Assembly: GCA_003222395.1 (NCBI GenBank)
Contig: QHWB01000048.1
Location: 1-64,000, forward strand
Length of the DNA: 64,000 nucleotides
Origin: Acidobacteriota bacterium
GTDB lineage: Bacteria > Acidobacteriota > Vicinamibacteria > Vicinamibacterales > CAVVIG01
Direction: 5' to 3'
In this document: piece by piece, positions 1-64,000 of the stretch
How positions within the stretch are numbered: position 1 is the first letter of the stretch
How the letters are laid out: the number at the start of each line of letters is the position of its first letter
The notes under the pieces: generated by a model
Database searches by the model: none
Told to the model about the DNA's origin: nothing
What the model saw: only the letters and a program-made list of their open reading frames with translations
Translations under genes and position numbers: made by a program

Positions 1-1729
1 GCCACAGGCGCGTCGTTCACCGCCGTGACCGTGATACTGACCGTCGCCGCCGCCGAATCAACCGCGCCGTCGTTCGCTTTGAACGTGAAGCTGTCCGCCC
101 CGTTGTAATTGGCCGCCGGCGTATAGGTCACGTTCGGCGCGGTGCCACTCAGCGAACCATGCGATGGACCGCTGACGATGCTGTAGGTCAGCGTGTCGCC
201 TTCGACGTCGCTCGCCGTCAGCACGATGGCCTTCGCCGTATCTTCCGCCGTCGTCACCGACTGCGCATTGGCGACTGGCGCATCGTTCACTGCCGTCACC
301 GTGATGCTGATGGTCGCCGCCGCCGAATCCGCCGTGCCGTCGTTCGCCTTGAACGTGAAGCTGTCCGGCCCGTTGTAGTTGGCCGCCGGCGTGTAGGTCA
401 CGTTCGGCGCCGTGCCGCTCAGCGCGCCATGCGTCGGACCGCTCACGATGCTGTAGGTCAGCGCATCGCCGTCCACATCGCTCGCCGTCAGCGTGATCGC
501 CTTCGCCGTGTCTTCCGCCGTCGTCACCGACTGCGCGTTCGCCACCGGTGCGTCGTTGACGGCGTTGATGGTGATCGCCACCGTCGCGACGTTCGAGTTG
601 AGCGCGCCGTCGTTGGCCTTGTAGGTGAAGCTGTCGCTGCCGTTGTAGTTCGCCGCCGGCATGTAGCTGAAGCTGCCGTTCGCGTTGAGCGTCAGCGACC
701 CGTGCGCCGGAGCGCTCACGAGGACCGCCGTCAGCGCGTCGCCGTCGACGTCGCTGTCATTCGCGAGCACGCCCGCCGCCGCTACACTCAGCGCCGTGTC
801 TTCGTTGGTGCTATACGCGTCGTTCGCGGCGACCGGCGCATCGTTCACCGCCGTCACCGTGATGTTGATGGTCGCTGCCGCCGAATCCACCGTGCCGTCG
901 TTCGCCTTGAACGTGAAGCTGTCCGGCCCGTTGTAGTTGGCCGCCGGCGTATAGGTCACGTTCGGCGCCGCGCCGCTCAGCGAGCCATGCGACGGACCGG
1001 AGACGATGCTGTAGGTCAGCGCATCGCCGTCCACATCGCTCGCCGTCAGCGTGATGGCCTTCGCCGTGTCTTCCGCCGTCGTCGCCGACTGCGCGGTGGC
1101 CACTGGCGCGTCGTTGACCGGCGTCACCGTCAGGCTGACCGCCGCCGCCGCCGAATCCACCGTGCCGTCGTTCGCCTTGAACGTGAAGCTGTCCGGCCCG
1201 TTGTAGTTGGCCGCCGGCGTGTAGGTCACGTTCGGCGCCGCGCCGCTCAGCGCGCCATGCGCCGGACCGCTCACGATGCTGTAGGTCAGCGCATCGCCGT
1301 CCACATCGCTCGCCGTCAGCGTGATCGCCTTCGCCGTGTCTTCCGCCGTCGTCACCGACTGCGCATTCGCCACCGGCGCGTCGTTGACCGCCGTCACCGT
1401 GATGCTCACCGTGGCCACGTTCGAGTTCAGCGCGCCGTCGTTGGCCTTGTAGGTGAAGCTGTCGCCGCCGTTATAGTTCGCCGCCGGCGTGTAGGTGAAG
1501 CTGCCGTTCGCATTCAGCGTCACCGACCCATGCGCCGGACTGCTCACCAGGATCGCCGTCAGCGCGTCGCCGTCGACGTCGCTGTCGTTCGCGAGCACGC
1601 CCGCCGCTGCCACGTTCAACGCCGTGTCTTCGTTGGTGCTATACGCGTCGTTCGCGGCGACCGGCGCATCGTTCACCGCCGTCACCGTGATGCTGATGGT
1701 TGCCGCCGCCGAATCAACCGTCGCGTCGT
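1..1729 (-). CDS. Continuation of the giant repeat protein in a shifted frame (partial)
   Basis: The same repeat modules continue here without a stop, but in a different minus-strand frame from the gene body at 1682-8365. The conserved DSAAAT motif falls in one consistent frame at about 57, 327, 885, 1155 and 1713, and in another frame from about 1856 upward. The reading frame runs off the left edge, so the natural C-terminus is outside the window. This is most simply the distal part of the same gene, separated by the deletion near 1730, and not a separate gene: no start signal or intergenic DNA is visible between the two parts. Confidence 0.75.
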
Positions 1730-4690
1730 GTCGACGTCGCTGGCGGTCAATGTGATCGCCTTGGCCGTGTCTTCCGCCGTCGTCGCTGACTGCGCATTGG
1801 CGACCGGCGCGTCGTTCACCGCCGTCACCGTGATGCTGATGGTTGCCGCCGCCGAATCAACCGTCGCGTCGTTCGCCTTGAACGTGAAGCTATCCGACCC
1901 GTTGTAGTTCGCCGCCGGCGTATAGGTGACGTTCGGCGCCGTGCCGCTCAGCGACCCGTGCGACGGGCCGGAGACGATGCTGTAGGTCAGCGCATCGCCG
2001 TCCACATCGCTCGCCGTCAGCGTGATCGCCTTCGCCGTGTCTTCCGCCGTCGTCACCGACTGCGCGTTCGCCACCGGTGCGTCGTTGACGGCGTTGATGG
2101 CGATCGCCACCGTCGCGACGTTCGAGTTGAGCGCGCCGTCGTTGGCCTTGTAGGTGAAGCTGTCGCTGCCGTTGTAGTTCGCCGCCGGCGTGTAGGTGAA
2201 GCTGCCGTTCGCGTTGAGCGTCACCGAGCCGTGTGCCGGAGCACCCACCAGGACGGCCGTCAGCGCGTCGCCGTCGACGTCGCTGTCGTTCGCGAGCACG
2301 CCCGCCGCCGCTACATTCAGCGCCGTGTCTTCGTTGGTGCTATACGCGTCGTTCGCGGCGACCGGCGCATCGTTCACCGCCGTCACCGTGATGCTCACCG
2401 TCGCCGCCGCCGAATCCACCGTGCCGTCGTTCGCCTTGAACGTGAAGCTGTCGCTGCCGTTGTAGTTGGCTGCCGGCGTGTAAGTCACGTTCGGCGCCGC
2501 GCCGCTCAGCGACCCGTGCGACGGGCCGGAGACGATGCTGTAGGTCAGCGCATCGCCGTCCACATCGCTCGCCGTCAGCGTGATGGCCTTGGCCGTGTCT
2601 TCCGCCGTCGTCACCGACTGCGCATTGGCGACTGGCGCATCGTTCACTGCCGTCACCGTGATGCTGATGGTCGCCGCCGCCGAATCCGCCGTGCCGTCGT
2701 TCGCTTTGAACGTGAAGCTGTCGGGCCCGTTGTAATTGGCCGCCGGCGTATAGGTCACGTTCGGCGCTGCGCCGCTCAGCGACCCGTGCGACGGGCCGGA
2801 GACGATGCTGTAGGTCAGCGCATCGCCGTCGACATCACTCGCCGTCAGCGTGATGGGCTTCGCCGTGTCTTCCGCCGTCGTCACCGACTGCGCGTTCGCC
2901 ACCGGCGCGTCGTTCACCGCCGTCACCGTGATGCTGATGGTCGCCGCCGCCGAATCCGCCGTGCCGTCGTTCGCTTTGAACGTGAAGCTGTCGGGCCCGT
3001 TGTAATTGGCTGCCGGCGTGTAGGTCACGTTCGGCGCCGTCCCGGTCAATGAGCCGTGCGACGGACCGGAGACGATGCTGTAGGTCAGCGCATCGCCGTC
3101 CACATCACTCGCCGTCAGCGTGATGGGCTTCGCCGTGTCCTCCGCCGTCGTCACCGACTGCGCGGTCGCCACCGGCGCGTCGTTCACGGCCGTCACCGAG
3201 ACCGTCACCGCGGCAATGTTCGAGTCGAGGGCGCCGTCGCTCGCCTTGAACGTGAAGCTGTCCGGCCCGTTGTAATTGGCCGACGGCGTATAGATCACGT
3301 TGGGCGCCGCGCCGCTCAGCGAGCCGTGCGCCGGACCGGTCTCGACGCTGTATACCAGCGTGTCGCCGTCCACGTCGCTCGCCGTCAGCGTAATCGCCTG
3401 GGGCGTGTCCTCTGCCGTCGTCACATTCTGCGCGTTCGCGACGGGTGCGTCGTTCACCGGCGCCACGGAGAGATTGACCGTGGCGACATTCGAATCGAGC
3501 AGACCGTCATTGGTCTTGTAAGTGAAGCTATCGGCGCCGTTGTAGTTCGCCGCCGGCGCGTAGCTGAATCCGCCGTCCGCGTTGAGCGTCAGCACGCCGT
3601 GCGAGGGACTGGCGACCACGACCGCGGTCAACGCGTCGCCGTCGACGTCGGTGTCGTTGGCGAGCACGCCCGGCGCCGCGACGCTCAGCGGCGTGTCTTC
3701 GTTCGTCGCGTAGCTGTCGTTGGCCGCCACCGGCGCATCGTTGACGGCCGTGATCGTGATCGTGAACGTCTGCGGCGCGCTCGTGTCGACGCCGCCGTGC
3801 GCGACGCCGCCGTCATCGTGCAACTGCACGGTGACGAGCGCGGTGCCGTTCGAATTCAGCGCCGGCGTGTAGGTCAGCGTGCCGGTGGCGCTGACGGCGG
3901 GCTGCGCTGCGAACAGGGCCGGGCTGCCGTTACCGACGATGAAGTTCAGGGCCTGCCCTGATTCACCCGGTCCGGCGGAAATGCCAGTCGCCCATCCGGT
4001 TACCGTCTGAGATCCGGAATCTTCCGCAACGATCTGGTTCGGACCTTGGGTAAAGCTCGGCGGGTCGTTCACCGCCGTCACGCTGATGAACACCGTCGCG
4101 ATGTTGCTGAAGTTGCCGAGCGCGTCCTGGACTCGATACGTGAACGAATCGGGTCCGAAGGTGTTGGCGGCCGGTGTGTAGGTGAACGACCCGTCGCCGT
4201 TCAGGCTGACCGTGCCATGGCTGGCGTTGGCGACCAGCGCGGCAGTCAGTGCGCCGCCGCCGTTAGACGTGTCGTTCGCCGTCACGCTGGCGCTGCCGGC
4301 GGCGTTGAGCACCGTGTCTTCGTCAACAACGTACGCCGGCGAAGCGCCCGAGCCGTCGTCGACCGCCACCGGCGGCGTGCTTCCGACTGCCATCGACACG
4401 GTGGCGGTCGCCTTCAACAATCCATCGGTGATGGTGTAGGTGAAGGTGTCGGCGCCGCTGAAGCCGGACGCCGGCGTGTAAGTCACCGAGCCGTTGGCGT
4501 TGAGTGTCGCCGAGCCGTGGGCCGCCGACGACACGGAGTCGACTCGCAGCTGCGCGAACGGCGTGTCGGCGTCGCTGTCGTTCGCCTTCAGGCTCGTCGA
4601 GCCGGCCGCCGCGAAGGTATACGGCGTATTGAGTGCCGTCGTTGCGCTGTCGTTGACCGCGATCGGCGCTTGATCGGTGCTGATGATGAT
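1..4690 (-). repeat. Tandem array of cadherin-like (tandem-95 type) coding repeats
   Basis: Read on the minus strand, this stretch encodes back-to-back modules of about 91-97 residues with the recurring words VTAVNDAPVA, EDTA, ASDVDGDAL, YTPAANYNG and DSFTFKAND. Two module types alternate: a shorter type with GPSHGSLSG and a longer type beginning NDAYSTNEDT with GVLANDSDVDGD. Modules at the low-coordinate end are almost identical at DNA level, while those near 3200-4690 are more diverged, so the array has grown or been homogenised at the C-terminal side. Such modules are usually Ca-binding Ig-like folds in large bacterial surface proteins. The array continues past position 1. Confidence 0.93.
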
Positions 4691-7600
4691 GTCTTCGAGC
4701 TGCGGCGTCACGACCGGATCGGACGTCGCGAGGTCGGCGCGGTATTGCACGTATTGCGCGAACGCGCTGAACGCGCCCGGAGCCGGGATCGCCTCGAAGA
4801 TGCTCCACGAACCGTCGGGCGTCGGCGTGTTGCCCGTCCGGACGAAGATCGAGAGACTGGTGCCCGGAGGCGTCGTGCCTGTCCAATAAGCGCTGTGCCA
4901 GTTGACCTGAGAGGCCGCATCGAACACGCGCGAGTAGAACGAGGCCGACGCGGTGTAAGGCGACATCCGAATCCAGTTGACGACGATGTTGCCGGCCATC
5001 GGATTGAAGTCGCTGGCCGCGATCGGGCGCATCGGTCCGGGGATGACCGCACCGTGGAACGCGACCTGCGCGCTGTCAACGAAGTACGTGACGCCCGAGG
5101 CGTTCCAGTCGATGCGGAAGCGGTGCGGCGATCCGAGCCAGGCGACGTCGAGTGGCGTCTCGAACGGAGCGCCGTTGTTGCTGCGCGCGTAGAATGCGCC
5201 ACCGCTGCCCGTCGTGAAAATGGCCCACGGTGGGGCGTCCAAGGTCACGCCCAACCCGGCGTGCTGGTACGGATCGCCCGTGAACGTCGCGACGAACTCG
5301 AGCGAGTGGCCGGGTGCGTAGTTTCCGGTTGTGCAGGCCGGTGTCGCGCCGGCATCGCAGCTGCCGACTTGCGCGCCGTCGACGGTCAGGTTGCCGCCGA
5401 GCACGTTGAACGATCCGCCGGCGTTGATGATGGCGCCGATCCACCCGGTGGGCAGGCTCGATCCGGAAAATTCCGCGCCGGCCGCCGGCGCGAGAATCAC
5501 TTCGCCGTCGGACGTCTCAGAGATGTAGGTCTTGGGGACGCAATTCTGGCCGTTCTGGTCGCACGCCGTCTCCGGCGTGCCTGCCGCGAAGTCGATCGTG
5601 GCGGTATCGTGCAGCGTCGGTCCCGGCACCGTGAAGCTGGGCGCGAGCGTCACCGCGGAGTTGCCCGCCGGATCGACCGACGTGATGCGGAAGAAATACG
5701 TCGAGTTCGGCGTCAGGCCGGTCAACGTGATGGTGTGCTGGGTGACGAACGCCGCGTTTGTGACGCTAATCGTCTGCGCCGGCGGCAACAGCGAATTGAG
5801 CGAGTACTCCACCTTCGAGTCGGCATCCTCGTTCGTTCTCCACGAGATGACGGCGGTCGAGCCGTCGATTGCGGTCGCGTTGATCCGCGAGATCACCGGT
5901 GCGTTCGCATCCGCGACCGATTCGGCGAAGTCGACGTCGACCCAGTAGTTGGTCGCGTGGAACGTGTTCGACGGGAACTGGCTCGCGCCGACCGCGAACA
6001 CGCCGTTCGAGCCGGCAGCGGCATGCAGCGGCGGACGATCGACGCCGGCCGTCGCGAAGTAACCCGTATTGGCCGAGTAGTGGCCGACGTTCGTGTGATA
6101 CGACGCGACGTACGTCGTGTTCGCCGTAATCGGTACCGGCTGGTTGAAGCGGACCGACTGCCATCCGGTCGCGGTTTCGCTGGAGAACTGCGCGCTCGAG
6201 AGCAGCGTGCCGCCGGCCGTCCAAAAGTTGCCGATGTGCGTGCCGTTGTTGGACGAGCCCTTATAGAAGCGTACGCCCGTGATGAAGCCTTCGATCTCGC
6301 TCGTGAACCGTACGCCGATTTCCTGCGGCGTCGAGTCGCCGCTGTCGATCGTTGCCGGCACCGTGATGTCGTGATTCCAGAGGGTCGTGCAGGGGCAGGT
6401 GCTCGGACTGACCGTTACGCCGATCGACGCTGACTCGGCGCCGACGTTGCCGCTGTCGTCAGTCGCGCGGCTCTTGATGGTGGCCAGGCCGGTCGTCTGC
6501 GGCAGCCACTCGTAGGTCCAGCTCGATTGCCCCTTCGCCTCGTGCCACGTCGCGCCGCCGTCAACCGATACTTCGACGCTGGCGACCTTGCCGCCGCCGG
6601 CGTCGGCCGCGGTTCCGGAGATGTTGATCCGAACGCCCTGCTCGACCGTGATGCCGTCGGCGGGCGATGTAATCGTCGCCGTCGGCGCAGCGGTGTCGGC
6701 GGACGCGCTCGCCGCGACCAGACCCGACTGAATCGTGCCCGGCTGTACGCCCATATCGGCGAAGAGGTTCACCGTCGCCTGCCGGATCGCCGGATCGGGA
6801 ATAGAGGTGCCGCGGTCGTGCACGTTGTCGAGTCCCCACGACCACTGCACGGTGCCGGCGCCGAACACGAGCGCCGAGTGCGGGCCCTGCGCATCCACGG
6901 TGTTCTTCCGGTACAACGTGAGCGAATGCGTCGCGGTCCCGGGTGCGACGTGCGCGCCGTAGTCGGTGACCTTTTGTGTCACGTCGACGGTCGTCGACGA
7001 CAGATGGACGAGACCACTCGGCCGCGAGCCGTTGTCGAGGTCCTCGTCCCATTCGTAGCCCAGCGTGTCGGACGTCAAGGTCGCCGTGGTGCCGGGCGTC
7101 ATCGAGGCGAGCGACGTGTTGCGCCAGAAGCGCAGCGCGCCCATTTCTGCGGGAACCTGGATCGCGAAGGTGCAGCAGTTGACCGTCCAGATCGTGCCGG
7201 TCAGGCCGTTCTCTGGACGTCCGCCATCGGACGGCGGGCTGAAGCGCGGGTCGCGCCACGTGCCGGTCCATTCCGGCGACGGGTCGATCTTGGCGTTGTT
7301 GAGCGTTTCCTTGTAGCTGACGAGTGTGCGATACGGCTGCGCGCCGAACTGGCTCGACTCCCAGCGCGTTTTCCAGAACACTTCGTTGCCGCTGAAGAAC
7401 GCCAGGTTGACGCCGCCGTCGCGTGCCGCTTCGACGTTCGCGCGCTGATTGCCCGACCAGTACTCGTCGTGGCCCACCGAGAGATACGCCTTATGCGTCT
7501 TGATCAGCGCGCCCGAGCGATCGGCGTCGACGCCCGTGAAGTAGCTGACGTTGTACCCGTTGGCTTCGAGCCAGCGGACCATCGGGTATTCGGCGTTGAA

Positions 7601-8365
7601 CAGCCAGCTTTGCGGATCGTGGTCGCGCGTATCGAACGGGCGGTTGTAGCTGACCTTCGCGGCGCGCGTGGCGCACGAATACTCGGCGGCGGAGTTCACG
7701 AGCGGACCGTCGCAATAGAGGCTCGCGCCGCCAAAGTGGTTGTACGCCTGCCACGTCGCATCGGACGTCTGGAACAGGACGTCGGATGCGCCCGCATCGT
7801 CGCGAACGATGAAGACGATGTGACTCGCACCCGAGCCGGCGGGCACGAGCCGCGTCAGCTTCGCCAGGTAGATGCCCGACGTCTGGCCCGCCGTCGACCA
7901 CGTCGCCGACGTCGACCAGTTGCCGCAGTCGACGAGGCCCGTCGTCGCCGCTTGGCTGACGTCGCAGTCAGGCTGCGGGAGCGGGCCCGCGAGATCGCTC
8001 GACTGGATTTTGCGCGCTCCGAGGCCACCGTAGTAGCCCAGGCGAAAGATCTCTATCCGAAAACTCGTCGCGTCAGTCTTGATCTTGAACCCGACGGTCT
8101 GCCCCTTGTTGACGCTGATGTCGGCAGCGTATCCCTGGACGGCGCCGTCGTTGCCGGAAGGACCGAGGTCCCAGTCGGAGTTGCCGGGAAGACAATTCTC
8201 CTGAACCACCGCGTTGGCCGTACCGCAGCCGGTCTGCGCGTGCACGGCGATGCGGTTCGGGCCGCGTCCAGCGAGGAACAGCGCGGCGCCGATCGCAACC
8301 GCGGCGACGAGCCGCAGCCTGGAGGACCCGGTGATCTGACGCGTCTTTGTCGTAGTCATCATCAA
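1682..8365 (-). CDS. Giant secreted protein: dimethylformamidase-like head, DUF4082, FnIII, tandem-95 repeats (frameshifted)
   Basis: This frame is 2227 aa as read. A signal peptide lies in residues 1-44 (hydrophobic LRLVAAVAIGAALFLAG). Residues about 45-560 resemble the C-terminal domain of the N,N-dimethylformamidase beta subunit (motifs RPFDTRDHDPQSW, SVGHDEYW, FFSGNEVFWK). An Ig-like module follows at about 565-655, then a DUF4082-like domain at about 660-820 (LWNHDITVPATIDSG), an FnIII-like module at about 827-913, a concanavalin/LamG-like region from about 920, and tandem-95 repeats from about 1228. The frame ends in an out-of-frame tail (DTTRRLIRRR) because about 129 bp of one repeat is replaced by 2 bp near 1730; the repeats resume in another frame to position 1. 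It is probably a cell-surface or secreted adhesin or enzyme. Whether the head hydrolyses amides is not known. Confidence 0.85.
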   Translation of the reverse strand: MMMTTTKTRQITGSSRLRLVAAVAIGAALFLAGRGPNRIAVHAQTGCGTANAVVQENCLPGNSDWDLGPSGNDGAVQGYAADISVNKGQTVGFKIKTDATSFRIEIFRLGYYGGLGARKIQSSDLAGPLPQPDCDVSQAATTGLVDCGNWSTSATWSTAGQTSGIYLAKLTRLVPAGSGASHIVFIVRDDAGASDVLFQTSDATWQAYNHFGGASLYCDGPLVNSAAEYSCATRAAKVSYNRPFDTRDHDPQSWLFNAEYPMVRWLEANGYNVSYFTGVDADRSGALIKTHKAYLSVGHDEYWSGNQRANVEAARDGGVNLAFFSGNEVFWKTRWESSQFGAQPYRTLVSYKETLNNAKIDPSPEWTGTWRDPRFSPPSDGGRPENGLTGTIWTVNCCTFAIQVPAEMGALRFWRNTSLASMTPGTTATLTSDTLGYEWDEDLDNGSRPSGLVHLSSTTVDVTQKVTDYGAHVAPGTATHSLTLYRKNTVDAQGPHSALVFGAGTVQWSWGLDNVHDRGTSIPDPAIRQATVNLFADMGVQPGTIQSGLVAASASADTAAPTATITSPADGITVEQGVRINISGTAADAGGGKVASVEVSVDGGATWHEAKGQSSWTYEWLPQTTGLATIKSRATDDSGNVGAESASIGVTVSPSTCPCTTLWNHDITVPATIDSGDSTPQEIGVRFTSEIEGFITGVRFYKGSSNNGTHIGNFWTAGGTLLSSAQFSSETATGWQSVRFNQPVPITANTTYVASYHTNVGHYSANTGYFATAGVDRPPLHAAAGSNGVFAVGASQFPSNTFHATNYWVDVDFAESVADANAPVISRINATAIDGSTAVISWRTNEDADSKVEYSLNSLLPPAQTISVTNAAFVTQHTITLTGLTPNSTYFFRITSVDPAGNSAVTLAPSFTVPGPTLHDTATIDFAAGTPETACDQNGQNCVPKTYISETSDGEVILAPAAGAEFSGSSLPTGWIGAIINAGGSFNVLGGNLTVDGAQVGSCDAGATPACTTGNYAPGHSLEFVATFTGDPYQHAGLGVTLDAPPWAIFTTGSGGAFYARSNNGAPFETPLDVAWLGSPHRFRIDWNASGVTYFVDSAQVAFHGAVIPGPMRPIAASDFNPMAGNIVVNWIRMSPYTASASFYSRVFDAASQVNWHSAYWTGTTPPGTSLSIFVRTGNTPTPDGSWSIFEAIPAPGAFSAFAQYVQYRADLATSDPVVTPQLEDIIISTDQAPIAVNDSATTALNTPYTFAAAGSTSLKANDSDADTPFAQLRVDSVSSAAHGSATLNANGSVTYTPASGFSGADTFTYTITDGLLKATATVSMAVGSTPPVAVDDGSGASPAYVVDEDTVLNAAGSASVTANDTSNGGGALTAALVANASHGTVSLNGDGSFTYTPAANTFGPDSFTYRVQDALGNFSNIATVFISVTAVNDPPSFTQGPNQIVAEDSGSQTVTGWATGISAGPGESGQALNFIVGNGSPALFAAQPAVSATGTLTYTPALNSNGTALVTVQLHDDGGVAHGGVDTSAPQTFTITITAVNDAPVAANDSYATNEDTPLSVAAPGVLANDTDVDGDALTAVVVASPSHGVLTLNADGGFSYAPAANYNGADSFTYKTNDGLLDSNVATVNLSVAPVNDAPVANAQNVTTAEDTPQAITLTASDVDGDTLVYSVETGPAHGSLSGAAPNVIYTPSANYNGPDSFTFKASDGALDSNIAAVTVSVTAVNDAPVATAQSVTTAEDTAKPITLTASDVDGDALTYSIVSGPSHGSLTGTAPNVTYTPAANYNGPDSFTFKANDGTADSAAATISITVTAVNDAPVANAQSVTTAEDTAKPITLTASDVDGDALTYSIVSGPSHGSLSGAAPNVTYTPAANYNGPDSFTFKANDGTADSAAATISITVTAVNDAPVANAQSVTTAEDTAKAITLTASDVDGDALTYSIVSGPSHGSLSGAAPNVTYTPAANYNGSDSFTFKANDGTVDSAAATVSITVTAVNDAPVAANDAYSTNEDTALNVAAAGVLANDSDVDGDALTAVLVGAPAHGSVTLNANGSFTYTPAANYNGSDSFTYKANDGALNSNVATVAIAINAVNDAPVANAQSVTTAEDTAKAITLTASDVDGDALTYSIVSGPSHGSLSGTAPNVTYTPAANYNGSDSFTFKANDATVDSAAATISITVTAVNDAPVANAQSATTAEDTAKAITLTASDVDTTRRLIRRRQPSASR

Positions 8366-8463
8366 CTACCGAAAAAAAACTGTTCACGATCGCGCGAGGC
8401 GAAATGCCGTCAGCGCGTAACCTCAGCTCTCGAGTGCGGATGGTAGTAAGCGAAGTTGAGGTT

Positions 8464-8507
8464 GAGAATGAATCGAAGGTCCGGCGACTACTCGGACCTA
8501 GGTCCCA
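8464..8507 (-). promoter_or_regulatory. Operator-like element, copy A, upstream of the giant gene
   Basis: On the minus strand this reads a perfect palindrome GGACCTAGGTCC (8494-8505), a 9-bp spacer, CCGGACCTTCG, two bases, then TCATTCTC. The same arrangement occurs at 9765-9804 upstream of the sigma-54 activator. The palindrome centre lies about 134 bp upstream of the giant gene's start. The dyad form is compatible with a dimeric regulator, possibly the NarL/LuxR-type regulator encoded at 9851-10564, but that link is inference. Confidence 0.55.
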
Positions 8508-8516
8508 CCCGATCGA

Positions 8517-9716
8517 TCAGCGGCGGCCGGTACCGGTCGCGCGCATGTCGTCGGACGCTGGCAGCTGGCGATCGAGCACCGACGATGTCGGATCGATGAG
8601 CGCGCCGCCGGAGAACTCGTCATCTTGCGGTGCGCGCCGCCGCAGCTCCGCGGAGCGGAAGCGCGCGAACGGCACGTGGCATTCGTGCTTTCGGAGAAAA
8701 TTCAGGAACCGCTTGTAGTCGTTCGGCCGCATGTTCAGGAGCTCGACGAGCATCTTGTAGCTGCCCGCCGTTTCGTGCAGGCCACGCCGAATGATGAAGC
8801 GCAGATCGTCGCGCGTGAGATCGCGCGTCATGAACGCCGGATACACCGCCGACCAGAACGATTCGCGGTTCTTCACCATGCGATCGAAGATTTCTTCGAC
8901 CGGCGCGCGCTCGGCCGGCGCGGCGACGGCCTCCGCGGCCCTCGGCCGTCCGGCGATCTCCGGCGGCAGATCGGCGAGCGAGATCCTCGAGTTCTGCGCG
9001 CGCACGATCAGCCGTTCGGCGACGTTCTTCAGCTGCCGGATATTCCCGGGCCATTCGAACGCGACGAGCGCGGCGATGACGTCTGGCGCGACGGTCGGTT
9101 CCGCAATGCCGCGCGCGCTGGCGTAGCCGCGAAGGAAATGCTCGAACAGCAACGAGACGTCGTCGGGTCGCGCGCGCAGGGATGGAACGCGGATGTCGAT
9201 GACGTTCAGGCGGTAGTACAAATCCGCGCGGAAAATCTTGTCGGCGACCAGCTGCTCGGGGTCACGATTGGTGGCGGCGAGCACGCGCACGTCGATACGC
9301 GACTGCGCGCGATCGGAGCCAACGCGCTGAATCTCCCCCGTTTCGAGGAATCGCAGCAGCAGCGCCTGCATGCGCGCGCTCATCTCGCACACTTCGTCGA
9401 GGAACACCGTGCCCTTGTGCGCCGTCTCGAACAGGCCCGGACGATCGCGATAGGCGCCGGTGAAGCTGCCTCGCACGTGGCCGAAGAGCTCCGCCTCGAG
9501 CAGCGAATCTGGCACGCTGACGCAGTTGATCGCCACGAACGGCATGTGGCTGCGCGCGCTCAGTTGATGGATTACGCGCGCGGCGATGTCCTTCCCGACG
9601 CCGCTCTCCCCCGTCAGGAGCACCTTGGCGTCAGATCGCGCGGCGCACTCGAGTTCCGCGCGGATTTTCTTGACCGCCGCGCTGACTCCGATGATGTTGT
9701 CGGCCGGATGATTCAC
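8517..9716 (-). CDS. Sigma-54-dependent AAA+ transcription activator lacking a receiver domain
   Basis: The 399-aa protein begins directly with the AAA+ core. Visible motifs are Walker A GESGVGKD (about 36-43), the sigma-54 contact loop as GSFTGA (about 83-88, instead of the usual GAFTGA), Walker B GTVFLDEV (about 102-109), and the sensor region VLAATNRD. There is no N-terminal REC, GAF or PAS domain, so activity must be controlled by partner proteins or expression level. The C-terminus has no standard Fis-type helix-turn-helix; residues about 290-350 (LVELLNMRPNDYKRFLNFLR) form a helical region that may be a variant DNA-binding domain. The start is GTG at 9716 with GGAGG upstream. The likely job is activating sigma-54 promoters, perhaps for surface or pilus functions. 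Confidence 0.9.
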   Translation of the reverse strand: MNHPADNIIGVSAAVKKIRAELECAARSDAKVLLTGESGVGKDIAARVIHQLSARSHMPFVAINCVSVPDSLLEAELFGHVRGSFTGAYRDRPGLFETAHKGTVFLDEVCEMSARMQALLLRFLETGEIQRVGSDRAQSRIDVRVLAATNRDPEQLVADKIFRADLYYRLNVIDIRVPSLRARPDDVSLLFEHFLRGYASARGIAEPTVAPDVIAALVAFEWPGNIRQLKNVAERLIVRAQNSRISLADLPPEIAGRPRAAEAVAAPAERAPVEEIFDRMVKNRESFWSAVYPAFMTRDLTRDDLRFIIRRGLHETAGSYKMLVELLNMRPNDYKRFLNFLRKHECHVPFARFRSAELRRRAPQDDEFSGGALIDPTSSVLDRQLPASDDMRATGTGRR

Positions 9717-9764
9717 ACGCCTCCGATGCTGAGGCGCGGAGAATAACAGCCGCTGGTGGTCGGG

Positions 9765-9804
9765 GAGAATGATCCGAAGGTCCGGAGGGATGGGACTTAC
9801 GTCC
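9765..9804 (-). promoter_or_regulatory. Operator-like element, copy B, upstream of the sigma-54 activator
   Basis: On the minus strand this reads GGACGTAAGTCC (9793-9804), an 8-bp spacer, CCGGACCTTCG, two bases, and TCATTCTC. It aligns with copy A at 8464-8507 over about 43 bp, although the surrounding DNA differs. It lies about 82 bp upstream of the GTG start at 9716. The conserved dyad plus conserved 3' block suggests a binding site with a fixed spacing to a promoter element. Confidence 0.55.
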
Positions 9805-9850
9805 TACGACGCGCCCGCGGCGTCAGGGTGGCCGCGAGCGCCGGACGATC

Positions 9851-10564
9851 CTACCGACGCACGCCGACCGCGACGCCGCGGCGCTGGTCGTCCACAGACG
9901 CTTCGAGATGGTGATGCACCGCAAACAGCGCCAGCTCCAGACGATTGGCGACCCCAAGCTTGTTGAAGATGTTCGTGAGGTGGTGCTTGACCGTCTTGAC
10001 GCTGATCGCGAACTTCTGCGCGATGTCGACGTTGGGGTATCCCGCAACGACCGTCGCGACGATCTCCAGCTCGCGCGAGGTGAGGCCGAACGTGGGCCGC
10101 AGCGCATCGGCCGCCGGTTCCGCCGCGCGCTTGCGCATGCTGTCGATCAGATCGCCCACGCATTCGCGGCCGACCCAGTACTGGCCCGCCATCACCGTGC
10201 GGATACTCTTGAACACGAGCTCGCTCGCCGACTGTTTCATCACGACGCCGCGCGCGCCGAGCTGCAGCGCTTCGACCACGTCGGAGTCGCCGACTTCGGT
10301 CGCCATGAGCAGCGTGCGCGTCGCGCAGTTCATCGTCGACAGCTCGCGAAGCGCGTCGAGCCCTGGCGTCACCGGCATGCATAAATCGAGGAGCAGAATG
10401 TCCGGCCGCAGATCCTGGACCATCGTCACCGCTGCACGCCCGTCGTTGGCTTCCCCGACGACCCGCATGCCTCGATCGGTCTCGAGCAGCGACCGAAGGG
10501 CAGCACGGAACAGCGGATGATCGTCGGCAATGATGAGGTTCGTGGTCGCATCCGTAATACTCAT
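9851..10564 (-). CDS. NarL/FixJ-type (LuxR HTH) response regulator
   Basis: The 237-aa protein has an N-terminal receiver domain with acidic pair IIADDHP, phospho-acceptor Asp60 in DILLLDLCMP and conserved Lys110 in GVVMK. A C-terminal LuxR-type helix-turn-helix follows at about 158-220 (LTSRELEIVATV, ISVKTVKHHLTNIFNKLGV). It should bind DNA as a phosphorylation-dependent dimer. No histidine kinase is encoded nearby. It lies upstream of, and on the same strand as, the sigma-54 activator, so the two may form a regulatory cascade. The ATG at 10564 follows an AT-rich upstream region of about 250 bp (10565-10817), which probably holds its promoter and that of the divergent PilZ gene. Confidence 0.93.
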   Translation of the reverse strand: MSITDATTNLIIADDHPLFRAALRSLLETDRGMRVVGEANDGRAAVTMVQDLRPDILLLDLCMPVTPGLDALRELSTMNCATRTLLMATEVGDSDVVEALQLGARGVVMKQSASELVFKSIRTVMAGQYWVGRECVGDLIDSMRKRAAEPAADALRPTFGLTSRELEIVATVVAGYPNVDIAQKFAISVKTVKHHLTNIFNKLGVANRLELALFAVHHHLEASVDDQRRGVAVGVRR

Positions 10565-10817
10565 CGTTTCTCTCTCGGCTGAGCGATTATTGTCTCGTGC
10601 CGTGGTGTCCTTCGGTGAGTTCTAAACGTCCACCATTGCACGGAGCTGAGCTGTCGTTAAAGTCATTTTGAACGAAAAATGAAAAGCCGAACGCAAAAAT
10701 TTCTCGTGTATCTATTGGGATAATCGAAAGTCGGGCGTAACTCTTCGGGACTCCCAGCAATCTACCAGGCCAGTACAATTACAAATTGGTATGGGGTTTG
10801 CTGAACCCCAACCTTGA

Positions 10818-11138
10818 GTGCGGGCTCCCCGGTTTCCCCTTCAACTTGCGGTGCGCTACCGTCAGGTCGGCGCTGGCGACTGGTGTGTCGGCCGCACCGA
10901 GAACATCTCGCGATCCGGGGTCCTGGTCCGGACCGAAGAGCCGGTCGAAGTCGACGTGCCAATCGAACTGCGTCTCGAGATGCCGGTGATTCCGGCGCAC
11001 CACGAGCCGGCCGAAATCTGGTGTCGCGGCCGTGTCGTGCGAACCGTCGCGTCGGCGGACCACCCTTCGACGCGGTACGCGGTCGCGATCGAGGAATACG
11101 ACTTCCTGCCGCCGTCCGCCGAATTCCTCACGCACTAA
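10818..11138 (+). CDS. PilZ-domain protein
   Basis: The 106-aa single-domain protein carries an N-terminal arginine pair (RFPLQLAVRYR) and a downstream NISRSG segment, matching the RxxxR and (D/N)xSxxG signatures of PilZ domains that bind cyclic di-GMP. The GTG start at 10818 is fixed by an in-frame stop codon immediately before it. Stand-alone PilZ proteins usually relay c-di-GMP to motility, secretion or polysaccharide machinery. Its stop codon directly abuts the stop of the convergent udgX gene. Confidence 0.85.
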   Translation: MRAPRFPLQLAVRYRQVGAGDWCVGRTENISRSGVLVRTEEPVEVDVPIELRLEMPVIPAHHEPAEIWCRGRVVRTVASADHPSTRYAVAIEEYDFLPPSAEFLTH

Positions 11139-11771
11139 TCAACGCAGCGCTTTCGCAACCTTTCGCAAATCGTCGGTGAAGCGCTCCATTTCCTGACGGC
11201 GTGTGTCGTCGTCGGGAGCGCGGAGAATCGAGGACGGATGGACCGTCGCGAGGACAAGCGGGGCAAGCGACGACGCGATGAACTCGCCGCGGTGCGCGGT
11301 CACCTTGAACTGACGGCCGATGAGCGCCTGGGCCGCCGTCGCGCCCAGGCAGACGATCGCGCGCGGCTTGACGAGTTGAATCTCAGTATCGAGCCACGGC
11401 CGGCACGCCGCAATCTCGCCGGCGTTCGGTTTCTTGTGAATGCGTCGCTTGCCGCGCGGCTCCCACTTGAAGTGCTTGACGACGTTGGTGACGTAGACCG
11501 CGGCGCGATCGATGCCGGCGTCCTCGAGCGCGCGATCGAGCAGCTTGCCGGCCGGTCCGACGAACGGATGTCCCGCGAGGTCTTCGGCATCGCCCGGCTG
11601 CTCGCCGACGAGCATGAGCTCAGCTTTGCGCCCGCCTTCGCCGAAGACGGTCTGCGTGCCTCGCTTGTACAGATCGCAAGCCTGACAGTCTCTCGCCGCC
11701 TCGCGGACGGTGGACAGCGTCGGTCGATCAGGAATCCGTTCGGCGGCGTCGGGTCGCGGGCGTTTCGGCAT
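11139..11771 (-). CDS. udgX: UdgX-type uracil-DNA glycosylase (covalent uracil-DNA binder)
   Basis: The 210-aa protein has the iron-sulfur cysteines CQAC (Cys29, Cys32), motif A GEQPGD (56-61), FVGPAGKLLDRAL, the insertion KRRIH (108-112) and motif B HPSSILR (178-184). KRRIH is the hallmark of UdgX, where the histidine forms a covalent bond with the abasic site left after uracil excision, in place of simple product release. The ATG at 11771 is the first plausible start and gives the normal length; it lies within the 3' end of queG, overlapping by 44 bp on the same strand, so the two are probably co-transcribed. Confidence 0.92.
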   Translation of the reverse strand: MPKRPRPDAAERIPDRPTLSTVREAARDCQACDLYKRGTQTVFGEGGRKAELMLVGEQPGDAEDLAGHPFVGPAGKLLDRALEDAGIDRAAVYVTNVVKHFKWEPRGKRRIHKKPNAGEIAACRPWLDTEIQLVKPRAIVCLGATAAQALIGRQFKVTAHRGEFIASSLAPLVLATVHPSSILRAPDDDTRRQEMERFTDDLRKVAKALR

Positions 11772-12705
11772 CGCAGGCGTTTCCGAGCGCGGTGTCGATG
11801 TTTCGTCGCAAGCCTTGTACCCTCGTACGGCGCATCGCGCTTCCGCGCAGCGAATCGGCCAGCTCATCGTCTGTGCAGCCGGCAAGCGTAAGGAGATCGA
11901 CGCGGTCCCACACCGACCGCGGCTGCCACGCGCGATCCGGCGACCGCGGCGGCGTCGCATTCCAAGGACACACTTCCTGGCAGATGTCGCAGCCGTATAT
12001 GTGCGTGCCGATGGCGGCACGCATTGCCTCGGGGATGTCGCCGCGCAGCTCGATCGTGAGATACGAGATGCAGCGATTCGAGTCGAGGACGCCCGGCGCG
12101 ACGATCGCACCGGTCGGACACGCCTCGAGGCACAACGTGCACGTGCCGCAGCGATCGAGCGCCGCGAGGTCGACCTCGAGCGGCAGACTGCAAATGATCA
12201 CGCCGAGGAAAATCCACGATCCGATCTCGGGATTGATGACGCAGGTGTTCTTCCCGATCCACCCGATGCCGGCGTGCTGCGCATAGACGCGCTCCTGCAC
12301 CGGTCCTGTGTCGACGTAGGCGCGCGCCTCGAACGGTTCGGCCGCCTCGTGCCGCATCCACGAGAGCAGCGCGTCGAGACGGCCGCCGATGACATCGTGA
12401 TAGTCGTCGCCCCACGCGTAGCGCGCGACGTGAGCGCGCCCGGCGTCCGCGCACTCGGTCGAATACGGACGATCCGTGTTGTAGTTGGTCGCCGTGACGA
12501 CGACGGTGCGCGCCGACGGCAGGACGTTGCGAACGTCGGCGCGGCGCGCGGCCGATCGGTGCAGGTACGTCATCTCGCCCGCGTACCCGCGTTCGAGCCA
12601 CTCTCGAAAGAATGTCAGTTCAGGAAGATCGCCGGCCGGCGCGATACCGCACAAATCGAATCCGAGCCCACGTGCCTTGTCCTTGATCGTCGATGAAGTG
12701 AGCAT
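11728..12705 (-). CDS. queG: Epoxyqueuosine reductase
   Basis: The 325-aa protein catalyses the last step of queuosine formation in tRNA anticodons, reducing epoxyqueuosine with cobalamin and two 4Fe-4S clusters. Cluster motifs CGTCTLCLEACP (about 185-196) and CDICQEVCPWN (about 240-250) are visible, along with the N-terminal YAGEMTYL region and GWIGKNTCVI. The C-terminal HEAT-like segment seen in many homologues is short here. The 3' end overlaps udgX. Confidence 0.93.
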   Translation of the reverse strand: MLTSSTIKDKARGLGFDLCGIAPAGDLPELTFFREWLERGYAGEMTYLHRSAARRADVRNVLPSARTVVVTATNYNTDRPYSTECADAGRAHVARYAWGDDYHDVIGGRLDALLSWMRHEAAEPFEARAYVDTGPVQERVYAQHAGIGWIGKNTCVINPEIGSWIFLGVIICSLPLEVDLAALDRCGTCTLCLEACPTGAIVAPGVLDSNRCISYLTIELRGDIPEAMRAAIGTHIYGCDICQEVCPWNATPPRSPDRAWQPRSVWDRVDLLTLAGCTDDELADSLRGSAMRRTRVQGLRRNIDTALGNACDAETPATRRRRTDS

Positions 12706-12749
12706 CGGGTTACGCTCGCCTGAGGGCTCGCGCTACGTCTCGGCTCGCG

Positions 12750-15500
12750 TCATTTCTTTCCCACAAGCTGTCGCAGCACGTACGGCAGAATCCCGCCGTG
12801 TCTGAACGCGACGAGCTCCTCGGGCGTGTCGATGCGTGCGACTGCCTGGAACTCCGTCGGCTTTCCCCCGCTCACGGCACGCACGGTGGTCGTCCCGCCC
12901 GGCTTCAGACCTTGCGCGATCCCCACGAGCTCGTAGGTTTCGCGCCCCGAGAGACCCAGCTTTGGCGCCGAATCGCCGCTCTGAAACTGCAGCGGCAGCA
13001 CGCCCATGTTCACCAGATTGCTGCGATGGATGCGTTCGAAGCTCTCGGCGATCACCGCCTTGACGCCGAGCAGCAGTGTGCCCTTCGCTGCCCAGTCGCG
13101 CGAAGATCCGGATCCGTATTCCCTCCCGGCGATGACGAGCAGCGGGACGTTCGCGCCCTTGTATTTCATCGCGGCGTCGTAGATCGGCATCACGTCGCCG
13201 TCCGGCATGTATGTGGTCCATCCGCCTTCGGTGCCCGGCGCGAGCTGATTGCGCAGCCGCACGTTCGCGAAGGTGCCGCGCATCATCACCTCGTGGTTGC
13301 CCCGGCGTGCGCCGTAGGAGTTGAAGTCCTTCGGATCGACGCCGTGCGCGATCAAGTATTTGCCCGCCGGGCTGTCTTTCTTGATCGATCCGGCCGGCGA
13401 AATGTGATCGGTGGTGATGCTGTCGCCGAGCAGCGCGAGCACGCGCGCGCCCGAGATATCGACGACGGCCGCCGTCTCCATCGTCAGCTGCTCGAAGAAC
13501 GGCGGGTTGCGGATGTAGGTCGAGTCGGCCTCCCACGCGTACCTGTCGCCGGTCGGCACCTTAAGGTTGCGCCAGCGTTCATCGCCGGTGAACACGTCGG
13601 CGTATTGCTGGTGGAACATGTCGGAGGTGACTGCGCTGAGCATCGTCTCCTGGATCTCGCGCTCGGTGGGCCACAAATCGCGCAGGTAAACCGGCTCCCC
13701 GTCCTTGTCGATTCCGATCGGCTCCGTCGTGAGATCGAGCGTCATGCGGCCGGCCAGCGCGTACGCCACGACCAGCGGCGGCGACCCGAGATAGTTCGCG
13801 CGCACCTGCTGCTGAATGCGTCCCTCGAAGTTGCGGTTGCCGCTCAGCACTGAGACGACGACGAGATTGCGGGCATCCACTTCTGCGGAGACGTCGTCGG
13901 GCAACGGCCCGCTGTTCCCGATGCACGTCGTGCACCCGTAGCCGACGAGATTGAATCCGAGCTCGTCGAGATACGGCTGCAGCCCCGACTTGCGCAAGTA
14001 CTCGGTCACCACCTTCGATCCCGGCGCAAGGCTCGTCTTCACCCACGGTTGACGCTTCAGGCCGCGCTCCACTGCCTTTCTCGCGACGAGACCGGCGCCG
14101 ATCATCACGCTCGGGTTCGACGTGTTCGTGCAGCTCGTGATTGCGGCGATCACCACCGAGCCGTGATCCAGCGCCGTCGCGATAGCCGGCACATCGGCCA
14201 CCGCCACGGCGCCGCCGCCGCTCATGGTCGCCGATACATGCGCCGATCCGCCGGCCTCGGCGCTCGACTTGGTCGATCGAGGCGAGACCGCCATCATCGA
14301 CGTGAGCGCCGACTGAAAGCCGCTCTTCGCCTGTTTGAGCGAGACGCGATCCTGCGGCCGCTTCGGTCCCGCGAGACTCGGCTCCACGGTCGCGAGATCG
14401 AGATCGATCGTCTCGGAATAAACCGAATCCGGCTGGTCCGCGCGCCGGAACAATCCCTGCGCCTTCGCGTACGCGTCCACGAGCTCCACGCGCGACTCGT
14501 CGCGGCCGGTGAGTCGCAGGTAGTCGAGCGTCATCTCGTCGATCGGGAAGATCGCAATCGTGGCGCCGTACTCGGGACACATGTTGCCGAGCGTCGCGCG
14601 ATCCGCAATCGTCAGATGCTCGAGGCCGGGGCCGTAGAACTCGACGAACTTGCCGACGACGCCGTGCTTGCGGAGCCGCTCGGTGATCGTCAGCACGAGA
14701 TCGGTCGCCGTCGCGCCTTCGAGCATTTCGCCCACCAGCCGGAATCCGAGCACCTGCGGAATCAGCATCGAAATCGGCTGGCCGAGCATCGCGGCTTCGG
14801 CTTCGATGCCACCGACGCCCCAGCCCACGACGCCAAGACCATTCACCATCGTCGTGTGCGAGTCCGTGCCGACGAGCGTGTCGGGATAAGCGAACGTCCC
14901 GTCGGCCGTGTCGGCCGACATGATGACCCGCGCGAGATACTCGAGATTCACCTGGTGAACGATGCCCGTGTCCGGCGGCACGACCCGGAAGTTGCGGAAG
15001 GCGCTCTGGCCCCAGCGCAGAAACGAGTAGCGTTCCTTGTTTCGCGAGAACTCGAGCTCGGCGTTCAGCTGAAACGCGTCCGGGCGCCCGAAGTAATCGA
15101 CCTGCACCGAGTGATCGATCACCAGTTCGACCGGCTGCAGCGGGTTCACCTTGTTCGGGTCGCCGCCGAGCCTGGCGATGCCGTCGCGCATTGCGGCGAG
15201 ATCGACGACGGCCGGCACGCCGGTGAAATCCTGTAACAGCACGCGTGCGGGCGCGAACGAGATCTCCTTCTGCGCGGCGCTTTTCAGATCCCACCGCGCG
15301 AGCGCCTCGACGTCGGCCGCCTTCACGAACCGCCCGTCCTCGTGGCGAAGCAGATTCTCGAGGAGGATCTTCATCGAGTACGGAAGGCGTGCGACGTCGG
15401 CGAAGCCCGCCTGCTCGAGCGCACGCAGGCTGTAGGTCTGGAACGTGCGCCCGCCGACCGCGAGCGCGGTGCGCGAGCCGAAGCTGTTCACGGTCGACAT
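12750..15500 (-). CDS. acnA: Aconitate hydratase A
   Basis: This 916-aa aconitase of the AcnA/IRP1 type interconverts citrate and isocitrate in the TCA cycle. The cluster-ligating cysteines appear in SCTNTSNP and [13 protein letters not shown]; other landmarks are [12 protein letters not shown], the swivel domain [15 protein letters not shown] and the active-site segment [14 protein letters not shown] linker of about 30 residues rich in Ser and Gly (near residue 410, [14 protein letters not shown]) is inserted as in other bacterial AcnA proteins. It is monocistronic by spacing: 44 bp precede queG downstream, and a 311-bp intergenic region separates it from the divergent amt gene. Confidence 0.97.
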
Positions 15501-15685
15501 GTTGCGAAATCCTCGAAAACTTCATCGTACCACGCACAACGCAGCGACGTGGACGCTCGGCTCGAGCCTCGCGCTCCAGCGCCTGCCGCGGAACTCCTCA
15601 GCGCCTGACACAGGAACTCCAGGCTTACTGCGTTCAACTGCATGGAGGGCGAAGGCTTCAGTCGAGCGGGCGCGCACACGAAACA

Positions 15686-15700
15686 GTGCAGATTCTGCAC
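15686..15700. promoter_or_regulatory. Perfect dyad GTGCAG-ATT-CTGCAC in the acnA/amt intergenic region
   Basis: A 6-bp perfect inverted repeat with a 3-bp centre lies 112-126 bp upstream of amt. Two direct copies of GTGCATAT follow at 15737-15744 and 15759-15766. TGCA-containing dyads upstream of ammonium transporter genes recall NtrC-type enhancer sites, but the spacing here does not match the standard 17-bp NtrC site. The rest of the 311-bp gap (15501-15811) shows no coding sequence. Confidence 0.4.
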
Positions 15701-15767
15701 ATTGAAGTGTCTAGCCAACCGTGTGGTGGCCTAATAGTGCATATATGATGTCTATTTCGTGCATATC

Positions 15768-15782
15768 TGGCACAATTCTGGT
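15768..15782 (+). promoter_or_regulatory. Possible sigma-54-like promoter of amt
   Basis: TGGCAC at 15768-15773 matches a perfect -24 box. The -12 position 10 bp later reads GT, not the usual GC, so the match is partial. A start near 15793 would leave a leader of about 19 nt containing the ribosome-binding sequence GGTAGAGG before the ATG at 15812. Sigma-54 control would fit an ammonium transporter. Confidence 0.35.
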
Positions 15783-15811
15783 AACATCACGGCAAATGGA
15801 AGGTAGAGGCG

Positions 15812-17191
15812 ATGACGCTGGAACAAGTGAGGAGCAAAACGGAAAGGATTCGGGAATTCACAGCACTGCCGTTCCTGCTGCTGGCCGTTGTAAGCGTGCT
15901 CGGCGTGGTCGTTCGGCCCGCGGCGCAGCCGATTACGGGCGGTCCGGTGAACAGTGGCGATGTCGCATGGATGCTGACCGCCACGGGCCTCGTGCTGCTC
16001 ATGACGCCGGGCCTCTCGTTCTTCTACGGCGGCATGGTCCGCACCAAGAACGTCGTGTCGACGATGCTGCAGAGTTTCGTCACGATGGGTGTCATCAGCA
16101 TTCTGTGGATTGTCGTCGGCTTCAGCCTCGCGTTCGGCGACAGCATTAACGGCCTCATCGGCGATCCGCGCACGTTCTTCATGTTCACGCGCGTCGGCAC
16201 GCTCACGCACCCCGGTCTCGCGCCGACGATTCCGCTGCTCATGTTCGCGCTGTTCCAGTTGAAGTTCGCCATCATCACGCCGGCGCTCATCACCGGATCG
16301 TTCGCCGAACGCGTGCGGTTCTCAAGCTACCTGCTGTTCATGTGTCTGTTCAGCGTCGTCATCTACTCGCCGCTGGCGCACTGGACGTGGCATCCGGACG
16401 GGTTCCTGCACAAGCTAGGCGTCCTCGACTTCGCAGGCGGAACAGTGGTGCACATGTCCGCGGGGTTTGCGGCGCTCGCCGGCGCGATGACGCTGGGTCG
16501 GCGCCACGTGCACCGGAACGGCGAAGCGCACACGCCGGCCAACATCCCGTTCGTCATCCTCGGCACCGGCATGTTGTGGTTTGGCTGGTTCGGGTTCAAC
16601 GCCGGCTCCGCGCTGTCGGCCTCGGGTCAGGCTGCGATGGCGTTCGCGACGACGAACACCGCGTCGGCGGCAGCGGCGCTCGCGTGGATCTTTTTCGATC
16701 GCCTGCGCGGCCACAAACCCTCGGCGCTCGGCGCCTGCGTCGGCGCGGTCGTCGGCCTCGTGGCGATTACACCGGCTGCCGGCTTCGTCAGCATCGGCGA
16801 GAGCATCTTCATCGGAACCGTCGCCAGTGTCGTGTCGAACCTCTGCGTCCACTGGAAGAACAAGGCGTCGACGCTCGACGACACGCTCGACGTCTTTCCA
16901 TGCCATGGCGTCGGCGGCATGGTCGGCATGTTGATGACGGGAATCTTCGCCAAGGACGTCGGCCTGACATCGGGTGCGACGCAGACATTCTTTGTCCACT
17001 GCGGCGCGTTGTTTTTCGTGGCAGCGTTCTCGTTCGGCGGCTCGTGGCTGCTCTACAAGCTGACCGACATGATCATCCCGCTGCGCGTGTCGGAGGAACA
17101 GGAAGCCGTAGGGCTCGACATCAGCCAGCACGGCGAGGTCATGCAGGACATGACGCCCGTCGCCGCGCCGCTGCTCGCCAGGACCGCGTGA
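15812..17191 (+). CDS. amt: Ammonium transporter (Amt/MEP/Rh family)
   Basis: This 459-aa polytopic inner-membrane protein has about 11 membrane spans after an N-terminal hydrophobic segment (LPFLLLAVVSVLGVVV). Family landmarks include LMTPGLSFFYGGMV, GSFAERVRF, the first pore histidine in DFAGGTVVHMSAGF and the second in DVFPCHGVGGMVG. It takes up ammonium or ammonia for assimilation. No PII gene (glnK) sits beside it, which is unusual since amt and glnK are commonly paired. The next gene, a PLP decarboxylase, begins 7 bp after the stop, so the two are probably one transcript. Confidence 0.97.
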   Translation: MTLEQVRSKTERIREFTALPFLLLAVVSVLGVVVRPAAQPITGGPVNSGDVAWMLTATGLVLLMTPGLSFFYGGMVRTKNVVSTMLQSFVTMGVISILWIVVGFSLAFGDSINGLIGDPRTFFMFTRVGTLTHPGLAPTIPLLMFALFQLKFAIITPALITGSFAERVRFSSYLLFMCLFSVVIYSPLAHWTWHPDGFLHKLGVLDFAGGTVVHMSAGFAALAGAMTLGRRHVHRNGEAHTPANIPFVILGTGMLWFGWFGFNAGSALSASGQAAMAFATTNTASAAAALAWIFFDRLRGHKPSALGACVGAVVGLVAITPAAGFVSIGESIFIGTVASVVSNLCVHWKNKASTLDDTLDVFPCHGVGGMVGMLMTGIFAKDVGLTSGATQTFFVHCGALFFVAAFSFGGSWLLYKLTDMIIPLRVSEEQEAVGLDISQHGEVMQDMTPVAAPLLARTA

Positions 17192-17198
17192 CACGCGA

Positions 17199-18638
17199 AT
17201 GGCGTCCGAATGGACCGACGCGGAAATCCGCCGTGTCGGGTATCTCGTCGTCGATCTGATCGCGAAGCACCTCACCGACATTCGTGACCAGCCGGTGTTC
17301 TCGCCCGTTCCTCGGGAGGTGGCGGAACGATTCCTCTCGACGCCTGCGCCGCGGACCGGCGAGTCTGCGGATGAAATCCTCAGCGAATTCGGCGCCGCGA
17401 TCGAGCCTTACCCGTTCGGCAACGGTCATCCGCGATTCTGGGGTTGGGTGAACTCGCCGCCTTCAGTCATGGGCATCTTCGCCGACGCGCTCGCGGCCGC
17501 GATGAACCCGAGCTGCGCGGGCGGTAACCACGCGGCGATTTACGTCGAGCGACAGGTGATCGCGTGGTTCCGCGAGCTGCTCGGATTTCCGACGACCGCG
17601 ATGGGTCTCCTCACGAGCGGCGGATCGATGGCGACGCTCACCGCTCTTGCTGTCGCGCGCCATACGAAGACCGGCTTGGACGTTCGCGCCGACGGTTTAC
17701 GCGGCGCGCCGAACAGGTTCGCCTTCTACGCCTCGTCGCAGGGACACAGCTGCATTCGAAAGGCAGTCGAGCTGCTCGGCTTCGGCAGCGGATCGATGCG
17801 GACGATCGGCGTCGATGCGACCTACCGCATGGATGTCGCTGCGCTCGAGCGCGCGCTGGAGGACGACCGGGCGGCTGGTGTGCGGCCAATCGCGGTGAGC
17901 GCATCGATGGGCACGACGAATACAGGGGCCATCGACGATCTCGACGCGGTTGCGGACGTGTGCAGCCGCCACGGCGTGTGGTTCCACGTCGACGCCGCGT
18001 ACGGCGGTCCGGCAGTGCTCCTGCCTGAATACGCGGCGGCCGCGCGCGGTCTCGCGCGCGCAGATAGCGCCGCGCTCGATCCGCACAAGTGGATGTTCGT
18101 GCCCGTTGAAGCCGGATTCGTCGCCGTCCGCGACGCGGAGGCGATGCGATCGACCTTCAGCCTCGTGCCGCCGTACATCCGCAGCGCGGGCAGCGCGACC
18201 GGAGTCTACGGATTGCCGTGGTTCAGCGAGTACGGATTTCAGCAGACGCGCGGGTTTCGTGCGCTGAAGGTTTGGATGACGATGAAGCACGCGGGGCTGG
18301 ACGGGATCCGCGACAGAGTCGCCGAGAACATCGCGCTCGCTCGATATCTCGCCGAACGCGTGCGCGCGACGCCGCAGCTCGAGCTCGTGGCGCCGCCCGG
18401 CCTCAGCGTCGTATGCTTCTGCCACCGCGGCGGCGCGGATCTGAATCGTGGGCTGCTCGAGCGGCTCCAGCTGTCGGGCGATGCGTTTCTCACCAGCACC
18501 GAATTGGACGGCCGATTCGTCCTCCGAGCCTGCATCGTCAACGACCGCAGCACGCGCAACGATGTCGACCGGATGATCGAGACGGTTGTCCGAATCGGCG
18601 CAGAGCTCACCAGCGGAACTGCCGGCGCATTTCCCTGA
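17199..18638 (+). CDS. Group II pyridoxal-phosphate decarboxylase (aromatic-amino-acid decarboxylase-like)
   Basis: The 479-aa fold-type I PLP enzyme shows the cofactor-stacking His in ASSQGHSC, the PLP-binding Asp in FHVDAAYGG, and the Schiff-base lysine in DPHKWMFVPVEAG. The N-terminal swapped helix segment and PYPFGNGHPRFWGWVNS are typical of the aromatic L-amino-acid/tyrosine/tryptophan decarboxylase group. The substrate cannot be assigned from sequence by eye. It follows amt at 7 bp, so regulation with nitrogen supply is plausible. Its 3' end overlaps a convergent small gene by 32 bp. Confidence 0.92.
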   Translation: MASEWTDAEIRRVGYLVVDLIAKHLTDIRDQPVFSPVPREVAERFLSTPAPRTGESADEILSEFGAAIEPYPFGNGHPRFWGWVNSPPSVMGIFADALAAAMNPSCAGGNHAAIYVERQVIAWFRELLGFPTTAMGLLTSGGSMATLTALAVARHTKTGLDVRADGLRGAPNRFAFYASSQGHSCIRKAVELLGFGSGSMRTIGVDATYRMDVAALERALEDDRAAGVRPIAVSASMGTTNTGAIDDLDAVADVCSRHGVWFHVDAAYGGPAVLLPEYAAAARGLARADSAALDPHKWMFVPVEAGFVAVRDAEAMRSTFSLVPPYIRSAGSATGVYGLPWFSEYGFQQTRGFRALKVWMTMKHAGLDGIRDRVAENIALARYLAERVRATPQLELVAPPGLSVVCFCHRGGADLNRGLLERLQLSGDAFLTSTELDGRFVLRACIVNDRSTRNDVDRMIETVVRIGAELTSGTAGAFP

Positions 18639-18873
18639 GCTGGCGGCGCGCTTCACGCGTGGCCTGCCGGACGGACGCGCGCGCTTCGCGCATCACGTCG
18701 CGGTACGCGTGCCGGAGCGCGCGGCGCTCTTCCGTGCGCGCTCGGAAGATTTCGCGGCGCGCTTCCGCGACCGCTCTTCGAGCGGCGCATCGACCGTAGT
18801 CCCAGCCGTAGACGACGGAAGGCGCCATCAGCACAACCGCCACCAGAATGGCAGCCCGAGACAGGTGTTTCAT
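18607..18873 (-). CDS. Small secreted arginine-rich protein
   Basis: This 88-aa protein has a clear signal peptide (MKHLSRAAILVAVVLMAPSVVYG) followed by about 65 residues, roughly a third of them Arg, with a heptad-like alternation (ARREIFRARTEERRALRHAY) suggesting one long basic helix. The ATG at 18873 has AAGGGCG upstream as a ribosome site. I do not recognise a family. The strongly basic periplasmic product could bind anionic cell-wall polymers, lipid A or nucleic acid; this is speculation. It is divergent from the propeller gene (99-bp gap) and convergent with the decarboxylase. Confidence 0.6.
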   Translation of the reverse strand: MKHLSRAAILVAVVLMAPSVVYGWDYGRCAARRAVAEARREIFRARTEERRALRHAYRDVMREARASVRQATREARRQLREMRRQFRW

Positions 18874-18972
18874 GTCGCCCTTAGACGATTCGGGAGGCCG
18901 GAGGGTTGGCGTACGCGGACACCAGGCGATGAAATGGTCCCATCCCGTGCTGCGCAGCGTAGAATGCGGGCC

Positions 18973-20799
18973 ATGCGTACATCGCTCGTGAACGCCGTCG
19001 TCATCGCGCTGCTCGCCGCGGCTCCGTCCGGCACGCACCGAATCGTCTTCGCGCGGGTGTTTCCCCAGCCCGGCCAGATCGGTTTGTTCGTCGCCTCTGC
19101 GGACGGCAGCAGCGAGCGGCCGCTGCTCGCCGACCGGAACATCGATTACGACGCCGTCTGGTCCCCCGACGGCGCGTGGATCGTCTTCACGTCGGAGCGC
19201 GAAGGTTCGGCGGATCTGTTTCGCGTGAAGCCGGACGGCAGCGGGCTCGAGCGGCTCACCGACAGCCCCGCGTACGACGATCAGGCCGCATTTTCTCCGG
19301 ACGGACGAAACCTCGTCTTCGTTACGACGCGAAACGGCGGCACCGCGGATCTGTGGACGCTCGATCTGAAGACGCGAGCGGCAAGAGCGCTGACGTCCGG
19401 ATCGGGCGGAGACTTCCGTCCATCATGGTCGCCCGACGGCAAGTGGATCGCGTTTTCGTCCGACCGCGGCAGCAATCTTCCATTCGCGCACGGACGATGG
19501 GAGCACCTCCAGATCGCCGACGTGTACATCGTTCGTCCGGACGGTTCCGGGCTGAAGCGAATCAGCGCGCACGGTGATTTCTGCGGCAGCCCGAAATGGA
19601 CCGCCGACAGCCGGCGCATCATCACGTACTGCATGACGGCCGAGCAGACGCTCAACAACCGTCGAGCGGTGCCGGAGCATCCCCAGGACACGCGGATCAT
19701 CTCGATTGACATCGCGACCGGCACGGCGTCGGATGTCGCCGCGGGTCCTGGAGTGAAATTCAACCCGTCGGTGCTGTCTGGAGACGAGGTCGCGTACATC
19801 CGAAAGGACGGCATTCCCGGCATCTACTACGCGAGCGGCGCGCGCGGGCCAGCCGGCGATGTTCGAACGGCATCGTGGTCGCCCGACGGTAAGCGCGTCG
19901 TCTTCCACAAGCGCGTGACGTTCGAGCGCAAGCCGTGGTTGAAGACGTGGAGCCGCAATCCACAGTTCGAACTGACGCTGACGTCTGGGCAGCCGTCGTT
20001 CAGCCCGTCGGGCGAGCGCTTCGCGTTCGTCAGTCCGGTCGGCAGCTCAGGTCCGTTCGGCGCGGGCGTCGCCGTCGCCGCGGTTGGCGGCGACAAGTAC
20101 GACGTCGTCTACAGCGACGAGACGCGCAACGTGCTTGGACCACAGTGGTCGCCGAGCGGCGACAAGATCATTTTCGGTATCGGCACGTACAACGCCTTCT
20201 TCAACGGGTTCCATGGCCTGTTCCTGAAGCCGGACGATCGCGTCGAGGGCGGCGCGCAGATCGCCATCGTCAACCCCGACGGCAAAGGATTCCGGCAGGT
20301 GACGAGCGGACCGAGCAACAACGGCTTCCCGTCGATGGCGCCCGACGGCACGCGGTTCGTCTACCGCACGTTTGGTCCCGACGGCGAAGGACTGCGGATC
20401 ATGAACATCGACACGAACGCCGTCACCACGCTCACCAGCGGCTACGACAACTTCCCGCAGTGGTCGCCGCGCGGCGATCTCATCATGTTCTCGCGGCAGG
20501 CGCAGGGCGATTACGAGATCTACACCGTCCACCCGGACGGCAGCTCGGTCAAGCGGCTCACGTTCGCGCACGGCAATGACGCGCACATGGCGTGGTCGCC
20601 CGATGGCGAGCACATCGTGTTCGCGTCGACGCGCATGGGATTCAAGGACGAAGCCATTTACACCGACGCGCCGCAGCCGTACGGCGAGCTGTTCGTCATG
20701 AAGTACGACGGTTCGAACCTGGAGCAGCTGACGGACAACCAGTGGGAAGACGGCACGCCTGCGTGGCGGCCGGCGCCAAAGCTGCTGTCACGCCGATAG
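18973..20799 (+). CDS. Secreted TolB-like (PD40) beta-propeller protein
   Basis: The 608-aa protein has an N-terminal signal-like segment (SLVNAVVIALLAAAPSG), then repeated propeller blades with WSPDGAWIVFTSER, FSPDGRNLVFVTTR, WSPDGKWIAFSSDR, WSPSGDKIIFG and WSPDGEHIVFASTR, each followed by a PDGSGLxRLT-type strand. At least eight such blades are visible, so it is either one large or two propellers. The ATG at 18973 places the signal peptide at the N-terminus; longer in-frame upstream sequence looks non-coding. It likely acts in the periplasm or outside as a binding scaffold. The transporter gene follows after 1 bp. Confidence 0.85.
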   Translation: MRTSLVNAVVIALLAAAPSGTHRIVFARVFPQPGQIGLFVASADGSSERPLLADRNIDYDAVWSPDGAWIVFTSEREGSADLFRVKPDGSGLERLTDSPAYDDQAAFSPDGRNLVFVTTRNGGTADLWTLDLKTRAARALTSGSGGDFRPSWSPDGKWIAFSSDRGSNLPFAHGRWEHLQIADVYIVRPDGSGLKRISAHGDFCGSPKWTADSRRIITYCMTAEQTLNNRRAVPEHPQDTRIISIDIATGTASDVAAGPGVKFNPSVLSGDEVAYIRKDGIPGIYYASGARGPAGDVRTASWSPDGKRVVFHKRVTFERKPWLKTWSRNPQFELTLTSGQPSFSPSGERFAFVSPVGSSGPFGAGVAVAAVGGDKYDVVYSDETRNVLGPQWSPSGDKIIFGIGTYNAFFNGFHGLFLKPDDRVEGGAQIAIVNPDGKGFRQVTSGPSNNGFPSMAPDGTRFVYRTFGPDGEGLRIMNIDTNAVTTLTSGYDNFPQWSPRGDLIMFSRQAQGDYEIYTVHPDGSSVKRLTFAHGNDAHMAWSPDGEHIVFASTRMGFKDEAIYTDAPQPYGELFVMKYDGSNLEQLTDNQWEDGTPAWRPAPKLLSRR

Positions 20800-20800
20800 C

Positions 20801-22087
20801 GTGCGGATGCGCGAGCGTTCGGCGACGCTGAGCGCCGCAGGCTGGCGCATTGTTCTGCTCGCCAGTCTGGGCGGCACCCTCGAGTTCTACGACTTCGTCG
20901 TCTTCGGCATCTTCGCGAAGGACATTGCCGACGCGTTCTTTCCGAGCACGTCGGCGATCGTGTCGTTGATGGCGTCGTTCGGCGCCTTTGCCACCGGCTA
21001 CCTCGCGCGGCCGATCGGCGGCATCGTTCTCAGTCACTACGGTGATCGGTACGGCAGACGGCGAGTGTTCCTGTGGTCGGTGTTCGTCATGTCCGGCGCG
21101 ACGCTCGGCATGGGTCTCGTGCCGCCGCACGCCCGGTGGGGCGCAGTCGCGAGCGCGACGATCGTGCTGCTTCGGCTGATCCAGGGCTTCTGCCTCGGCG
21201 GCGAGCTGCCGGGCGCGCTCACCTACGTTGTCGAAACGACGCCGCGGCTTGCGCCGCTGGTGTGCGGAGTTGTGTTCGCGTGCGTCACGATGGGCGTGGC
21301 CGTCGCAACGGGCGTGAGCCTCATGGTGCGTTCGCTGCTGCTGCCGGCCAACGTGCCGATGTACGGCTGGCGCATCGCCTTCGTCCTCGGAGGCCTCGGC
21401 GGCGTGCTCAGCTTCATTCTTCGGCGGTCGCTCGAAGAATCGCCGGAGTTCGCGCGCATGCGGGCGCTCGCCGTTCGTCAGCCGTTCCGCGAGCTGCTGC
21501 GCACGCACGCCGTCCAGGTGGTGGTGGGTTGTGCCCTCCTTGCCGCGACCGCGTGTTTCACCGGTTTGTTCTTCTCGCATCTTCCCGCATATCTCACCAC
21601 CGTTCTTCGATACGATCCGCGCGAGGCCATTCAGGCGCAAACGATCGGCGTCATGGCGCACGCCACCGGAATTCTCGTCGTCGGTTGGATTGGCGATCGA
21701 GTGGCGCCGCGCTATCTGCTGCGCGCAGGCGCTCTCCTGCTGCTCGCGTTCTCCTACTCGTTCTACCGCGGCCTCGAAACACGCGCGATCAGCCCGACGC
21801 TGATTCTGGTGCTCGCCGGCGCGTGTGGAGGTTTGACCAACGGCTCGTTCGCGGTCCTGCTGACCGATCTCTTTCCCACTCGCATCCGGTTCTCGGGCGT
21901 GGCGCTGGTCTTCAACGTCAGCTTCACGATCTTCAGCGGCATGTCGCCGCTGCTCGCCACGACGTTGATTCGCCAAACCGGCGCGCCCGCCGCGCCGGCG
22001 ATCCTGATCGCCGGCGGTGCGCTGCTCGCGCTGGCCGGTAGTCTACCGGCGCCGCGGTACGGCGGAAACGTTCTCGGGCGCGCCTGA
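20801..22087 (+). CDS. MFS transporter of the metabolite:H+ symporter (ProP/MHS-like) type
   Basis: The 428-aa protein has about 12 membrane spans. MHS signatures include GGTLEFYDFVVFGIFA in span 1, RPIGGIVLSHYGDRYGRR between spans 2 and 3, and QGFCLGGELPGALTYVVE in span 4. Relatives carry dicarboxylates, betaine/proline or shikimate; the substrate is not decided here. The start is GTG 20801 or ATG 20807. It lies directly after the propeller gene, suggesting co-expression, and its end overlaps the convergent OpuB-like gene by 45 bp. Confidence 0.9.
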   Translation: MRMRERSATLSAAGWRIVLLASLGGTLEFYDFVVFGIFAKDIADAFFPSTSAIVSLMASFGAFATGYLARPIGGIVLSHYGDRYGRRRVFLWSVFVMSGATLGMGLVPPHARWGAVASATIVLLRLIQGFCLGGELPGALTYVVETTPRLAPLVCGVVFACVTMGVAVATGVSLMVRSLLLPANVPMYGWRIAFVLGGLGGVLSFILRRSLEESPEFARMRALAVRQPFRELLRTHAVQVVVGCALLAATACFTGLFFSHLPAYLTTVLRYDPREAIQAQTIGVMAHATGILVVGWIGDRVAPRYLLRAGALLLLAFSYSFYRGLETRAISPTLILVLAGACGGLTNGSFAVLLTDLFPTRIRFSGVALVFNVSFTIFSGMSPLLATTLIRQTGAPAAPAILIAGGALLALAGSLPAPRYGGNVLGRA

Positions 22088-23620
22088 GGGCACTCGCGCC
22101 AGAAAACCGGCGGCGATGCCGCCGATATCGCGATGCTCCACGTCGGCCGCGTAGTTCATCGCGCGCATGTCGGCCGCGGAGATGCGGCCCGACAGACGCT
22201 CGAGCGCTCTCCGCAGCTGCGGGTATCGCAACAGCGCTTCGGCCCGCGCGACCGCGGCGGCGTCGTAAGGCGGAAAGTAGTGGCGGTCGTCCTCCAGCTG
22301 CAGAAGGTCGAGACCTTTGATGAGCCCGGCCGTCGTATCGCCTGCAATCAAATCCACCTGTCCCGATGCGAGCGCGCGGTAGCTGAGCGTCAGATCCATC
22401 ACGCGCGGCGGCGCGGGAAAACGCAGACCGTACGCCTCGGCGAGGCCAGGATAGCCGTCGGGACGTCCGACGAACTCGTATCCGAAGCCGGCGCGCCAGC
22501 GCGGCGATTCGCGCGCAGCGTCGCCGATGGTTCGCAGACCGAGCGATCGCGCGTCGGTGCCACGCACGAGAATCGCGAACGTGTTGTTGAATCCGAGCGG
22601 CGGCAGCAGTGTGCGGCCGGTGCGCGCGTACAGCTCACGCACCTCGTCGTAGACGCGCGACGAATCCTTCTCGATTGGTCGATGAAAGATGGCGGTCAGC
22701 GCGGTTCCGGTGTACTCCACGTAGACGTCGACGTCGCCCATCAGCAGGGCGCGATCGCAAATCAGCGTGCCGCCGAGGTTCAGCCGGCGATCCACCGACA
22801 GACCTTCCCGCTCGATGGCCTGCGCCAGCAGCTCGCCGAGCACGAACTGCTCCGTGAAATTCTTCGAGCCCACCACGACGTCGGCGCCGCTGCGCCATGC
22901 GGCCACGGCGCTCGACGCGAGCAGGATGCCGGCGAGCGCGGCCGCGCCCGCGAACGCGGCCCGGCGCACTGGCGCGCGGCGTCGCGCCGACAGCTGACGC
23001 TCGAGCCACAGCAGCGAGCCGTCGACGACGAGCGCCAGCAGCGCGGCAGGGATGGCGCCGGCGAGAATGACGGTCGTGTCGACCATCGACAGGCCGCGGT
23101 AGATGTACTCGCCCAGGCCGCCCGCGCCAATCGCCGCAGCGATCGTCGCCGAACCGACGCCGGCGACGGCCGCGACGCGGACGCCGGCCACGATGGACGG
23201 CATGGCGAGCGGCAGCTCCACCTGCCGCAGCAGCTCGCGCATGGTCATGCCCATCGCGACCCCGGCCTCGCGAATTGCGCGATCGATGCCGCGCAGTCCG
23301 GCGATCGTCGTTCGCACGATCGGCAGCAGTCCGTACAGAATCAGCACCACGAGCGCCGCGCGCGCGCCGACGCCCCCGGCGAGCGGCACCGGCAGCAGGA
23401 AGCCGAACATCGCGAGGCTCGGGATCGTCTGCACGACGTTGGCCATGGCGATGAGCGGCGCGGCGAGGCGAGGCCGCCGCGCGGCGAAGATGCCGATTGG
23501 TACGCCAATCGCCACCGCCACCAGCGTCGACGCGGCGACGAGCAGCAGGTGCTGCGCGAGCAGCGTCACGAGCTCGTGCCGATGCGTCGACCAGAAGCGG
23601 ACGACTGGCCACATGTTCAA
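22043..23620 (-). CDS. Glycine betaine/choline-type ABC transporter, fused permease and substrate-binding protein
   Basis: The 525-aa fusion has a permease at residues about 1-225 (several spans; EAA-like motif EAGVAMGMTMRELLRQVELP; GLGEYIYRG) and a substrate-binding domain at about 245-515 (VVGSKNFTEQFVLGELLAQ, YVEYTGTALTAIF, LTLSYRALASGQVDLIAGDT). The SKNFTEQ motif is typical of the OpuBC/OpuCC/YehZ family for quaternary amines. A transmembrane stretch at about 220-240 anchors the binding domain outside the membrane. The ATG overlaps the ATP-binding gene stop by 4 bp, so the two are translationally coupled. Confidence 0.93.
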   Translation of the reverse strand: MNMWPVVRFWSTHRHELVTLLAQHLLLVAASTLVAVAIGVPIGIFAARRPRLAAPLIAMANVVQTIPSLAMFGFLLPVPLAGGVGARAALVVLILYGLLPIVRTTIAGLRGIDRAIREAGVAMGMTMRELLRQVELPLAMPSIVAGVRVAAVAGVGSATIAAAIGAGGLGEYIYRGLSMVDTTVILAGAIPAALLALVVDGSLLWLERQLSARRRAPVRRAAFAGAAALAGILLASSAVAAWRSGADVVVGSKNFTEQFVLGELLAQAIEREGLSVDRRLNLGGTLICDRALLMGDVDVYVEYTGTALTAIFHRPIEKDSSRVYDEVRELYARTGRTLLPPLGFNNTFAILVRGTDARSLGLRTIGDAARESPRWRAGFGYEFVGRPDGYPGLAEAYGLRFPAPPRVMDLTLSYRALASGQVDLIAGDTTAGLIKGLDLLQLEDDRHYFPPYDAAAVARAEALLRYPQLRRALERLSGRISAADMRAMNYAADVEHRDIGGIAAGFLARVPSGAPENVSAVPRRR

Positions 23621-24381
23621 TCAGCTCGCTGCAGCGCGTCTCGATCGAGCCTCACCGCGTCGAGCAACCGTCGAACCCGCATGTCGCGAGAGGCGGCCAC
23701 GACCATCGGACGATCGCACGCGACCAGTGTGCCGTCTTCGATGACGCCCACGCGATCGCCGAGCGCGAACGCTTCGCCCATGTCGTGCGTCACGATGATC
23801 ACCGTCTTGCGCACGCGCGACTGAATGCGTCGGAACTCTGCGTGCAGTTCGGCCCGCGTCAACGGATCGAGCGCGCCGAACGGTTCGTCCATGAGCAGCA
23901 CCGGCGGATCGACGGCAAGCGCGCGCGCGACGCCGACTCGCTGACGCTGGCCTCCCGACAGCTCATCGGGCCACGCGGTCGCGAACTGCGCCGCCGGAAG
24001 TCCGACGAGGTCGAGCAGCTCCATCGTGCGCGCTGCCACACGATCCTCCGCCCAGTGCTCGAGCCGCGGCACGACGCCGACGTTCGACGCGACCGTCATG
24101 TGCGGAAAGAGTCCGACCTCCTGCAGCACGTATCCAATTCGGCGCCGCAGGCGGATCGGATCCCAGTCGCGGGTATCGCGGTCCTCGACGATGACAGCGC
24201 CGCTGACGGGCAACAGCAGACGATTGACGAGCTTCAGGAGCGTCGATTTGCCGGCGCCGCTCCGGCCCACGAGCGCCAGCACTTCACCGGCGCCGACGGC
24301 GAGGGAGAAATGGTCGAGGACGCGCGGCCGGCTCGGCCGCGCGAACGAGACGTCGCGAAACTCAATCGCCGCGCCCGGCAT
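23617..24381 (-). CDS. Quaternary-amine ABC transporter, ATP-binding protein (OpuBA/ProV-like)
   Basis: The 254-aa ATPase has Walker A GRSGAGKS (about 38-45), Q-loop LQEVGLFPHM, signature LSGGQRQRVGVARAL, Walker B VLLMDEPFGALDP and the H-loop in VTHDMGEAF. It lacks the C-terminal CBS pair of full-length ProV/OpuAA, as is usual for shorter relatives. It energises the fused permease/binding protein encoded immediately downstream (4-bp overlap). The pair probably imports compatible solutes under osmotic stress. Confidence 0.94.
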   Translation of the reverse strand: MPGAAIEFRDVSFARPSRPRVLDHFSLAVGAGEVLALVGRSGAGKSTLLKLVNRLLLPVSGAVIVEDRDTRDWDPIRLRRRIGYVLQEVGLFPHMTVASNVGVVPRLEHWAEDRVAARTMELLDLVGLPAAQFATAWPDELSGGQRQRVGVARALAVDPPVLLMDEPFGALDPLTRAELHAEFRRIQSRVRKTVIIVTHDMGEAFALGDRVGVIEDGTLVACDRPMVVAASRDMRVRRLLDAVRLDRDALQRAD

Positions 24382-24415
24382 CGCGCTTGCGACGGTACCA
24401 CCGGAGGCCCAACCA

Positions 24416-24577
24416 ATGCCAGAGAAGCCGAACGTTCCGAATCAGGCCGCGAACAAAGAGCCCGCTGAAGGCTCACGGGAGAACGCCGGCGGTATCACCA
24501 ACCGCCCGCTCTCGGAAGAACAGGAAAACCAGGAACGCGTCCCACTCCGCGGGGAAACCAAGGACAGCCGGGAGTAA
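24416..24577 (+). CDS. Small hydrophilic protein of unknown function
   Basis: A 53-aa frame begins at an ATG with a strong ribosome site (CCGGAGG) 5-8 bp upstream. The product is rich in Glu, Asn, Pro and Arg (for example ANKEPAEGSRENAGG, LSEEQENQERVP), with no hydrophobic core, so it is probably disordered. I do not recognise a family. Another small hydrophilic frame starts 3 bp after its stop. The pair occupies the gap between divergently placed ABC and protease operons. The good ribosome site and tandem arrangement argue that it is real. Confidence 0.45.
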   Translation: MPEKPNVPNQAANKEPAEGSRENAGGITNRPLSEEQENQERVPLRGETKDSRE

Positions 24578-24580
24578 CCC

Positions 24581-24787
24581 ATGCGTAACGACGCACGTCC
24601 GATCGGACATGAAGAGTCGCCTGTCCCGAGTGGACAGCCATCAGTCGAGAATCACAAGTCGTCAGTCACGCACGGCAGCGAATCGCACATCGTCAACCGC
24701 GAAGCCGAGGAGAACGCCCGGCGCGACGACGGGGACGTCGATCCAGTCATGCCGACTGGCGATTCGAGCCTAAGGACCAAGATCTAA
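24581..24787 (+). CDS. Small hydrophilic protein of unknown function, second of a pair
   Basis: The 68-aa product is rich in Ser, Glu, Asp, His and Asn (EESPVPSGQPSVENHKSS, NREAEENARRDDGDVDP) and contains no hydrophobic segment. A GGGAG ribosome site overlaps the stop region of the upstream small gene, so the two could be translated in turn. Its stop overlaps the convergent gene by 4 bp. The composition resembles disordered stress-type proteins, but no family is recognised. Confidence 0.4.
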   Translation: MRNDARPIGHEESPVPSGQPSVENHKSSVTHGSESHIVNREAEENARRDDGDVDPVMPTGDSSLRTKI

Positions 24788-25464
24788 AAGCGGACGAACA
24801 ACGACGCGGTGACGGCGGGCGACACGTGCGTGCCGCCGTCAGGCGCCACCCCTTTCGCGCGCGCGACGGCGCGGACGTCGGCGCGAACCCCCACGCCCTT
24901 CAGACGACGGCGATCGCGAGACACGAGCAGTTGTTTGATTCCCGCGCCGGCCTCATACACTGTGCCGCCGGCGAGCAGGACGTCCTTCTCGTGAACGTGG
25001 CGCAGGTAGCCGACGCCGGCCGTCACGAACGGAGCCGTCCGTGCGCCGGCGCGGCGCGCCGGTACATACCAGACGGCGGCGCCGTGAATCGTGAATTGCC
25101 GCAGTCGTTCTTTCGCCGCGACGCCCGGAGCGCTTTCGCTGTCGGCTGACGTCTGGATGACGAGCGACGGCGTCGCGTACGATCCGACAACTTCCGCTTC
25201 CAGACGCCGCAGCACGCGAACGCCAATCCTCGCCTCGAGTCCGGTGGCCGAGGCGAGGTCGGTGGACGACGAGAACAGCGTGAACGGGCTGCCGGCGCCG
25301 GTCGTCTCGTTCGCATTGCGCGATCCAAGCGCCGCATGGCCGGTCCATTGCGGTCCGATGCCGATCTCGAGGCGGCCCGGCACGATGACCGGCTGCGCGC
25401 GAACCGCCGACGCGCGCACGGCGAGCGCGACGGCGAGCGCGGCGACCGCGCGACGCCGCGTCAC
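24784..25464 (-). CDS. Outer-membrane beta-barrel-like protein, third gene of the matrixin operon
   Basis: The 226-aa product has a signal peptide (VAALAVALAVRASAVRAQ), then alternating hydrophobic strands (LEIGIGPQWTGHA, LEARIGVRVLRRLEAEVVGSY, APFVTAGVGYLRHVH, GVGVRADVRAVARA) ending in SLFVRF, the aromatic terminus typical of outer-membrane barrels. The GTG start at 25464 overlaps the stop of the protease gene by 4 bp; longer in-frame upstream sequence is the protease gene read in another frame. Possibly it anchors or exports the protease. The function is unknown. Confidence 0.75.
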   Translation of the reverse strand: MTRRRAVAALAVALAVRASAVRAQPVIVPGRLEIGIGPQWTGHAALGSRNANETTGAGSPFTLFSSSTDLASATGLEARIGVRVLRRLEAEVVGSYATPSLVIQTSADSESAPGVAAKERLRQFTIHGAAVWYVPARRAGARTAPFVTAGVGYLRHVHEKDVLLAGGTVYEAGAGIKQLLVSRDRRRLKGVGVRADVRAVARAKGVAPDGGTHVSPAVTASLFVRF

Positions 25465-26453
25465 TTGCCGATCACCGCGATGGCGACCGAGCCGCTGTCG
25501 CCGCCGCGCGGCACGACGATCACGCGGTCGACGAACATGACGCGGAAATTGAGCTCGACGCGCGCCGTGGCGCTGAAGAAGCTGTCCGTGTCGGCGTCGT
25601 CGAGCGGCTCGACGCGAACGATGTGCGGGCCGGGAGACAGACTGCCGATCGAGAAGCTGCCCTGATTGTTGAGCGTGAAGCCGCCGACCATCGATCCATC
25701 CGACGGATCGAACGCGACGACGTGCGCGCCGAGAACCGGCTGGCCGTCTTTCGTCACGCGACCCGAAATGCTTCCGAGCGTCGCGTTCACGTCGGATGTC
25801 GGATAGATATCGGTGATGCCGGCGATGTCGTCGGCTTTGAGCGTACGCCCTTCGGTGCTGCCGGCCGCGTAGGCGATCGGAAACATCACCGCCTGCGCGG
25901 CGATCACGCGGCGGCCGCCGCCCTCGCGCAGCTCCGTCTCTCCGAGCGCCGAGTGACCGAGCCCGCTGAAGTGACCGATTTCGTGCAGCGCGATGCTTTG
26001 AAGATCGAATCTGCTCGCCTCGCCGGCCGTCGACCACTGAAACGCCGAGTTGAAGAAGATGTCGGACTCGATGAGCGCGCCCGTCGTGACGTCGATCACG
26101 AAATCGGTCGCGGCGAGCACGCGATCGAGATCGGGCCGGTCCAGGAACCCCAGCACGGACGATCCGTCGTCTTCGGTCGGCCTCGCCGACGTCGTCCCGG
26201 CGAGCTGATAGGCAATCGTGGAGGTCGGAACCGCTTCCCATGTTGCGAACGCGCGGGCGACCGCGCCCTGGAAATCCGCCGCGCTGACGCCGGGTACCGT
26301 GTCAGTGGTGACGAAATAACGCGGCGTCTGCGACCACTTCAGCGTCACAGTCCGGCCGCCGGCGGGTACGCCGAACTTGATGTACGCGAATGCCGGCTGC
26401 GCCTGCCACGCGGACAACGCGCAGACGAGCGCGATCGAGGTCGAACGGATCAT
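25461..26453 (-). CDS. Secreted matrixin-like metalloprotease with a carboxypeptidase-regulatory-like domain
   Basis: The 330-aa product has a signal peptide at 1-23 (IALVCALSAWQAQPAFA) and a metzincin zinc site HEIGHFSGLGH at about 161-171, with MFP as a probable Met-turn downstream. A C-terminal Ig-like segment at about 225-310 (SGRVTKDGQPVLGAHVVAFD) resembles carboxypeptidase-regulatory repeats. The ATG at 26453 puts the signal peptide at the N-terminus. It is flanked by 4-bp overlaps with genes on both sides, so it forms an operon with a small secreted protein upstream and a barrel-like protein downstream. Confidence 0.88.
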   Translation of the reverse strand: MIRSTSIALVCALSAWQAQPAFAYIKFGVPAGGRTVTLKWSQTPRYFVTTDTVPGVSAADFQGAVARAFATWEAVPTSTIAYQLAGTTSARPTEDDGSSVLGFLDRPDLDRVLAATDFVIDVTTGALIESDIFFNSAFQWSTAGEASRFDLQSIALHEIGHFSGLGHSALGETELREGGGRRVIAAQAVMFPIAYAAGSTEGRTLKADDIAGITDIYPTSDVNATLGSISGRVTKDGQPVLGAHVVAFDPSDGSMVGGFTLNNQGSFSIGSLSPGPHIVRVEPLDDADTDSFFSATARVELNFRVMFVDRVIVVPRGGDSGSVAIAVIGK

Positions 26454-26995
26454 CGCGCGCCTCCCGCGAGCGCGCGCACCCGCTGCTCGAAGTCCGCGAG
26501 CGCGACCGGCGTCCGCAGCGGATCGCCGCGGACGATCGCGCGCGTGCCGGTTACCGAGGGCCACATCGCGGGCGGCGTGACCATCCAGCCGGAGTTGTCG
26601 GCGGCGCGGACGATGCGGTAGACCCCCTGACTGAAGCCGACCAGATGCGGGATGCTCGGTCCGCGCGCGCCGAGGAAGACGACGACCTGCTCGTCCTCGG
26701 TGAATTCCGGCGCACCGACGACGATGCTGCGCAAGCGGCCGAGTTGTCCGCCAGGAACGCGGAACTGCAGCGTCGATCCGAGATCGCCTTTGAGATATCC
26801 CGCGACGTCGATCGTGACGAGGGTCTCGATCGCGCGCCGATCGTCGGTCCAGCGAGCGTCGACGGAGACGACGCGTCCGCGCGCGATCGCGATCGCATCG
26901 TGCGACAGCTCGCCGAGATCGGCCGGAACGAGAGTGGTTGCGCGCGCGGAAGGCGCGATGACGATAAGCGCGAGAAGAATGACCGACTTTGCCAT
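26450..26995 (-). CDS. Secreted protein of unknown function, first gene of the matrixin operon
   Basis: The 181-aa product has a signal peptide (SVILLALIVIAPSARA). The mature part contains DAIAIARGRVVSVDARW, a segment like small OB or beta-rich domains, and VFLGARGPSIPHLVGFSQGVYR. I know no named domain for it. It sits directly upstream of the matrixin-like protease with a 4-bp overlap, so it may be a partner, chaperone or inhibitor of it; this is inference from context. The ATG at 26995 lies just downstream of a GC-rich intergenic repeat. Confidence 0.75.
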   Translation of the reverse strand: MAKSVILLALIVIAPSARATTLVPADLGELSHDAIAIARGRVVSVDARWTDDRRAIETLVTIDVAGYLKGDLGSTLQFRVPGGQLGRLRSIVVGAPEFTEDEQVVVFLGARGPSIPHLVGFSQGVYRIVRAADNSGWMVTPPAMWPSVTGTRAIVRGDPLRTPVALADFEQRVRALAGGAR

Positions 26996-27078
26996 GTCTG
27001 GTTGCTCCCCAAGCGGAGCGAATCCGCGAAAACCGCGGCGAGCCCGGAGGCGAGCCGCGAGAGGCGCGTTGCAGCCTT

Positions 27079-27155
27079 GAGCCCGAGCGAGCGCAACGCG
27101 CGAGTGAGAGCGCTCAGGGGTGGGGCCCCGAGCGCCGTGATGAATGTGGGGCCCT
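27079..27155. repeat. GC-rich intergenic repeat, copy 1 (GGGGTGGGGCCCC box)
   Basis: The stretch contains CCGAGCGAGCGCAACGCGCG followed by GGGGTGGGGCCCCG (27117-27130) and GCGCCGTGATG, and ends with a second GGGGCCC. The boxed core recurs at 47899-47912 and 56242-56254, each time in a gap between genes. The 190-bp gap here (26996-27185) contains no gene. Confidence 0.6.
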
Positions 27156-27185
27156 ACGCGCAAAGAAAGAAATGTCGACGACCGA

Positions 27186-28364
27186 CTATGACGAAACAGC
27201 CGCATTGTGATGGCGAGCGTGCGGGTCGCATTGATGAACGACTCGGAGGATGGCCTCCGCGGCCCGCCGGCTCGCGCCGCTGCCGCCGAGGCGCGCTCGC
27301 ACGCGCGCGAGCCCCTGACGCACGCGCGTGGCGCGCTCGCGATCGGTCAGCATCGCGATCGCTTCGCGTGCGACCGCTTCGGGCGTGAAGGCGTCCTGCA
27401 CGAACTCGGGAACGATCGTCTCGCCGGCGATCAGATTCACCATCCCGATGGCCCGGACCGAGACGAGCCATCTCGCGAGAAAGTACGTCGCCGGCGATAC
27501 TCGGTACACGACGATCATCGGCGTATCGTGCAGCGCTGTCTGAACCGTCGCGGTGCCGGACGCGGTCAGCGCAAGATCCGCCGAGGCGATCACTGTATCG
27601 GTGTCCCCCTCAACCAGCCTCACCGATGTCGGACTCGCCTCTGACGCCGCCTCGAACAGCCGGCCGTCGAGGTGAGGCGCGCGCGCGACGACGAACTGCG
27701 CGTCCGGTATCGCAGCGCGAATTCGTTCCGCCGACGTCATCAGATCCGGAAATATCCGCGACACTTCGTTCGGCCGGCTACCGGGCAGGATCGCGACGGT
27801 CGGCGCCGCACTCGAGAGTCGCTGCTCCACAAGGAACCGATCACGCGTCGTTCGGGCCTTCGCGAGATCGACCAGCGGATGTCCGACGAACTCCACCGGC
27901 ACGCCGCCGTCACGATAAATGGCTTCCTCGAACGGAAAGATGACGAGGACACGATCGGCGAACTCTCGAATCGCGGCGAGCCGACGCGGCCGCCACGCCC
28001 AGATCTGCGGGCTGATGTAGTACACGACCGGGATACCGAGGCGCCTGACGCGTCGCGCCAGCCTGAAGTTGAAATCCGGAAAATCGACGACGACCAGCGC
28101 ATCCGGGCGCTCGTCGCGGGCGGCGGCGGCCAGCGTGCCGAGCGCCGCGAGCGATCGCGGCAGCTTGGCGATGGCCTCGGTCAGCCCGGTGACGGCGAGC
28201 CCGCGATAATCCTCGATCAACCGTCCGCCTGCCGCGGCGAACTGCGGCCCGCCGAGGCCGAACAGCACGATCGCCGGGTCGAGCGCGCGTAGCTCGCGCG
28301 TCAGCGCGCCGGCATACAGATCGCCGGACGGCTCGCCGCACGACAGCAGAAGACGCGTGCTCAA
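27186..28364 (-). CDS. lpxB: Lipid-A-disaccharide synthase
   Basis: The 392-aa glycosyltransferase (family GT19) condenses UDP-2,3-diacylglucosamine with lipid X to make the lipid A disaccharide at the inner membrane. Motifs are GEPSGDLYAGAL at the N-terminus, YYISPQIWAWR, LPGSRPNEV and ASGTATVQTAL in the UDP-binding half. The start is best taken as TTG at 28364, which overlaps the stop of the upstream M16 gene as TTGA and places GEPSGD about ten residues in, as expected. It is coupled to two peptidase-like genes, not to the usual lpxA/fabZ cluster. Confidence 0.95.
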   Translation of the reverse strand: MSTRLLLSCGEPSGDLYAGALTRELRALDPAIVLFGLGGPQFAAAGGRLIEDYRGLAVTGLTEAIAKLPRSLAALGTLAAAARDERPDALVVVDFPDFNFRLARRVRRLGIPVVYYISPQIWAWRPRRLAAIREFADRVLVIFPFEEAIYRDGGVPVEFVGHPLVDLAKARTTRDRFLVEQRLSSAAPTVAILPGSRPNEVSRIFPDLMTSAERIRAAIPDAQFVVARAPHLDGRLFEAASEASPTSVRLVEGDTDTVIASADLALTASGTATVQTALHDTPMIVVYRVSPATYFLARWLVSVRAIGMVNLIAGETIVPEFVQDAFTPEAVAREAIAMLTDRERATRVRQGLARVRARLGGSGASRRAAEAILRVVHQCDPHARHHNAAVSS

Positions 28365-30682
28365 GACTCGGGACGTTTGAAGATCGATCGATCGACAACG
28401 GGATTGATTTTGATCTCGCTGACGCGGCGCTCGACGTTGAGGTTGCCGACTCTGCGGACCGCGCGAAAGGCGACCTGCACTCCGTCGATGGCGCGGTAGT
28501 CGGAGAATTCCTCCTCGACCAGCGGCCGGTTCGGCGCATCGGCCACGAAGGTCTGTTTCGTGATCAGTCCGCTTGCCGGGTCGACATACAGGATGATGGG
28601 GTTCAGATCGCGTGCCGAGAGCTCCAGCGCGTGGCTCACCCTGCCGGAAGCGTCGCGCACATCGGGCAGCGCACGCGGCGTCAGCGTGCCATCTTTGGCT
28701 GCGAGCAGCAGAGCGACAGTGTCGCGACGCAGGCTCGCGCGCGCGTCGCGCGCCACCGACTCGGGCGCATCGTGCACCCCGCGGGAATCCTTCATCCACG
28801 ACTGCGTGCCGTCGAAGCCCTGGACGACGATTCCGTTCGGCGTCTGCGTTTCGACGCGGAAGCGGCTGGGATACTCGATGTAGTTGGTCGAATCGCTCGT
28901 GACCTGACCGTCGGGCACCTGATTGACGAGCGTCTGCTTCGCGAGAATCGTCCTGATGCCGCGCAGCGTCTCGAGTCCGCCCTTCGCGGCGATGGCTTGA
29001 TCGACCAGCGCCATCGCCCTCGCGCCCTCCTGCGCGTTGAGAGCGCCAACCTGCTGATAGTGGAACGGCAGGGGCCGAGCCTGCTCGGCCCGGAGCGCGC
29101 GGCGGCCACCGATAGCAGCGGCGCGGTCCGTCGCGGCAGGCGGAGCAAGCCCCGCCGCAACCGCGGCGCGTGCCGCCCGCTTGAAATTCGCCGCGGTCAG
29201 ATCGAGATCCGCGAGGTCGATCGTTTCGAACGTGCCGAAGCCGATGCCGCGCAGCTGCGACGCGAACGCCGACGCGTTCCCGACGAGCACGATCGAGAGC
29301 CTATCGGGCCGAAGGTACTTCTGCGCCACCCGCTGGATGTCGTCGACTGTCACGGCGTTGACCCGCTGCCTGAACGTCTGCAGATCCTCGACCGGCAGGC
29401 CATAGAACAGCACGTTGATCACCTGCATCGCGATCGCGTTGGGCGTCTCGATCGTGAGCGGAAAGCTGCCCGTCAGATAGGCCTTCGCGTCCGCGAGCTC
29501 GATTTCGCTGACACGCTCGCGCTGCAGCCGCCAGAACTCGTCGACGATGAGCCGCAGCACTTCGCCGGTCGCCTCAGAGCGCGTATTGGTCTCGGCCTCG
29601 AAGTCGCCGCTCTCTTTCAACGTGTCGAAGCTCGCCTGCGCGCCGTAGGTCAAGCCCCGCTGCGTTCGGAGCACCTGGTGCAGCCGGTTGCTGCCCTCGC
29701 CGCCGAGAATGCGGATGGCGAGGTTCAGCGCCATGTAGTCCGGGTTGTTGCGCGCGATGCCGAGGTGACCGACGCGTACCTCGGTCTGCACCGCGTCGGG
29801 TTTGTTGATCACGATGACGCGGCGCGTCGGATCGGGCGGCTCGATGAATCGATTGGCGGCGACGTCCTTCTTCTCCCAGTCGCCGAAGATCTTCTTCGCC
29901 GTCGCGAAGGCCTCTTCCGCGGTGACGTCGCCCACGATCGCGAGAATCGCGTTGTTGGGCGCGAAGTGGCGGTTGTGGAACGCGACGAGATCGTCGCGCG
30001 CGATCGACGCCAGCGTGTCCGGCGTACCGCTGTCGGGCATGCCGTACGGATGAAACCCGTACACGAGGCGATCGAACACCGAGTTCGCAATCCATTCGGG
30101 ATCCTGCAGGCTCACCTGCAGGCCCGACAGCGTCTGCTGTTTGATCCGGTTGAGCTCTGTCGGGGTGAACGCCGGGTGCCGCGCCATGTCCGACAGCATG
30201 CGCAGGCCGGTCTCGAAGCTGTCCTTCATCACGATCATGTTGACGAAGGTGAGATCCGATCCGGCGCCCGCGCCCATTTCGCCGCCGATGAAATCGATTG
30301 CCTCGTTCATCTCCTCCGACGACATCGACGTCGTCCCCTGATCGAGGAGCGATGCCGTCAAACGCGCGAGCCCGAGCTTCTCCTTGGGATCCGACGACGT
30401 GCCGGCGCGAATCAGCAGGCGCATCGTCACGGCCGGCTGCTCGTGATGGAGCACGGCGACGACCTGCAGCCCGTTGGGCAGCGTCTGCAGCTCGTACGGT
30501 GGAAACCTGATGTCGCGCGCCGGCAGCGGACGGGGAACGCTCTCCTTGGGCCATTCCAGCGTCTGTGCTCTTGAGGCGACGACACCGAGGAAAAGCGAGA
30601 ACACAGAGCAGAACAAACCACAGAGACACAGAGACGCAGAGACGCCTCGGTTCGGCGGCCGGCGCGCTACGCGCGCCGGCAT
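28361..30682 (-). CDS. Inactive-type M16 peptidase subunit fused to a LolA-like C-terminal domain
   Basis: The product is about 773 aa from an ATG at 30682. A signal-like segment (LFCSVFSLFLGVVASRA) precedes an M16 fold. The zinc motif HxxEH is replaced: the equivalent region reads GLARLTASLLDQGT, so it cannot bind catalytic zinc. The R/Y substrate-binding pair characteristic of the non-catalytic subunit is present (QRGLTYGA). Residues about 545-773 form an added beta-rich domain resembling lipoprotein-carrier (LolA-like) folds (YPSRFRVETQTPNG, LYVDPASGLITKQ). The start codon and the first residues lie inside a palindromic intergenic repeat, so the N-terminus is uncertain. It pairs with the active subunit upstream. 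Confidence 0.85.
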   Translation of the reverse strand: MPARVARRPPNRGVSASLCLCGLFCSVFSLFLGVVASRAQTLEWPKESVPRPLPARDIRFPPYELQTLPNGLQVVAVLHHEQPAVTMRLLIRAGTSSDPKEKLGLARLTASLLDQGTTSMSSEEMNEAIDFIGGEMGAGAGSDLTFVNMIVMKDSFETGLRMLSDMARHPAFTPTELNRIKQQTLSGLQVSLQDPEWIANSVFDRLVYGFHPYGMPDSGTPDTLASIARDDLVAFHNRHFAPNNAILAIVGDVTAEEAFATAKKIFGDWEKKDVAANRFIEPPDPTRRVIVINKPDAVQTEVRVGHLGIARNNPDYMALNLAIRILGGEGSNRLHQVLRTQRGLTYGAQASFDTLKESGDFEAETNTRSEATGEVLRLIVDEFWRLQRERVSEIELADAKAYLTGSFPLTIETPNAIAMQVINVLFYGLPVEDLQTFRQRVNAVTVDDIQRVAQKYLRPDRLSIVLVGNASAFASQLRGIGFGTFETIDLADLDLTAANFKRAARAAVAAGLAPPAATDRAAAIGGRRALRAEQARPLPFHYQQVGALNAQEGARAMALVDQAIAAKGGLETLRGIRTILAKQTLVNQVPDGQVTSDSTNYIEYPSRFRVETQTPNGIVVQGFDGTQSWMKDSRGVHDAPESVARDARASLRRDTVALLLAAKDGTLTPRALPDVRDASGRVSHALELSARDLNPIILYVDPASGLITKQTFVADAPNRPLVEEEFSDYRAIDGVQVAFRAVRRVGNLNVERRVSEIKINPVVDRSIFKRPES

Positions 30683-30880
30683 GCGCGGCCGGATCGGACG
30701 AATCCACGAACCGTCCGATTGCCAGTCGGTCCGTGGATTCGTCCGATTCCGGTCGCGCGCGCCGCGTTCGCGGCGCCGCCGAACCGATCGGCGTTCACAA
30801 GCTGCGGGCTCGACGTGCTTGGCGATCGATCGTCTCTGCGTCTCCGTGTCTCTGTGGTTGATATTTCTCCGTGTTCTCCA
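30598..30880. repeat. Nested palindromic intergenic element (~280 bp)
   Basis: The outer arms are 30616-30644 and 30831-30859, near-perfect inverted copies of ACCACAGAGACACAGAGACG plus GCAGAGACG, with weaker pairing continuing outward to about 30598/30880. The middle arms are 30648-30659 (CGGTTCGGCGGC) and 30775-30786. The inner arms are 30693-30713 and 30727-30747, pairing over 21 bp with one mismatch around a 13-bp loop. Conceptual translations give the words NHRDTETQRR and LCVSVSLW. It lies between the two M16 genes and supplies the start of the downstream one. Confidence 0.8.
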
Positions 30881-30915
30881 ACCACTCGGTGTCGATCCAA
30901 ATCCAACTGCGCGAG

Positions 30916-32250
30916 TCACTGATTCGCTCCCGATGGCATGAGCGTCAGCACGATGCGGTTCTCCGGACGGAAGTACGTCCGCGCCACACGCTGCACGTCG
31001 GCGACGCTGATGTTCTGGAAGATGTCGAATTCGCCGTCGGCCGTCTTGATGTCGTGGTGGATGACGACCGCGTGCGCCAGCGTCGACGCCTTCTGCTGAT
31101 TCGATTCGCGGCCCAGAATGTAATCGCGCGCAAACTGATTCTTGCTGCGCTGCAGCTCGCGCGTGCTGATCGGCTCGGTCTTCAGCTTTTCGATCTCCGC
31201 GATCAGCGCGGTCGAGGCTTCCTCCGGCGTATGTCCCTGCTGCACGATCGCGACGGCATAAAACAGATTCGGATCTTCGATGAGGTTCGCGTTGCCGAAG
31301 GCGGCCACCGCGATCTGCTTCTCGTAGACGAGCTTCTTGTAGATCCGCGAGCTCTGGCCGTCGGACAGCACCTTCGCCGCGATGTGGAGCGGATAGGAAT
31401 CGGGGTTGCCGTCGTAGGTGATGTGATAGGCGACGACGACCGCCGGAAGCGGCCACGGCTGCTGCAGCGTGACGCGTTTCTCCTGCGTCTGCGGCGGCTC
31501 TTTCGGAATGTCGCGCGGCACTTCTTTTTGTGCTCTCGGCACCCGCCCCAGGTACTGGTTCACCAGCTGCAGCGCCTGCGTCGTGTCGAAGTCGCCGACC
31601 AGCACCATCGTCGCGTTCGCAGGAACGTAGTAGGTGTGGAAGAAGTCCAGCACGTCGTCGACCGACGCCGACTCGAGATCGGCCATGCTGCCGATCGTCG
31701 GATGCTTGTACGGATGCACGTTGAACGCCTGGTCGTAGATGATCTCGTTCAGTCGGCCGTACGGCTGGTTGTCGACGCGCATCCGCCGCTCTTCCTTCAC
31801 GACCTCGCGTTCGTTGGTGAACGTCTCCTTGTCGACGCGCAGCGAGGCCATGCGATCGGCCTCGAGCCACAGAGTCATCGGCAGATACTGCGCCGGTACC
31901 GTCTCCCAGAAGACCGTCTCGTCATCCGTCGTGTACGCGTTGCTCTGGCCGCCGACCGACGAGATCATCGACGTGTGCGCTTCGGGCATCACGTTCTTGG
32001 ACCCCTTGAACATCAGATGCTCGAACAGGTGCGCGAAGCCGGTGCGCCCCGGCTTCTCGTTCTTGGATCCGACGTGATACCAGAGCTGCAGATGGACAAT
32101 CGGCGTCGAATGATCTTCTTCGAATACGACGGTCAGCCCGTTGGGCAGCGTCGTCATCTCGTATTGCAGCTTGGGCGGACGGACGGCGGCCGCGGCCGCA
32201 GCCGCCGTGCACGCGAACGCGGTCGCGGCGAGGAACGATCTGACCTTCAT
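30916..32250 (-). CDS. M16 family zinc metallopeptidase, active subunit
   Basis: The 444-aa product has a signal peptide (FLAATAFACTAAAAAA), then the inverted zinc motif HLFEH in GFAHLFEHLMFKGS, with the downstream glutamate in TNEREVVKEE. The second half-domain covers about 225-430. The ATG at 32250 gives the standard M16B subunit length. With the downstream inactive R/Y-type homologue it should form a periplasmic heterodimer that degrades or processes peptides. The two genes are separated by the palindromic element at 30598-30880. Confidence 0.93.
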   Translation of the reverse strand: MKVRSFLAATAFACTAAAAAAAVRPPKLQYEMTTLPNGLTVVFEEDHSTPIVHLQLWYHVGSKNEKPGRTGFAHLFEHLMFKGSKNVMPEAHTSMISSVGGQSNAYTTDDETVFWETVPAQYLPMTLWLEADRMASLRVDKETFTNEREVVKEERRMRVDNQPYGRLNEIIYDQAFNVHPYKHPTIGSMADLESASVDDVLDFFHTYYVPANATMVLVGDFDTTQALQLVNQYLGRVPRAQKEVPRDIPKEPPQTQEKRVTLQQPWPLPAVVVAYHITYDGNPDSYPLHIAAKVLSDGQSSRIYKKLVYEKQIAVAAFGNANLIEDPNLFYAVAIVQQGHTPEEASTALIAEIEKLKTEPISTRELQRSKNQFARDYILGRESNQQKASTLAHAVVIHHDIKTADGEFDIFQNISVADVQRVARTYFRPENRIVLTLMPSGANQ

Positions 32251-32257
32251 GGTCCGA

Positions 32258-33070
32258 TTATCTACTGAGTAGGCGGAACCCCGCGAGCCCCCAATGTTGA
32301 GACGTGTCGCCGATTGGATACGCGTCGATTCGCTCCTCGAAGCCGGCAAATACCTCGAGCACGGCGCCGCGCCCAGCGATGCGAACGCCGGCTTCGACGA
32401 GCCCGCCGACCTGAGTGCCGCGATGGTTGACCGCCTCGTCCACACCGATCATTTGACCAGACCCGAGCGCGAACACGCCTAAACGATCGTTAATGGGTTG
32501 ACGGATGAGCACGTGCGCTTCGCCGAGCCAGCGGTAGTCGATCGACGAGTGCTGGACGGCGCGGCCGCCTTCGAGATCGGCATCAATCGTCGTCGTGCCG
32601 ACCGACACGCGGTGAACGATTCTCGCGCCGATCTCGTTCCACGCGATCGCGAACGACTTCGGTCGATCGCTGAGATGACGCGATACGTGATGGAAGATGC
32701 CCACGAGCTCCGTGCTGTCGCGAAGCCTCGCCGAAAACGACCCTTCGAGGGTGTACATTCCTTGATTGGGATCGAACGGTCGCAACTCGTCACCGAGTAC
32801 GGCCTCGTAGTCGGCGCGGACGGCGAGGCGGCCGACGACGTAGTCGATGACGTCGAACGAACCGCCGAAATGGGAGTCCCACGAGAACCGCTCATCGTCG
32901 ATCGCCAGCGCTGTTGCAGCCATGTGGAAGTCGTATCGCGACAGGAACTCCGGTCCTGCAGCAGCGGGCGCGACGACCGGCTGCGGCGACTGAGCGACGG
33001 CGGGCGTGGCGGAGAGGAGGATGAAGGAGGCGAGGCAGGCCTGAAGCGCTGCGTTACGGATGTTTTGCAA
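32258..33070 (-). CDS. Secreted outer-membrane-type protein of unknown function
   Basis: The 270-aa product has a signal peptide (LQACLASFILLSATPAVAQ) and alternating amphipathic strands ending in LAGFRLLSR, consistent with a small beta-barrel or lipid-binding protein. Repeated features are FDVIDYVVGRLAVRADYEAVLGD and STELVGIFHHVSRH. I cannot name a family with confidence. The start overlaps the lpxD stop by 17 bp, tying it to lipid A biosynthesis. It ends 7 bp before the active M16 gene. Confidence 0.75.
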   Translation of the reverse strand: MQNIRNAALQACLASFILLSATPAVAQSPQPVVAPAAAGPEFLSRYDFHMAATALAIDDERFSWDSHFGGSFDVIDYVVGRLAVRADYEAVLGDELRPFDPNQGMYTLEGSFSARLRDSTELVGIFHHVSRHLSDRPKSFAIAWNEIGARIVHRVSVGTTTIDADLEGGRAVQHSSIDYRWLGEAHVLIRQPINDRLGVFALGSGQMIGVDEAVNHRGTQVGGLVEAGVRIAGRGAVLEVFAGFEERIDAYPIGDTSQHWGLAGFRLLSR

Positions 33071-34097
33071 GCTTCTCCTCGAGTTCGGCGATGCGTTGCT
33101 CGAGCTCTTCGATGCGTTTTTTCAGGACAGGAAGCTGCCGGAACACGACCGACGCCTTCCGCCAGTCGGCGTGATCGATCGCGGGATGGCCCGTGACGAA
33201 GCCGCCGGCGTCGACCGACTGCAGCACGGCGCTCTTCGCGCCCACCTTCGCGCCGCGTCCGATCCGGATGTGGCCGGTGACGCCCGACTGGCCCGCCATC
33301 ATCACGTCGTCTTCGACGACGGTGCTGCCGGCGATGCCGGTCTGCGCCGCCAGCAGCACCCGTTTGCCAATCGCGACGCCATGGGCGACGTGGACCAGGT
33401 TGTCGATCTTCGTTCCGGCGGCGATTCGCGTTTCGCCCACGGCCGGGCGGTCGATGGTCGAGTTCGATCCGATTTCCACATCGTCTTCGATGACGACGTC
33501 GGCCTCTTGTGGAATCTTGACGTGCGTGCCGTCGCTCTCCGTCGCGAATCCGAACCCGTCGCCCCCGACGACAACCCCGTTCTGCAGGATGACGCGGTTG
33601 CCGATGACGACGCGATCGCGAATCGACGCGTGCGAATGAATGATGCAATCCTCGCCGAGCCGCGCGCCGCGGCCGATGGCGACGTTCGGATAGATGACCG
33701 TGCGCGCGCCAATCGATGCGCCTGATCCGATCGTCACGAACGGTCCAATCGAGACATCGGGCGCAAGCGTCGCATCGCTCGCGATCGCACTGAGGCAATC
33801 GATCCCCTTGTGGGGCGGTTCGGCGTGATTGAAGAAGCTGAGGGCGCGGGCGAACGCGGAGTAGGGATTCTGCGAATAGAGGACCGCGCATCCAGGCGGC
33901 GCCGACTGGACCATCCGGTCGCCGACGATGACCGCCGAAGCCTTGGTCGCCGCCAGCTGATCGATGTACTTGATGTTGGCGAGGAACGCGAGGTCGCCGG
34001 GCTGTGCCTGCTGGAGACCGGTGACGCGGACGATGTCCACGGCGCCGTCCCCCTCGAGGCGACAGCCCAAACGCTCCGCGATGTCGGCGAGTTTCAA
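33054..34097 (-). CDS. lpxD: UDP-3-O-acylglucosamine N-acyltransferase
   Basis: The 347-aa enzyme adds the second hydroxyacyl chain in lipid A synthesis from acyl-ACP. An N-terminal uridine-binding domain (about 1-100) is followed by left-handed beta-helix hexapeptide repeats (ASIGARTVIYPNVAIGRGARL, STIDRPAVGETRIAAGTKID) with the catalytic His in HVAHGVAIG, and a C-terminal coiled helix (LKKRIEELEQRIAELEEKL). The start is TTG at 34097: no ATG/GTG exists in frame before an upstream stop, and no clear ribosome site is seen. A 13-bp hairpin directly abuts the start. Confidence 0.96.
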   Translation of the reverse strand: MKLADIAERLGCRLEGDGAVDIVRVTGLQQAQPGDLAFLANIKYIDQLAATKASAVIVGDRMVQSAPPGCAVLYSQNPYSAFARALSFFNHAEPPHKGIDCLSAIASDATLAPDVSIGPFVTIGSGASIGARTVIYPNVAIGRGARLGEDCIIHSHASIRDRVVIGNRVILQNGVVVGGDGFGFATESDGTHVKIPQEADVVIEDDVEIGSNSTIDRPAVGETRIAAGTKIDNLVHVAHGVAIGKRVLLAAQTGIAGSTVVEDDVMMAGQSGVTGHIRIGRGAKVGAKSAVLQSVDAGGFVTGHPAIDHADWRKASVVFRQLPVLKKRIEELEQRIAELEEKLAKHP

Positions 34098-34131
34098 GAG
34101 ATTTGAGGATATCCTAACATCCTCAAATCTC
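34098..34131 (-). promoter_or_regulatory. Perfect 13-bp hairpin abutting the lpxD TTG start
   Basis: The arms GAGATTTGAGGAT (34098-34110) and ATCCTCAAATCTC (34119-34131) pair perfectly around an 8-nt loop. On the minus-strand transcript the second arm ends at the base before the TTG start codon of lpxD. It could end transcription from the small gene at 34137-34286, although no U-run follows, or it could control access of ribosomes to lpxD. Confidence 0.55.
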
Positions 34132-34136
34132 CGAGG

Positions 34137-34286
34137 TTAGACCGACGTGCGGCGACCCGTGATCAGGTTGACGATGATCAGCACCACTGCGATGACGAGC
34201 AACACGTGGATTGCGCCCGCGGCGATTTTGAACGCCAGCCCGAGGGCCCACAAGATGAGCAACAGGACGACGAGTGTCCAGAGCAT
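34137..34286 (-). CDS. Small lmo0937-family membrane protein
   Basis: The 49-aa protein is almost all membrane: MLWTLVVLLLILWALGL, then AIHVLLVIAVVLIIVNLI, ending in a basic tail GRR. This matches the short two-span lmo0937 family, whose role is unknown. A strong ribosome site GAGGAGG lies 5-11 bp before the ATG at 34286. The divergent mgtC-like gene starts only 32 bp away, so promoters must overlap coding ends. Confidence 0.82.
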   Translation of the reverse strand: MLWTLVVLLLILWALGLAFKIAAGAIHVLLVIAVVLIIVNLITGRRTSV

Positions 34287-34318
34287 GGTTCCTCCTCGTC
34301 TGACACGTTCCAAGCCGC

Positions 34319-34771
34319 ATGCCACCCGTTGAACTAATGCTGCGCTTGCTGCTTGCGGCCGGGCTCGGCGCCGCAATCGGGCTCGAACGCGAGTTACGAC
34401 ACAAGCCAGCGGGTCTGCGCACGAACATGTTGATCGCGGTGGGTTCGGCGCTGTTCACGACGCTCTCGATCGCGTTCGCGCACACCGGCGGGACGTCGGA
34501 TCGGATGGCGGCGCAAATCGTCACGGGCGTCGGCTTCCTCGGCGCCGGCGCGATTCTTCAATCGGGAGAAAGGATTCACGGCTTGACGACCGCTGCGACC
34601 ATCTGGGTCAACGCAGCGATCGGAACGGCGGCGGGCGCCGGCGAGTACGCGATGTCCAGCATCGCGACGTTGATCACGCTCGTCGTGCTGGCGGCGCTCG
34701 GTCCCCTCGAGGCGTACTTCGAGCGGCGCGCCGGATTCACCAACGAGCGGCCACGGCCGCCGGCTTTCTGA
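34319..34771 (+). CDS. MgtC/SapB family membrane protein
   Basis: The 150-aa protein matches the N-terminal membrane domain of MgtC: GLGAAIGLERELRHKPAGLRT at about 15-35, GVGFLGAGAIL at about 72-82 and HGLTTAATIWVNAAIGTAAG at about 88-107. There are four to five spans and no soluble C-terminal ACT-like domain, so it is the short SapB-like form. Its function in Mg stress or virulence-like survival is known only for relatives. The 3' end overlaps the convergent nuclease-like gene by 35 bp. Confidence 0.92.
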   Translation: MPPVELMLRLLLAAGLGAAIGLERELRHKPAGLRTNMLIAVGSALFTTLSIAFAHTGGTSDRMAAQIVTGVGFLGAGAILQSGERIHGLTTAATIWVNAAIGTAAGAGEYAMSSIATLITLVVLAALGPLEAYFERRAGFTNERPRPPAF

Positions 34772-35645
34772 CTTTCTGGATCGGCCGCGGCGATTGCAGC
34801 TTGAGCTTCGGTCTGCCGGCTCGTTCCCACGCGCCCACGATCAACCCGGCGGTCGCCGAGATCGACTCTCCCAGCCTCTGCTCGAGAACCGGCTTCACCG
34901 CCGCGAAGAACCTGTCGAAGTACTCGTCGTCGTATTCCTCTTTTCCGGCGACGGCCGCCTTGTCGGCCGCGAGCACGGTGTCGACGAGGCGGTAGCTCGC
35001 GAGCAGCACTTCGAACGCCGTGTCGCGCGGCGCCACGATCGCCTTCACAGGCGGCGGCGTAATGGTCAGCCTGGATTCATAGCGATCGAACAGCGCGCTC
35101 TCGAACCGTGCATGGACGCCATGCTGCCCGGTCAGCTGTCCGTCGTAGTTGTTCGTCGCGTGCAGCGGCTGATGGGCATCCTGAATGTAGTGAGCGGCGA
35201 CAGCGGCGAACAACACGGTCTCGATTCCGGCAAACGCGGCGTCGCGGCCGAACGACTGCATCGCGCGGCGGAGGTTGCCGAACTCCTCGGCCTCGCGCCA
35301 CGGCAGCAGGCCGTTGCGTTTCAGGGTCGCCATCCCGAATTTTTCGAGCGCCGTGTCGTATTCGCGCGGCAGCTCCTTGAACGGATAATCGCCGTACTCT
35401 TTCACGCCGAAGTCGACGAAATGATTCGCATCTTCATCCCACCCGACGCTGCGCCACAGGTCGGGGTCGAGCACGCGCACGACGAGTTCGTCGCGATTCG
35501 CCTCGAAGAACGGTTTGATCGACGGCGGCAGCAGTTCGATCGCCCGCCGCATGATGTAGCGGTGCGCCGAAACGCCCCACGCGTACGACGATGAGGGCCA
35601 CATCGACGCGACGGCGAGCGCGACGGTGACGGTCGTTTTTCGCAT
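34737..35645 (-). CDS. Secreted S1/P1 nuclease / zinc phospholipase C superfamily protein
   Basis: The 302-aa product has a signal peptide cleaved before WGVSAHRYI, so the mature chain begins with the Trp and nearby His that bind zinc in S1/P1 nucleases. Other ligands are visible in DPDLWR, NHFVDF and AHYIQDAHQPLHATNNYDGQ...GVHARFE. It should be a trinuclear-zinc phosphoesterase acting on nucleic acids or phospholipids outside the cytoplasm. The ATG is 18 bp from the divergent downstream gene. Confidence 0.88.
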   Translation of the reverse strand: MRKTTVTVALAVASMWPSSSYAWGVSAHRYIMRRAIELLPPSIKPFFEANRDELVVRVLDPDLWRSVGWDEDANHFVDFGVKEYGDYPFKELPREYDTALEKFGMATLKRNGLLPWREAEEFGNLRRAMQSFGRDAAFAGIETVLFAAVAAHYIQDAHQPLHATNNYDGQLTGQHGVHARFESALFDRYESRLTITPPPVKAIVAPRDTAFEVLLASYRLVDTVLAADKAAVAGKEEYDDEYFDRFFAAVKPVLEQRLGESISATAGLIVGAWERAGRPKLKLQSPRPIQKVRKPAAVAARW

Positions 35646-35663
35646 GTTGGTATATTAATTTGC

Positions 35664-36767
35664 TTGGATAACGTCACTCACACGCTGTTTGCCGCGACGC
35701 TCGCGCGCACGCCGCTCGGCAGCGCCGGACGCGGCACGACGGCCGCGCTCGTCATCGCTTCGAACATCCCCGACATCGACATCGTTTCCGCCGCCGGCGG
35801 GACCGCCGGCTACCTGAGATGGCATCGCGGTCCGACGCACGGACCGCTCGGCGTCGTCGGACTCGGACTGCTGACCGCAGCAATCGTGTGGTCGTGGATG
35901 CGCTGGTCCGGCCGAGCCGATGCTGGCCGAGCGAACGCATCGTTTGGAATGCTCGCCGCCGTCTCGATGATCGGCGTGCTGCTGCACATTCTGATGGATT
36001 TGCCGACGTCGTACGGCACGCGCCTCCTCAGTCCGTTCGACTGGCACTGGTACGCGCTCGACTGGCTGCCAATCATCGACATCTACCTGCTCGTCGCGCT
36101 TGCTGCCGGGCTGATCTTCGGCGGCCGGACGGCCGACGCCCGTCGCCGCAACGCGGCGTTCGTAATCGCACTGATGGCCGCCAATTACGGCGCGCGCGGC
36201 ATCGCCCATCATGAGGCGCTCGCGCTCACCCCGCGTCTGTTCGGTCCGACACTGCCCCCGGCGTGCGACGCCGCGCCGCGAACGGCGATCGTCGATCGGT
36301 GGCCGCGCGGCGCGGCGCCGACCCCCCCGCTGCCGGGCAGGCGCTGCCTCGTCGAGATCGCGGCGATGCCGACGTTCACGACGCCGTTCGAATGGCGCAT
36401 CGTTGCCGAGATGTCGAATGCGTACGAAATCCACGGCGTCGATCTTCTCGACGCGCGCTTCACGCAGCCGCCGCTGGTCAGCGAAGCGTTCTGGCGGCAG
36501 ACGATCCGGTATCCGAACATCTGGACGCCGCCGGTCGAACGCGCCGCGGCGACGCGGCTCGGTTCCGTGTTTCTCGGGTTCTCACGGTTTCCGGCCGCAC
36601 GATCGTTCGTCGACGCCGGCGGCGTCGCGACCGTCCGATGGACCGACATGCGGTTTGCAGCCGGACTCGTCGCGATCGAGCAGCCGATCCGCCGCGCAAC
36701 GCCGTTCAGCGCCGTCGTCCGCATCGGCGCCGACGGCCGCGTGCTCGAGGAATCGCTCGGTCGATAA
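35664..36767 (+). CDS. YdjM-like (DUF457) membrane-bound metal-dependent hydrolase
   Basis: The 367-aa protein starts with TTG at 35664; the N-terminus MDNVTHTLFAATLA is the family hallmark, which fixes this start. It has SNIPDID and RWHRGPTHG with probable metal-ligand His and Asp residues, then several spans (VGLGLLTAAIVWSW, AAVSMIGVLLHILMDLP). A C-terminal soluble region (about 190-365) of unknown function follows. Relatives are described as membrane-bound hydrolases of uncertain substrate. The stop is 3 bp from endonuclease IV, suggesting co-transcription. Confidence 0.88.
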   Translation: MDNVTHTLFAATLARTPLGSAGRGTTAALVIASNIPDIDIVSAAGGTAGYLRWHRGPTHGPLGVVGLGLLTAAIVWSWMRWSGRADAGRANASFGMLAAVSMIGVLLHILMDLPTSYGTRLLSPFDWHWYALDWLPIIDIYLLVALAAGLIFGGRTADARRRNAAFVIALMAANYGARGIAHHEALALTPRLFGPTLPPACDAAPRTAIVDRWPRGAAPTPPLPGRRCLVEIAAMPTFTTPFEWRIVAEMSNAYEIHGVDLLDARFTQPPLVSEAFWRQTIRYPNIWTPPVERAAATRLGSVFLGFSRFPAARSFVDAGGVATVRWTDMRFAAGLVAIEQPIRRATPFSAVVRIGADGRVLEESLGR

Positions 36768-36770
36768 CCG

Positions 36771-37646
36771 ATGCCTCTGCTGGGTGCGCACATGTCGGTG
36801 GCGGGCGGCGTGCCGCGCGCGGTCGACCGCGCGGTCGCGCACCGGTGCGAGGCGCTGCAGATCTTCGCGAAGAACGCGAATCAGTGGCGCGGCCGCGTGC
36901 TGCCGGCGGACGAGATCCGCGAGTTCCGCGCGAAGGTGAAAGCGTCCGGCATCTGGCCCGTCGTGTCCCACGCCAGCTACCTGATCAATCTGGCGACGAC
37001 GAGTCGGGGACTGCGACAGCAGTCGCTCGACGCGATGGGCGACGAGCTCGATCGCGCCGAAGCGCTCGGCCTTTTCGGCGTGGTGCTCCATCCCGGCTGC
37101 TTCACCGCCGGCAGCGAAGCCGATGGCCTCGAGCTGATCGCGGAGGGGCTGCTCGATCTGCTGCGCGAGCGGCGCCGCGGCCGGACGATGGTGCTGCTCG
37201 AACACACGGCGGGTCAGGGCACGGCGCTCGGATCGACCTTCGAACAGCTGGCCTCGATCATCGGAAAGATGGACGATCACCGTCGCGTCGGCGTGTGCCT
37301 CGACACGTGCCACCTGCTCGCCTCCGGGTACGACATCCGTTCACCGGAAGGGTACGCGTCGACGTTCGGGCAGTTCGGGCGGCTCGTGGGATTCGATCGC
37401 CTGAAAGTGTTTCATCTCAACGACTCGAAGAAGCCGCTCGGCAGCCGCGTCGATCGCCATCAGCACATCGGCGAAGGCTGTCTCGGCCTCGAACCGTTTC
37501 GCCGCATCGTGAACGACCCGCGGTTCCGCGCGCTGGCAATGCTGCTCGAAACGCCGAAGACCGAAGGCCGTTCCCCGAACCTCATCCAAGTGGATCCACT
37601 GGATGAACGAAATCTGAATACGCTGCGAGCGCTCGTGACGGACTAG
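36771..37646 (+). CDS. nfo: Endonuclease IV (AP endonuclease)
   Basis: The 291-aa TIM-barrel trinuclear-zinc enzyme cleaves abasic sites in base-excision repair. Motifs: GAHMSVAGGVPRAVDRA, VSHASYLINLA, VVLHPGC, LLEHTAGQG, VCLDTCHLLASGYDI, FHLNDSKKPLGSRVDRHQHIGEG. It runs slightly longer than the E. coli enzyme. Together with UdgX and ruvX it shows a good DNA repair complement in the window. It ends just where a C-rich tandem repeat begins. Confidence 0.97.
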   Translation: MPLLGAHMSVAGGVPRAVDRAVAHRCEALQIFAKNANQWRGRVLPADEIREFRAKVKASGIWPVVSHASYLINLATTSRGLRQQSLDAMGDELDRAEALGLFGVVLHPGCFTAGSEADGLELIAEGLLDLLRERRRGRTMVLLEHTAGQGTALGSTFEQLASIIGKMDDHRRVGVCLDTCHLLASGYDIRSPEGYASTFGQFGRLVGFDRLKVFHLNDSKKPLGSRVDRHQHIGEGCLGLEPFRRIVNDPRFRALAMLLETPKTEGRSPNLIQVDPLDERNLNTLRALVTD

Positions 37647-37698
37647 CCCTCCTGCCTATCCAGCCCCTCCTGCCTATCCAGCCCCTCCTGCCTTTCCT
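37646..37698. repeat. Tandem C/T-rich repeat, three units of about 18 bp
   Basis: Units of GCCCCTCCTGCCTATCCA type are repeated three times, the last diverged. The repeat fills the gap between nfo and the AMMECR1-like gene, and the minus-strand stop codon of the latter (TAG, 37674-37676) arises from the repeat unit, so it encodes that protein's Gly/Ala-rich end. Confidence 0.8.
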
Positions 37699-38243
37699 GC
37701 CGCTTCCGCCTCCCCAAACACCTCCGCCTCGAAGCGCCACATCTTCGCGCCCTTCCGCCATGCGTCGTTCGGCAGTCCCGCCTTGCGGCAGGTGTGAGCG
37801 AGGAACGTCTCGGCGTCCCATTGCCACTCGGTCGCCACCTGGGGGAGCAGCAGTCCGCGGCGCCAGCCGATTTCGACGACGAGGCCGTGGCGTCCGACTG
37901 CAATGTCGGCCGGACCGGTGATCGCTTCGAGCGGTCCGAGGAGCGAGAGCTCGATGTCGAGATGCGGCAACTCCGACGCGGTGACAGGCGGAAACCGCGG
38001 ATCGGTGCTGCACGCCGCCACGGCGCACCGCGACACGACGCGGGCGAGCGGCTCGTTCGCCTCGATGTGGCCGATGCAGCCGCGCAGATCGCCGCGGTTA
38101 TGCAGCGACACGAACGCGCCGCCGAGGCGCGCGCACACGTCCGCCAGCGAAGGCGCCGGCGGCGGCGCGGCGCCGACGTGCGCCGCGATCGCGTCGCGCG
38201 CGAGCTGCAGCAGCAGCGCGCGGTCCGCGTCCGACGTCATCAC
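37674..38243 (-). CDS. AmmeMemoRadiSam system protein A (AMMECR1 domain)
   Basis: The 189-aa product has the AMMECR1 signature LRGCIGHIEA (about 53-62), followed by DPRFPPVTASELPHLDIELSLL and GLLLPQVATEWQWDAETFLAHTCRKAGLP. The cysteine in LRGCIG is conserved. The biochemical role is not established. It overlaps the MEMO-like gene by 4 bp. The third usual component, a radical SAM protein, is not in this window. The C-terminal tail AGKAGGAG is encoded by an intergenic tandem repeat. Confidence 0.93.
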   Translation of the reverse strand: MMTSDADRALLLQLARDAIAAHVGAAPPPAPSLADVCARLGGAFVSLHNRGDLRGCIGHIEANEPLARVVSRCAVAACSTDPRFPPVTASELPHLDIELSLLGPLEAITGPADIAVGRHGLVVEIGWRRGLLLPQVATEWQWDAETFLAHTCRKAGLPNDAWRKGAKMWRFEAEVFGEAEAAGKAGGAG

Positions 38244-39064
38244 GAGAAGGTTCCCATCGCGGCGGCGAGGTAGCCGACGACCGCCGACTTGTCGCCCGAC
38301 ACGTCACCCGAATCGGCGTACTGGAGCACCACTGAATCGCGCGCGCCAAGAAGGCGCGCCGCGCGCATGACGGCGACCGTCGGCCCCCCGCCACACGCAT
38401 GCTCGGGCTGCGCGACCAGCGCGCGCTGCAGGCCGTCGGGATCGAAGCGCGACACGCAGTCGGCCACCACGCGATCGAGCGCCGCGGCCGTCAACGCATC
38501 GTGATAGTGCGACAGATCGGTGCTGGCGATGACGAGCGCGTCGCGCCTGTACAACACGTCGGCGAGCGCGTCGCCGAGCGCGCGTGCCGTCTCCTCGGTC
38601 TGGTATCCCATCACCAGCGGGACGATCGTCGCGCCCGGCGCGAGCCGTTGAACGAACGGCAGCTGCATTTCGAGCGAATGCTCGCGCGCATGCGCCGCGG
38701 CGTGCTCGCGGACGATCGGCGTCGCTTTCATGAGCTCCGCTGCGCACTCGTCGTCGATTCTGGCGACGCCGAACGGCGTCTCGAAGCCGCTGCCCGGATA
38801 CAGCGCGACGCCGTTGAACGCGACGTAATGGGACGGCCCCACGAGAACGACGACGTCGAAGCGGCGATCGCGCAGCAGCTGGTACGCGTGCGCCGCGACA
38901 GGACCCGAGTACATCAGCCCGGCGTGCGGCGCAACGAGCGCGACCAGGTCGCCGCCGATCTCGCGCGTGGCCGACGCGAGATGACGATCGACGGCCGCCG
39001 CCAGCGCCGGCGCGGTGCCGGGATACCAGGTCCCGGCGACGGCCGCCCTTCGAACGTTCGTCAT
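38240..39064 (-). CDS. AmmeMemoRadiSam system protein B (MEMO1 family)
   Basis: The 274-aa product has conserved histidines in VAPHAGLMYSG and VGPSHYVAFNG, a region REHSLEMQLPF and a cysteine in EHACGGGPT, matching MEMO1-type proteins related to class III extradiol dioxygenases. The active-site geometry could bind a metal. It is the first gene of the pair. The divergent gatC lies 79 bp away, and this short region (39065-39143) also holds repeated AGCTGAC words. Confidence 0.93.
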   Translation of the reverse strand: MTNVRRAAVAGTWYPGTAPALAAAVDRHLASATREIGGDLVALVAPHAGLMYSGPVAAHAYQLLRDRRFDVVVLVGPSHYVAFNGVALYPGSGFETPFGVARIDDECAAELMKATPIVREHAAAHAREHSLEMQLPFVQRLAPGATIVPLVMGYQTEETARALGDALADVLYRRDALVIASTDLSHYHDALTAAALDRVVADCVSRFDPDGLQRALVAQPEHACGGGPTVAVMRAARLLGARDSVVLQYADSGDVSGDKSAVVGYLAAAMGTFS

Positions 39065-39143
39065 GGCTGATGCTCGCCGCTGAGAGCCTGGAGCTGACAG
39101 CTGACAGCCTGGGAGAGTTGTTTTCGCATGTTAGCATCTGGCC

Positions 39144-39440
39144 ATGTCGTCCGGGTTCACGCGCGAACAGGTCGCGGCCGTCGCGGCGCTCGCCAACCTG
39201 AGGCTCGAGGTCTCCGAGCTCGACCTCTTCGCGCGCCAGCTCGGCGACATCCTCGCGTACGCGGCGGAAGTCCAGCAGATCGATACGACGGGCGTGCCGC
39301 CGACGGCCACGGTCGTCACGCGCCACGCCGCCGATCGCGACGACGAGGTGCGGCCGTCGCTCGACCGCGAGACGGCAATCGCCGCCGCGCCGGATCCCGC
39401 CGTGGATGCCGGGTTCTTCAAGGTGCCGCGAGTCATTTGA
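39144..39440 (+). CDS. gatC: Glutamyl/aspartyl-tRNA amidotransferase subunit C
   Basis: The 98-aa protein stabilises the GatCAB complex that converts misacylated Glu-tRNA(Gln) or Asp-tRNA(Asn). Family features: FTREQVAAVAALANLRLEVSELDLFARQLGDIL and the C-terminal FFKVPRVI. It overlaps gatA by one base (TGATG), so translation is coupled. gatB is not adjacent. Confidence 0.95.
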   Translation: MSSGFTREQVAAVAALANLRLEVSELDLFARQLGDILAYAAEVQQIDTTGVPPTATVVTRHAADRDDEVRPSLDRETAIAAAPDPAVDAGFFKVPRVI

Positions 39441-40951
39441 TGGACAGCCCACAGGTGGTCGCCGACATTCGCGAGGCGGTGCGATCGCGCGCGCGCTCGG
39501 CCACCGACGTCTGCCGCGACGCGCTCGCCCGCGTGGCGGCCCTGAATCCCGCGCTCAACGCGTTCAACACCGTCGTCACGGATCGGGCGATCGCGCGCGC
39601 GGAGGCCATCGATCGCGATCCCGATCGATGGCGCGATGCGCCGCTCGCCGGCGTTCCCGTCGCGATCAAAGACAACCTGTGCACGCGCGGCGTGCGAACG
39701 ACCGCCTCGTCGCGCATGCTCGAGCACTACAGTCCGCCGTACGACGCCACGACCGTCGCGCGCCTCGAATCCGCCGGCGCCATCGTCATCGGCAAGACCA
39801 ACTGCGACGAGTTCGCGATGGGATCGTCGAACGAGAACTCCGCGTTCGGTCCCGTGCGCAACCCGTGGGCGCTCGATCGCATTCCCGGCGGCACGAGCGG
39901 CGGATCGGCCGCAGCGGTCGCCGCGCGCATCATTCCGCTCGCGCTCGGATCGGACACGGGCGGATCGATCCGCCAGCCGTCGGCGATGTGTGGCGTGGTC
40001 GGTCTGAAACCGACCTACGGCCGTGTGTCGCGATATGGGCTGATCGCACACGCGTCGTCTCTCGATCAGGTCGGTCCGATCGCGACGCGCGTGCGCGACG
40101 CCGCCGTTGCGCTCGGCGTCATTGCAGGCGGCGACGGCGCGGACGCGACGACTGCCTCCGAAGCCGTGCCGGACTACGGGTCCGCGCTCACGGGCAACGT
40201 GCGCGGCACACGCATCGGCGTCCCGCGGCGGCTGCTCGAGCAGGGCGTGGATCCGGACGTGGCGCGCGCGTTTTTCGCAGCGCTCGACGTGCTCGCCTCG
40301 CGCGGCGCGACGCTGACCGACGTGGAGCTGCCGCACGCGCGCTACGCGATTCCGGTCTATTACCTCGTGTCCACGGCCGAAGCGAGCTCGAATCTTGCGC
40401 GATACGACGGTGTGAGGTACGGATTCCGCGCGAAGGGATCGCGAGAGGACGGTCCGGCCCGAGCCGCGCGGGCAGACGGCGACGAGGCGTCATTGCAGGC
40501 GATGTACGGCCGGACGCGGGCGTGCGGATTCGGGCCTGAGGTGAAGCGACGCATCATGCTCGGAACCTATGTGCTCAGCGCCGGGTACTACGACGCCTAC
40601 TACCTCAAAGCGCAGCAGGTGCGCACGCTCATCCTGCGCGACTACGAGCAGGCGTTCGATTGCGAACGCGGCGTCGATGCGATTGCGATGCCGACGAGTC
40701 CGGTTCCGGCGTTCAAAATCGGCGAGCGCGTCGATGATCCGCTGCAGATGTACCTCGCCGACGTGTTCACCGTGAGCGCGAACCTCACCGGCTTGCCGGC
40801 GATCAGCGTCCCCTGCGGCTTCAGCGCAGGCACGTTGCCGATCGGACTGCAGCTCACGGGACGCCGGTTCGACGAGCCGTCGCTCCTGCGACTCGCCGAC
40901 GCGTACGAACGCGACACTGAATGGTGGAAACAGCAGCCTCCGATCGCGTAG
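39440..40951 (+). CDS. gatA: Glutamyl/aspartyl-tRNA amidotransferase subunit A
   Basis: The 503-aa amidase subunit releases ammonia from glutamine for transamidation. The Ser-cisSer-Lys triad is visible: Lys in VAIKDNLCTRG, cis-Ser and Ser in GGTSGGSAAAVAA and DTGGSIRQPSA. The ATG at 39440 overlaps the gatC stop and gives the standard length; in-frame sequence upstream of it is gatC in another frame. Its 3' end overlaps the following metallopeptidase gene by 31 bp. Confidence 0.97.
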   Translation: MDSPQVVADIREAVRSRARSATDVCRDALARVAALNPALNAFNTVVTDRAIARAEAIDRDPDRWRDAPLAGVPVAIKDNLCTRGVRTTASSRMLEHYSPPYDATTVARLESAGAIVIGKTNCDEFAMGSSNENSAFGPVRNPWALDRIPGGTSGGSAAAVAARIIPLALGSDTGGSIRQPSAMCGVVGLKPTYGRVSRYGLIAHASSLDQVGPIATRVRDAAVALGVIAGGDGADATTASEAVPDYGSALTGNVRGTRIGVPRRLLEQGVDPDVARAFFAALDVLASRGATLTDVELPHARYAIPVYYLVSTAEASSNLARYDGVRYGFRAKGSREDGPARAARADGDEASLQAMYGRTRACGFGPEVKRRIMLGTYVLSAGYYDAYYLKAQQVRTLILRDYEQAFDCERGVDAIAMPTSPVPAFKIGERVDDPLQMYLADVFTVSANLTGLPAISVPCGFSAGTLPIGLQLTGRRFDEPSLLRLADAYERDTEWWKQQPPIA

Positions 40952-41964
40952 CGTCGTCTGACTGGACGGCGCTCGGCGACGAGCAGCTCCTCGACGTCCG
41001 CATGTGCGATCTCGCGCTGCGGATCGAAGGCACGGACCTCGAACAGCGCATCGCGCAGATCAACGCGGAGCTCGACGCGCGCGGCCTGCGGTTCCGCCCG
41101 CATTACTGGCTCGCGGATGAATGGTTCACGCCCGACGGCGTCCCTGGCGTCGCGATCCCGTTCTATCTCGCGCATCCGCGCCTCGCGCGTCTGGAGCTCG
41201 CGCAGATGCTCGAGGTCGAAGGGGGCGATCCCGACTCGTGCCTCAGGATTCTGCGTCACGAGGTCGGCCACGCAATCGACAACGCGTACCGGCTGCGGCG
41301 ACGCCGGACGAGGCGGCGGCTGTTCGGCAACCCCGGGATCGAGTATCCGGAGTACTACACGCCGAAGCCGTACAGCAAAAGCTTCGTCCACCATCTCGAT
41401 CACTGGTACGCGCAAAGCCATCCGGACGAGGACTTCGCCGAAACGTTCGCCGTGTGGCTCGATCCCGCGTCGATGTGGGCGACGCGCTACGCCGGGTGGC
41501 CGGCACAGCGCAAGCTCGAATACATGGATCGCCTGATGCGGCTGCTTTCACGCGCGCGGCCGAAGGTCAAGTCGAAGCGCGAGGTCGATCCGCTCCGGCG
41601 GCTGAAGAAGACGCTTCGCGAGCACTATCGCAGGAAGCGCGAGCACTACGGCCTCGATCACCCCGACTTCTACGACAGCGATCTGCGCAATCTGTTCTCC
41701 GACTCGCCCGAGTACGCGAAGAACCTGCCGGCCGCGCGGTTCGTGCGCAGGATCCGCAAGGACGTGCGCGGCCGCGTGGCGAGCTTCACCGACAGCTATC
41801 AATACACGATCGATCAGCTGCTCGAAAAAGTGATCGAGCGCTGCCGCGAGCTCAACCTGCGGCTGATGGATTCCGAAGAGGAAACGAAGACGGACTTCAT
41901 GGTCTTCCTCACAGTGCAGACGATGAACTATCTGCACAGCGGGCGGCACCGGGTGGCGCTGTGA
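40921..41964 (+). CDS. Putative zinc-binding metallopeptidase paired with an ATP-grasp enzyme
   Basis: The 347-aa cytoplasmic protein (no signal peptide) has the gluzincin-like site HEVGH at 113-117 and a probable third ligand in DEDFAETFAVWLDP about 50-60 residues later. The surrounding FRPHYWLADEWFTPDGVPGVAIPFYLAHPRL and the basic C-terminal half (RRLKKTLREHYRRKREHYG) look like a conserved zinc-binding peptidase family of unknown role. The start at 40921 lies inside gatA (31-bp overlap). The stop overlaps the ATP-grasp gene by 4 bp, so the pair is translationally coupled. Confidence 0.85.
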   Translation: MVETAASDRVASSDWTALGDEQLLDVRMCDLALRIEGTDLEQRIAQINAELDARGLRFRPHYWLADEWFTPDGVPGVAIPFYLAHPRLARLELAQMLEVEGGDPDSCLRILRHEVGHAIDNAYRLRRRRTRRRLFGNPGIEYPEYYTPKPYSKSFVHHLDHWYAQSHPDEDFAETFAVWLDPASMWATRYAGWPAQRKLEYMDRLMRLLSRARPKVKSKREVDPLRRLKKTLREHYRRKREHYGLDHPDFYDSDLRNLFSDSPEYAKNLPAARFVRRIRKDVRGRVASFTDSYQYTIDQLLEKVIERCRELNLRLMDSEEETKTDFMVFLTVQTMNYLHSGRHRVAL

Positions 41965-42986
41965 CCAAACTTCGCGTGCTCGCGCTGGTCCACCGTCACC
42001 TGATTCCGCCCGCGACGGTCGACGAAGGCACCGACGTCACGTCAGCGCCGTGGCGCACCGAGTACGACGTCATCTCGACGCTGACCGCGATGGGGCACGA
42101 AGTGCGGCCGCTCGGCGTCCACGACGACCTTGGCGAAATCCGCCGGCTCGCCGACGAATGGAAGCCGCACATCGCGTTCAACCTGCTCGAAGGGTTCGAC
42201 GACGTGACGATCTTCGACCAGAACGTCGTGTCGCACCTCGAGCTGCTGAAGCTGCCGTACACCGGCTGCAATCCGCGCGGTCTTCTGATGGCCCGCGACA
42301 AGTCGCTCTCGAAGAAGCTGCTCGCGTACCATCGCATCGCCGTACCGGAGTTCGAGGTCTGCCGCATCGGACGCCCGATACGCCGCCACAAGCGACTCAC
42401 GTTTCCGCTCATCGTGAAGTCGTTGACGCAGGAAGCGTCGATTGGCATCTCGCAGGCGTCGGTCGTCGACACCGACGAGAAGCTGAACGAGCGCGTCACG
42501 TTCATCCACGAGAGCATCGGCACCGCGGCCATCGTCGAGCAGTACATCGAAGGGCGCGAGCTGTACGTCGGCGTCATCGGCAATCAGGTGCTGCAGGCGC
42601 TGCCGGTGTGGGAGCTGTTCTTCACGAACATGCCGGAAGGATCGAAGCGGATCGCGACCGACCGCGTGAAGTGGAGCGTCAAGTACCAGAAGAAGTACGG
42701 CATCGACAGCGGGCCGGCAGTGGAGCTCGCGGACGGACAGGCGGAAAAGATCCAACACCTTTGCAAACGCGCGTATCGCGGCCTCGAGTTGAGTGGGTAC
42801 GCGCGCATCGATCTGAGGCTGGACGAAGGGGGCAATGCATGGGTCCTCGAAGCGAACCCGAATCCGCAGATCGCGAAAGGCGAAGACTTCGCGGCCTCAG
42901 CCGAGAAGGTGGGCCTCAGTTACGAAGGGGTGCTGCAGCGGATCATCAACCTCGGGCTGCGATGGCAGCCTGAGAGTTTCGCGTGA
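41961..42986 (+). CDS. ATP-grasp ligase related to D-Ala-D-Ala ligase
   Basis: The 341-aa product has a preATP domain (residues 1-100), then ATP-grasp features: LLMARDKSLSKKLL, FPLIVKSLTQEASIGIS, AAIVEQYIEGRELYVGV, and metal-ligand segments ARIDLRLDEGG and LEANPNPQIAKGEDF. The last replaces the EVNTLPG type seen in true D-Ala-D-Ala ligases, so a different carboxylate or amine substrate is likely. The GTG start at 41961 overlaps the peptidase stop as GTGA. Together the two genes look like a build-and-trim pair for a peptide bond, but no substrate is known. Confidence 0.88.
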   Translation: MTKLRVLALVHRHLIPPATVDEGTDVTSAPWRTEYDVISTLTAMGHEVRPLGVHDDLGEIRRLADEWKPHIAFNLLEGFDDVTIFDQNVVSHLELLKLPYTGCNPRGLLMARDKSLSKKLLAYHRIAVPEFEVCRIGRPIRRHKRLTFPLIVKSLTQEASIGISQASVVDTDEKLNERVTFIHESIGTAAIVEQYIEGRELYVGVIGNQVLQALPVWELFFTNMPEGSKRIATDRVKWSVKYQKKYGIDSGPAVELADGQAEKIQHLCKRAYRGLELSGYARIDLRLDEGGNAWVLEANPNPQIAKGEDFAASAEKVGLSYEGVLQRIINLGLRWQPESFA

Positions 42987-43251
42987 TCGCCCAGACGAAG
43001 AACGCGAGCATCGCGAACGGCAGAAGCGGCGCGAGGATGGCGAGTGAAAACGCGATCGCCAGCGCGACGCAGACGATGACGCCGACGAAGAGCACGAACG
43101 GCAGGACGACGAGCGCCACAGCGGCCTTGACGACGAACCGCAGGATGAGAAACGGCAGCAGCAGAAGCGCGAACGGAAGCGCGAGCAGCGCGAACGGCAG
43201 CAGCACCAGCCCGAAGAGGATCCGAAACGGCAGCGTCAGCAGGTAGACCAT
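42946..43251 (-). CDS. Small hydrophobic membrane protein
   Basis: The 101-aa product is almost entirely hydrophobic, with three to four spans (FGLVLLPFALLALPFALLLLPF, VALVVLPFVLFVGVIVCVALAIAF, LLPFAMLAFFVWAI) and repeated LLPF words. No family recognised. It lies 23 bp after the single-span protein downstream of rpoZ and ends inside the 3' end of the convergent ATP-grasp gene (41-bp overlap). Expression from the rpoZ transcript is likely. Confidence 0.6.
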   Translation of the reverse strand: MVYLLTLPFRILFGLVLLPFALLALPFALLLLPFLILRFVVKAAVALVVLPFVLFVGVIVCVALAIAFSLAILAPLLPFAMLAFFVWAITRNSQAAIAARG

Positions 43252-43274
43252 GTCCCGATCTACGAGCCGGCGCG

Positions 43275-43526
43275 TCAGTGTGTTCCGGTTCCGGGACCTC
43301 TCAGCTGGTCGGCGTTGCCGCGGGGAGCATCCGGCGGCAGGTAGGCCATCGGCTGGCGGCTGACGATTTCGTCGAGGCTCTTCACGACCGGGGAGTTGCC
43401 GGCCGTCCGTTTCAGTTTCGTAAAGCCGACGATGACGCAGAAGCCGATGAACAGCGCGAGCACGAAAGCCGTGCTGGACAGAAGTCCCTGCACGACGCCG
43501 ACCACAATCGGCTGAACCTCGCTCAC
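43275..43526 (-). CDS. Single-span membrane protein downstream of rpoZ
   Basis: The 83-aa product has one membrane span (GLLSSTAFVLALFIGFCVIVGF) and a short cytoplasmic tail with SLDEIVSRQPMAYLPPDA. The ATG overlaps the rpoZ stop as ATGA, a strong sign that it is translated. No family is recognised. A membrane protein coupled to the omega subunit of RNA polymerase is unexpected. Confidence 0.65.
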   Translation of the reverse strand: MSEVQPIVVGVVQGLLSSTAFVLALFIGFCVIVGFTKLKRTAGNSPVVKSLDEIVSRQPMAYLPPDAPRGNADQLRGPGTGTH

Positions 43527-43801
43527 TCGCCGGCTCCCGCCGCGGCCGACGCCCGCGACTTTTCGGGCACATCGTAGTAGACGAGTCCGCGCTTCACCTC
43601 TTCCATCGCCACGCGCTCGGCCTTCTTCGGCAGATGCTCGATGTCGTCGATCCGCACGCGCGCGCCGCGCCGCAGTTGCTTGGCGCGAAGCGCGGCGACG
43701 TCGACGAAGAGGAATCGGCTGTCAATCGGAGGCGCCGGCTCGGAGGAAATTGCCGGGCCGTGCGGTTGGCTGTCAGCGTTGAGGGGAGCAGTCATGTCCA
43801 T
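43523..43801 (-). CDS. rpoZ: DNA-directed RNA polymerase omega subunit
   Basis: The 92-aa product has the omega core SRFLFVDVAALRAKQLRRGARVRI and the conserved KAERVAMEEVKRGLVYYDVPE. It promotes assembly of RNA polymerase by clamping beta-prime. The start is either ATG 43801 (used) or ATG 43795; a longer in-frame extension has no family support. gmk, the common upstream neighbour, is absent; the 281 bp upstream (43802-44082) contain C/G-rich intergenic words but no gene. Confidence 0.9.
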   Translation of the reverse strand: MDMTAPLNADSQPHGPAISSEPAPPIDSRFLFVDVAALRAKQLRRGARVRIDDIEHLPKKAERVAMEEVKRGLVYYDVPEKSRASAAAGAGE

Positions 43802-44082
43802 GATCGACCCAGTAGCGTAGCACGCGGATCTAAAGCGAGGAAGGCCCGGAGGCCCTGGCGGCCTTGGTCGCATGCATCGTGTCGTCGACGCGCGCCTTTT
43901 TCTCTTTCATCTCGGTGTCGGTGGAGCGCGCTGAACGAGGATGCGATCGCGCAGTGGACGCACTTTCAGGTGGACCTCCGCTGTCGATGAATTGTGAGGG
44001 TGTGGGCCAGGAACGGCAGGACAGGCCGGATGGGCCCTTCCTGCCTGTCCTGTTCTGCCCCTCGTGCCCTGCCGATCTATGT

Positions 44083-44472
44083 TTACGCGGCGACGTCGAC
44101 CTTGATCGACCGCGGCCTGGCTTCCTCACGCAGCGGGAGCCGCACGGTGAGAACGCCGTTCTTGTACTCGGCCGAGACCCGGTTGGAGTCGACGGTCTGC
44201 GGCAGCGAGAACGAGCGGCTGAAGGTCCCGTAGCGCCGCTCGATGTGGTGGTACTGATCGTCTTTGACTTCGCTTACGGCTTTCTTCTCGCCCTTGATCG
44301 TCAGCACGAAATTCTCGACCGTGACGTCGATATCGTCGCGGGTCATGTCAGGCAGCTCGGCCTTCAGCACCAGCTCGTGATCGCCGGTCTGGAAGATATC
44401 GACCGGCGGCATCCAAGTGCTCGGGGCGGTGAACCCGAAATCGCGGAACGGATCCCAACGAACGATGGTCAT
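44083..44472 (-). CDS. Hsp20/alpha-crystallin small heat-shock protein
   Basis: The 129-aa chaperone has the typical N-terminal IVRWDPFRDF, an alpha-crystallin domain at about 25-115 (VLKAELPDMTRDDIDVTVEN, SRSFSLPQTVD, AEYKNGVLTVRLP) with the A-x-x-x-N-G-V-L-x-V signature, and a short tail with SIKVDVA. It holds unfolding proteins for DnaK. It begins 12 bp after dnaK and is probably in the same heat-shock transcript. Confidence 0.96.
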   Translation of the reverse strand: MTIVRWDPFRDFGFTAPSTWMPPVDIFQTGDHELVLKAELPDMTRDDIDVTVENFVLTIKGEKKAVSEVKDDQYHHIERRYGTFSRSFSLPQTVDSNRVSAEYKNGVLTVRLPLREEARPRSIKVDVAA

Positions 44473-44484
44473 GATTCCTCCTCG

Positions 44485-46362
44485 TTACTTCGTCTCCGCG
44501 TATTCCGCGTCGACGACTTCTGCATCCTTGACGTTCGAACCTTGTGAACTCTGTGAACTCTGCGAACCTTTATAGAGCTGCTCCGCCATCGCGTGCGAGG
44601 CGCGCTGCAGCTCCTCTGACGCTCGCGTGATTGCCGCGAGGTCGTCGCCCTGTACGGCCCTTCGCACCACCGCAATCGCCGCCTCGATCTTCGACAGGTC
44701 ACCGAACGGCAGCTTGTCCCGGTTCTCGGCGATCGTCTTCTCGACCTGATACGCCAGCGCGTCGGCCTGGTTGCGCGCGTCGATCACGTCGCGCCGCGCC
44801 TTGTCTTCCGACTCGTGCGCTTGCGCGTCCTTCACCATCCGGTCGACCTCCTCCTTGTTGAGGCCGCTCGATGAGGTGATCGTGATCTGCTGCTCCTTGC
44901 CGGTCGCCAGATCCTTGGCCGCGACGTTGACGATGCCGTTCGCGTCGATGTCGAAGCCGACCTCGATCTGCGGCACGCCGCGCGGCGCGGGCGGCAGGCC
45001 GACGAGATGGAACTTGCCGAGCGTCCGGTTGTCGCGCGCCATCGGGCGCTCGCCCTGCAGCACGTGCACCTCGACGTTGGGCTGATTGTCGGTCGCCGTC
45101 GAGAAAATCTCGCTCTTCCGCGTCGGGATCGTCGTGTTGCGCGGGATGAGCGTCGTCATCACGCCGCCGAGCGTCTCGATGCCGAGCGACAGCGGCGTCA
45201 CGTCGAGCAGGAGCACGTCCTTGACTTCGCCTGCGAGCACGCCGCCCTGGACGGCAGCGCCCACCGCGACGACTTCATCCGGGTTGACGCCCTTGTGCGG
45301 CTCCTTGCCGAAGAAGTCGCGCACGAGCTGTTGCACCTTCGGCATGCGCGTCAAGCCGCCGACGAGCACGACCTCATCGATCTTCTTCGGATCGACGGCG
45401 GCATCGGCGAGCGCCTGCTTGACCGGAGCCATCGTCCGCTGCAGCAGGTCGTCGACGAGCTGTTCGAGCTTCGCCCGCGTCAGCTTCATCTGCAGGTGCT
45501 TTGGCCCGTTCTGATCGGCCGTGACGAAGGGGAGATTGATTTCGGTTTCCATCGCCGTCGACAGCTCGATCTTGGCTTTCTCAGCGGCCTCCTTCAGCCG
45601 CTGCAGCGCCATGCGATCCTTCGACAGGTCGATGCCCTCGGTCTTCTTGAATTCGGCCGCGAGCCACTCGATGACGCGATCGTCCAGATCGTCGCCGCCG
45701 AGATGCGTGTCGCCGTTGGTCGCCTTCACCTCGACGACGCCTTCGCCCACCTCGAGGACCGAGATGTCGAACGTGCCGCCGCCGAAGTCGTAGACGGCGA
45801 TCGTTTCGTCCTTTTTCTTATCGAGCCCGTACGCCAGCGCCGCCGCCGTCGGCTCGTTGATGATGCGCAGCACGTTGAGGCCGGCGATTTTGCCGGCGTC
45901 CTTCGTCGCCTGACGCTGCGCGTCGTTGAAGTACGCCGGCACGGTGATCACCGCGTCGCTGACCGGTTCGCCGAGATAATCGTCGGCGGCCTTCTTCAGC
46001 TTCTGCAGGATCATCGCGGAGATCTCGGGCGGCGAGTATTTCTTGCCGCGCGCTTCCACCCAGGCGTCGCCGTTCTGCGCGCGCACCACTTTGTACGGCA
46101 CGCGCGAGGCCTCGTTCGTGATCTCATCGAACTTGCGACCCATGAAACGTTTGATGGAGAAGATGGTGTTTTCGGGATTGGTAACGGCCTGTCGCTTCGC
46201 CACCTGCCCGACCAGCCGCTCGCCGTCCTTCGCGATTGCGACGACCGAAGGCGTGAGCCTCGCGCCCTCCTGATTGACGATGACGGCCGGCTGTCCGCCC
46301 TCCATCACGGCCACGACGGAGTTCGTCGTGCCGAGGTCGATTCCTATGACTTTGCCTTTCAT
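44485..46362 (-). CDS. dnaK: Chaperone protein DnaK (Hsp70)
   Basis: The 625-aa chaperone has [10 protein letters not shown] at the N-terminus, [35 protein letters not shown] and the substrate-binding domain [18 protein letters not shown], ending in [15 protein letters not shown]. The ATG at 46362 is set by the family N-terminus. Between the lid and the C-terminal acidic tail is [10 protein letters not shown], encoded by a 9-bp tandem repeat (about 44537-44570). grpE and dnaJ are not adjacent. A dyad and promoter-like elements lie just upstream. Confidence 0.98.
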
Positions 46363-46371
46363 AATCCTCGT

Positions 46372-46426
46372 AGTATAGCCAGATATGAGTGTTTGTCAAG
46401 CATCTTATATGAGTTCTAAGAACTCA
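46372..46426 (-). promoter_or_regulatory. dnaK promoter region with a 17-bp operator-like palindrome
   Basis: On the minus strand TTGACA (46394-46399) and TATACT (46372-46377) stand 16 bp apart, but this start would leave almost no leader before the ATG at 46362. A second possible pair, TTGTGA and TAAGAT, lies upstream. The perfect palindrome TGAGTTCTAAGAACTCA (46410-46426) overlaps that region, and ATATGAGT occurs twice (46383-46390, 46407-46414). The pattern is neither CIRCE nor the HspR HAIR site, so a different repressor is implied. The divergent hsp20 gene starts at 46514. Confidence 0.5.
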
Positions 46427-46513
46427 CAAATATCGATCAGCTATCTTTCTACTCATCTGCGACTTACGGCGGCCGCTGGCGGCGCCGAGGTCACTATGCG
46501 ATGATTCCTGGCT

Positions 46514-46972
46514 ATGCGCACTCGCATTCAAACGGTCGCCGTTCCTTCGGAAATCGGTGATTTTGCCGATGAGGTCCGCCGCGTTTTTCTCGAGCTCGGA
46601 CGGGTCTTCGGCGCCGAATCGCTGACCGGCGAATGCGCGCCGGCCATCGACGTCTACGAAACCGACGATGCGATCGAGGTCGTGGTCGATTTGCCGGGCG
46701 TCGACGTGAAAGCGGTGCGGCTGCTGACGAAAGGCGACAGCGTGCTGGTCGCCGGCGAAAAAGCGCCACGGCGCGTGCGCGGCGAATCGAGCTTTCACCT
46801 CGTCGAGCGCGGCTACGGCCGCTTCGCGCGCGTCGTCCGGCTCGGACGTGCGTGCGACACCTCGAAGGCGCGCGCGCGTTACAAGGCCGGCGAGCTGCAG
46901 ATCACCTTTCCCAAGATTGCCGATCGCCGCGGCCACACCATTCCCATCGTCATGGACAACGCGCATTCCTAG
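46514..46972 (+). CDS. Hsp20/alpha-crystallin family protein, divergent
   Basis: The 152-aa protein has an alpha-crystallin-type domain at about 45-135 (PAIDVYETDDAIEVVVDLPGVDVKAVRLL, SSFHLVERGYGRFARVVRLG, ARARYKAGELQITFPKI). It is more diverged than the other Hsp20 and has an N-terminal helix EVRRVFLELGRVFG. It is divergent from dnaK across 151 bp and may share its regulation. The YmdB-like gene follows after 14 bp. Confidence 0.9.
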   Translation: MRTRIQTVAVPSEIGDFADEVRRVFLELGRVFGAESLTGECAPAIDVYETDDAIEVVVDLPGVDVKAVRLLTKGDSVLVAGEKAPRRVRGESSFHLVERGYGRFARVVRLGRACDTSKARARYKAGELQITFPKIADRRGHTIPIVMDNAHS

Positions 46973-46986
46973 CCGATCGGCCATTC

Positions 46987-47925
46987 ATGCGGCTGCTCTT
47001 CATCGGCGATATCGTCGGCAAACCGGGACGTGATCTGCTGCGTCAGGGCTTGCCCGGCCTCGTCGAGTGCCATCAGATCGACTTCGTCATTGCCAACGCC
47101 GAGAACTCGGCCGGCGGTTTCGGTATCACGCGCGAGATTGGCGAGCAAATCCTCGACCTCGGCGTCGACGTGATGACCTCGGGCAATCACATCTGGGACA
47201 AGAAGGAGGCGCTCGACTACATCGGAACCGAGCCGCGTCTCCTGCGGCCGGCCAACTACCCTGCCGGCGTGCCGGGCAATGGCGGTTACCTCGCACGTTC
47301 GCGCGACGGCCGATCGGTCGGCGTAATCAGCCTCATGGGCCGGGTGTTCATGCTCAACATCGACGATCCGTTCAGCGTCGTGCTCCGCGAGATCGATCGT
47401 CTGCGCGAGCGAGCGCGAATCATCTTCGTCGACTTCCATGCCGAAGCAACGTCGGAGAAGCTCGCGATGGGCTGGTATCTGGATGGAAAGGTGTCGGCGG
47501 TCGTCGGCACTCACACGCACGTACAGACCGCGGACGAGCGCATTCTGCCGAAGGGCACAGCGTACCTGACCGACGCCGGCATGACGGGACCGCACGATTC
47601 GATCATCGGCGTCGAGGTCGAGGCTGCGCTCGGCCGCTTTCTCACCGCGCTGCCGGCGAGGTTCGAAACTGCGACAGCGAATCCGCGACTGAACGCGGTT
47701 ATCGTCGAAGCCGACGACAGAACGGGACTCGCAACTGACATCGAGCGCATCCAGTACAGCGCCGACGAGCTTCATGACCTGGGACGCTCTGTTTTAGATA
47801 CGCCCGAGCGCAGCGCCCGCGGCGCGCGGGAACGCGAACGCATCAGTGCGGCGGCGGGGTCCCCAGCGCGCGTTCTCGGCGGGCTGGGGTGCCCGAGCGG
47901 GGTGGGGCACCGCGCCAATAAATAA
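46987..47925 (+). CDS. YmdB-like calcineurin-type phosphodiesterase (TIGR00282 family)
   Basis: The 312-aa product has metallophosphoesterase motifs: RLLFIGDIVGKPGRD, ANAENSAGGFGI, TSGNHIWDKKE, IIFVDFHAEATSEK and VVGTHTHVQTAD. Relatives hydrolyse 2',3'- or 3',5'-cyclic nucleotides. The family is normally about 260-270 residues; the last 45 residues or so (after DLGRSVL) are encoded by a GC-rich intergenic repeat, so the C-terminal tail is probably an accident. The stop overlaps the xseA start by one base. The ATG at 46987 is chosen because it begins the first beta strand. Confidence 0.93.
   Translation: MRLLFIGDIVGKPGRDLLRQGLPGLVECHQIDFVIANAENSAGGFGITREIGEQILDLGVDVMTSGNHIWDKKEALDYIGTEPRLLRPANYPAGVPGNGGYLARSRDGRSVGVISLMGRVFMLNIDDPFSVVLREIDRLRERARIIFVDFHAEATSEKLAMGWYLDGKVSAVVGTHTHVQTADERILPKGTAYLTDAGMTGPHDSIIGVEVEAALGRFLTALPARFETATANPRLNAVIVEADDRTGLATDIERIQYSADELHDLGRSVLDTPERSARGARERERISAAAGSPARVLGGLGCPSGVGHRANK
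47783..47922. repeat. GC-rich intergenic repeat, copy 2, inside the end of the YmdB-like gene
   Basis: It begins GACGCTCTGTTTTAGATACG and ends with the GGGGTGGGGCACCG box (47899-47912) just before xseA. Its first half aligns with 56117-56187 and 56188-56262, and its box with 27117-27130. Here it is read through and encodes the tail of the upstream protein. Confidence 0.65.
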
Positions 47926-49325
47926 TGTCGGATTTGTTCGATCAACTGTTTGAAGAAGACGATGAGCCGCAGCCCGAACCGGCAGCACCGGCGCCCGTCC
48001 GTCGCGTCCTCACCGTCACTGACCTGACGATCAAGATCCGCGATCTGCTCGAAACCGAGCTGTTCGAGGTGTGGGTCGAAGGTGAACTGTCCAACTGCCG
48101 CGTGTGGAACACCGGTCATCTGTACTTCACGCTGAAGGACGATCGCTCGCAGCTGCGCGGCTTCATGTTCAAGGCCGCGCTGCGGTACCTCAAATTCAAA
48201 CCGACCGACGGCACGCGCGTCGTCGCGCGCGGCAAGATTTCGGTCTATGAACCGAAGGGCGAATATCAACTTGTCTGCGAGCATCTCGAACCGCAGGGAC
48301 TCGGTGCGCTGCAGCTCGCATTCGAACAGCTGAAAAAGCGTCTGCAGCAGGAAGGCCTGTTCGACCCGGCGCGGAAACGCGCCCTGCCGGCGCTGCCGCG
48401 CAAGATTGGCATCGTGACGTCGCTCGACGGCGCCGCGATTCGCGACATCATCAAAGTACTGAGGCGGCGGTATACGAACGCTCATCTGATCATCTGCCCG
48501 GCGCGTGTGCAGGGTGAGGATGCGGCATCTGATATCGCGCGGGCGCTGCGGCAGATTGCGCGCGTCCCCGGCGTCGACGTCGTCATCGTCGGGCGCGGCG
48601 GCGGTTCGATGGAAGACCTGTGGGCGTTCAATGAAGAGATGGTTGCGCGCGCGATCGGCCGCGTGCCGGTGCCGGTCATCTCGGCGGTCGGCCACGAGAC
48701 CGACGTGACGATTGCCGATTTCGTGGCCGACGTACGCGCGCCGACGCCGTCGGCGGCAGCGGAGCTGGTCGTCTCGCGCAAGGACGAGTTCTGCGGCCGA
48801 ATCGATCGACTCCGTGATCGTCTGCACGCGTCCGCGCGCAGCCGCATTCAGGGCCTGAGCCGCCGCGTGCACGTCATTGGCGCGCGTCCCGCGCTCGCCG
48901 GATTTCCGGGACGCATCGCGATGCGCGGCCGCCACGTCGCGGAGCTGTCGCACGCGCTCGCGCGGGTCTTCCGCGCCGGCCTGGGCGTCAACGCACGACG
49001 GCTCCAGCAGCTCGAGCGGCAGCTGGCTGGCCTGGACGTCAGCCGGCAGCTGGCGACGATGCGCACGCGGCTCGTTGCCGCAGACGGCCGTTTGACGAGC
49101 GCGGCGACGCGCCGGCAGGATCGCGCAGCCGGACAGCTGCGGGCCGTCGCCGGCCGCCTCGATGTGCTCAGCCCGCTCGCCGTCCTCGGCCGCGGATACG
49201 CTGTCGCGTGGAATGCCGACAAGACGCGCGTGCTCCGAGACGCCACCGGCGTGGCGCCGGACGACCACATACGCGTCACCTTGAGTCGCGGCGAAATTGA
49301 GGCTAAGGTGACCAAGACCTCATGA
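47925..49325 (+). CDS. xseA: Exodeoxyribonuclease VII large subunit
   Basis: The 466-aa nuclease subunit has an N-terminal OB-fold (LTVTDLTIKIRDLLETELFEVWVEGELSN, GHLYFTLKDD) and a catalytic core with GIVTSLDGAAIRDI, VVIVGRGGGSMEDLWAFNEE, PVISAVGHETDVTIADFVAD and DVRAPTPSAAAEL. A helical region and YAVAWN-containing C-terminal domain follow. It degrades single-stranded DNA with XseB. The start overlaps the upstream stop by one base and the end overlaps xseB by 4 bp. Confidence 0.97.
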   Translation: MSDLFDQLFEEDDEPQPEPAAPAPVRRVLTVTDLTIKIRDLLETELFEVWVEGELSNCRVWNTGHLYFTLKDDRSQLRGFMFKAALRYLKFKPTDGTRVVARGKISVYEPKGEYQLVCEHLEPQGLGALQLAFEQLKKRLQQEGLFDPARKRALPALPRKIGIVTSLDGAAIRDIIKVLRRRYTNAHLIICPARVQGEDAASDIARALRQIARVPGVDVVIVGRGGGSMEDLWAFNEEMVARAIGRVPVPVISAVGHETDVTIADFVADVRAPTPSAAAELVVSRKDEFCGRIDRLRDRLHASARSRIQGLSRRVHVIGARPALAGFPGRIAMRGRHVAELSHALARVFRAGLGVNARRLQQLERQLAGLDVSRQLATMRTRLVAADGRLTSAATRRQDRAAGQLRAVAGRLDVLSPLAVLGRGYAVAWNADKTRVLRDATGVAPDDHIRVTLSRGEIEAKVTKTS

Positions 49326-49570
49326 GCGACACATCGACAAAGGACTTCGAGGCGGCGATCGCCGAGCTCGAATCGATCGTCAAGAAGCTCGAGGAGGGGG
49401 ACATCGCGCTCGAACAATCGCTCGCCTTGTACGAGCGCGGCGTACAGCTCTCGCGCTTCTGTCACGCGCGGCTCGAGGAAGCCGAGCGCCGCATCGAGAT
49501 TCTCAACGAACGCGGAGAGCTGAAGCCGGCGCCCTCTTCGTTCGCCGCCGACGACTCGCGCCGCGGGTAG
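49322..49570 (+). CDS. xseB: Exodeoxyribonuclease VII small subunit
   Basis: The 82-aa helical protein has the family pattern FEAAIAELESIVKKLEEGDIALEQSLALYERG and LSRFCHARLEEAERRIEIL. It wraps the large subunit coiled coil. ATGA overlap with xseA; ispA follows after 6 bp, as in many bacteria. Confidence 0.96.
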   Translation: MSDTSTKDFEAAIAELESIVKKLEEGDIALEQSLALYERGVQLSRFCHARLEEAERRIEILNERGELKPAPSSFAADDSRRG

Positions 49571-49576
49571 GCGGTC

Positions 49577-50542
49577 GTGGTCGACACGCTCGCCGGCTTT
49601 CTGAAGATCGCGCGGGCCGAGGTCGACGATGCGCTGAACCGATACCTGCCGGCGCCGCCGACGTGTCCCGAAATCGTGAGCGAGGCGATGCGCTACAGCG
49701 TCTTTGCCGGCGGCAAGCGGCTGCGGCCGATCCTCGCGCTCGCCGCCGCCGATGCGGTCGATCGCAGCCCTGCGGGGCTGCGACACGCGGATGCGATGCA
49801 GCGCTTCACGCCTGCGATGGAGCTGGCTTTGCCCGCCGCCTGCGCCATCGAGATGATTCACACCTACTCCCTCATCCACGACGATCTGCCGGCGATGGAC
49901 AACGACACGCTGCGCCGCGGACAGCCGACGCTGCACGTGAAATTCGGCGACGGCATAGCGATCCTGGCGGGCGACGGCCTTCACGCCGAAGCCTTCACGC
50001 TGCTGGCGCGGGAGCCGATCGGGCCCGACGCCGACATCGCCGACCGCAAGCTGCGTGTCATCCGCCTCGTCGCGGAAGCGGCCGGCGCGGCCGGCATGGT
50101 GGGCGGGCAGACGATCGACCTGCAGGCAGCCGGTCAGGCGGGCCCGCGCACGATCGTTCTCGATCGCGACGGCCTCCGCGCGATGCACGCGCGCAAGACG
50201 GGCGCGCTTATCCGCGCGGCCGCGGTGAGCGGCGCGATCATGGCCGGCGCGCCGGATGGTCTGGTTGGCGCCGTCGATCGTTACGCGACCGATCTCGGCC
50301 TCGCGTTTCAGATCGTCGACGACATCCTCGACGTGGAGGGGAGCGCGGAGCAGCTCGGCAAGACCACGGGCAAGGACGCCGCCGGCTCGAAGCCGACATA
50401 TCCGGCGCTGTTCGGCCTCGAGGAGTCGCACCGCCTCGCGTCGGAATGCGCGGTGCGCGCGCACCGGACGCTGCAGGATGCGCAGCTCACCTCAGGACAT
50501 CTCGGGGCGATCGCCGACTGGGTCGTCTCCAGGCGGAATTGA
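49577..50542 (+). CDS. ispA: Polyprenyl (farnesyl/geranylgeranyl) diphosphate synthase
   Basis: The 321-aa prenyltransferase has both aspartate-rich motifs: the first in HDDLPAMDND and the second in VDDILDVEG, plus GGKRLRPILAL and GMVGGQTIDLQA. It condenses IPP with allylic diphosphates for quinone, undecaprenyl or carotenoid pathways. The GTG start at 49577 lies 6 bp after xseB. The xseB-ispA order is conserved widely; dxs, often next, is replaced here by tlyA. Confidence 0.94.
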   Translation: MVDTLAGFLKIARAEVDDALNRYLPAPPTCPEIVSEAMRYSVFAGGKRLRPILALAAADAVDRSPAGLRHADAMQRFTPAMELALPAACAIEMIHTYSLIHDDLPAMDNDTLRRGQPTLHVKFGDGIAILAGDGLHAEAFTLLAREPIGPDADIADRKLRVIRLVAEAAGAAGMVGGQTIDLQAAGQAGPRTIVLDRDGLRAMHARKTGALIRAAAVSGAIMAGAPDGLVGAVDRYATDLGLAFQIVDDILDVEGSAEQLGKTTGKDAAGSKPTYPALFGLEESHRLASECAVRAHRTLQDAQLTSGHLGAIADWVVSRRN

Positions 50543-51267
50543 AAAAAGTCAGGCTCGACGTGGCGCTCGTCGACCGCGGCCTCGCGCCATCGCGCGAACG
50601 TGCGCGCGCGCTGATCCTCGCCGGTCAGGTGACAGTCGACGGTCATGTCGTCTCGAAAGCGGGAACGCCCACCGACACCGCCGCACACGTCGATCTCGTC
50701 GCGCCGGACCATCCGTACGTCGGTCGCGGCGGCGTCAAGCTGGCGCACGCGCTCGACGCGTTCAGGATCGATCCTCGCGGCCGCCGCGCGCTCGACGTCG
50801 GCGCATCGACCGGCGGCTTCACCGACGTGCTGCTGCAGCGCGGCGCCGAATCCGTCATCGCGCTCGACGTCGGCCACGGACAGCTCGACTGGCGTCTGCG
50901 GAACGATCCCCGAGTGATCGTCCGCGAGCACGTCAACGCGCGGTCGCTCACGCGCGACGACGTGCCGCATGATGTGTCGCTGGTGACGATCGACGTGTCG
51001 TTCATCTCGCTGCGGCTGATTCTGCCGCCGCTCCAACCGTTTCTCGACGCCGGCGCCGACATCGTGGCGCTCGTGAAGCCGCAGTTCGAAGCGGGTCGCG
51101 AACAGGTCGGCAAGCACGGCCTTGTGACCGACCCCGCCGTGCACGAGGCAGTCATCGACCGCGTATCGGAAGCGGCGCGGGCCATCGGCCTGCATCGCGC
51201 CGGCATGACGCCGTCGGCGATTACCGGCGCGACCGGGAATCAGGAATTCTTCCTGCACCTCAGATGA
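50539..51267 (+). CDS. tlyA: TlyA family 2'-O-methyltransferase/haemolysin-like protein
   Basis: The 242-aa product has an N-terminal S4 RNA-binding domain (RLDVALVDRGLAPSRERARALILAGQVTVDG) and an FtsJ-like methyltransferase domain (LDVGASTGGFTDVLLQRGA, ALDVGHGQLDW, VTIDVSFISLRLILP, VALVKPQFEAG). Relatives methylate rRNA. TTG start at 50539 overlaps the ispA stop as TTGA and begins with the family pattern KKVRLDVAL. It overlaps panE by 4 bp. Confidence 0.94.
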   Translation: MKKVRLDVALVDRGLAPSRERARALILAGQVTVDGHVVSKAGTPTDTAAHVDLVAPDHPYVGRGGVKLAHALDAFRIDPRGRRALDVGASTGGFTDVLLQRGAESVIALDVGHGQLDWRLRNDPRVIVREHVNARSLTRDDVPHDVSLVTIDVSFISLRLILPPLQPFLDAGADIVALVKPQFEAGREQVGKHGLVTDPAVHEAVIDRVSEAARAIGLHRAGMTPSAITGATGNQEFFLHLR

Positions 51268-52172
51268 ACGTCATCGTGCTCGGCGCCGGCGCGATCGGCA
51301 GCGTTTACGCGGCGAAGCTCGCCGCGAATCACGACGTGACCGTCGTCGCGCGCGGCGCACACGTCCAGGCCATCAATCGCGAAGGCCTGCGCATGATCGG
51401 ACGCGAGGTGCTGACGGCGCAGGTCCGCGCCACGACCGCCGTCGACGCGGTGCCGCCGAACACGCTGGTGCTGCTCACGACGAAGGTCAACGACAACCGC
51501 GCCGCCGCCGCTTCGATCGCACACCTCGTTCGCGACGACACCATCATCCTGTGCGTCCAGAACGGCCTGCACGGCGAGCGCATCGTCAAGGCCGCGATCG
51601 GGGACCGATCGGTCGTGCTGCGGGCCATTACGCAGTTCGGCGCGATCTTCCGCGAACCCGGCGTCGTCGATCTGAAGGTGTCGGGCTACACCCTCATCGA
51701 GGCGGGCGATCGCAGCCGCGCGATCGCATTGCTCCTGACGGCGTCGGGTCTTGACGGCCGCGTATCGGACGACATCAACGTCGACGTGTGGAGGAAGCTG
51801 ATCTTCAACTGCGTGATCAATCCGATCACGTCGATTATCGGTACTGAAGTCGGCGGCATCGCCGACGTCGGCCTCGACGCGCTCAACCAGATCGTCATCG
51901 ACGAGTGCCTGCACGTCGCGCGCGCCGACGGTGTGGCGTTCGACATCGATTTCCTGCACGCGCTGAAGGAGGTGTTCGGCCCGTCGCGAAACATCGCGTC
52001 GATGCGCCAGGATTTGCTCAAAGGCAAACCGACCGAGATCGATCACATGAACGGAGCGGTCGTCGAGTTGGGCCGCCGGTACGGCATCGCCTGTCCGGTG
52101 AACGCGGCGCTCGTGACCATTATCAAAGCGATGGAAAGCCGGCCGGTCGGCGTCGCCGCCGACCCGACGTAA
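51264..52172 (+). CDS. panE: 2-dehydropantoate 2-reductase (ketopantoate reductase)
   Basis: The 302-aa enzyme has a Rossmann NADPH motif GAGAIGSVYAAKLA at the N-terminus, TTKVND with the catalytic Lys, QNGLHGERIV, and the substrate-binding WRKLIFNCVINPITSI plus a C-terminal helical domain. It makes pantoate for coenzyme A. ATGA overlap with tlyA; 11 bp to nadK. Confidence 0.93.
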   Translation: MNVIVLGAGAIGSVYAAKLAANHDVTVVARGAHVQAINREGLRMIGREVLTAQVRATTAVDAVPPNTLVLLTTKVNDNRAAAASIAHLVRDDTIILCVQNGLHGERIVKAAIGDRSVVLRAITQFGAIFREPGVVDLKVSGYTLIEAGDRSRAIALLLTASGLDGRVSDDINVDVWRKLIFNCVINPITSIIGTEVGGIADVGLDALNQIVIDECLHVARADGVAFDIDFLHALKEVFGPSRNIASMRQDLLKGKPTEIDHMNGAVVELGRRYGIACPVNAALVTIIKAMESRPVGVAADPT

Positions 52173-52183
52173 GATAGCCCGAG

Positions 52184-53068
52184 GTGACCATTCCGAGACG
52201 CGTCGGCATCTTCGCCAAGTCGCATTTGCGCGAAGCGACGCCGCACCTGGTCGAGATCGCGTCCTGGCTGACGGCGCGCGGCATCGAGCCCGTCTTCGAA
52301 ACGGCGACGTCGGCGCTGCTGCCGCGCCCGGCGCCGCCGCATGCCGCCGCCGACAAAGCGGCGATTGCCCAGAGCGTCGATCTCGTGGTGGTGCTCGGCG
52401 GCGACGGCACGCTGCTGTCGATGGCCGACTGCATCGGCGCGACTGGATCGAACGTGCCCATCCTCGGCGTCAATTTCGGCAGTCTCGGGTTCCTCACCGA
52501 GGTGACGCTGCCGGAACTGTATCCTGCTCTCGAGGCCGCCCTGAGCGATCGCGGCCGCATCGAAGAGCGCATGATGCTGCGGTCGACGACGACCAGGATC
52601 GATGGATCTGTGCCGGAGTACATCGCGCTGAACGACGTCGTCATCACGAAGGCCGCGCGGTCGCGGATGATCGACCTGTCGGTGTCGATCGGCAGCGAAT
52701 TCGTGACGCGCGTCAAGGCGGACGGCCTGATCGTCGCGACGCCGACCGGATCGACGGCGTACAACCTCGCTGCCGGCGGACCGATCGTGCAACCGACGCT
52801 CGACGCGTTGCTCCTGACGCCAATCGCGCCGCACACGTTGACGAACCGGCCGATTGTGGTTCCCGCTTCCTCGCCGGTCCGCGTGCAGCCGCACATCGAG
52901 GAGCGGGATGAGCTCTACGTGACCTTCGACGGCCAGGCTGGTCTCCAGCTGCAGGCGGGCGACGAAATCCGGATTTGCCGCGCCGAGCGGACGCTGCGCC
53001 TCATTCGCCCGTCGACGCGCAGCTATTTCGAAGTCCTGCGGCAGAAGCTGAAATGGGGGGAACGGTAG
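52184..53068 (+). CDS. nadK: NAD kinase
   Basis: The 294-aa kinase has GGDGTLLSMAD (about 69-79), NFGSLGFLTEV, the NAD-binding ALNDVVITKA and GSTAYNLAAGGPIV. It phosphorylates NAD to NADP, which would serve the PanE reaction and lipid synthesis. It starts with GTG at 52184; the upstream sequence CCCGAGG may act as the ribosome site. It is the last gene of the operon that starts near 46987. Confidence 0.96.
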   Translation: MTIPRRVGIFAKSHLREATPHLVEIASWLTARGIEPVFETATSALLPRPAPPHAAADKAAIAQSVDLVVVLGGDGTLLSMADCIGATGSNVPILGVNFGSLGFLTEVTLPELYPALEAALSDRGRIEERMMLRSTTTRIDGSVPEYIALNDVVITKAARSRMIDLSVSIGSEFVTRVKADGLIVATPTGSTAYNLAAGGPIVQPTLDALLLTPIAPHTLTNRPIVVPASSPVRVQPHIEERDELYVTFDGQAGLQLQAGDEIRICRAERTLRLIRPSTRSYFEVLRQKLKWGER

Positions 53069-53127
53069 GCTCGCCGAACAGCGGTTCGGTGGTCACGATG
53101 GCGAATGCGCGCGTCATGCCGGTCTCG

Positions 53128-54636
53128 TCATGGCATGGCGAGGATCGCCGCCATAGATTCGATTCCTTCCCAGATGTTCTTGATGCGCACGTTCTCGTTC
53201 GGCCCGTGCTGGTTGTTGTCGAAGTTGACGATCGACAGCCCGATCGTCGGCACCTTCAACACGTCGCTGAACAGGTAGAAGGGCGCGCTGCCGCCGATCG
53301 TCGGCAGCCGGACGATCGATCCACCCGCCGCGTCGGCGACGGCCTTCGAGATCGCGCGTGCGATCGGCGCGTCGAGCGAGGTTCGTCCGGCCGGATAGCC
53401 GCCGACTCTGGTGACGCCGGCAATCAGCGGATGCGCTGCACGCAGCGCTGCATCCGGTTCCTTGTCGACGATGAAGTAGCCCTGCTTTCTGATATGGGCG
53501 ACGAGGCGCTCGAGCTGCTTCGCAGGATCGACGTTCTTGACGAATCGCAGATCGAGCCGCGCGTTCGCCGTGGCGGGAATGATCGTGCGTCCCTGTCCGG
53601 CGACGCCGCCGCCGGCATCCATCGCGTTGATGTTCAGCGTCGGCAGGTTGTGGCGGAGCTCGAGTCGATCGGCGCTTTCGGGACGCGAGAAGCCGAAGGT
53701 TTTCATCAGCGTCGGCGCGACGTCCGGTATCTCGTCGATCGCACGTTTTTCCTCGGCGGTCAGCGGCGCGACGTCGTCGTAGAAGCCGTCGATGGTGACA
53801 CGCCCGCTGTCGTCTTTCATCGAGGCCAGCAGCCGCGCGAGCTGAAGCGCCGGATTCGGAGCCCAGTTGCCGTAGTTGCCGCTGTGTAAATCGCTCACCG
53901 GTCCGTAAACGGTCACGACGGCATTCATGATGCCGCGTGCGCCGAAGTTGAGCGTCGGCCGATCGCTCGCGTGGCGTGGGCCGTCGACGAGGAGCACCGC
54001 GTCGGCGCGAATCTTGTCGGCGTGGTCGTGCAGCGTCGACTCGAGATGCGGCGAGCCCGCCTCTTCCTCGCCTTCCATGAGCACGCGGACGTTCGAGGTG
54101 AGCGGGATGTTGGCGGCGTCCAGCGCTTCGATTGCGCTGAGCAACGCCACGATCGGCGACTTGTCGTCCGACGAGCTGCGGCCGTAGACGCGCCACTCCG
54201 GATCGATCACGTCCCGCCATGTCTCGAGCGTGATCGTCCGTCCCTGCGGCTCGTGCGGCGCCACGATGACCGGCTTGAACGGCGGCTCGTAGATCCACTC
54301 GGCCGCGTTCACCGGTTGTCCGTCGTAATGAAAGTAGAACGTGATGGTCCGGCGCGTGTTCGGCAGACGCCGTTCGGCGACGACGAGCGGCGGACCGGCG
54401 CCGGCAATCAGCTCCGGGGCGAACCGGCGCCGCTCGAACATCCGCGCAAGCGCGTCGGCGTTGCGTTTGATGTTCGGCGCGTCTGCGGCGACGTTTGGAA
54501 TCGACAGGAAGTCGAACAGCTCTCGAAGAATTTCCTTCTCGTGCTGCTGGCGCCAGGCGCGGACCTGCGTGACGACGTCGGCGGGTGCCGCGGCGAGGAG
54601 AAGAGCGGCGGCCAGGGCGCTGACGAGACGTCTCAT
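53128..54636 (-). CDS. Secreted M20-family metallopeptidase
   Basis: The 502-aa product has a signal peptide (LVSALAAALLLAAAPADVV), then the dizinc M20 motifs: YFHYDGQPV with ligand His and Asp, GRSSSDDKSPIVA, and the catalytic glutamates in LMEGEEEAGS. A dimerisation domain follows around residues 230-350. It is likely a periplasmic di- or carboxypeptidase. The stop lies 59 bp from the convergent nadK end, and the start overlaps mltG by 4 bp. Confidence 0.93.
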   Translation of the reverse strand: MRRLVSALAAALLLAAAPADVVTQVRAWRQQHEKEILRELFDFLSIPNVAADAPNIKRNADALARMFERRRFAPELIAGAGPPLVVAERRLPNTRRTITFYFHYDGQPVNAAEWIYEPPFKPVIVAPHEPQGRTITLETWRDVIDPEWRVYGRSSSDDKSPIVALLSAIEALDAANIPLTSNVRVLMEGEEEAGSPHLESTLHDHADKIRADAVLLVDGPRHASDRPTLNFGARGIMNAVVTVYGPVSDLHSGNYGNWAPNPALQLARLLASMKDDSGRVTIDGFYDDVAPLTAEEKRAIDEIPDVAPTLMKTFGFSRPESADRLELRHNLPTLNINAMDAGGGVAGQGRTIIPATANARLDLRFVKNVDPAKQLERLVAHIRKQGYFIVDKEPDAALRAAHPLIAGVTRVGGYPAGRTSLDAPIARAISKAVADAAGGSIVRLPTIGGSAPFYLFSDVLKVPTIGLSIVNFDNNQHGPNENVRIKNIWEGIESMAAILAMP

Positions 54637-55688
54637 GGACGAGGATTATGCGCCCTTCCCGCCTCGGCCGCTCTGAGATCTCTGAAGTACTGCACTTGAA
54701 ACTTCTGCACGTTCCGATTGTGTTCGTCGAGCGTCCGCGCGAAGACGTGCGATCCGTCGTTGCGGCTGACGAAGTAGAGAGAGTCGGCAGCGGCCGGATG
54801 CACCGCCGCATCGAGCGATGCGCGGCCCGGCGACGCGATGGGACCAGGGGGCAGGCCTGGATACCGATACGTGTTGTACGGCGAGTCCATGGCGAGATCG
54901 TCTTTGTGGAGATTGCCCGTGTAGCGGCCGGCCAGCTCCAGCGCGTAGATCACCGTCGGATCGCACTGCAGCGCCATCCCAATCCGGAGTCGATTCGTAT
55001 AGACGGCGGCGACGATCGGCCGTTCGTCCGCCCGGCCCGTTTCCTTTTCGACGATCGATGCGAGCGTCACGGCCTGATGCGGCGTGAGGTTTCGGTCCGC
55101 GGCTGCGGTTCGCAGCTCGGACGTGAACGCGTGCCGGAACTGCTCCACCATCTGCCGCACGAGCTGATGTGCATCGGCGCGGCGTGGCACGGCGTAGGTT
55201 TCCGGGAACAAGTACCCTTCGAGGGTCTTTGCGTCGCGATCGATCTCGCGAATCGGCGTCGGATCTCTCGCCGCTTCGAGAAAGGCCGCGGCCTGGCCGA
55301 GTCCGTGCGACTCGAACAGCTGCGCCATCTCGAACATCGTCAGGCCTTCGCGAAAGGTGATGTGAATGACGTACACGTCGCCGCGCGCGATCTTGTCGAT
55401 GACTTCCGGCGGCGTCATCGGACGATCGAAGCGGTACTCGCCGGCCTTCAGATGCCGCCCTTCACCGGTCAGCCACAGCGCCGCTCGGAACGTGAGCAGA
55501 TCGTGAACGATGCCTGCGTCCACCAACCGCTGGCCGATCGTGCGGCTTCCGGCGCCCTGCGGGATGTCGACGAACTGTTCCGCGCCCGCGTAGGCGCGGT
55601 ACGGTTGCCGGACGCGGCCGTAGATCAGCGCGGCGAACGCGCCGGCGGCGACGAGGATCAATAAGAAGACGATGAAAAGTTTCTTCAC
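54633..55688 (-). CDS. mltG: Endolytic murein transglycosylase
   Basis: The 351-aa inner-membrane enzyme has one N-terminal span (LFIVFLLILVAAGAFAALIY), a LysM-like region and the YceG domain with LEGYLFPETYAVPR, LASIVEKETGR (catalytic Glu) and PYNTYRYPGLPPGPIASPG. It cuts nascent peptidoglycan strands and sets glycan length. It overlaps ruvX and the M20 gene by 4 bp each. The ruvX-mltG order is common. Confidence 0.96.
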   Translation of the reverse strand: MKKLFIVFLLILVAAGAFAALIYGRVRQPYRAYAGAEQFVDIPQGAGSRTIGQRLVDAGIVHDLLTFRAALWLTGEGRHLKAGEYRFDRPMTPPEVIDKIARGDVYVIHITFREGLTMFEMAQLFESHGLGQAAAFLEAARDPTPIREIDRDAKTLEGYLFPETYAVPRRADAHQLVRQMVEQFRHAFTSELRTAAADRNLTPHQAVTLASIVEKETGRADERPIVAAVYTNRLRIGMALQCDPTVIYALELAGRYTGNLHKDDLAMDSPYNTYRYPGLPPGPIASPGRASLDAAVHPAAADSLYFVSRNDGSHVFARTLDEHNRNVQKFQVQYFRDLRAAEAGRAHNPRP

Positions 55689-56107
55689 GACCGGTCCAGA
55701 TAATCCTGAAGGATGATGGCGGCCGCGGCGGCATCGAGCTTCTTCTTTCGCTCTCTCCAGTCGCGCTCGCGGACGGCGAGGCGGCTCTCGGCTTCACGGC
55801 TCGTCAGGCGCTCGTCTTCCGTCGCGATCGGCAGCGACGTTCGATGGCGGAGCGCCTCGACGAACGTCATCACGCGTTTCGTTTCGTCGGTCGCCGAGCC
55901 GTCGAGGCTGCGCGGCAATCCGACGACGATCGCCGCCAGGCCGTCATCCTCGGATGCGAGCCGCGCGATGCGTTCCCCGACACGATCGACCGCCTCGCCG
56001 CCGTTGCCGACGGCAATCGTTTCGAGCGGCCGCGCCAGCGTCTTCGACGCGTCGCTGATTGCGAGCCCCACGCGCCGCGCGCCGACGTCAATACCTAATA
56101 CTCGCAT
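55685..56107 (-). CDS. ruvX: Putative Holliday junction resolvase (YqgF)
   Basis: The 140-aa RNase H-fold protein begins RVLGIDVGARRVGLAISD with the first catalytic Asp, has VVGLPRSLDG and ends LDAAAAAIILQDYLD with the last acidic residues. It is implicated in pre-16S rRNA processing and DNA junction resolution. The ATG at 56107 borders a divergent 185-bp region filled with GC-rich repeats. Confidence 0.95.
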   Translation of the reverse strand: MRVLGIDVGARRVGLAISDASKTLARPLETIAVGNGGEAVDRVGERIARLASEDDGLAAIVVGLPRSLDGSATDETKRVMTFVEALRHRTSLPIATEDERLTSREAESRLAVRERDWRERKKKLDAAAAAIILQDYLDRS

Positions 56108-56116
56108 GTGTTCTGT

Positions 56117-56262
56117 GACGCTCTGTTCTTGATACGCGCGAGCACTACCGTGCGAGCGCCTCGGCGCGCGCGGGTGAAGTCTCGCGCGACGCCCTGTTCT
56201 TGATACGCGCGAGCACTACGGTGCGAGCGCGTCAGCGCGCGGGGGTGGGGCCCCGCGCGATC
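56117..56262. repeat. GC-rich intergenic repeat, copies 3 and 4 in tandem
   Basis: Two direct copies with a period of 71 bp begin GACGCTCTGTTCTTGATACG (56117) and GACGCCCTGTTCTTGATACG (56188). The second ends with the GGGGTGGGGCCCCG box. Both align with the start of the copy at 47783. The copies fill the gap between ruvX and the AP-superfamily gene. Confidence 0.7.
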
Positions 56263-56269
56263 GTAATGA

Positions 56270-56275
56270 TATAAT
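56270..56275 (+). promoter_or_regulatory. Possible -10 box of the AP-superfamily gene
   Basis: A perfect TATAAT hexamer lies 18 bp before the GTG start at 56293 and just after the GC-rich repeat. No -35 match is evident at the right spacing, so the call rests on one element. Confidence 0.35.
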
Positions 56276-56292
56276 TCGCGCTTCCCGACATT

Positions 56293-58350
56293 GTGAAACG
56301 CCTGCTGTTCAGCTCGGCCGTTGTTTGTCTCACTCTCTCCTGCAGCGGTGGCCGCCCTCCGGAAAAGTTTCGCCAGAAACTCGTCATCCTCGGTTTCGAC
56401 GGGATGGATCCGCGTCTCGTGCAGAAGTGGATGGACGAAGGCAAGCTGCCGAACATGCAAAAGCTCGCGAAGCGTGGCAGCGGCGTGCGTCCCCTGGAGA
56501 CGACCCACTCACCGGAGTCGCCGACCGCGTGGGCGTCGTTCGCGACCGGCGTGAACGCGGGCAAGCACAACATCTACGACTTCCTCATCCGCGACACGAA
56601 CACCTACCTGCCGGATCTCGGCATGGTCCATTTCGAGCCTCCGCGCTTCATCCTCAACTACATTCCGATCTCGAGGCCCGACATTCGATCGATTCGCGGC
56701 GGCACCTCGTTCTGGGTGACGGCGGGACGGGCGGGTGTTCGCTCGAGCGAGCTGACGGTGCCCGTCACGTTTCCGCCCGAGGAAGTGCCGAACGGCGAGA
56801 TGCTGTCCGGGCTGCCGCTTCCTGACATCCGGCGGACGATGGGGACTTTCTATTACTTCGGCACCGATCTCAGTCGATACGAAGAGGGAAACACCGAATT
56901 CGGCGGCATCCTGAAGCGGCTCGTGTTCGACGCCGAGACGGCGCAGACCGAGCTCGTCGGTCCGCCGAACCCGATCGTCAAGCAGCAGATCCGCGAACTG
57001 CGGGCGAAGGCGCCGCGCGGCGGCTTCTCCGAGATGGAGAAGATGAAGCTCGCCGAGCTCGAAGCGCGCGAAGACGTCCGCCTGCCGATGACAATCCATT
57101 GGAACAAGGCGGGCAAGTCGGCGACGATCGACCTGGGCGACAACTCCATTCATCTCGGCGAGCACGAATGGAGCAAGTGGATCTACCTCGATTTCTCGAT
57201 CAATCTGCTGCTGAGAGTCCATGGCATGGCGCAGCTCTATTTGATCAACGCCGGGTCCGAGCTGCAGCTCTATATCTCTCCCATCAACTTCAAACCCGAT
57301 CAGCCGCCGACGCCGATGTCGTCGCCCCCATCGTTCTCCGCCGATCTGTACGAGCGGCTCGGGCCGTATCGCACGCTCGGCTGGGCCGAAGCGACCTGGC
57401 CGCTCAACGAAGATCGGATCGACGAGAAGACGTTCATGGACGATCTGTATCGCGCGTTCGACGACCGCGCGCAGGTCATCCTGCAGCGGCTCGAGGCGAA
57501 GCAGTGGGATCTGCTCGTCGGCGTCATCGAATCGACCGATCGCGTCCAGCACATGATGTGGCGGCTCATCGATCCGCAGCATCCGATGTACGACAAGAAT
57601 CTCGCCACCAGGTTCGGCGATTCGATCGAACGCGTCTATCGCCGGTGCGACGATTTCGTCGGCGAGGTGATGGCAAAGGTCGATCAGTCGACGCCGATCG
57701 TCATCGTGTCGGACCATGGCTTCCACTCGTTTCGCCAGTCAGTGAATCTCAATACATGGCTCGTGCAGGAAGGCTTCATGGCCATCCAGGGTCAGACGCC
57801 CGGCGAGAAGAAGCTGCAGGACCTGTTCGGCGGCGGCACGTTCTGGGAGAACGTCGACTGGTCGCGCACGCGAGCCTATGCGATGGGCCTCGGTCAGGTG
57901 TACTTGAACCTGAAGGGACGCGAGGGCCACGGCATCGTCTCATCGGGCGCGGAGGCGAAGCAGGTGGAAAACGATCTCGCGGCGCGGTTGCTGACGATGA
58001 CCGACCCGAACACGAATCAACGGATGGTGGATGCCGTCTACAAGCGCGACGAGGTCTACTCGGGTCCGTTCTTCGAAAACGCATCCGAGCTCCAGGTCGG
58101 CCTGGCCGACGGCTACCGCGTCTCGTGGCAGTCGACGCTCGGTGGCTCACCCCCGGGGATCGTGTATCCGAATATGAAGAAGTGGTCGGGCGACCATGGA
58201 TCGTTCGATTACAAGCAGACCTCCGGCGTGCTCATCTCGAGCCGGCAGGTCGACGCCAGCCGCGCGCAGATCATCGACATCGCCCCGACGGTGCTGAAGT
58301 TCTTCGGCGTGCCGATACCATCAGAGATCGATGGCAAGCCGCTTTTTTAA
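56293..58350 (+). CDS. Alkaline-phosphatase-superfamily lipoprotein (phosphodiesterase-like)
   Basis: The 685-aa product has a lipobox LSCSG near residue 18, so it is probably anchored to a membrane. The fold is that of type I phosphodiesterase/nucleotide pyrophosphatase: FDGMDPRLVQKW with a metal Asp, the nucleophile region SPTAWASFATG, TDRVQHMMWR and VSDHGFHSF with ligand Asp and His. A large insertion lies at about 220-370. Relatives act on nucleotide, phosphonate or lipid phosphodiesters. GTG start at 56293. It overlaps the EnvC-like gene by 20 bp. Confidence 0.9.
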   Translation: MKRLLFSSAVVCLTLSCSGGRPPEKFRQKLVILGFDGMDPRLVQKWMDEGKLPNMQKLAKRGSGVRPLETTHSPESPTAWASFATGVNAGKHNIYDFLIRDTNTYLPDLGMVHFEPPRFILNYIPISRPDIRSIRGGTSFWVTAGRAGVRSSELTVPVTFPPEEVPNGEMLSGLPLPDIRRTMGTFYYFGTDLSRYEEGNTEFGGILKRLVFDAETAQTELVGPPNPIVKQQIRELRAKAPRGGFSEMEKMKLAELEAREDVRLPMTIHWNKAGKSATIDLGDNSIHLGEHEWSKWIYLDFSINLLLRVHGMAQLYLINAGSELQLYISPINFKPDQPPTPMSSPPSFSADLYERLGPYRTLGWAEATWPLNEDRIDEKTFMDDLYRAFDDRAQVILQRLEAKQWDLLVGVIESTDRVQHMMWRLIDPQHPMYDKNLATRFGDSIERVYRRCDDFVGEVMAKVDQSTPIVIVSDHGFHSFRQSVNLNTWLVQEGFMAIQGQTPGEKKLQDLFGGGTFWENVDWSRTRAYAMGLGQVYLNLKGREGHGIVSSGAEAKQVENDLAARLLTMTDPNTNQRMVDAVYKRDEVYSGPFFENASELQVGLADGYRVSWQSTLGGSPPGIVYPNMKKWSGDHGSFDYKQTSGVLISSRQVDASRAQIIDIAPTVLKFFGVPIPSEIDGKPLF

Positions 58351-59515
58351 TGGGCTGGTCCCTGGGGGCTGGGGCCTGGGGGCTGGGGCCTGGGGGCTCC
58401 GGAGAAAAGCGTTCTCCGCGTTCCTCGTGATCTTTTCGTTAGTCAGCGTCGCCGCCCAGCAAAACGATCGCGCGCGCACCGAGGCGATGGCCCGCCGCGC
58501 CGGCGAGCGGCTGCAGGCGCTGCAGCGCGAGGCCGACCGGCTCGCATCAGAAGAACGGACGCTCTTGGGCGACCTGCGCAGGCTCGAAGTGGATCGGCAG
58601 CTTCGGATAGAGGAATTGAAACAGATCGACCGCGACCTCGCGAAGGCCTCGACCGATCTCGAGGCGACCAACGCGCGCATGCAGACGCTTCAGCAGTCGG
58701 AGCGGGCTTCGCTGCCGGAGCTGCGGCAGCGGATCGTTGAAATCTACAAGCTCGGAGAAGCGCGCTACCTGCGGCTGCTGCTTTCCACTCCCGATTTGCG
58801 GCGGTTCGGTCAGGCGACGCGCACGGTGGCGGCCATCGCCAAGCTGGACCGCGATCGCATCGCGGCGCACCAGCAGACCGTCGCCGAGCTGCGATCGGCG
58901 CGCAGGACGCTCGAAGAGCGCGGACGCCAGCTCGCCGCGCTGCGCGACAAGGCCGAGAAAGCGAGAATCGCCGCCGAACGCGCCGCGCTGGCCAAGAACG
59001 ATCTGATCCGCGACATCGATCGCAGACGCGACCTGAACGCGCAGCTCTCGGGCGAGCTGCAGGCGGCCCAGCAGCGGCTGCAGGCCGCGCTGCGCAACGC
59101 GGCGGCGGGCGGCGCCGCTGACGCCGCGACGCTTCCGCTCGCTCCCTTTCGAGGCGATCTCGACTGGCCGGTGGCCGGCACCGTCAGAACGCGGTTCGGC
59201 CGCGGCTCGCGCTCGAACGGCGTCGAAATCGCCGCCGCCGACGGCGCTGACACGCGCGCGATCCATGACGGCGTTATCGCGTTCGCGGGAACGTTTGTCG
59301 GATTCGGGAACCTGGTCATCCTGGATCACGGATCGCAAACGTTCAGCCTGTACGGCGACCTGCTGGAGTTGAATGTGAAGAAGGGCGACCGCGTCGCCAA
59401 GGGTCAGGCGCTCGGCTCAGTTGGTCCGGCCGCATCCGGCGGTACAGGATTGTATTTCGAGCTTCGCGTCGACGGGCAGCCCGTCGACCCGTTACAATGG
59501 CTGAAGAGACGCTGA
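58331..59515 (+). CDS. EnvC-like murein hydrolase activator (degenerate M23)
   Basis: The 394-aa product has an N-terminal segment partly encoded by a tandem repeat (WGLGAGAWG), then a signal-like stretch (AFSAFLVIFSLVSVAAQ), a long coiled coil at about 45-255 and a LytM domain at about 275-390. The domain reads RSNGVEIAAADG where active M23 enzymes have a His, and LYFELR in place of HxH, so it is non-catalytic as in EnvC. It should switch on septal amidases during cell division. The start at 58331 is the only reasonable in-frame start. Confidence 0.9.
   Translation: MASRFFNGLVPGGWGLGAGAWGLRRKAFSAFLVIFSLVSVAAQQNDRARTEAMARRAGERLQALQREADRLASEERTLLGDLRRLEVDRQLRIEELKQIDRDLAKASTDLEATNARMQTLQQSERASLPELRQRIVEIYKLGEARYLRLLLSTPDLRRFGQATRTVAAIAKLDRDRIAAHQQTVAELRSARRTLEERGRQLAALRDKAEKARIAAERAALAKNDLIRDIDRRRDLNAQLSGELQAAQQRLQAALRNAAAGGAADAATLPLAPFRGDLDWPVAGTVRTRFGRGSRSNGVEIAAADGADTRAIHDGVIAFAGTFVGFGNLVILDHGSQTFSLYGDLLELNVKKGDRVAKGQALGSVGPAASGGTGLYFELRVDGQPVDPLQWLKRR
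58364..58400. repeat. 14-bp tandem repeat at the EnvC-like N-terminus
   Basis: GGGGGCTGGGGCCT is repeated two and a half times. It lies inside the EnvC-like reading frame and encodes the GWGLGAGAWG stretch in front of the signal peptide. Confidence 0.8.
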
Positions 59516-59550
59516 GATAGCAGCGTCCGAGTGTGGCGGCTTCAAATTAG

Positions 59551-60726
59551 GTGTTTATGTCGGCAAGAACGCGCCTGATAGTCATGACAATCTCCGCCCC
59601 GGTCGTCGCCTTCGCGATCGTCGGCGGTTTCCTCGGCAAGGTAATGGCGCGCGAGGACACGTACCAGCACCTCAAGATCTTCGACGACGTCGTCGGGCTC
59701 GTATCGAGCAACTACGTCGAAGAGGCCGACATGGACAAGGTCATGCGCGGCGCGATGCGAGGTCTCGCCGAGGGCCTCGATCCGGACAGCGCGTACCTCA
59801 CGCCCGACCAGGTCAGACAGGTGGAAAGCGGCGCCCCGCCGGCGCCCGCCGGCGTCGGTCTCGAGTTGACGCGCCAGTACTATTTGCGCGTCATCGCCGC
59901 ACGCGACAATTCGCCCGCTGCGAAAGCCGGCCTGCGCGCCGGCGACTACATCCGCATGATCAACGAGACGCCGACGCGCGAGATGTCGGTGTGGGAAGGC
60001 ATGCGCGTACTGCGCGGCGTGGCGGGCTCGAAGCTGAAGCTCACCGTCATTCGCGGCAATGCAGCCGATCCGCACGTCGTCGAGCTGACGCGGGAAGTGG
60101 AACCGTCGGCCGCGGTGAGCGGCCGGGTTGCCGCGCCGGGCGTCGGCTACATTCGCATCGCCGCGATCGACCCCGACGCGGCCGGCCACGTGAAGTCGGC
60201 CGCCGACGACCTCAGGAAGAACGGCGCAGCGAAGTTGATCGTCGACGTCCGCCGCACCTCCAGCGGATCGCCGGAGGAAGGGCTCGCCATCGCGCGGCTG
60301 TTCGTGCCGAGCGGCACGCTCGCGATTCGCGAATCCAAGGGGGGCGTGCGCGAGCCGATCGCCGCGAGCTCGAGCGACGCGACGATCTCCGCACCGACCG
60401 TGGTGCTGATCGACACGGGCACGTCGGCCGCGGCGGAGCTGTTCGCATCGGCGCTGGCCGGCAACCACCGCGCCGATCTGATCGGTGAGCACACGATCGG
60501 ACGCGCGGCACAGCAGAAGCTGATCAAACTTCCCGATGGCAGCGGCCTGTGGCTCTCGACGCTGCGCTACCTCACGCCTTCCGGCGCGCCGCTGCACGAA
60601 AAAGGCCTCGACCCGACCGTGGCGGTCGACGAACCGGACGTCACCGAATTCGGCGCGCCGCCGCCGACTGCCGATCCGATTCTCGACAAGGCGATCGAAC
60701 GGCTCAGCGAGAAGAAAGCCGCTTGA
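59551..60726 (+). CDS. S41-like (CtpA-type) protein with apparent loss of the catalytic Ser/Lys dyad
   Basis: The 391-aa product has an N-terminal span (VMTISAPVVAFAIVGGFLG), a tail-specific protease N-domain (YVEEADMDKVMRGAMRGLAEGLDPDSAYL), a PDZ domain at about 90-175 (AKAGLRAGDYIRMINE) and the S41 core. Aligned with CtpB, the catalytic Ser falls on an Ala (GTSAAAELFASAL) and the catalytic Lys on an Arg (TIGRAAQQ), while the following Gln is kept. It may therefore be a scaffold. It starts at GTG 59551 or ATG 59557, downstream of the EnvC-like gene, the common envC-ctpA order. Confidence 0.87.
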   Translation: MFMSARTRLIVMTISAPVVAFAIVGGFLGKVMAREDTYQHLKIFDDVVGLVSSNYVEEADMDKVMRGAMRGLAEGLDPDSAYLTPDQVRQVESGAPPAPAGVGLELTRQYYLRVIAARDNSPAAKAGLRAGDYIRMINETPTREMSVWEGMRVLRGVAGSKLKLTVIRGNAADPHVVELTREVEPSAAVSGRVAAPGVGYIRIAAIDPDAAGHVKSAADDLRKNGAAKLIVDVRRTSSGSPEEGLAIARLFVPSGTLAIRESKGGVREPIAASSSDATISAPTVVLIDTGTSAAAELFASALAGNHRADLIGEHTIGRAAQQKLIKLPDGSGLWLSTLRYLTPSGAPLHEKGLDPTVAVDEPDVTEFGAPPPTADPILDKAIERLSEKKAA

Positions 60727-60829
60727 GAATTGGGTAATTGGATAGTCGGGTCATCGAGTAATTGAACGAATCCGACGCCCGATCGTTCCGTCAATTACCC
60801 AATCACCAAATTACCCAATCACCCGATTC
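60727..60829. repeat. 103-bp palindromic intergenic element
   Basis: The arms 60727-60764 and 60792-60829 are 38 bp each, symmetric around a 27-bp centre, built from GAATTGGGTAATTG-type words, with internal AACGA/TCGTT pairing. It lies right after the S41-like stop and 43 bp before the tRNA. It could act as a terminator, but no U-run follows. Confidence 0.7.
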
Positions 60830-60872
60830 TGTTATACTGAGGGTTCGTTTTTACGCCTGATTTTTGAAATGT

Positions 60873-60948
60873 AGGCGCGTAGCTCAGAGGTTAGAGCGCC
60901 TGCTTGACACGCAGGAGGTCGGTGGTTCGAGTCCACCCGTGCCTACCA
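60873..60948 (+). tRNA. tRNA-Val (GAC)
   Basis: The sequence folds as a full cloverleaf: acceptor AGGCGCG with CGTGCCT, D-arm GCTC/GAGC, anticodon stem CCTGC/GCAGG around loop TTGACAC (anticodon GAC at 60906-60908), T-arm GGTGG/CCACC with TTCGAGT, discriminator A and an encoded CCA end. A TATACT hexamer at 60833-60838 may be its -10 box. Confidence 0.96.
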
Positions 60949-60982
60949 TTCGAGTCGAAGGGCCTTACCTCTCCGACGTTTC

Positions 60983-62965
60983 ATGAGCCAAGTCAGCATC
61001 ACGCTTCCGGACGGGTCGAGTCGCAGCGTCCCCGCAGGCACACCCGTCCGCGACGTGGCGGAAGGGATCTCTCCGAACCTTGCGCGCGCCGCGCTCGCGG
61101 CGGTCGTCGACGGCAGGCTCGTCGATCTTTCCTATCCTCTGCAGAAAGACGGCGCGGTTCGGATCGTCACGGACAAGAGCCCTGAGGCGCTGCCGCTCTA
61201 CCGTCACAGCACGGCGCATCTGCTCGCCGCCGCGGTGACCAATCTCTTCCCCGGCACGCAGTGCGGCATCGGGCCGGCGACCGACGAAGGCTTCTTCTAC
61301 GACTTCGTCGTCGAGCGGCCGTTCGTGCCGGAGGATCTCGAACTCATTGAGAAGAAGATGAAGGAGCTCGCGACGCAGGATCTGCCTTACGAGCGGCAGC
61401 TGTGGCCGCGGGAGAAGGCGAAGGAGTTCTTCGCCGCGCGCGGCGAGCCGCTGAAGGTGCAGCTGATCGAGGAGAAGACCGAAGGCCAGAAGGAAGTCTC
61501 CTGCTACACGATCAAGGATCCTGATACCTTCATCGATTTCTGCGTCGGTCCGCACGTGCCGTCGACCGGAAAGCTGAAGGCGTTCAAGCTGCTGAACACG
61601 TCGAACGCGTACTGGAAAGGCGACGCGCGCAACGCGCCGATGCAGCGGATCTACGGCACGGCATTCGTCTCCGACAAGGATCTGAAGGGGTACCTCACGC
61701 AGATCGAAGAGGCGAAGAAACGAGACCACCGCAAGCTCGGAAAGGAGCTCGGGCTGTTCATCTTCCATCCCTGGGCGCCTGGCGCGACCTTTTGGGACGG
61801 CAAGGGGACGGTTTTGTACAACACGCTCGCGAGCTACATGCGCGACGTGCTGCTGCCGACCGGCTGGATCGAGGTCAAGACGCCTCTCGTCTACAACAAG
61901 GCGTTGTGGGAGATGTCGGGCCATTGGCAGCACTACCGGCAGAACATGTTCCTCATCGAATCGGAAAACGAGCAGATGGGGATGAAGGCGATGAACTGCC
62001 CCGGCCAATACCTGCTGTACGCGAGCCGGACGCACAGTTACCGCGAGCTGCCGCTGCGGTTTCACGAGCAGACACCGCTGCATCGCAACGAAGCGTCCGG
62101 CGTGCTCGCGGGCCTGACGCGCGTGCGTCAGTTCGCTCAGGACGACGGCCACAGTTTCCTGATGCAGGACCAGATTGGCGACGAAGTCGAACGGATGCTC
62201 GGACTCGTGCAACGCGTATACGGCGACTTCGGGCTCGAATACACGGCCAAGCTGTCCACCCGGCCACCCGACTTCATGGGCGAAATTGCAACATGGGACT
62301 CGGCGGAAGCACAGCTCAAGAGCGCCCTCGACAAGTCAGGACAGCCGTATACGATCAGCGAAGGCGACGGTGCATTCTACGGCCCGAAGATTGATTTCGA
62401 CATCACTGACGCAATCGGCCGCAAGTGGCAGTGTGCGACTATCCAGCTCGATTACAACGCGCCGGAGCGTTTCGATCTCAAATACATCGGCCCCGATAAC
62501 AGGGAACATCGGCCGATTGTGATTCACCGCGCGATCTTCGGCAGCTTCGAGCGCTTCATCGCACTCCTCATCGAGCATTACGCCGGCGCGTTTCCGCTGT
62601 GGCTCGCGCCGGTGCAGGCGACGGTGCTGCCGATCGCGGATCGGCACATCGAGTACGCGGCGGGCGTGCGCGATCGGCTGAAAGGGGCCGGCTTGCGCGC
62701 CGATCTCGACGACCGGCAGGAGAAGATCGGTTTCAAGATCCGGGAGGCGCAGCTGCAGAAGATCCCCTATATGCTAGTCGTCGGGGATCGCGAAGCCGCT
62801 GAAGGCACGGTGTCGGTGCGCGAACGGTCTGGCGGCGACAAAGGTTCGAGCTCGATCGATCCGTTCATCGCGGCCGCGCGCGACGAAATCGCGAACAAAG
62901 GAAGAGTCGAACGTGCGGCGGGACATCCCGCTCCGGATGCCATGCGTGTAACGTCATTTCAGTAA
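60983..62965 (+). CDS. thrS: Threonyl-tRNA synthetase
   Basis: The 660-aa class II synthetase has an N-terminal TGS domain (SITLPDGSSRSVPAGTPVRDVAEG), the second additional domain with HSTAHLLAAAVTNLFPG for editing, the catalytic core with MNCPGQYLLYAS and LTRVRQFAQDDGHSF (zinc ligands Cys and His), and the anticodon-binding domain ending in VGDREAAEGTVSVRERSGGDKG. It starts the conserved thrS-infC-rpmI-rplT order. No T-box leader is visible. Confidence 0.98.
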   Translation: MSQVSITLPDGSSRSVPAGTPVRDVAEGISPNLARAALAAVVDGRLVDLSYPLQKDGAVRIVTDKSPEALPLYRHSTAHLLAAAVTNLFPGTQCGIGPATDEGFFYDFVVERPFVPEDLELIEKKMKELATQDLPYERQLWPREKAKEFFAARGEPLKVQLIEEKTEGQKEVSCYTIKDPDTFIDFCVGPHVPSTGKLKAFKLLNTSNAYWKGDARNAPMQRIYGTAFVSDKDLKGYLTQIEEAKKRDHRKLGKELGLFIFHPWAPGATFWDGKGTVLYNTLASYMRDVLLPTGWIEVKTPLVYNKALWEMSGHWQHYRQNMFLIESENEQMGMKAMNCPGQYLLYASRTHSYRELPLRFHEQTPLHRNEASGVLAGLTRVRQFAQDDGHSFLMQDQIGDEVERMLGLVQRVYGDFGLEYTAKLSTRPPDFMGEIATWDSAEAQLKSALDKSGQPYTISEGDGAFYGPKIDFDITDAIGRKWQCATIQLDYNAPERFDLKYIGPDNREHRPIVIHRAIFGSFERFIALLIEHYAGAFPLWLAPVQATVLPIADRHIEYAAGVRDRLKGAGLRADLDDRQEKIGFKIREAQLQKIPYMLVVGDREAAEGTVSVRERSGGDKGSSSIDPFIAAARDEIANKGRVERAAGHPAPDAMRVTSFQ

Positions 62966-62974
62966 GGAGGCTTT

Positions 62975-63559
62975 ATCGCTTTTACCAGTAGTCCCCGCCG
63001 CGACGACCGCGTGCGGGTCAACGAACGCATTCGCGTCCGCGAAATCCGCGTGATCGATGACACCGGCGCGCAGCTCGGCATCATGCCGCCGCCGCAGGCG
63101 CTCGCGATCGCCAAGCAGAAGGGGCTCGACCTGGTCGAGATCTCGCCGACGGCCAGCCCGCCGGTCTGCCGCATCATGGATTTCGGGAAGTACCAGTACC
63201 AGGAGCAGAAGCGCGCGCGCGAGGCCCGCCGGCACCAGAAGGTGATCGAGGTCAAGGAGATCAAGTTCCGCCCGAAGGTCGACGAGCACGACTATCAGTT
63301 CAAGAAGAAGCACATCGAGCGCTTCCTCGAAGATGGCGACAAGGTGAAGGCGACGATTTTCTTCCGCGGGCGTGAGATGGCGCACCCCGAGATCGGGCGG
63401 CGCATCCTCGAGCGGCTCGTCGACGAGCTGCGCGACGTCGCCATTGCGGAGACGATGCCGCGGATGGAAGGGAACCAGATGCACACCATCCTGAGCCGAC
63501 GTCCTCCGACAGGCGGCGGCAAGCCGAAGCCGGTGGCGAGGCAAACGACGACGACGTAG
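62975..63559 (+). CDS. infC: Translation initiation factor IF-3, ATC start codon
   Basis: The 194-aa factor has the N-domain ([59 protein letters not shown]), a basic linker and the C-domain ([41 protein letters not shown]). The best start is the rare ATC at 62975, which follows AAGGAGG by 4 bp and gives the usual N-terminal extension. The first standard start, GTG at 63011, has no ribosome site. Rare starts let IF-3 control its own translation, as known in E. coli. Confidence 0.93.
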
Positions 63560-63568
63560 AGAGGAACG

Positions 63569-63772
63569 ATGCCCAAACAGAAGATCAAGACGCACCGCGG
63601 CGCCGCGAAACGGTTCAAGCGAACCAAGCGCGGAAAGTTCCTGCGGAGCAAGGCGTTCAAGCAGCACATCCTGAGCAGCAAGACGACCAGCCGGAAGCGA
63701 AAGCTCAGGGGCACGGTCGCTGTGGCGGACGTGGACGCGCCGAAGCTCGCGCGCATGCTGCCTTACAAATAG
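63569..63772 (+). CDS. rpmI: 50S ribosomal protein bL35
   Basis: The 67-aa basic protein begins PKQKIKTHRGAAKRFKRTKRGKFLR and has the typical HILSSKTTSRKRKLRG. It lies 9 bp after infC, preceded by GAGAGGA. Confidence 0.97.
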   Translation: MPKQKIKTHRGAAKRFKRTKRGKFLRSKAFKQHILSSKTTSRKRKLRGTVAVADVDAPKLARMLPYK

Positions 63773-63773
63773 G

Positions 63774-63803
63774 GATTCGGGATTCGGGCTTCGGGCTTGG
63801 GAA
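63774..63803. repeat. Short GGGATTC/GGGCTTC tandem words between rpmI and rplT
   Basis: Words of GGATTCGG and GGCTTCGG type follow each other in the 53-bp gap. They match the style of other word-like intergenic repeats in the window. They leave the rplT ribosome site (TTAGGGAG) intact. Confidence 0.6.
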
Positions 63804-63825
63804 ATAGCGATTAGGGAGATTCGAG

Positions 63826-64000
63826 ATGCCCCGCGTCAAGAGAGGAACGGTTCGCCGCGCGAAGCGCAAGAAGCTGCTTGGTCTGGCGAAGGGTTATTAC
63901 GCCAACAAGAGCAAGCTGTATCGCGCCGCGAAAGAGTCGGTCGACACCGCGCTGAAGTACGCGTTCGTCGGCCGCCGCCGCAAGAAGCGCGACTTCCGGC
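63826..64000 (+). CDS. rplT: 50S ribosomal protein bL20 (partial)
   Basis: The first 58 codons are present, beginning [20 protein letters not shown] and including [20 protein letters not shown] and [14 protein letters not shown], all diagnostic of bL20, an rRNA-binding assembly protein. The gene runs off the right edge. Confidence 0.97.

Follow-up and report, generated by a model that had tools for sequence, protein, structure and literature searches.

A portable two-gene module of a putative gluzincin-like metallopeptidase and a Ddl-like ATP-grasp enzyme in Acidobacteriota and other phyla

D-alanine--D-alanine ligase (Ddl) binds its first D-Ala with a GG-S-EHE loop, and in the VanA/VanX pair, VanA makes an altered D-Ala-D-X precursor and VanX removes the normal one. 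Tubulin tyrosine ligase (TTL), which acts on a protein tail in eukaryotes, is an ATP-grasp enzyme. The detyrosinases TMCP/MATCAP, which oppose TTL, are gluzincins (PMC10499314). The NAGGN operon (asnO, ngg, peptidase) combines synthetase and peptidase genes for one small product (PMC8070244), and some graspetide loci combine ATP-grasp enzymes with zincin peptidases (PMC8939145). Here, we analyze a pair of genes, PEP and GRASP, from an acidobacterial contig, of which a stretch of 64,000 nucleotides (the window) was studied. Searches of the open-access literature listed no description of this pair and yielded no named product; the survey of ATP-grasp amidoligases that Iyer and colleagues reportedly published in 2009 lies outside that search and may mention it.

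A sequence-only reading of the window had described four genes overlapping in series, and the coordinates confirm this layout (Table 1): gatC and gatA overlap by 1 bp, gatA and PEP by 31 bp (28 bp if PEP starts at the GTG of codon 2), and PEP and GRASP by 4 bp. The HEVGH motif that had been noted in PEP could be located as well, and a signal peptide is not apparent on inspection of the sequence (polar first residues, no hydrophobic stretch). LEANPNPQ, seen in place of the Ddl motif, occupies residues 296-303 of GRASP, and the Ddl of the same genome reads NELNTIPG.

Table 1. Positions of the genes and motifs of the locus within the window.
Feature	Position	Strand	Evidence	Remark
gatC	39144-39440	+	TIGR00135 63 bits vs cut-off 47.1 (NCBIfam equivalog)	housekeeping, outside module
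gatA	39440-40951	+	TIGR00132 572.1 bits vs cut-off 481.1 (NCBIfam equivalog)	housekeeping, outside module
PEP, HExxH metallopeptidase-like, 347 aa	40921-41964	+	translation; partial PF15887 Peptidase_Mx match	
GRASP, Ddl-fold ATP-grasp ligase, 341 aa, GTG start	41961-42986	+	translation; PF07478 2.1e-26	
HEVGH zinc motif, PEP residues 113-117	41257-41271	+	invariant R112, H113, E114, G116, H117, 38/38	
E174 in YAQxHPxEDxAETF block of PEP	41440-41442	+	invariant 38/38	putative third zinc ligand
E297-A-N299-P-N-P ... E308-D309 of GRASP	42849-42887	+	Mg-binding Glu/Asn kept	Ddl acceptor Ser replaced by acid pair

PEP and GRASP form a real, portable two-gene module and are not chance neighbors. 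Eighty named loci were compared, the best 80 of a longer list, and some of them depend on one another: L135 and L153 belong to a single assembly, and L123, L178, L179 and L193 duplicate entries of the phylum survey. In 77 of the 80, PEP is followed in the same orientation, at no more than 400 bp, by a GRASP that is either complete or truncated at the end of its contig. At the three exceptions GRASP lies elsewhere in the genome, for L190 as a fragment and a remoter copy. GRASP was not found near PEP at 14 of 56 acidobacterial places, with flanks read at all but those of G085 and G045. Long open reading frames in L066, L069, L070 and L072 had suggested a gene fusion, which was rejected: the coordinates place the two genes in different frames, and the long reading frame is an overlapping open frame.

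The two families also co-occur at the level of whole genomes, as summarized here with Fisher p values that are uncorrected for relatedness. Both genes were found in 20 of 118 searched genomes of Nitrospirota, with one genome holding PEP only and none GRASP only (p 1e-21); the PEP of that one genome is a 156-aa remnant with a stop. For Planctomycetota the counts are 33 (both), 0 (PEP only) and 2 (GRASP only) of 149 (p 5e-31), and for Acidobacteriota 42, 8 and 5 of 199 (p 3e-29) at loose cuts (PEP 0.001, GRASP 1e-40), or 28, 2 and 2 of 199 (p 2e-29) at strict cuts (PEP 1e-70, GRASP 1e-75). The loose acidobacterial count includes genomes, such as G021, whose only GRASP matches are of the KamA-linked kind. 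Five of its eight PEP-only genomes carry an abutting convergent GRASP that scores under the cut and one carries a GRASP cut by a contig end; the remaining two are G034 and G045, and the PEP of G045 is a fragment with two stops. In Planctomycetota only 26 of 35 PEP places are adjacent to GRASP on the same strand, yet both genes are present in 33/33 genomes. The cut used for GRASP in this phylum (1e-80, alignment A2) also admits tandem ATP-grasp genes beside KamA (L242, L246, L252), and the GRASP-only status of G245 is therefore doubtful; G211, G228 and G289, all of which carry PEP, possess one more GRASP each at a locus without KamA. Two acidobacterial genomes of the close group, one of them a complete single contig, have GRASP but no PEP, and PEP is therefore not always needed.

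Linkage is accompanied by co-inheritance. Across 103 pairs, which remained after removal of the duplicates L123, L178, L179 and L193, of short matches and of gaps above 400 bp, the tree distances of PEP and GRASP correlate with r 0.92, a value reached in 0 of 500 permutations. Four genomes carry two pairs each; for seven of these eight copies the three nearest relatives of PEP are also those of GRASP, and for the remaining copy two of the three agree. The proposal that ligase and peptidase form a functional pair is thus supported by linkage and genome co-occurrence, and the neighborhood survey that had been suggested as a check finds the two families mostly together, not apart. The retention of a two-gene unit in three or more phyla of environmental bacteria implies that a genuine metabolite or modification stands behind it.

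The coupling of the pair to gatCA did not hold up. gatA lies beside the pair at 8 of 162 loci, some of them cut by contig ends, on seven distinct contigs (L101 and L123 share one), and at all eight PEP is at least 74% identical to that of the window, which is itself included; moreover, gatB of the window's genome is on another contig (C14). gatCA was therefore rejected as a functional partner and is regarded as a lineage-specific, incidental neighbor. The sole neighbor seen across phyla is msrA (17/162 loci). A class-III aminotransferase cluster that appeared to cross phyla turned out to be a mixture of different genes, the one in L137 resembling glutamate-1-semialdehyde aminomutases and those in L143 and L150 acetylornithine-type transaminases. 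No neighbor that would tell the substrate was recognized in the pair neighborhoods, whose neighbor clusters were annotated in part. Phage defense or mobile cargo was rejected: at 0.01 neither PADLOC nor PHROG gave a match, and PEP had no match to plasmid and phage sequences at 1e-5.

By the fold of its model and its ATP/Mg residues, GRASP is a predicted ATP-grasp carboxylate-amine ligase. The predicted model (pLDDT 91.4) superposes on DdlB (8evy) with Z 32.9 and rmsd 2.5 over 297 aligned residues, and GRASP shares with Ddl (TIGR01205, NF002378; PF07478) the entire fold and the residues of ATP/Mg binding (Lys, Arg, Asp, Glu and Asn), if its positions are read by the roles that we presume for the Ddl residues. 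In the GRASP alignment (A2, which includes a few unlinked GRASPs such as L081, L082, L094 and L098, omits L084 because of a stop codon and has several distant rows trimmed), K114, R199, E200 and E218 are kept in 103/103, K153 in 100/103, R282 and D284 in 101/103, and E297 and N299 in 100/103 sequences. However, the substrate side differs. The GGxS-EHEIS loop is not conserved and the HGxxGEDG motif is largely replaced: each residue of the Ddl loop is present in all, or all but one, of the 26 Ddl, whereas the corresponding GRASP columns, where the alignment is gappy, retain one Gly in 74/103, the Ser in 19/103 and the first Glu in 9/103. E34 of GRASP (95/103) might stand in for the loop Glu. At the ninth position after N299, Ser in 26/26 Ddl is replaced by Glu in 89/103 GRASP, and the tenth is Asp or Glu in 97/103 (3 gaps). 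This Ser corresponds to S281 of E. coli DdlB, which we take to hold the acceptor carboxylate. The 26 Ddl were chosen from 30 loci by a motif (Mg-binding Asn, Pro-Gly, Gly-Ser turn) and are conserved there by construction; the acceptor-Ser column is not within that motif.

GRASP scores 107 bits against TIGR01205 (cut-off 245.65) and 123.7 bits against NF002378 (cut-off 243), whereas a canonical Ddl encoded elsewhere in the genome reaches 366.4 and 278.7 bits, respectively. On these sequence grounds (scores, loop, acceptor Ser, separate Ddl) GRASP is excluded as the housekeeping Ddl. That the ligase might make D-Ala-D-Ala had been named as the finding that would speak against an undescribed system, and this point has been answered as far as sequence goes, where GRASP appears unlike Ddl. 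Automatic annotation may still label GRASP a D-alanine--D-alanine ligase through remote similarity, against which the present evidence speaks. GRASP might rather be regarded as a natural experiment, in which the acceptor site of Ddl was re-purposed.

PEP is gluzincin-like by its sequence, having HExxH and a downstream Glu: H113, E114, H117, E170, D171 and E174 are invariant in 38/38 aligned PEP, and E174 is presumably the third zinc ligand, by analogy with other gluzincins. With Peptidase_Mx (PF15887; 7.2e-8, 32.6 bits vs gathering cut-off 27) PEP shares the HExxH and the downstream Glu block, but the match covers only residues 111-182 (72/347 residues; profile positions 90-166 of 236) and the long helical C-terminal part of PEP lies outside it. 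A Foldseek search of the PDB with the predicted model (pLDDT 87.5) had no match at E 0.001. In model comparisons the core, residues 29-212, resembles the gluzincins of the lethal factor catalytic domain and Pro-Pro endopeptidase kind (5d1t: Z 9.1, rmsd 3.4, 142 aligned; 9g3t: Z 8.1, rmsd 3.8, 137 aligned), although at 12 and 18% identity only. Lethal factor and Pro-Pro endopeptidases are secreted, whereas PEP lacks an apparent signal peptide and has a further C-terminal part (about 213-347), which the aligned chains hardly cover (the comparisons span 28-212). Membership of PEP in the lethal-factor family PF07737 was rejected (12 vs 27.4 bits).

How might the two enzymes work together? We give about an even chance to the reading that both belong to one pathway, in which GRASP makes an amide and PEP trims or turns over the product. 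GRASP would activate a carboxylate with ATP to an acyl phosphate, as in Ddl, and join it to an amine; the acceptor would probably carry an extra positive charge or amine (a diamine, basic amino acid or peptide) and would probably not be a free amino acid bound through its carboxylate. PEP, presumably a zinc enzyme of the cytoplasm, would then hydrolyze this amide or a neighboring bond, by which the product could be matured or recycled. The reading builds on the linkage and co-inheritance of the genes, the GRASP model with its Ddl fold, the retained ATP/Mg residues, the changed charge of the acceptor site and the intact zinc motif. More tentatively, and with clearly less than even chances, the module may both make and unmake an amide or peptide, not described before, on a cationic acceptor, by means of a Ddl offshoot with inverted acceptor-site charge and a dedicated cytoplasmic gluzincin, in Nitrospira, Planctomycetota, Acidobacteriota and others. 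Its reconstitution is simple, because the module comprises two enzymes only.

It is rather unlikely that the pair runs a cycle like that of TTL and the metallo-detyrosinases in eukaryotes, with GRASP attaching an amino acid to the end or a side chain of a protein and PEP removing it. The same two kinds of enzyme would be at work as in the tubulin system, the C-terminal part of PEP could bind a protein, and msrA, the cross-phylum neighbor, acts on proteins and peptides. However, the compact GRASP aligns over its whole length with small-molecule ligases of the Ddl type, no target gene was recognized beside the pair, and the Foldseek match of PEP to MATCAP is not significant (E 5.6). We also consider it unlikely that the ligase makes, and the peptidase recycles, a dipeptide-like compatible solute or store. 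Such a role would suit a portable pair with PEP in single copy (32/33 Planctomycetota, 18/21 Nitrospirota), and the NAGGN osmoprotectant operon likewise has synthetase and peptidase genes together (PMC8070244); yet its families differ from GRASP and PEP on both sides, no pair-linked locus was seen to have the KamA-cluster GNAT next to it, and no osmotic link was seen.

For a cell-wall variant in the manner of VanA/VanX, with GRASP as the maker of an altered D-Ala-D-X precursor and PEP as the enzyme that clears the normal one, we see little probability. The Ddl fold of GRASP, its distant resemblance to the Ddl and Van ligases, and the position of PEP 7-11 kb from a canonical ddl on the same contig in four genomes of one acidobacterial family are in line with it. 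Against it, the N-terminal loop and acceptor Ser of Ddl are not kept, and each of the 50 acidobacterial genomes with PEP contains a TIGR01205 match of E 1e-60 or better, a value that GRASP itself falls short of. Least probable, and in our view very improbable, is a graspetide-type maturation of a genome-encoded precursor, as the pairing of ATP-grasp and zincin peptidase in some graspetide loci might suggest. GRASP is Ddl-like, and among the short ORFs within 600 bp on either side of the 103 pairs, each of the eight largest families listed is limited to one lineage. For these pairs, membership in a graspetide cluster, judged by an adjacent precursor gene, was rejected.

Relatives of GRASP outside the pair differ at the positions of the acid pair. 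In NPNP/NANP-type relatives with KamA/GNAT neighbors, these positions are occupied by Ala-Gly or Ser-Gly (7/7), while NPLPG-type partners in KamA clusters read Pro-Glu (5/6, in an uncertain register), so that pair-linked GRASP is not alone in having an acid at the second position. The acid pair is also lost in three convergent relatives (L077, L088 and L089), and acceptor use may therefore differ among subfamilies.

In a neighbourhood survey, PEP, the HExxH metallopeptidase-like protein, and GRASP, the Ddl-fold ATP-grasp ligase encoded directly after it, were found to co-occur, which bears out the pairing proposed in the sequence-only reading. Scanning of a genome collection with a PEP alignment confirmed at least 570 relatives, and the best 80 of these come mainly from records of Acidobacteria, Nitrospirae and Planctomycetes; each of the labels Methylomirabilis, Nitrospinota, Gemmatimonadetes and Deltaproteobacteria, among others, stands on a single record, and some bin names are doubtful. 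A same-strand GRASP, either complete or truncated where the contig stops, lies no more than 400 bp after PEP in 77 of these 80 loci; the three exceptions (L138, L149, L190) have GRASP elsewhere in the genome, in L190 as one fragment and one remoter copy. Plasmid or phage records gave no match to PEP.

At the genome level, Nitrospirota (118 genomes) contain PEP in 21, GRASP in 20 and both in 20, and 23 of 24 PEP places adjoin GRASP. The single PEP-only place is a short, decayed remnant with an internal stop in genome G461, where GRASP is absent at 1e-80. In Planctomycetota (149 genomes), PEP occurs in 33, GRASP in 35 and both in 33, with adjacency at 26 of 35 PEP places. For 199 Acidobacteriota genomes, loose cuts (E at most 0.001 for PEP and 1e-40 for GRASP, the latter also admitting some KamA-linked relatives) gave 50, 47 and 42 with both; cuts of 1e-70 and 1e-75 gave 30 and 30, with both in 28, leaving PEP alone in G028 and G131 and GRASP alone in G125, a complete genome, and G077. 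In Nitrospirota and Planctomycetota, then, both genes are retained even where the operon is split. Tree distances of the two proteins correlate (r 0.92, 103 pairs), and where a genome carries two pairs (four genomes), PEP and GRASP share their three nearest relatives in 7/8 copies. The two genes are not lost equally: G125 and G077 have GRASP but no PEP, whereas PEP without GRASP occurs in no planctomycete genome and, in Nitrospirota, only in the remnant genome. This is compatible with, rather than proof of, PEP acting on what GRASP makes.

The 56 acidobacterial PEP places vary in arrangement. GRASP is within 300 bp on the same strand at 32, abuts in opposite orientation at one and convergently at a further five (L077, L088, L089, L257, L258), is truncated by the contig end at L075, and lies 4–18 kb off on the same contig at three; it was not found near PEP at 14, with flanks read for all but G085 and G045. 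In four genomes of one family (G180, G122, G085, G196; L090, L076 and L099 are loci of three of them), PEP shares a contig with a canonical ddl, 7–11 kb apart, and no pair-type GRASP was found adjoining PEP in the flanks read (all but that of G085). In four acidobacterial genomes with GRASP away from PEP (L093, L094, L107, L255), a calcineurin-like phosphoesterase gene (PF00149) precedes GRASP, overlapping it by 4 bp in L093.

GRASP matches PF07478 at 2e-26, but falls far short of the cut-off in all 25 Ddl and Van models compared. Over 297 residues its predicted structure (pLDDT 91.4) superposes on Ddl from one end to the other, with Z 32.9 and rmsd 2.5. Comparison of 103 pair-linked GRASPs with 26 canonical Ddl sequences of the same phylum revealed that the ATP and Mg residues are retained, whereas the N-terminal GGxS-EHE loop is not and HGxxGEDG is mostly replaced, its Asp persisting in 91 of 103. 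Nine positions after the Mg-binding Asn, Ser (26/26 Ddl) gives way to Glu (89/103), and at position ten Met (26/26) to Asp or Glu (97/103); this acid pair is absent in three divergent, convergently placed GRASPs (L077, L088, L089). In E. coli DdlB, that Ser is the ligand of the second D-Ala carboxylate, so that, judging by these residues, a carboxylate is unlikely to be what anchors the GRASP acceptor at this site. A separate Ddl is encoded in the window's genome, as in 50/50 PEP-bearing acidobacterial genomes (E 1e-60).

PEP matches Peptidase_Mx partially (residues 111–182). Among 38 aligned sequences, R112, H113, E114, G116 and H117 are invariant, as is the block Y163-A-Q-x-H167-P-x-E170-D-x-x-E174-T-F. 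Residues 29–212 of the model (pLDDT 87.5) align moderately with the gluzincin core, at Z 9.1 for lethal factor and Z 8.1 for PPEP-3, the C-terminal helical part lying outside this comparison; Foldseek returned no match for the model at E 0.001. As previously read, no signal peptide is apparent, which suggests that PEP should act in the cytoplasm.

Linkage and residues are observed; by inference, GRASP most likely uses an amine-rich molecule as the acceptor in amide formation, and PEP would subsequently mature or recycle the product. The combination of ATP-grasp ligase and peptidase is of a known kind: precedents, from unrelated families, are the NAGGN operon (PMC8070244), tubulin tyrosination (PMC10499314) and graspetide loci (PMC8939145). 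No description of these two families as a conserved unit was found in the open-access literature covered, and the likeliest earlier survey lies outside that coverage.

The serial overlaps noted earlier in the window (1, 31 and 4 bp) were seen again. The supposed coupling to gatCA did not hold up, as gatA adjoins the pair in only eight of 162 loci searched (the window, L102, L103, L121, L122, L124, L133 and L101, this last sharing its contig with L123). Both gat genes are ordinary by NCBIfam equivalog scores, gatB lies on a different contig of the window's genome, and PEP is single-copy there. Two overlapping genes just upstream diverge from gatC; judging by sequence, they resemble AMMECR1 and MEMO homologues.

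Other recurring neighbours are mostly lineage-bound, and no precursor peptide gene was found for the pair among the eight largest short-ORF families within 600 bp of 103 pairs. The exception is msrA (TIGR00401, 192.6 bits vs 108.1), present in 17 of 162 loci (L115 and L178 duplicate one contig). Sixteen, in Nitrospirota and Acidobacteriota records, precede PEP by 0.1–4 kb in the same orientation; the seventeenth, on a Gemmatimonas-labelled contig, is on the opposite strand. Because the gene is common and the count carries no computed chance rate, this is a lead only. Many Nitrospira-labelled loci carry, upstream of PEP, a low-molecular-weight phosphatase-like gene (14/80 loci) and a divergent PP-loop ATPase gene (19/80).

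Coordinates of the pair, its neighbours and related features
Locus	Position	Strand	Feature
Window	37674-39064	-	two overlapping genes upstream of gatC
Window	39144-42986		gatC, gatA, PEP, GRASP in series
Window	39144-39440		gatC
Window	39440-40951		gatA
Window	40921-41964	+	PEP, 347 aa
Window	41961-42986	+	GRASP, 341 aa
L150	5186-5770		msrA (peptide methionine sulfoxide reductase); 14 more loci beside these three
L164	5256-5888		msrA
L111	10364-10876		msrA
L148	4387-5804		phosphatase-like and PP-loop ATPase genes
L093	5599-6579		phosphoesterase gene
L095	7576-11340		KamA cluster
G461:C10	7406-7873		PEP remnant

A different cluster, in L095, combines genes for a KamA-type radical SAM aminomutase and a GNAT acetyltransferase with a tandem pair of Ddl-like ATP-grasp genes; it recurs in L100, L242, L246 and L092, and was detected in part in L252, L248 and L091. 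No description of it was found in the titles and abstracts that a literature search listed. Its product may be a beta-amino-acid peptide. At the acid-pair positions, its NPNP- or NANP-type GRASP relatives have Ala-Gly or Ser-Gly (7/7), and the NPLPG-type partners Pro-Glu (5/6) or Thr-Ser (1/6), in an uncertain register.
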